A DNA stretch of 21,196 bases, taken from Desulfobacterales bacterium (GTDB lineage: Bacteria > Desulfobacterota > Desulfobacteria > Desulfobacterales > JAUCGF01). Positions 1-21,196 of the stretch are shown here, piece by piece. The position numbers and the translations under genes are program-made. How positions within the stretch are numbered: position 1 is the first letter of the stretch; each line of letters opens with the position of its first letter. The DNA is taken from contig JAOZRC010000014.1 in NCBI GenBank assembly GCA_029940345.1, positions 1 through 21,196 on the forward strand. Direction: 5' to 3'. The notes under the pieces are model-generated. The model did not search any database. It was not told the DNA's origin and was given only the letters and a program-made list of their open reading frames with translations.

Positions 1-1
1 C

Positions 2-103
2 CGCTCTCACGCTTTTGCAGCCGATTTAAGACTTTTCAAACAGGCTCTCAGACAAGATACTATAAAAAAATACGCCTTATTGATCACTATACCTAACTGC
101 TAA
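2..103 (+). CDS. C-terminal tail of an unknown protein (partial, cut by window edge)
   Basis: An open frame enters from the left edge and ends at TAA 101-103. It encodes about 33 residues, ending KKYALLITIPNC. The composition (ADLRLFKQALRQD) looks like ordinary helical protein, whereas the other open frame here is rich in R, S and T. It ends 10 bases before the next ATG, and that gene has no evident ribosome binding site, so the two could be translationally coupled. Too little is visible to name a family. Confidence 0.35.
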   Translation, partial: RSHAFAADLRLFKQALRQDTIKKYALLITIPNC

Positions 104-113
104 TACAATTACC

Positions 114-1043
114 ATGACATTTTTCAGAAAATTTTTCGGCAACAAAAGAGTCCGTAGTAGAACCTCTGATGATACAAATTTTTCTAAAAAAGTTTCAACC
201 TGTATTACAGAAGCCTTAGCCATTATCGATTCCCAAATTAACTTTGATTTCGAAAATTCAGAAGTGACCATTCGAGACGCTGGCGGCCATTTAATAGATG
301 CCAGTTTAAAATTAAAAACAGCGTACAACTTGCAGCCTGACAATCCGCTGTTGCATTATGCTTATGCTTCGGCCCTGCACTGTGCCGGCCAAATACAGGG
401 CGCGCGTAAAGAAATGGAAAGATGTCAGCTAGCCCATTCCGATTTCAAACTCGCCTCCATGGCACTGAATAGTTGGGATAACTGGTGTTCTTTGTTTACG
501 TTGCCCCCTTGGAATAGTGATATCCGCAAAGTGCCTGGGTGCATTTCCAAAATTTTACAAACATCAATGCTACTTCCAATAAGAATGTGCATTTCGCCCC
601 GTGCAGTTCAATTTATCAGAGATGTAAACGATGATTTTCATCACTTGGAATCCCTGGGGTCAAATAAAATTCAGACGATGAATATGATCAGTCCCATTAC
701 TGATCCCCAAATTTTTGCCCTTTTTATCGCTATTAATAAAAATGCGGGCAAACCAATAAGAGTGCAGGAAGCCGATTGTCCGATCAAACCGCGAGGCGAT
801 TGGAGGCGATTAAGATGGGAGCTTTTTTGTATGCAAACCGCTTATGATTTGGTGATTGTCGATCAAGATGATTTTGTTCTTTTTAATATTAGATTGAAAA
901 TGTCTAAAAAGATGATCGCCACCAATAAAAAAATGCTTGCACTCATCGATGATGCCGATGGCAGAGACATTCCGACCCTTGATCTTTTTGATGCCATTGC
1001 ACGCCACCGATCCTATGTAAAATTGGAAGAGTTACGTTTTTAG
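114..1043 (+). CDS. Hypothetical protein with a TPR-like segment
   Basis: A 309-residue soluble protein that I do not recognise. It has no signal peptide or membrane segment. Residues 62-115 resemble a tetratricopeptide unit: a helix around LKLKTAYNLQPDNPLLHYAYASAL, then GQIQGARKEMERCQ, with the usual A/Y/A spacing. The basic N-terminus (FRKFFGNKRVRSR) and the C-terminal half, rich in W, C and I, match nothing I know. No good Shine-Dalgarno precedes the ATG. The closely preceding open frame suggests coupling, or the true start may be downstream. The next gene is a protein phosphatase on the same strand after 122 bases, so the two may be co-transcribed, but nothing shows that they work together. 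Confidence 0.7.
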   Translation: MTFFRKFFGNKRVRSRTSDDTNFSKKVSTCITEALAIIDSQINFDFENSEVTIRDAGGHLIDASLKLKTAYNLQPDNPLLHYAYASALHCAGQIQGARKEMERCQLAHSDFKLASMALNSWDNWCSLFTLPPWNSDIRKVPGCISKILQTSMLLPIRMCISPRAVQFIRDVNDDFHHLESLGSNKIQTMNMISPITDPQIFALFIAINKNAGKPIRVQEADCPIKPRGDWRRLRWELFCMQTAYDLVIVDQDDFVLFNIRLKMSKKMIATNKKMLALIDDADGRDIPTLDLFDAIARHRSYVKLEELRF

Positions 1044-1165
1044 CATGTCAGATATTCTACTGTAAAAAGTTATAATCAGTGTTCCGGTTTCAATGTTTAA
1101 TGTTCAGTAGTAACGCGCTGACACCCGAAATCCGAAACTAATAAACTGAACAAAGGAGGAGCAAG

Positions 1166-1741
1166 ATGGTCCCGGAAATCTATAAAATTAAGAGTTTTGA
1201 TGAATGCTTTTTGGCAATTATGGCCAAACCTCGCAAGGGTGATTGGCTTGAAGACGAAATTTTCGGATTATCGACGTTAGATATCAATATTGTCGTTTCG
1301 TTGCTGGATTTTGGTGAAATTTTAGAACTGGGGTTGCGAGAGGAAAAACAAATATGCGAGGCCAATGGCATTGAATATATTTCTTTTCCGATAAAAGACC
1401 GTAGTGTGCCGGAGTCACCCGCACACACCATACAGTTCGTTCGCAATTTACATCTTAAACTGTTAGCCGGCCAGAACATAGTGATTCATTGCCGCGCCGG
1501 CATCGGTCGTTCGGGACTTATGGCAGCTTGCCTTTTGGTGCATGCCCATGAATCCCCTCCCAAAGCATTTGCACGAATTTCTGAAGCAAGAAGATTGAAT
1601 GTGCCGGATACTCAAGAGCAAATAGATTGGGTGTCAAAAACATATCGCTTTTATGAAAGAAAAATTGATATTGAAGCATCACCTGATACGTTTAGGCCTT
1701 GGAGCGTCGAAGCAAGACAATACCTCTGGGCGAGTTGTTAA
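1166..1741 (+). CDS. Dual-specificity-type protein phosphatase (Cys-based)
   Basis: A 191-residue cytoplasmic phosphatase of the Cys-dependent DSP/PTP superfamily. The P-loop HCRAGIGRSG (residues 108-117) is the CX5R signature, with nucleophile Cys109 and phosphate-binding Arg115. The probable general acid is Asp78 in FPIKDRSVP, the equivalent of the WPD loop. The C-terminal motif VPDTQEQIDWV (146-156) is typical of small DSPs, in which a Gln after the P-loop positions water. The gene starts at an ATG with a strong AAAGGAGGA site 5-13 bases upstream. The expected reaction is removal of phosphate from phospho-Tyr, -Ser or -Thr in proteins, although some relatives act on lipids or nucleotides. 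No kinase is nearby, so the substrate is unknown. A fold-back repeat follows directly downstream. Confidence 0.9.
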   Translation: MVPEIYKIKSFDECFLAIMAKPRKGDWLEDEIFGLSTLDINIVVSLLDFGEILELGLREEKQICEANGIEYISFPIKDRSVPESPAHTIQFVRNLHLKLLAGQNIVIHCRAGIGRSGLMAACLLVHAHESPPKAFARISEARRLNVPDTQEQIDWVSKTYRFYERKIDIEASPDTFRPWSVEARQYLWASC

Positions 1742-1821
1742 CCCCGTTGTTTCAGACAGATTTTACCACAAATCCGTGATGAAACAAAAGCTTTTACTTA
1801 TCTGCAAGCTATGTTAAAAAA

Positions 1822-1935
1822 GGCTACCAACTTAATGTGGGACAAAAATCGGGTTTCTAAAGCAGTGAAAAGCTACGGGAATTACAATGGCTGAGAAACC
1901 CGATTTTTAAACTGTCCCGCCTTATGTTGGTAGCC
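1822..1935. mobile_element. 114-bp MITE-like fold-back element (type A)
   Basis: The ends are perfect 10-bp inverted repeats, GGCTACCAAC ... GTTGGTAGCC. The inversion continues inward: left GTGGGACAAAAATCGGGTTTCT pairs with right AGAAACCCGATTTTT and GTCCC, interrupted by a few unpaired bases. TTAAAAAA flanks both sides (1814-1821 and 1936-1943), consistent with an 8-bp target duplication, though it is A/T-rich. There is no coding capacity. It lies 80 bases after the phosphatase gene and may fold into a strong RNA hairpin at the 3' end of that transcript. Confidence 0.75.
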
Positions 1936-2009
1936 TTAAAAAAGACTTCAGTGCGTTTCTTTGGGTTAACCCAACGGAATATCGGAGTGATTGAATCATA
2001 TTTTTTTAG

Positions 2010-2147
2010 GCATCCTTTATTAGTCAGTTTACACTTTGTCCCGTTAGGGACATAATATCTATAGAAAGATGCTTGCTAATACAACAAGTCCCGTAGGGAC
2101 GATATAGAAAAAGTGTAAACTACTTTTAGGCTATTTTGAAGGATGCC
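2010..2147. mobile_element. 138-bp MITE-like fold-back element (type B, copy 1)
   Basis: The terminal inverted repeats are GCATCCTTTA-type at the left and GAAGGATGCC at the right. A second inverted pair lies inside (AGTTTACACTT at 2027-2037, AAGTGTAAACT at 2111-2121). Between them are two small hairpins, GTCCCGTTAGGGAC and GTCCCGTAGGGAC, each followed by a related ATAG tract (TATCTATAGAAA and GATATAGAAA). The 9-bp direct repeat TTTTTTTAG flanks it at 2001-2009 and 2148-2156. Related copies lie at 13605-13752 and, decayed, at 9277-9395. It has no open frame, so it would have to be moved by a transposase encoded elsewhere. Confidence 0.75.
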
Positions 2148-2189
2148 TTTTTTTAGAATGATTTATTTGGCAGTAACTGATTGCAATGT

Positions 2190-2210
2190 GTCCCGCCTTA
2201 TGCTGGTGGC
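2190..2210 (+). repeat. Solo fragment resembling the right end of the type A element
   Basis: GTCCCGCCTTATGCTGGTGGC matches 1914-1934 at 19 of 21 positions. It sits 15 bases upstream of the next gene's ATG, so part of that gene's leader may derive from a repeat. Confidence 0.45.
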
Positions 2211-2224
2211 AGAAAGGAGTAAAG

Positions 2225-2914
2225 ATGGAATGGGCCAATTTCTTTGCCGAAGTGTGCAACGAAACGGTTCAAGGAAAAAATTCACTGATGCGGTCAAAAA
2301 GAGTCAACGCACTGCATACCAGACTATACATTTTGGAATCGATTCAGAAAATATTCAGGAATCGTCCTGATTTTAAAGGCTCGCCGCTCGAGGAAAGACA
2401 GATTATCGCCGGCACCTCCAAAGATAACATTACGAGTTGGGATTTGTTTGGTTCAATGCGGGGCAATGGACGTTTTGTAAATAAAATAAACAACAACGAT
2501 ATCAATATATCTTTAGCGCTTGATGAAATTCCGTTAACGGGATACATACACAAAATGTACTATCAAAAGTTCCTGAAAGCTTATGTTAAGGCTTTTCCCC
2601 AGGGAGGCGCGGGATTGGCGACAGTTAGCCGCTTGTTGGCAATGAAACGCCCGGATCAATTTGTTTGCATTAATGGTAAAAATGAAGATAACTTGCGATA
2701 TATGTTTGATATTAAGCGTAGTAAAACGAGACACGATTATGATTGGTACTGGGATAGCGTGATTATGACAATTCATCACACAAACTGGTGGAAAGCGCCT
2801 AAACCGCCAATTTACGAAGAACTGAAAGTATCTGTCTGGCTCGGAAGAGCGGCTTTTCTTGACTCGGTTGCAGTGTATCAACTTTTCCCTCAGCATAGGG
2901 GACGATTTAGATAA
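2225..2914 (+). CDS. Orphan 229-residue protein of unknown function between repeats
   Basis: The ATG at 2225 is chosen over an in-frame ATG at 2186 because AAAGGAGTAAAG ends directly before it. The product starts MEWANFFAEV and has 229 residues. It is soluble, with no signal peptide or membrane segment. The conserved-looking parts are a central GNGRFV, then GGAGLATVSRLLAMKRPD, FVCINGKNEDNL, and a C-terminal WDSVIMTIHHTNWW ... WLGRAAFLDSVAVY. This pattern (glycine-rich helix start, RPD, then a conserved 'xNxxN') reminds me of poorly described proteins seen near restriction and defence genes, but I cannot name a family from sequence alone. Fold-back repeats flank it on both sides, which fits accessory DNA. 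It has no operon partner. Confidence 0.75.
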   Translation: MEWANFFAEVCNETVQGKNSLMRSKRVNALHTRLYILESIQKIFRNRPDFKGSPLEERQIIAGTSKDNITSWDLFGSMRGNGRFVNKINNNDINISLALDEIPLTGYIHKMYYQKFLKAYVKAFPQGGAGLATVSRLLAMKRPDQFVCINGKNEDNLRYMFDIKRSKTRHDYDWYWDSVIMTIHHTNWWKAPKPPIYEELKVSVWLGRAAFLDSVAVYQLFPQHRGRFR

Positions 2915-2950
2915 AAGTATCTGCTTCCTATCCCAAAAGGAACGGGGATG

Positions 2951-3175
2951 AAGTAACTTCCCCATTTTATAATCCGAATCACTCAGATTGAAAATTATGA
3001 ATTCAAAGTATCTTAGGAATGAGGACAAAATAACTTACCCATTTTCAGAAAAGGAGTGCAAACTTCAGTTTGCGTCACAGAATCGCAAACTAAGTTTGCA
3101 CTCCGGAGTGGGGACGTTATTTCGTCCCCGTTGCTAAGATACAATTCAAAGCTAAATTATAATTGGGGAAGTTAT
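2951..3175. repeat. Large nested palindrome between convergent genes (type C)
   Basis: Three layers of inverted repeat are nested. The outer pair is AAGTAACTTCCCCA (2951-2964) with TTGGGGAAGTTATT (3163-3176). The middle pair is GTATCTTAG...GGAC.AAATAAC (3008-3034) with GTTATTTCGTCC...CTAAGATAC (3116-3142). The core pair is GGAGTGCAAACTTCAGTTTG (from 3053) with CAAACTAAGTTTGCACTCC (to 3104), around a loop of about 9 bases. It fills the gap between the orphan gene and the parA stop, two convergent genes. It may act as a two-way transcription block, although no T-run typical of an intrinsic terminator follows the core stem. Confidence 0.7.
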
Positions 3176-3192
3176 TTGGTGCTTATGCCGAA

Positions 3193-4131
3193 TCAGATTT
3201 CCATTGCGATAATTTCTTTGGCCAGTTCAAAATATTGTAAAGCCGCCGGGCTATGTTTGTCATAATAACTGACAGGCTCTTTCATAATCTGAGATTCCTT
3301 GATTTTAGCATCATAATCAATCACCGTTTCAAATGTCATTCCTCCGTAACTCCCCTTTAACTTGCTTACCACCAGCTTGGCAACAGTGCAATTGTGGTCA
3401 TACATTGTTACCAATACGCGTGATCGGATTCGAGGATTGGTGTTTCGCTTCACCCGCTTGATGAGCTTGATCGTCTGGCCAACTCCTTGAGTCGAAAGAT
3501 ATTCGCTTTGACAGGGTATAATAACAAAACTCGCGGCGGTTAGCGAATTCAGCACAAAATAACCCATGGACGGAGGTGTGTCGATAAAGATATAATCATA
3601 TTGATCAGTCAACCGGCTAAGACGGTCTTTCAGCATATATTCAAAAAAGTTAACACCAAAATAACGCCGGTTTAATAAGATCATATTTTCATCAGACGGA
3701 AGCAAAGCCAATCGGGCGTATTTGGTGTTTAATATATAGGATGAAAATTTTGAACCGGAATGGATCGCATCATAAAATGAGTGAGCGTTTTGATACCCTA
3801 AAGTGCTTGTTAAACTGGCTTGAACATCAAAGTCAATCATCAAAATCCGCTGGTTCATCATAGCGAGAGAGGCGCTCAGGTTGAGACACGTAGTGGTTTT
3901 GGAAACCCCTCCTTTTTGATTACTGACAGAAATGATGCGGCATGGCTGTTTTAGCGCAGGTGATGGTGCGCCCGTTATAAATTGGCTGATTTCTTTGTTT
4001 TTAGGAGCGATTGCCCGGTGAACAGTGAAAACCCGTTGACAGCGGGAGCATCTTACTTTGGATCCGGATTCACTGATAAGCGTCTCGTTGACGTTGAATT
4101 TACTGGCGCAATTTGTACATAAGATGATCAT
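3193..4131 (-). CDS. ParA/MinD-family ATPase with N-terminal MJ0042-type zinc ribbon
   Basis: A 312-residue protein. Residues 1-36 form a zinc ribbon with Cys pairs C5-x2-C8 and C28-x2-C31 (CTNC ... CSRC), as in the MJ0042 family. A linker of about 30 residues leads to a ParA ATPase with deviant Walker A KGGVSKTT (73-80, signature Lys73), the IDFDVQ motif with Asp102, and Walker B FIDTPPS (Asp184). Family members dimerise on ATP and ride the nucleoid or a polar hub. Those in chemotaxis operons (PpfA of Rhodobacter, ParC of Vibrio) position or segregate chemosensory arrays, which is the likely role here. It is the last gene of the cluster, 71 bases after a cheB-like gene, with AAAGGA before its ATG. 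The zinc ribbon may provide the docking contact; that is inference. Confidence 0.88.
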   Translation of the reverse strand: MIILCTNCASKFNVNETLISESGSKVRCSRCQRVFTVHRAIAPKNKEISQFITGAPSPALKQPCRIISVSNQKGGVSKTTTCLNLSASLAMMNQRILMIDFDVQASLTSTLGYQNAHSFYDAIHSGSKFSSYILNTKYARLALLPSDENMILLNRRYFGVNFFEYMLKDRLSRLTDQYDYIFIDTPPSMGYFVLNSLTAASFVIIPCQSEYLSTQGVGQTIKLIKRVKRNTNPRIRSRVLVTMYDHNCTVAKLVVSKLKGSYGGMTFETVIDYDAKIKESQIMKEPVSYYDKHSPAALQYFELAKEIIAMEI

Positions 4132-4202
4132 GGTTGAATCCTTTTCATATTGTATTGCAAGGGCGCTTCTCCCCGCCTTACGACAAAGCCGTTCCTCACC
4201 AT

Positions 4203-5273
4203 TTATTTAAGCCCTTCTTCCGCAGAATTTGTTAATTTTTCGATGGTGCCGGGAAGGTCATGTTCTTGCACCACCATATCCACAACCCCTTTTTCAACGG
4301 CATTTTCTGTCAGATTCGGATAAACGCAGCATTTACTGTCTTGTGCGACTGTTATACCGGACTCCGCCTTAATATTGACAAAACCGTCGGCGCCGTCACG
4401 ACCGGTTCCGGTCAATAACAAACCGATGGTGTTTTGCCGGAACATGCAGGCGGCTGATGAAAACAGCACATTCAACGGGTTGGCAACCGGGCCGGCAAGT
4501 TTTAAACAGATTTCGTCTTGCATATTCCTCCGGAATTCCAATGATTGTACATTCGAACAAATATAGCAGACACCTTGTTCAAGCACCTGTCCTTCTACAG
4601 CATTTTTTATCTTCCAAGGAACTTTTTCATCAAACCGTTCAACAAAGGCCGCAATTATTTTAGGTGATATCTCCTTCATTACAACAATCGCGGCTGGGAT
4701 AGCCGGCGAAAGCTTGGTCAGAAGACGAATAATTGTGTTAGGCCCCGTTAGGTTGGTGCCGATTGTAACGATATACTCAAGCTCCCGGAATTGATACCTG
4801 GCACTCAATTGATCGCGCACATTCCATTGAGGAAGGCGCACTCGATGGATATTGCTGATATTCACCGAAGTAGCCATTTTGGTGCGGTCTATAATTGAAT
4901 GCTTTGCCTGATCGATATTAACTGAAATTGCGCCGGAAGGCTTGGGGACAAAATCAACAACGCCAAGCCGCAGAGCCTCAAAAGTAATGACGCCGTCACT
5001 GAACAGGGAACTCAACACCACCACCGGAACCGGTGATTCGATCATAATGTGCCGGATACTCGTGAGTCCGTCCATGACTGGCATATCAATATCCAGTGTA
5101 ACAACGTCCGGATGCAATTGTTTTATTTTCTGAAGCCCCTCCATTCCGTCTCTGGCCGTTCCGACCACCTGAAGCACGGGATCGGTCTCCAAAATGTTAG
5201 CAATGGCCCGACGCATGAAAACCGCGTCATCCACCACCAGTACTTTAAATTTTTTTATTATATTTGTCGCCAT
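4203..5273 (-). CDS. CheB-like protein (REC + methylesterase fold) lacking catalytic Ser and His
   Basis: 356 residues when started at ATG 5273, four bases after the cheA stop. An in-frame upstream ATG (5336) would only add a tail, unlike a receiver, that overlaps cheA. The receiver domain spans 9-125 with acidic Asp15/Asp16, phospho-acceptor Asp61 (LDIDMPVMDG), Ser89 and Lys111, all intact. Residues 165-350 follow the CheB C-terminal fold, but IGASTGG reads IGTNLTG (Ser becomes Asn174). The QHMPP region reads VMKEISP with no His. Only the Asp of LTGTGRDGADG (Asp293) survives. The domain should therefore not hydrolyse receptor methyl esters. It lies between cheA and parA, with coupled translation. 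It may work as a phosphorylation-controlled binding protein rather than an enzyme. Confidence 0.88.
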   Translation of the reverse strand: MATNIIKKFKVLVVDDAVFMRRAIANILETDPVLQVVGTARDGMEGLQKIKQLHPDVVTLDIDMPVMDGLTSIRHIMIESPVPVVVLSSLFSDGVITFEALRLGVVDFVPKPSGAISVNIDQAKHSIIDRTKMATSVNISNIHRVRLPQWNVRDQLSARYQFRELEYIVTIGTNLTGPNTIIRLLTKLSPAIPAAIVVMKEISPKIIAAFVERFDEKVPWKIKNAVEGQVLEQGVCYICSNVQSLEFRRNMQDEICLKLAGPVANPLNVLFSSAACMFRQNTIGLLLTGTGRDGADGFVNIKAESGITVAQDSKCCVYPNLTENAVEKGVVDMVVQEHDLPGTIEKLTNSAEEGLK

Positions 5274-5277
5274 ATCA

Positions 5278-8200
5278 TCACATGGCCGCCACGCGAGCCT
5301 CGGATACAGACCGTCCCGCTTTGCTATAATTGCCAAAATCCCCGTAAACTGTTTTTTGGCTTCGCATCAGGGTCACCCGTTCGATGGTCAGATTAACAAG
5401 TTCATAGACATCCAAAATGAGAGAAACCCTTCCGTCACCTAAGATAGTGGCACCGGAAAAGCCGCTTTTTTCCTGTAAATAGTCCTCCAGCGGTTTTATC
5501 ACCACCTCTTCCTGGCCGATCAAGTCGTCCACAACCAGCCCGATTTTTTTCAAACCGGTGCTGACAATTACAACGAATTCCTTACCTTTTAGCTGTTCGT
5601 CCACCGGTATATCAAACAATTCGGATAATCTGACCAATGGCAGCGTTGCATTACGAATATAGATAACTTCATTACCTTCGATAGTGGAATTGTCTTCTTC
5701 AGCAATTCGTAAGGTTTCCTCAACAGTGGCAAGCGGGATCGTGTAAAGCTCTTTTCCCACTCTGACCAACAAGGCCGGTATAATCGCCAACGTTAGCGGT
5801 ATTTTGATGCGCAGTTGTGTAAAAGCACCTTGTTCAGAATCAATCTCCAACGTACCATTCAGTTTTTCTATATTCTTTTTGACAACATCCATGCCAACCC
5901 CGCGACCGGAAGTATGCGTGACTTGCGCGGCCGTTGAAAAACCGGGTTTTAAGATAAGTGATGTAACATCTTTTAATGACATGACGGCCAATTCCTCTTG
6001 AGTGATGAATGCTCCCGCAAGCGCCACTTCTTTGATTTTATCAGGGTTTAACCCTTGACCGTCGTCGCGGACTTCGATGACCACATGGTTGCTTTCATGG
6101 TAAGCTTCGAGGATTATCCGCCCGGTTTCGGGTTTGCCAAGCCGCCGGCGTTCATTGGTTGATTCAATGCCATGGTCCACTGCATTACGGATAATATGAA
6201 TCAGGGGATCTGATATCTTTTCAATGATCATTTTATCCAATTCGGTGGCTTCCCCCCTGATATCCAGCGTCACTCTTTTGGGCGTGTCATGAATTAAGTC
6301 ACGCACCAGCCGGGGATAACGATTAAAAAGTTGTGAAATGGGAAGCATCCGCACTCGCATCACCCCTTCTTGAAGTTCAGTGGCCACTCTTCCCAAGTTG
6401 ACCGTGGCCTCATTCAATCTGAACGTGATGGCGCGCACTTGCTTCATCTCCTTTTGTTCCAAACGGGAAGATTCTTTAAGATATTGCTGTAAATCCCGCA
6501 TCTCATTGTATAATTGGGAAAACCAAGCGCGGCTGACCACCAGTTCACCGACTTGGTTCATTAAGGCATCAATTTTGTTCGCGTCGACGCGTACACTCTT
6601 TTTCATTACAACGCCGTATTGCTTTTCTTTCAACTGCGCTTTTGTTACATCAGCGTCTGTGGTTCCGGCGATAGGTGCGGTTTCCCCTGTTTTACCAGTT
6701 AAGGAAAGCCCTTCAGCGGGTTCGGATGCCTGTGTGGTAACTGTTTCTTGCAATTCGTCAGTTACCAGGGATTTTTTCTCAGAAACGTCACTTTTAGCTT
6801 TCGCTTCGGTTTTAGGCGCTTTGGGTGCCGACGGCGTTCCTGATTCTTCAGGGGTTAAGTCAGGCTCCGCTTTGATTTTTTCTTCAGCTTCCTGGGTCTC
6901 AGCGACAAAGGGAGGAACCGGTGCTATTTCAATTTCCGGTATTTCGGAAACAGCGGGTGTTTCCGATGTTTCGGCCAGGCCAGGGAGTTCCGTTTCGGCT
7001 TTGGTTTCATCCGGTAATGGGCGTTTCGGAAACGCTTCGTCAGACGTCAGTTCTATGTATTTGCCTGTTTCATCAGTCCCGGATTCAATAATAGGGTGTC
7101 CTTCAGGCGTCAGATCGCTTTTTGAAAACAAATTGGCGTCGATCATATCCTGGGAATCACTGGTTCGGTGGATATGATCCTCCCGGTAAAAATCATAAGC
7201 GGATGCAAGTTTGTCAAAAAGCATTTTATCATTTTCAAGTGGCGGCATGGCAGCGTCTTCCACTTCAGCCGTTTTTGGGAGTTCATCGGTTTCAGCCCCT
7301 ATATGATCTGGCCCACCCGGCACCTCCGTCTCAGCCGCCGCAACCGGTTCGATTTCATCGATATCCGTTATTTCAACAACGCTTTCGGTTTCCTCCTCTT
7401 CGATTGTCCCTGTTACACTTTTGGTATCATCCGCTTTAACCGACTCAACCGCTTTTTCAGGTTCAGCGGTATCAGTGAATTCATTCGGTTCTTCCGGACC
7501 AATCGCCACAACCGGTTCGACCTCATCGCTTATTTCATCAATATCCGATATTTCGACAACACTTTCAGTTTCCCCGGCTTCGATCGTCTCTGCTATACGT
7601 TTCGTGTCAACCGCTTTTACCGTTTCGAGGCCCTCTTCTTTTGTTTTAATCGGGAGATACTTACTGTCATCAATTTCTTCTAATCGTTGGGCATCAATTC
7701 GAAACTTTTGCAGTTGTGGAAAAAGACTTACGATTTTATTAATATAAGGTTTCAGTTGGAATTTAATAAAATCCGACCAGGAAAGCTTTCCGGATTGGAC
7801 AGATTCAGCTTGCGTTTGCTCAATTGCAGTTATCCAATTTTCATAAAATATAGCGAGATTATCATATCCCATATAATTGGCTGATGAGCGCAACGTCTTG
7901 ATGATGTCAGTATATTGATTGAAAATTTCAACCACACCATCAGAATGAGGTGGATCATTGAGATACGCAAGTATTTTAGTAAAAGAATCATTGAGCTGAT
8001 TCGTAAAGATGGCAAATAACTCCGGATCGCCGAGATCATCGCCGCGTATCTCCTCAACTAAGATGGCGTCGGGTTCATCTTCGGGGTCGGATTGAATTCC
8101 CGTTGAAGGCGCAATTTCCATGACATCATCGACAGCCATTTCGATAGCTGTTTCAAAATCAGCATCCTCTAACTCTGACCCTGTTTCCGTTTGGGATGCA

Positions 8201-8613
8201 TTACCAGGTGAATGTGCGTCTTTTTCCGTTTCGGTTTCGATTGATAATCGGTCGATACGTTTGATTATACTCGCAGTATCAGTCTCTTCTGTCTGAGATT
8301 GTTCAAGTTCGCTTACCAGCATACTGATCAGATCGCGAGCCTCTATGAGAGTGTCAATGATTTCTTTATTAAGCGACGTTTCCCCTTTTCGGATCATATC
8401 CAGCAGATTTTCCAATTTATGGGAAAGCTCCGCTGTTTTTATCATGCCCATATACTCGGAGGCACCCTTTATGGTGTGAACCGACCTGAAAATATCGTTA
8501 AGAATTTCCAGGTTGCCGGGATCTGCTTCTAATCGGAGCAAATTGGTTTCCATCTCTTCAAGATGTTCCACACTTTCGGCAACAAAATCCGGAAGTAACG
8601 ATAAATCAATCAT
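5278..8613 (-). CDS. cheA: CheA-type chemotaxis histidine kinase with long acidic linker
   Basis: 1111 residues, well above the usual 650-750. The HPt domain covers 1-105 with phospho-His46 (SVHTIKGAS). A second helical unit around 193-300 resembles a degenerate HPt (TLRSSANYMGYDNL, Lys at the His position). Residues 320-665 are acidic, low-complexity and rich in E, T, S and P, with a roughly 27-residue unit repeated at 335-361 and 395-421. Then come the dimerisation helices (672-775, IDALMNQVGELVVSRA), the HATPase with N-box IIRNAVDHGIE (807-817), DDGQG (850-854) and SGRGVGMDVV (902-911), and a CheW-like regulatory domain (940-1080). There is no C-terminal receiver and no recognisable P2 domain. 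The start has AAGGAG upstream. It should phosphorylate the receivers encoded nearby. cheW precedes it by 64 bases. Confidence 0.95.
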   Translation of the reverse strand: MIDLSLLPDFVAESVEHLEEMETNLLRLEADPGNLEILNDIFRSVHTIKGASEYMGMIKTAELSHKLENLLDMIRKGETSLNKEIIDTLIEARDLISMLVSELEQSQTEETDTASIIKRIDRLSIETETEKDAHSPGNASQTETGSELEDADFETAIEMAVDDVMEIAPSTGIQSDPEDEPDAILVEEIRGDDLGDPELFAIFTNQLNDSFTKILAYLNDPPHSDGVVEIFNQYTDIIKTLRSSANYMGYDNLAIFYENWITAIEQTQAESVQSGKLSWSDFIKFQLKPYINKIVSLFPQLQKFRIDAQRLEEIDDSKYLPIKTKEEGLETVKAVDTKRIAETIEAGETESVVEISDIDEISDEVEPVVAIGPEEPNEFTDTAEPEKAVESVKADDTKSVTGTIEEEETESVVEITDIDEIEPVAAAETEVPGGPDHIGAETDELPKTAEVEDAAMPPLENDKMLFDKLASAYDFYREDHIHRTSDSQDMIDANLFSKSDLTPEGHPIIESGTDETGKYIELTSDEAFPKRPLPDETKAETELPGLAETSETPAVSEIPEIEIAPVPPFVAETQEAEEKIKAEPDLTPEESGTPSAPKAPKTEAKAKSDVSEKKSLVTDELQETVTTQASEPAEGLSLTGKTGETAPIAGTTDADVTKAQLKEKQYGVVMKKSVRVDANKIDALMNQVGELVVSRAWFSQLYNEMRDLQQYLKESSRLEQKEMKQVRAITFRLNEATVNLGRVATELQEGVMRVRMLPISQLFNRYPRLVRDLIHDTPKRVTLDIRGEATELDKMIIEKISDPLIHIIRNAVDHGIESTNERRRLGKPETGRIILEAYHESNHVVIEVRDDGQGLNPDKIKEVALAGAFITQEELAVMSLKDVTSLILKPGFSTAAQVTHTSGRGVGMDVVKKNIEKLNGTLEIDSEQGAFTQLRIKIPLTLAIIPALLVRVGKELYTIPLATVEETLRIAEEDNSTIEGNEVIYIRNATLPLVRLSELFDIPVDEQLKGKEFVVIVSTGLKKIGLVVDDLIGQEEVVIKPLEDYLQEKSGFSGATILGDGRVSLILDVYELVNLTIERVTLMRSQKTVYGDFGNYSKAGRSVSEARVAAM

Positions 8614-8677
8614 AGTAGTCTCTCCTTGTTAAAATTCGGAATGCGGAATTTTCACATTCCACATTCCCAATTCCCCT

Positions 8678-9181
8678 TTAACCGACATCTTTCAGTTTTT
8701 TAAACTCATCAATACGCAGAATGCGATTAAAATCCAAAAGAATCAGCAAATTTTTATCCAGTTTGCAAACACCTCGAATATACTGGCTTTCAAGACCTGC
8801 CACAACAATATCAGGCGGCGGTTCCACCGTTTTTTCGTCAATCTTAAGCACTTTGGTGACAAAATCCACAATAAAACCGGTAACACGGTCGTTGACGTTC
8901 AAAATTAAAATCCAGGATTTCTCATAATCCATCTCTTTTATGTATATATTGAGTCTTTTTCTCAAATCAATTACAGGCACAATGTTACCTCGTAGATTGA
9001 TGATGCCCTCAATAAAATCAGGTGAATTGGGTACGGTTGTAATAGGAGCGGATCTGATAATTTCCTGAACCATCAGGATGCTAACGCCAAACAGCTCTGT
9101 TCCGATGTTAAAGCCGACAAGCTGCATCAACTGATCTTCTTCCGAAAACTCTTCAGACTGATTAGTAAAGGATTCTTCCAT
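8678..9181 (-). CDS. cheW: CheW coupling protein
   Basis: 167 residues from ATG 9181. This ATG lies 8 bases after GGGAGG, whereas the GTG three codons upstream overlaps that site and is unlikely to be used. A short acidic N-terminal tail (MEESFTNQSEEFSEED) precedes one complete CheW domain: LVGFNIGTELFGVSI, VQEIIR, ITTVPNSPDFIEGIINLRGNIVPVIDLRKRL, then GFIVDFVTKVLKI and YIRGVCKLDKNLLILLDFNRIL. The NLRG.I.PVIDLR core is intact. It bridges MCP tips to the CheA regulatory domain in the array. It is 64 bases upstream of cheA in the same direction. The spacer carries short repeated GGAATGCGGAATT-like words. Confidence 0.95.
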   Translation of the reverse strand: MEESFTNQSEEFSEEDQLMQLVGFNIGTELFGVSILMVQEIIRSAPITTVPNSPDFIEGIINLRGNIVPVIDLRKRLNIYIKEMDYEKSWILILNVNDRVTGFIVDFVTKVLKIDEKTVEPPPDIVVAGLESQYIRGVCKLDKNLLILLDFNRILRIDEFKKLKDVG

Positions 9182-9276
9182 TTTATTCACCTCCCTTTGG
9201 TTTAGATTTATTGGTAATTAAAAAAGTTCATCATATCATTTAAGTTGATTTCCAGATAATAATATACCGAATTTAG

Positions 9277-9395
9277 GGTATCCTTCATGTGCCAGTTTAA
9301 TGCTTTTTTGCATTCAGATGTCAGGAATCAGGCAGGCGCACCCTGACAGCTAAACACTGACACCCGGTTTCCATCACAAAAAAGTGTAAGCTAGC
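9277..9395. repeat. Decayed type B element (copy 3) upstream of cheW
   Basis: GGTATCCTTCATGTGCCAGTTTA (9277-9299) aligns with the left end of copy 1. AAAAAAGTGTAAGCTAGC (9378-9395) aligns with its inner right arm. The middle has diverged. It fills most of the 250-base gap between the fusion regulator and cheW, and so probably overlaps any promoter for cheW-cheA. Confidence 0.5.
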
Positions 9396-9431
9396 ATGAC
9401 ATGAAACGGTATATTTTTTTTCGGAATTCAC

Positions 9432-11351
9432 CTAAGTTGTAAGAATCATGTTGGCAATTTCGGATACACTGGCTTCCAATACGATCAGCTTTTCGTCAAA
9501 GGCTTTTTCCAACGGCGTGGTGATCATACAAGTGTCTGATTTCTGAGATATAATCCACCCGTCAATTTGTTTAATGCTACGTAATCCTTCAAGAGTGCCT
9601 ACCTCGGCGCCGGAAAGCAGCACGACGATAATCACGCCTGGAAATGAATTTGCAACTGAAAGCAGAAAACGATCAAAATTGTTTACCGGCTGATTTTGAA
9701 TCTTACCAGCCGAATTGGGTGGGCGTTCTTCCCGCATTTCTATATGTAACCCATATTTGTCGTCATGAATATCAAAATCAAGAGCGAACTGATTGGCGCC
9801 AAGGTAACAACTCCCCATTTTCAGTATCACCGGAGATGCCTCATCTATTCCTTCTCTCTTACTTTCCATATTGGGTGGTAATAGCGGTAAAACAGTCGCC
9901 AGACTGCGTTCATTAAGGTATTCACAAAAAGGATTCACAAATTCAGGTGGCATGGTATGCAGAGCGACAACCGCTCCGCGCATTTTGCTATTCAACAAAG
10001 GAATCAAGCGTATCAATTCCGCATATCCGCCTATTCCGGAGTTAACAATTACCAGGGCCGGCGATGCATACGGCATTCCATTCCAATCTGCCGGTTGTTT
10101 ATCGGATCCGTTTTCATTGGCAATAATCGGCGGTGCTTTTACAAGTTGAAAATTCTCCACCTGGGCACTGGCCGCGAAACAGATGCGTTGCACCAACAAT
10201 TCCTCTTGTGCGGCCATATCAGCGTTCATCGACGGTTTGCCGATAAAATCAACCGCGCCAAGACGTAAAAAATCAAGAATATTTTGCCGTCCCTTATGAC
10301 CGATACTGCTGATGATTACGACGGGGCAGGGATTTTTAAGCATGATATGTTTAAGCGCTGTACTGCCGCCCATTACCGGCATATTCACATCCAAGGTTAT
10401 AATATCAGGTTTCAAAGCTTCGCTTTTTTCAAGCGCTTCTTCTCCATTTTGGGCGGTCCCGATAATTTCAATTTGGCCGCTTGCAGAAAGTAAGCGTGTT
10501 AACACTTTGCACATCATCGCCGAATCATCCACAATGAGAACGCGACATTTTCCGGATTCGGGTTTCAGATCAGGTCGGATTGCTGACTCCGGTTTTTGCT
10601 CAGATGGCGCTAATGCCTCTTGCGGCGTTTTTGTTCTTTCTACAATGACATCCTTTTTCAGCGCTTTTTCGTCTTTCAGACGAGCCGCTTCCATGAGAAG
10701 GAATTGCCACCCTTTTTTTACAGATACTGTCATTTCCGCAGGTTGTCTCAGAGTTTGAAAATTACCTCTCTCCCAGGAAAGAATTTCATAGAACGCAACT
10801 TCACCCTCACTATCTTCACACACCGCGTGAATAATTTCACCATCACTGATAACAATGATGCCTTTATGTGAATTTTGTTGAACCTGTATCACCATACTCA
10901 TCGTGGCAAGGCAACACATCTGGATGATATCCGTTAATTGCATATTTTTAAGCGTACCGGCAAAGCCCTGCTGCTGTTTATTCAGATTTTCGTGCAACAG
11001 TCGTTGGAGTTCGCTGATAGCAAAAGGCTTTTCAATAAATCGTAAGCAATCCAGGGGTTGTATTTTATCTCGCATTTCAGCGGTTCCGTAACTCGACATA
11101 AGGATCACACCGACTTCCGGAAAGTGCCGTTTTATTTTATCAAGTAACTCAATTCCGTTAATTCCGGGCATAACAACGTCAGAAAGAACCAGCGCAATAT
11201 CCTCCCTGTCCATGATTGCCAGCGCTTCAGAACCGCTACATGCTGTAACGATCTCATAAATGGCGCTATCGAATGCCAGAAACTCGCACAACATATCAAC
11301 CACTTCAATCTCATCATCGACGATCAGCACTTTGGGCAGTTTTTTTTCCAT
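9432..11351 (-). CDS. REC-PATAN(DUF4388)-REC-CheB-like fusion regulator, catalytic triad lost
   Basis: 639 residues from the ATG at 11351, which overlaps the stop of the upstream gene (TGATG). Receiver 1 (7-125) has Asp12/Asp13, phospho-Asp58 (LSDVVMPG), Ser86 and Lys108. A PATAN/DUF4388-like domain follows (about 128-225, FAGTLKNMQLTDIIQMCCLA ... KGIIVISDGEIIHAVCEDSEGEVAFYEILSWERGNF). After a linker of about 45 residues, receiver 2 (268-385) has Asp275/Asp276, phospho-Asp321 (LDVNMPVMGG) and Lys372. Residues 430-639 keep the shape of a CheB domain. At the Ser of IGASTGG there is Gly439 (VNSGIGG). HTMPPEF has its His one residue early. The Asp of GNDGAAG is Gly585. It is therefore a two-input regulator with no expected methylesterase activity. 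Its neighbours suggest it serves the HAMP/permease pair upstream. Confidence 0.88.
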   Translation of the reverse strand: MEKKLPKVLIVDDEIEVVDMLCEFLAFDSAIYEIVTACSGSEALAIMDREDIALVLSDVVMPGINGIELLDKIKRHFPEVGVILMSSYGTAEMRDKIQPLDCLRFIEKPFAISELQRLLHENLNKQQQGFAGTLKNMQLTDIIQMCCLATMSMVIQVQQNSHKGIIVISDGEIIHAVCEDSEGEVAFYEILSWERGNFQTLRQPAEMTVSVKKGWQFLLMEAARLKDEKALKKDVIVERTKTPQEALAPSEQKPESAIRPDLKPESGKCRVLIVDDSAMMCKVLTRLLSASGQIEIIGTAQNGEEALEKSEALKPDIITLDVNMPVMGGSTALKHIMLKNPCPVVIISSIGHKGRQNILDFLRLGAVDFIGKPSMNADMAAQEELLVQRICFAASAQVENFQLVKAPPIIANENGSDKQPADWNGMPYASPALVIVNSGIGGYAELIRLIPLLNSKMRGAVVALHTMPPEFVNPFCEYLNERSLATVLPLLPPNMESKREGIDEASPVILKMGSCYLGANQFALDFDIHDDKYGLHIEMREERPPNSAGKIQNQPVNNFDRFLLSVANSFPGVIIVVLLSGAEVGTLEGLRSIKQIDGWIISQKSDTCMITTPLEKAFDEKLIVLEASVSEIANMILTT

Positions 11352-12118
11352 CAAAAAAAATATCCGATGCTCTTATAAATCATCTGCAAACCGGCCAGGA
11401 TTACAAATATGGAAAAAACGAGTTTTAAAATTCTTTCCGCAATCATACGGGAAACCATCGGCCCGAGGCGGCCGCCGATAATCACGCCTGCTGTGGTAAA
11501 AACCGCAACATCCCAGCGAATCTGTCCTTCCCATATATTGAGTGCCGTTGCCAACCAACCGACACAGCCTTCCACTACAACGGTAGTGGCAATCGCACGA
11601 TGAATTTCAATTTTTAAAAGACGATCCAGAACGGGTAAAACAGATTCAGCGGTGCCGACGGATGTCATCCCGCTGGCGATTCCTCCAAAAAAGGGAACCC
11701 AGGCCCAGGGGAAAATTTCCTCGACCAATATATGCGCACGAGTGTTCTCAGTTGTCTTTTTAATTGACATTAACACCCATAGCGCACAAGAAATAACAGC
11801 CAAACCGAAAAACATTTTGGGAATTGCCGGATTCACGCTGGAAGCCAGATGAAGTCCGATAACCAACCCCGGGAAACTGATGATGATCATCGGCAGCGCC
11901 AGGTCAAATTCCACCTGTTTCTGTTCAGTATAAGCAATCATGGCCGAAGTCATTCCGCACAGCTCTGTGATCATACCGGTTCCTACTGCTTCCGGGACAC
12001 TGAGATTCAGTCCGTGAATAAAAATGGGAAAAAACAGGATGCCGCCCCCGAATCCGCTTCCGGTGGCAAGGCAGGCAACAACGATGGCAATCGGGAACAT
12101 GAACCAGTATTCAATCAT
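11351..12118 (-). CDS. TauE/SafE-family (DUF81) membrane permease
   Basis: A 255-residue, strongly hydrophobic protein with about eight membrane helices. It has the two-repeat plan of the TauE/SafE family: a first glycine-rich start, VACLATGSGFGGGILFFPIF (14-33), and the matching second-half segment, FFGGIASGMTSVGTAESVLPVL (143-164). Characterised relatives export sulfite, sulfoacetate or related organosulfur anions; the substrate here cannot be read from sequence. Its ATG overlaps the stop of the HAMP gene, and its own stop overlaps the ATG of the fusion regulator (both TGATG), so the three are almost certainly co-translated. A permease inside a chemosensory operon is unusual and suggests that transport flux or the transported anion is being sensed. 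Confidence 0.88.
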   Translation of the reverse strand: MIEYWFMFPIAIVVACLATGSGFGGGILFFPIFIHGLNLSVPEAVGTGMITELCGMTSAMIAYTEQKQVEFDLALPMIIISFPGLVIGLHLASSVNPAIPKMFFGLAVISCALWVLMSIKKTTENTRAHILVEEIFPWAWVPFFGGIASGMTSVGTAESVLPVLDRLLKIEIHRAIATTVVVEGCVGWLATALNIWEGQIRWDVAVFTTAGVIIGGRLGPMVSRMIAERILKLVFSIFVILAGLQMIYKSIGYFF

Positions 12119-12885
12119 CAGGCGTTCTCTTCATCCGCATTTTCAGCCGCCAATAAACGGCCATCACTCAGTTCCACATTGTAGAAGTCAAAAGTTTTGA
12201 CCATCTCCTGCAAGGTTTCCATATCCTGACGCACACATTCAATATCCTCTTCCAATTGACGCGATTTGCAGCTATCGGCCTGAGAACAGATAATCGCATA
12301 CATATTATCTAACAGAGCGATATTCTGACCAGTGGAATTCCACAAATGGAGCAATATTTCCTGGAGATTGATAGACAGCTCATTAAGGAGTTCGCCGATT
12401 TTGCCAATTTCATCATCATAACGAATCGGAACCGTTTCATTTAAATGACCGCTGGCGATTTTGCGGGCACACTTGGCCATCGTGTCCAGTGGCTCCACAA
12501 TATTACGGATAAATACAATCATCGCGGCAATCATCAAAATAAGAACAAGGGCCATTACCAGAATCATACGAACTTGCAACCGATTAAGGATATACGCCAC
12601 CTTATCTGTTTCAAAACGGTCGGCCTGCTCATCAGTGAGTTGGCTGGTGATACTATTGGAAATTTGATTCAACGTTCGATTGCTTCCGATTTCAAAAATC
12701 AGCTCAAGTGAGACCGTCAGAGATGCAAAAATAACCAAAAAGAAATAAATCAGCAGTCGTTTGCGGAAGTTGGAAAATCTCAGCCTTAGCTTGGGCCCCT
12801 TGAGCATCATGCGCATACGCTTGATGCGCTCTTCGTTTCTTCGCTCTTCCCCGTTCCATACTGATTTATCCTTGAAAATTTTCAT
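12118..12885 (-). CDS. Membrane HAMP-domain protein without catalytic output domain
   Basis: 255 residues. A basic cytoplasmic N-terminus (EERRNEERIKRMRMM) is followed by membrane helix 1 (44-66), a short periplasmic loop of about 40 residues (67-106), membrane helix 2 (107-127), a HAMP domain (about 128-180; Pro132, DDEIGKIGELLNEL at 157-170) and a C-terminal helical, probably coiled-coil tail (to about 235). There is no kinase, cyclase or MCP domain, so it resembles the membrane half of a sensor. The signal must pass to a partner; the fusion regulator two genes downstream is the obvious candidate. No clear Shine-Dalgarno precedes ATG 12885. A long hairpin repeat lies 44 bases upstream of the start. 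Confidence 0.85.
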   Translation of the reverse strand: MKIFKDKSVWNGEERRNEERIKRMRMMLKGPKLRLRFSNFRKRLLIYFFLVIFASLTVSLELIFEIGSNRTLNQISNSITSQLTDEQADRFETDKVAYILNRLQVRMILVMALVLILMIAAMIVFIRNIVEPLDTMAKCARKIASGHLNETVPIRYDDEIGKIGELLNELSINLQEILLHLWNSTGQNIALLDNMYAIICSQADSCKSRQLEEDIECVRQDMETLQEMVKTFDFYNVELSDGRLLAAENADEENA

Positions 12886-12928
12886 TGTTCAAATAGGAAA
12901 TGTTGGGTGTTTCACAAACAGTGTGCCC

Positions 12929-13008
12929 ATGTAGGGTGGGTGGAGTGCAACGGAACCCACCAGATTTCCATAAACGGTGGGTTCCGTTACACTCCACCCA
13001 CCCTACAT
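12929..13008. repeat. Near-perfect 33-bp stem hairpin repeat (type D)
   Basis: The left arm (12929-12961) begins ATGTAGGGTGGGTGGAGTGC and the right arm (12976-13008) ends GCACTCC-like ACTCCACCCACCCTACAT, with one mismatch and a 14-base loop. The GTAGGGTGGG-type arm is a motif I have often seen dispersed in bacterial genomes. It sits between the 47-residue gene and the HAMP gene and would form a very stable RNA stem in the HAMP gene leader. There is no U-tract on the transcribed side, so a classical terminator is not supported. Confidence 0.8.
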
Positions 13009-13049
13009 CAAGATGTGTAAACCGACAAATGAAGAGTGCCTGCAATTGC

Positions 13050-13193
13050 TTATTCCGGCGAGACACCCAACTCTCTGAGTTTCGCAGCCAGACGTTCCGC
13101 TCTTTGTTTTTCCATATCCGCCAGTTTCAGCATATTCAGAACGGCATGTTCAGGATACGGATTATTTTGGGTTGATGCTTGTGCTGCTTCCAT
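13050..13193 (-). CDS. Small 47-residue protein resembling a Uma2-type C-terminal tail
   Basis: It begins MEAAQASTQNNPYPEHAVLN and ends AERLAAKLRELGVSPE. AAGGA lies 7 bases before the ATG, which supports real translation. The charged helix EKQRAERLAAKLRELGVSPE closely resembles the C-terminal coil that ends many Uma2-family (DUF820) nuclease-fold proteins, but no nuclease domain is present. It may be a leftover tail that gained its own start, or an independent small helical peptide. It lies 42 bases after the CheY-like gene, in the same direction. Confidence 0.5.
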   Translation of the reverse strand: MEAAQASTQNNPYPEHAVLNMLKLADMEKQRAERLAAKLRELGVSPE

Positions 13194-13235
13194 CGTTTTT
13201 CCTTAAATTTGACACCCCGATTTCAGTTGACGGTT

Positions 13236-13586
13236 CTAACTTTCAAGAAGCTCAAGAATTTGTCTTGATTTATGCTTATTCACATATCCGACGGCCCCTA
13301 AGTTGGCCGCATCTTCACTGTACTTTTCCTTATTTAAATTGGAAAGAAAAATAATTCGGGCGGCGTCATCATAATTCAAAATCGTTTTGGCCGCCATAAA
13401 GCCGTCAACCCCTCGCATGGTAACATCCATTGTTACAAAATCAGGTTTTAAGGTCTTATATAATTCAACGGCTTCCTGCCCATTGGTAGCCTCGCCCACA
13501 ATTTCATGGCCACTCGGCTCAAGCGTTTTGCGGATCATTTTACGCATCAAAGAAGAATCATCAACAATTAAAATACGTTTGCCCAT
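13236..13586 (-). CDS. CheY-like single-domain response regulator
   Basis: A 116-residue stand-alone receiver. The acidic pair is Asp9/Asp10 (ILIVDDSSLMRKM), the phospho-acceptor is Asp54 in TMDVTMRGVDG, the switch residue is Ser82 (IIFLSN), and the conserved Lys is Lys104 (GYVNKHK). Two usual features are changed. The Pro after the phosphorylation loop (D-x-x-M-P) is Arg58, and the Lys is followed by His rather than Pro. All chemically essential residues remain, so CheA phosphorylation is expected. There is no output domain; the target (motor, pilus or other) is not shown. AAAAGGTG lies upstream of the ATG. A type B repeat copy separates it from the broken cheB-like gene. Confidence 0.92.
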   Translation of the reverse strand: MGKRILIVDDSSLMRKMIRKTLEPSGHEIVGEATNGQEAVELYKTLKPDFVTMDVTMRGVDGFMAAKTILNYDDAARIIFLSNLNKEKYSEDAANLGAVGYVNKHKSRQILELLES

Positions 13587-13604
13587 TCAATTCACCTTTT
13601 TATT

Positions 13605-13752
13605 GACACCCTCATTTGTCAGTTTACATTTTGTCTCAGGGACACAATATCTATAGAAAACAAGATTAACGATACAACAAATTCCGTAGGAACGAAATAG
13701 AAAAAGTGTAAAGTGATTCAGGCCCCGGGGGCAGATACAGTTCAAGGATGCC
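13605..13752. mobile_element. MITE-like fold-back element (type B, copy 2)
   Basis: GTCAGTTTACATTTTGTCTC (13618-13637) and the following ACAATATCTATAGAAAA match copy 1 at 2023 onward. CGTAGGAACGAAATAGAAAA and AGTGTAAAGT match its right half. TTCAAGGATGCC (13741-13752) matches its right end. Copy 2 is more diverged and has lost clear flanking duplication. It fills the gap between the CheY-like gene and the broken cheB-like gene. Confidence 0.65.
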
Positions 13753-13816
13753 GGTATTCCTTAAAATTTATTAAGCAAAAATAGTGCCGAACAGTTCGTA
13801 GCGCGATAATTTTATA

Positions 13817-15036
13817 TTAGCGCTTCATTTTGACAGGTATCCCAGGCTTAAAAGTGTTTATCTTCGCAGCTATCTCCCTATCGGACATAATAGAACCAGG
13901 CGCGCAAACCTCAAGCGCCGCTTTGGGCATCTCACGGCATACGCAATTGGGAGGATTTTGAACGAAGCAGTCACCTCCCTTCCGGACAATTTCCCCTAAC
14001 CCTTACGCGCCATCATCGCCCAGGCCGGAAAGAATGACTCCCACAGTACGCTCCCCCATAAGTTCGGCTACGGAAAACATCAGCATATTAATCGCCCCTC
14101 TGCGAGACGGAAACGGGGGCGGCGTTACTTTGAAACGGTGCTCTGGATTTTTATTATGGACCGTTACATATTCATCTTCAGAGATCAGATAGCAGACGCT
14201 TCCCCTGACAGGCTCGCTGTCTTTAGGGCGTTTGACCCGAATGGCGCTGCAATTATTCAGATAGCGGACAAAATCATCCGCCACCTCAGAGTTGGTATAC
14301 AACATCACCATAAAAACAACCGGCAGTTGGGCTTCCAGACGGGGAATTATGTTTAAAAGAGCTCTGTAACCACCTTCAGCAGCTCCGATGACGACAATAT
14401 GAGCATAAGAATTAAGGTCCCAGTCTCCCGGTTTAGCGACCGGCTCAGGCTTGGGACGGATATAACGGACAGCGTCAATCTCAACACGGGCAGCGTAAAC
14501 TATTTTACGTATAATATTCTGCTGCTGCTCCTGAACCGTGAGCTTTAGCAAGCGATTGGGCTTGTATATAAAATCAATGGCGCCTAGTTTGAGGGCGTCA
14601 AACGTCGCCCTGGCGCCTTCCCAGGTAAGTGAACTCAACATCACTGTCGGCTTGGGGCATAACATCATAATGTGTTTTAATGCCGTAAGCCCATCCATCA
14701 CCGGCATCTCAATATCCAATGTGACCACATCGGGATTCAGCCGCGGAATCAATTCCAACGCTTCTTTGCCGTTAGACGCCTCTCCCACAACCTTTATATC
14801 AGCTAGCGGTTCGAAAATAATGGAAATCGCTCGACGAATCAGTCTCGAATCGTCTACAACTAACAGACGTGTCAGTTCTTTTTTATTGGTAATGCGAATT
14901 AAGGGTTGAATCTGACTGTGTAAATTCAGGGTGTTACAAGCCTGTTTCGGTCAATGCTCTGGCGTAACCCGCCGTAACCCATTGTTTTTATTGCATCCGA
15001 AAATTTCAACCCTTAATTGGCATTGGTAGTATTCAT
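13817..15036 (-). pseudogene. Third CheB-like gene, broken by a MITE-like insertion at its start and an in-frame TAA
   Basis: The open part encodes a full receiver (LLVVDDSRLIRRAI, phospho-Asp in TLDIEMPVMDG, Lys in IYKP) and a CheB-type domain. There is no ATG, GTG or TTG before the receiver; a 130-bp inverted-repeat element (14892-15021) occupies that place. Removing it with one copy of ATTGGTA gives ATG AAT ACT ACC AAT AAA in frame with the receiver. At 14003-14005 a TAA interrupts the Asp motif as GDDGA-stop-GLGEIVRKGG. The same frame then runs 61 more codons (DCFVQNPPNCVCREMPKAAL ...) to TAA 13817-13819, a normal CheB C-terminus. IGASTGG reads IGAAEGG, and the His position is Tyr, so catalysis was lost as well. 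GTG 14786-14788 would start inside the receiver. Confidence 0.85.
14892..15021. mobile_element. 130-bp MITE-like element (type E) inserted in a cheB-like gene
   Basis: The inverted ends AATGCGAATTAAGGGTTGAA (14891-14910) and TTCAACCCTTAATTGGCATT (15005-15024) match at 19 of 20 positions. The direct repeat ATTGGTA occurs at 14885-14891 and 15022-15028, overlapping the inverted ends by one to three bases. The interior has no gene. It separates the cheB-like reading frame from its probable ATG, and reading through from that ATG meets TAA within eight codons. Confidence 0.8.
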
Positions 15037-15194
15037 ACATAATCGTCGCGTAAATTGCGGGTTGGTTGATAAGTCATTTTTATTTTAACTTAGCATATAG
15101 GAGACAAATGATAAAGAAATATTTGTATTTTGTTCAAATCTAATGGCGGCAGCCCGCATACTATCTCTGAAAACAGAATCACTGGTCGAATCTC

Positions 15195-15226
15195 TTGACA
15201 AAATGGCTCTTATGTGTACATATAAT
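15195..15226 (+). promoter_or_regulatory. Possible sigma-70 promoter for the PilZ gene
   Basis: A perfect TTGACA (15195-15200) is followed by TATAAT (15221-15226) at a long 20-base spacing; TACATA (15217-15222) gives 16 bases. It lies about 65 bases before the PilZ start. The spacing makes it uncertain. The rest of 15037-15289, between divergent genes, shows no other clear structure. Confidence 0.4.
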
Positions 15227-15289
15227 TAATATTATGCTTCAGTATGATGAAATTTTATTGAACAAAGCTGCATACTTAAAGGTAAGACC

Positions 15290-15688
15290 GTGAGCAAAGT
15301 GCAACAACCTCAAGACAAACGTAAATTTCCCCGTATATCCCGCAATATTGACATCGAAGTCAGCCTGCTGACTTTTCCGCTTTCTGATGCCGTGATTAAA
15401 AATGGCGCCAGTATCAATATCGGCGGCAATGGAATCCGCATCACTTCCTCCGATCCCTATGACCCCAAAACCATGCTTAATTTGAAGATAAATATTATCG
15501 GCTGGGAGGGCTTCAAAAAACCATTCTCCAAATTTATTGACATCTCTTCAGATGCCTGTCTAAGAGCGGTCGGTGAAGTGGTGTGGTGTAATAAAAGTGC
15601 TAAAGACAATGGTTATGAATTGGGCATCAAATTCCTGAATATCTATGAAGATGACTCTAAAGCATTGATACGCTATTTGAAAGCCTGA
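15290..15688 (+). CDS. PilZ-domain protein with altered c-di-GMP motif
   Basis: 132 residues, starting at GTG 15290 with AAAGGTAAG upstream. It is a single PilZ domain: an N-terminal RKFPR (Arg11 and Arg15, the RxxxR half of the c-di-GMP site), then SINIGGNGIRI (41-51), which corresponds to (D/N)xSxxG with Asn43 and Gly48 kept but Ser replaced by Gly45. The usual close is GEVVWCNKS ... NGYELGIKFLNI. PilZ proteins bind cyclic di-GMP and change motility, secretion or polysaccharide output. The Ser-to-Gly change may weaken binding without abolishing it. It is a solo gene, divergent from the chemosensory cluster. A link to that cluster is plausible from position only. Confidence 0.85.
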   Translation: MSKVQQPQDKRKFPRISRNIDIEVSLLTFPLSDAVIKNGASINIGGNGIRITSSDPYDPKTMLNLKINIIGWEGFKKPFSKFIDISSDACLRAVGEVVWCNKSAKDNGYELGIKFLNIYEDDSKALIRYLKA

Positions 15689-16176
15689 TTCGTTTGGAAT
15701 ATGCATCAATTTTTATCATTGCTCCAATTTGATTCACCCAAAACAAAACACTTTTCCCGAAAAATCGCTCCCGCTCGACATCTTCGCACTTATTTCATTC
15801 ATTCGTAAAATCCTGTTACCGTAAAGACAATTCCGATTTTCGGATTGCTATTATCATTGAAATATTATATATGAATGTCATAGATTATAGGGTTCTATTC
15901 TTCATGACTGCTTTTCTATTCTTTTTGTTAATTTATTAGATTGATCTGATTGCAGGTGTCTATAAAATTGCAATTGATTCCCAATTAAACAAGCGTATTA
16001 AATACAAACTGGCGACTGCTATAACCTGTTGAATTTAAATATTAAAACAAATATCGCTTTATCATCGCCCGGTTTTTATAACGGAGGTAAAGCTGTTCCT
16101 CCTAAGCATATTATAGCATTATTCTGACAGATTCGTAAACATCGCAGTTTAACCAAAAGACGTGCTTTAGAGTTGA
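15689..16176. other. Long A/T-rich intergenic region without recognised genes
   Basis: About 490 bases between the PilZ stop and the sigma-54-like site. No plausible gene with a ribosome binding site is seen on either strand. A short inverted repeat GGAGG ... CCTCC lies at 16083-16102. The region could hold enhancer sites for a sigma-54 activator, but I could not pick out a convincing pair. Confidence 0.5.
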
Positions 16177-16192
16177 TGGCATATTTTTTGCA
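16177..16192 (+). promoter_or_regulatory. Likely sigma-54 (RpoN) promoter
   Basis: TGGCAT-N5-TTGCA (16177-16192) matches the -24/-12 consensus TGGCAC-N5-TTGCA with the invariant GG and GC exactly 10 bases apart. The start of transcription would be near 16204, giving a leader of about 50 bases to the binding-protein ATG. The site implies control by an enhancer-binding activator, which is not encoded in this window. Confidence 0.7.
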
Positions 16193-16251
16193 TCTGAAAG
16201 ATACAGTTAGCTAACATTTATACTTTAAATAGAGGAATAAGGGAGGAAGCG

Positions 16252-17562
16252 ATGATGTACATGAACACAAAGTTTAAGCTGGCAAGGGTGCTGATAGCGA
16301 CAACCTTTTTAATCTTAACCGGCCTGATGTTAACCGGAAGGTGCTCCCTGGTTTCGGCGGCCACCGTCAAGATTGGATTGAATTATCCGGCCAGTGGCCC
16401 TTACTGGATCATGGGGCTGGCCCAAAACAGCGCTGCCACTATGGCGGTTGAAGAGATTAACGCAAGCGGCGGTATTTTAGGTAATACGGTTGAGATTGTG
16501 AGACGTGATTCCAAATCCCAAACTGGTGTAACTACTAAAAACGTAAACGAGCTGATCAGTGGCGAAAATGTCAAAATGGTCTTTGGTGGCTCTTCCAGTG
16601 CTGTGGCTGTCACGGCGGGCAAAATATGCCAGCAAAGAGGTGTGCCCTTTTTTGGCACGCTCACCTATTCCACAACTACCACCGGAACTCAGGCGCGACG
16701 GCTTGTTTTCAGAGAGTGCTACAACGCCTGGATGGGAGCAAAAGTTTTAGCTGGCTATCTGAAAACCAATTTTACGGGCAAGAATTATTTTTTTATTACC
16801 GCCGACTATTCATGGGGACACACCACCGAAAAATCAATTCGCACCTTTACTGACACATTAAATAAAAATGATCATAAAGGTATCCTCACCCCTTTTCCGG
16901 GTGCCCGTATCACCGATTTTCTGATGGCACTCAAACAAGCGCAGAGTGCCCGGCCGGATGTTCTTGTTTTGGTGCTTTTTGGCAAAGATATGGAAACAGC
17001 TCTGAAACAGGCAACCAAATGGAAGATGAAAGAAACGATGCAAATCGTGGTTCCCAATCTGACTTTGGGTATGGCCGAAGGTGCCGGCCCCGAAGTCATG
17101 GATGGCGTCGTCGGGGCGGTGCCGTGGTGCTGGCAGGTTCCCTATAAATATAATTACGCGAAAGGCAAAACATTTGTGGAAAAATTCACCCGCAAATTTA
17201 AACGCTACCCCTCCTCTTCGGCCGCATCGGCCTACACCATCGTTTACGAATATAAAGCCGCGGTGGAAAGAGCGGGAACCTTTGACACCCCGGCTGTGAT
17301 TCGGGCACTTGAGGGACATGTTTACAACCTTTTAAAGGACACTCAAATATGGCGTGCTTTTGATCATCAGTCCGTGCAGACCGTTTATGCGGTCAAAGGC
17401 AAACCGGCCGCTCAAGTCAGGAATGATCCGTACGAACTGGACTATTTTGATATCATTAATACCATTTCAGGCCCGGAGGCTGTGCGCACCCGCGAAGAGT
17501 GGGACGCGATCCGCATTGCCGCCGGCAAGCCTATTATTCTCGAACGGCTGCCCGGAGAGTAA
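16252..17562 (+). CDS. Periplasmic type I substrate-binding protein (Leu/Ile/Val-type, Peripla_BP_6)
   Basis: 436 residues; ATGs at 16252 and 16255 both suit the GGGAGG site at 16241-16246. The N-terminus has a signal peptide: basic KFKLARV, a hydrophobic core, then VSAAT, with cleavage expected after Ala36 or Ala37. LTGRC is not a proper lipobox. The mature protein follows the branched-chain amino acid/amide-binding pattern: IGLNYPASGPY, AATMAVEEINASGGILG, VEIVRRDSKSQ, VFGGSSSAVAVTAGKICQQRGVPFFGT, and FITADYSWGHTTEKS. No permease or ATPase genes follow; the next gene is an MCP 105 bases downstream. It may therefore deliver ligand to the receptor rather than to a transporter. Expression is probably sigma-54 dependent. 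The ligand is unknown. Confidence 0.9.
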   Translation: MMYMNTKFKLARVLIATTFLILTGLMLTGRCSLVSAATVKIGLNYPASGPYWIMGLAQNSAATMAVEEINASGGILGNTVEIVRRDSKSQTGVTTKNVNELISGENVKMVFGGSSSAVAVTAGKICQQRGVPFFGTLTYSTTTTGTQARRLVFRECYNAWMGAKVLAGYLKTNFTGKNYFFITADYSWGHTTEKSIRTFTDTLNKNDHKGILTPFPGARITDFLMALKQAQSARPDVLVLVLFGKDMETALKQATKWKMKETMQIVVPNLTLGMAEGAGPEVMDGVVGAVPWCWQVPYKYNYAKGKTFVEKFTRKFKRYPSSSAASAYTIVYEYKAAVERAGTFDTPAVIRALEGHVYNLLKDTQIWRAFDHQSVQTVYAVKGKPAAQVRNDPYELDYFDIINTISGPEAVRTREEWDAIRIAAGKPIILERLPGE

Positions 17563-17667
17563 TTCGTTTAAAGCGGGGCGAACCGTATGCATTCGAAAAT
17601 CGCTTAAAAAATAATATTTAACAATAACAAATTTTAGTAAAAATTAGATAAAATGAGGAGAAGAATT

Positions 17668-20600
17668 ATGAAATTTTCGTTTAAAAATTTGAAGATCGGC
17701 TACAAACTGATCATTTTTTTCCTGATGGTCGGACTTATCCCCGCTGGCGTCGTAGGATGGCGGGCATTGACAACTTCCACCCAATCGCTTGAAACTCAGT
17801 TTTTCGACCAACTCAAAGGGCTTCGGGAAATCAAGAAACATTCAGTGCAAGTGTATTTTGATGAGCGCAAAGGCGATATGACTTTTTTGGCGGAAACGGC
17901 CGCCAGTCTGCGGGATGAGACTTTTGACAAACTCAAAGGTATCAGGCAGACTAAAGTCGGACAACTTGAAACGTATTTTGGAAAATTGTTCGGCGATATC
18001 GCCATTCTGGCGTCGAACCCCACAGTTGCAGCGGCGACAATTGATATGGAAACCGCCTTTATGTCTGAAGGCCAAAAAGTCGGCGGTCCTGCCTGGAATG
18101 CGCTTAAAGAGCAATACAGCCCCTGGCTTAAACATTATAAAGAGTCCTATGCTTATTATGACCTTTTGCTGATTGCCGAAGATGGCAATATCGTATATTC
18201 GGTGGCTGAAAAATCTGACCTGGGAAAGAATCTTTTAAAAGGCGGACTAAAAACAAGTTCACTGGGAAAATGCTTTGAAAAAGCTTTGAAAGCAACGGCG
18301 ATGGCCGATTTTCAGCCGTATGCGCCTGACGATAAGAAGCAGGCGGCTTTTATCGGTGCTCCTGTAAAGGCAGGAGGTAAAATAGTGGGTGTGGTCGCCT
18401 TGCAGATTTCTAATGAACAGATCAATGCAATCGTTCAGCAGCGTGGAGGCTTGGGCGAGACCTTCGAGGCTTACCTTGTCGGCGGTGTTAAAGGCAAAGC
18501 CTCTTTACGTAGCGACAGGGTGCTTAAGAAAGGGAAAATTGGCGATCCCAAGAGCGGCGTTGACATTGATAATGCGTTATCCGGCCTAACAGGAGAAATA
18601 TCTAAATTCGGTTCCACCGGTGTATTTGAGGCTAGCTTTTTCGCACCACTTAAGCTTGCAGGGGTGAACTGGGGTATCAATATTACAGGCGAATTTGAAG
18701 AGGCTGTCCTTCCTAAAGTGGAAGAAGAGACGGAAGACTTTTATACCAAATACAAAAACGCTTTTGGTTATTATGACGTCTTTTTGATTGATCCAAACGG
18801 ATACTGCTTCTATTCGGTTGAGCACGAGGACGATTATAAGACCAACCTGGCAAACGGCAAATATGCCAGCTCTAACTTAGGAGCGTTAGTGCGTAAGGTT
18901 CTGGATACCGGTAAGTTTGGATTTGCCGACTTTAAGCCATACGCGCCCAGTAAAGATGCTCCTGCCGCATTTATTGCATTGCCCATTGTCCGTTCTGGTA
19001 AAACAGAGCTTGTCGTGGCCCTTCAAATTCCTTCCGAAGGTATTGCTGCCATCATGGGGGAGCGCACCGGCTTGGGTAAAACCGGTGAAACTTACTTGGT
19101 GGGCCCGGATAATATCATGCGCTCCGACTCTTTCCGTGATGCAACCAATTACTCAGTTGCCGCGTCTTTCAGCAATCCGAAAACCGGCAGCGTCAACACC
19201 GAAGCAAGCCGTGAAGCGTTGGCCGGCAATACCGATGCAAAAGAAAGCCTCAATTATAATGACAATTCAGTATTGTCAGCGTTTACGCCTGTAAAAGCGT
19301 TTGACGTCACTTGGGCGCTTCTGGCCGAGATAGATCAGGCGGAGGCGTTTGCAGCGATTACAGGTTTGCAGCGCGTGATGCTTATTATCGGTGTGGTGGC
19401 ATTGCTTGCCATCGTGGGTGCGGCCTTTCTGATTGCCCGAACCATATCCAAACCGGTGCAGCGCGTGGCGGAAACAGTAACCCAAATTGCGGAAGAACGC
19501 GATCTCACACTGACCGTGCCAGTGGATAGTAAAGATGAAATCGGTGAGATGTCCGATCGGTTTAACGCCATGATGGAGGTGTTGCGGAACGCCTTCAAGG
19601 TGGTTGACGAATCGGCTGTCAATGTGGAATCCAGCGCGGGTGAGGTTGCCAAACGTGCATCGGCTAACCGCGACCGTGCTGAGAGGGAGGTTGTCCAAAC
19701 TCAAAAATCAGCCGATATTTTGGCTGAAATGGGTGGCACCGCCGGTGAAGTGGCAAAAGCGGCTGAAGGACAAAAGATTGCGGCGGAAGAATCATCCACA
19801 GCCATCAGTAATCTTTTGGAATCCATGGAAAAGGTGTCCTCATCCGCTGGTGAACAGAGTGTATTGGCCAATACGGCCACGGAACGCGTGGGTGCTATGG
19901 GTGAAACCGGTGGCAAGGTTGCATCCACCGCCCAGGCCCAAGGCGAGATGGTTGTGAAAGTGTCTGCCGCCGTGGAAGAAATCACCAAGGGTGTTGAAGA
20001 GATGGAGAAAGCGGTTCAGCAGGCCACTGAGTACGGTCAATCGTCGTTGCAGGCCGCCGCAGAAGGCACCGGTCTGGTAACCCAAACCGTTGAAGGTATG
20101 CGCGCCATTGCCGAATCTTCCGATCAAATTTCCGAGATCATCTCCGTTATTACCGAAATCGCCGACCAGACCAACTTGCTGGCATTGAACGCAGCCATTG
20201 AAGCGGCCCGCGCCGGCGTACATGGTAAGGGTTTTGCGGTGGTTGCTGACGAGGTTGGTAAACTCGCCCAGCGCTCCTCCGAAGCGGCCAAGGAGATCAC
20301 CCAGCTTATTAAGGACTCCACAAACCGTGTTAACGAAGGAACCAAACTCACCGACCAGTCCCAACAGGCGTTGACCAAAATCGATGAAGGGGGTCGGGTC
20401 AATATGACAGCGATTGAAGAAATCGCCAAAGCCGCTGGACTTCTGGCCACCAACACCGAGCAGGTGCGAACCTTGATGGAAGACCTGAACCAGTTGGCCC
20501 AGGAGATCGGCCAGATGGCGCGTGAACAGGGTCCTCGCCGTCAGGATGCCGAGAAAGCGCTTGGCCAGTTGGTGGAACATTCCGGCCTTATCGCTGAATT

Positions 20601-20853
20601 GGTTACCGGCGCGAATGATGGCGCCACTATGGTAAATACGCAGATGCAGGCCATTATGCAGCGCACTGGCGAAATGGACCAGATGACTACGCTTCAGGCC
20701 ACGCGTTCTAAAAACGCCGTGCAGATTGCCACGGAATCTTCCGAAGGCGCCAAACGCACCGTGGAAGGAGCCGGCGTGGTTGTGGGTATTACCGATGAGC
20801 TGCAAAACCTGTCCAAAAACCTTACCGAACAGGTAGAGCAGTTCAAGATTTAG
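17668..20853 (+). CDS. Methyl-accepting chemotaxis protein with tandem Cache-like sensor region
   Basis: 1061 residues from ATG 17668; GAGGAG lies 7 bases upstream, and an earlier ATG at 17653 overlaps that site. Membrane helix 1 covers 12-32. The periplasmic part (33-565) is very large, with two related halves: [17 protein letters not shown] (163-179) with [23 protein letters not shown], and [17 protein letters not shown] (368-384) with [23 protein letters not shown]. Each is followed by GET(F/Y).YLVG. Helix 2 is at 569-590, then HAMP (591-645, DEIGEM), and a long signalling coiled coil with the hairpin tip [20 protein letters not shown] (830-849) and [18 protein letters not shown]. The protein ends EQFKI with no CheR/CheB-tethering pentapeptide. 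The 3' half is visibly richer in G+C than the 5' half. Confidence 0.95.
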
Positions 20854-20875
20854 ATCGTTTGTTTTATGGTCAAAG

Positions 20876-20935
20876 AGTGGGCATATCAATATAAATAATT
20901 GATATTATAGATAATTTATTTTGGCAATGCCCACT
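20876..20935. repeat. Compound hairpin after the MCP gene
   Basis: AGTGGGCAT (20876-20884) pairs with ATGCCCACT (20927-20935). Inside lies ATATCAAT...ATTGATAT. It is close to the MCP stop, but the A/T-rich loop and missing U-tract make a standard terminator doubtful. It could be another small palindromic repeat. Confidence 0.5.
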
Positions 20936-20960
20936 GATTAACCATAAAAAGGAGCTAATA

Positions 20961-21196
20961 ATGCCTTTCAGTATCTCACTCATGCGTAAGATTGATGTTA
21001 TCCAACCGGAATTGAAGGAAATTTTGTGGGCTGTTCTGGAAGAATTGGAACGAAACCAGCAAGAGACTGTTGCCAAAACCGAGTTTAACGAATTAAAAGA
21101 AATTGTCAGAGAACTATCAAGGTCAACTAAAGGACTTTTAAAATCTCAGGATCGCACAGATAAAAGCTTGAAGTCTTTGGCAGAATCTCAGGATCG
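20961..21196 (+). CDS. N-terminal part of a DUF3782-like coiled-coil protein (cut by window edge)
   Basis: The ATG at 20961 has AAGGAG 7 bases upstream. The frame stays open for 78 codons to the window end. After MPFSISLMRKIDVIQPELKE, the sequence becomes a charged helical repeat: FNELKEIVRELSRSTKGLL, then KSQDRTDKSLKSLAESQDR, with a repeating SQDR(T) unit. This resembles the N-terminal coiled coil of DUF3782 proteins, which carry a PD-(D/E)XK nuclease-like fold further on; that part is outside the window. There is no sign of a functional link to the MCP gene. The family call is from pattern memory. Confidence 0.6.
   Translation, partial: MPFSISLMRKIDVIQPELKEILWAVLEELERNQQETVAKTEFNELKEIVRELSRSTKGLLKSQDRTDKSLKSLAESQD

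Follow-up and report, generated by a model that had tools for sequence, protein, structure and literature searches.

CheB is the eraser of receptor methylation, and the solved CheB proteins (1a2o, 6ymz) are the closest described relatives of the proteins considered here. The ACF/64H group comprises chemosensory systems of alternative function whose receptors are very long, and in Myxococcus the Frz chemosensory system, which uses a working methylation pair, is found with MglA/MglB polarity control. In cyanobacteria, receiver proteins with a PATAN/DUF4388 domain bind PilB.

The window analyzed here is a 21,196-nucleotide stretch of a Desulfobacterales genome (contig JAOZRC010000014.1). Three CheB-like proteins lie in one cluster within it, as the first-pass annotation had claimed, and we refer to them as classes A, B and C and to their CheB-like domains as CheB*. 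They share with CheB a receiver, an intact phosphoacceptor and, in A and B, a full-length model match to the CheB fold; unlike CheB, they have lost the catalytic Ser and His, score below the NCBIfam CheB cut-off and have no CheR near the window's cluster. The CheA-CheW-MCP core and the long receptors (about 31 heptads or more, a likeness by length only) recall ACF/64H systems, whereas two or three pseudo-CheBs, ParA and an ABC transporter set the present clusters apart. Class B resembles the cyanobacterial PATAN/DUF4388 regulators in having a receiver and DUF4388, but it also contains another receiver and an inactive CheB domain. MglA/MglB-like genes, reminiscent of Frz, flank some clusters, but only 7 of 67 loci.

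The chemosensory cluster of the window runs along the minus strand in the order ParA, class A, CheA, CheW, class B, TauE, HAMP protein, CheY and a broken class C gene. Domain searches identified a ParA-type ATPase with an N-terminal MJ0042-type zinc ribbon (3193-4131), CheA with HPt, dimerization, ATPase and CheW domains (5278-8613), CheW (8678-9190), a TauE/SafE family permease (11351-12118), a HAMP-domain protein (12118-12885) and a CheY-like single receiver (13236-13586). Class A (4203-5273, with its CheB* part at 4245-4769) is a receiver followed by CheB*, and class B (9432-11351) has the order receiver, DUF4388/PATAN, receiver, CheB*; both were assigned by Pfam, alignments and structure models. 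The class C pseudogene (about 13817-14914, within about 13817-15036) was assigned by Pfam, alignments and its intact relatives. On the plus strand lie a PilZ-domain protein (15290-15688), a LivK-type periplasmic binding protein (16252-17562) and, adjoining it, an MCP with dCache, HAMP and a long signaling domain (17653-20853), which completes the CheA-CheW-MCP core. Locus comparison showed that the ParA, TauE and HAMP genes recur in the cluster and the PilZ gene near it. A dual-specificity/tyrosine-phosphatase-like protein is also encoded near the cluster (1166-1741).

Pfam CheB_methylest was found in class A at 127 bits, in class B at 51 bits and in the piece of class C that precedes its stop at 80 bits (cut-off 24), and receiver domains were found in all three. 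The NCBIfam CheB cut-off (NF001965, 293 bits) was missed by class A (256.7), class B (231.4) and an intact class C protein of the same genome (260.8). The acidic pair, phospho-Asp, Ser/Thr and Lys of the receiver are present in nearly all aligned rows, in agreement with the earlier report of intact receivers. Triad positions were read from alignments with the canonical CheBs of this genome and from alignments of class profiles to the solved CheB 1a2o. At the Ser, His and Asp positions the window proteins have Asn, Glu and Asp in class A, Gly, Thr and Gly in class B, and Ala, Tyr and Asp in class C, so that Ser and His are gone from all three and the Asp from class B as well, while A and C keep it. 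A His in the window's class B protein is shifted by one, to an adjacent position that is Gln in most class B members.

These replacements extend well beyond the window. Merging copies with identical last 200 residues reduced 248 proteins to 210, and two truncated rows (L078, L085) were left out of the residue counts; one protein labeled class A by BLAST (L147:1-1314) was counted as class C on its position and its place in the tree. The full triad is present in none of 75 class A rows, none of 65 class B rows and 4 of 52 class C rows, compared with 16 of 16 in a small canonical set drawn from this genome and the best non-cluster matches. In the 64 core rows of class A, the catalytic Ser corresponds to Thr (30), Ser (26) or Asn (8) and the His to Glu (60), Asp (3) or Ser (1), while the Asp is present throughout; a Gly-Thr-x-Leu-x-Gly-Pro-Asn motif, the Glu and the Asp are nearly fixed. 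In class B, every one of the 55 core rows has Gly in place of the Ser, and the Syntrophobacteraceae type has Ala; the His position is variable and the Asp is missing from most members. Class C is mixed: its 42 core rows have Ala (26), Ser (12) or other residues (four) in place of Ser and Tyr (27), His (14) or Trp (1) in place of His, with the Asp always present. The earlier proposal of a pseudo-methylesterase family is largely supported, while the four class C proteins with an intact triad rule out the view that every class C is dead.

Structure models of A and B match CheB (1a2o, 6ymz) over their full length, and the fold is thus predicted to be retained in both. The CheB* parts of the A, B and C alignments contain no invariant or nearly invariant His, and the shifted His of class B is not conserved; no displaced triad is seen, and that reading is rejected.

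The window's class C copy, already described as broken, is a pseudogene that has been disrupted twice. An in-frame stop lies at 14003-14005 and no usable start was found upstream of the receiver; intact relatives exist in the sister genome (L061) and on another contig of the same genome (C1001, locus L015). At the 5' end of the gene is a 134-bp element (14891-15024) with 20-nt inverted-repeat ends (arms 14891-14910 and 15005-15024), which is possibly mobile. Between the HAMP and CheY genes (12931-13006) is another short inverted repeat, with GTAGGGTGGGTGGAGTG arms; among the loci compared, this sequence was present only in those overlapping the window.

In the genome that contains the window (6.05 Mb in 1024 contigs, 93% complete) there are 10 CheB-domain matches: four score 207-221 bits and are canonical, and six score 35-133 bits and are divergent. 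Half of the divergent proteins are those of the window; the other three belong to a second set of cluster genes, spread over contigs C257 and C1001: class C, CheW, CheY, HAMP and the N-terminal part of CheA on C1001, and the C-terminal part of CheA, class B, class A and ParA on C257. We infer that these two contigs adjoin each other. In both this and the sister genome, the second cluster is broken by contig ends within CheA (L014 start, L015 end), perhaps owing to repeats at that point.

A conserved pseudo-CheB clade beside CheA had been anticipated, on a smaller scale than we found. A class B query matched 31 of 194 genomes of the order, this one included (E 1e-45), with 30 class B matches and one class C match (G183). 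A class A query matched 15 of 394 genomes across the phylum, again including this one (E 1e-72); eight of them, at 39-43% identity, are putative class A matches. A scan of named genomes gave 79 loci among the best 80 matches listed, at least 67 of which have class A. Among these best 80 matches, class A loci occur in Desulfobacterales, cable bacteria (Electronema, Electrothrix) and a Syntrophobacteraceae type (L147-L156), and also in Contendobacter, Competibacter, Chromatiaceae and Methylococcaceae bins. One further locus, L165 from a Planctomycetota bin, was left out of the 67 as it has canonical CheB and CheR in addition to A-like and C-like proteins, and is perhaps an intermediate form.

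The genes are usually arranged as C-MCP-CheW-CheY-HAMP-CheA-B-A-ParA, and an NMT1/SsuA-like ABC transporter comes next. In the 67 loci from the best 80 matches, many of which are ended by contig breaks, class A occurs with CheA in 58 and with class C in 45, all three classes are present in 29 and at least two ABC genes in 44. The data thus support a conserved pseudo-CheB family of distinct classes A, B and C that adjoins CheA in a distinctive operon. The ABC binding protein was not found at E 1e-15 in the two genomes of the window's genus, and the idea that the window's own system includes a sulfonate-type ABC transporter was rejected on that ground. In three gamma-type genomes (G228, G200, G201; loci L172 and L174-L176), the binding-protein gene 3' of the cluster contains in-frame stops and may be decaying or mis-assembled. 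Another gamma-type locus, L112, is titled as a cyanobacterium and is probably a mislabeled bin. The seven loci flanked by genes for an MglA-like GTPase and an MglB-like roadblock protein are L105, L110, L120, L132, L138, L142 and L150, and several of them also encode cNMP/PilZ or cNMP/DUF4388 proteins.

Intact A, B CheB* and C comparisons gave pN/pS values of 0.18-0.34, and all three classes are under purifying selection. A tree of 88 of the 210 rows (those at least 75% filled, chosen at random plus named rows) placed A, B and C together on one side of the branch from the 16 sampled canonical CheBs. It had been suggested that the catalytic residues were lost in parallel while the fold was kept. 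Retention of the fold is borne out by the A and B models, whereas parallel loss is too simple: because the three classes lie on one side of the branch and have class-specific replacements, an ancient split with later duplication is no less likely.

We then consider the methylation enzymes. No CheR was found on the window's contig, as first observed; three are encoded elsewhere in the genome, on contigs with canonical cheB. Whole-genome Pfam searches failed to find CheR in 4 of 26 cluster-genome entries at E 1e-3 and in 7 of 53 at E 1e-12. Allowing for duplicate entries (G132 and G217, by contig coordinates; G019 and G219), and leaving out G107, which has only a receiver-DUF4388 fragment of class B and no CheB match at 1e-47, these amount to nine distinct drafts. 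Three have completeness figures (G034, 93%; G132, 82%; G130, 76%) and six are without one (G200, G201, G202, G215, G218, G228). In eight of the nine no canonical CheB was found either, canonical being defined as E 1e-47 or better in one search; the ninth, G202, has one such match of 179 bits. CheR within 20 kb of the cluster was seen in one of 26 genomes, the Planctomycetota bin of L165 (G205), within a reach limited by contig breaks. With a threshold of 100 bits, a neighbor BLAST detected no CheR and no canonical cheB in any of the 67 loci from the best 80 matches, a search of low power that recovered CheR in 3 of 12 canonical-type loci, and the whole-genome searches therefore carry the point.

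The window MCP ends in ...VEQFKI and, as reported before, has no tethering pentapeptide; the 31 cluster MCPs likewise lack a pentapeptide and carry a QFK-like motif close to or at the C-terminal end, which lies 217-235 residues from the tip (exactly 217 in 13 of them). A methylation consensus had no match in the window MCP or in 22 of the 31 cluster MCPs, and one site in each of the other nine (in one of these as two overlapping matches). The comparison covered two control receptors, both beside canonical cheB genes of this genome, and these have five and two sites. In most cluster genomes, CheR encoded elsewhere could methylate the cluster MCP.

On this evidence, the CheB paralogues of the operon are probably non-catalytic, phosphorylation-switched binding proteins, since the fold and the switch are kept, the catalytic residues are almost always lost and the cluster occurs in some drafts with no detected methylation enzymes. 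The rival that we take most seriously, though we think it unlikely, is that the pseudo-CheBs modulate methylation by canonical CheR and CheB encoded elsewhere, for instance as competitors for phosphate from CheA or for docking sites on the receptor. The three CheRs and four canonical CheBs of this genome would allow it, as would CheR in 22 of 26 and 46 of 53 cluster-genome entries; it fits poorly with the eight distinct drafts that have neither enzyme, two of them Contendobacter bins, and with the many cluster MCPs unmatched by the methylation consensus. That A, B and C are merely decaying CheB duplicates is scarcely credible. The window's pseudogene is what decay would produce, but the class-specific motifs are common to Desulfobacterota and gamma-type bins, the operon recurs, and the low pN/pS values and this conservation rule out pure decay.

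CheB* could instead be active by another chemistry, such as a Ser/Thr-Glu-Asp site in class A or the neighboring Ser in class B, which we consider improbable. The 56 of 64 core class A rows with Ser or Thr, together with the Glu and Asp, would suit such a site, as would a Ser one residue before the triad position in most class B members. However, the class A position varies among Ser, Thr and Asn, with Asn in the window protein itself, and most class B members combine a missing Asp with a variable His position. Still more improbable is methylesterase activity of class C in some lineages, or a mixed A-B-C complex with a complemented site. The four class C proteins with Ser, His and Asp speak for it, yet in these the conserved Thr beside the Ser is replaced by Glu or Gln, and most class C proteins have Ala and Tyr; we know of no CheB with a site shared across chains.

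If the proteins act by binding rather than cutting, CheA would phosphorylate the receivers of A, B and C as well as CheY. Phosphorylation would open the interface between receiver and CheB*, as it does in CheB, and expose a face of CheB* to a partner, perhaps, for class A, receptor helices bound through the old substrate pocket, to which the nearly fixed Gly-Thr-x-Leu-x-Gly-Pro-Asn motif, Glu and Asp belong. Binding would then give feedback or an onward signal with no receptor methylation, and class B, where present, may take the signal to the motor through DUF4388, which we take to be the PATAN domain of cyanobacterial pilus regulators and which occurs with a receiver in class B only. No class B match of at least 150 bits was found in any of the seven gamma-type loci, and PATAN output is thereby ruled out as a universal feature.

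As to the motor, FlhA was found in 10 of 32 cluster-genome entries (9 of 31 distinct) and in neither this genome nor its sister. All 32 entries have a PilB-family ATPase match, above the curated cut-off in 14, this genome included (739 bits); the PilB model also gave matches below the cut-off in 7 of 14 control genomes, so that only the 14 are firm. Because most sampled cluster genomes have no flhA and all have a PilB-type ATPase, gene content makes type IV pili or gliding a more likely output than flagella. A possible fuller picture, which we offer with some doubt, is a methylation-free class of bacterial array where phosphorylation-gated binding by two or three inactive CheB paralogues takes the place of covalent adaptation, coupled to ABC-transporter sensing and pilus or gliding output.

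To our knowledge, how motility is controlled in gliding and filamentous sulfate reducers and in cable bacteria is poorly understood, and the findings bear on these organisms. If the binding role is correct, the CheB fold would have acquired a further role, that of a signal-gated binding module, and these clusters would offer a natural system in which to ask how chemosensory arrays adapt without methylation.
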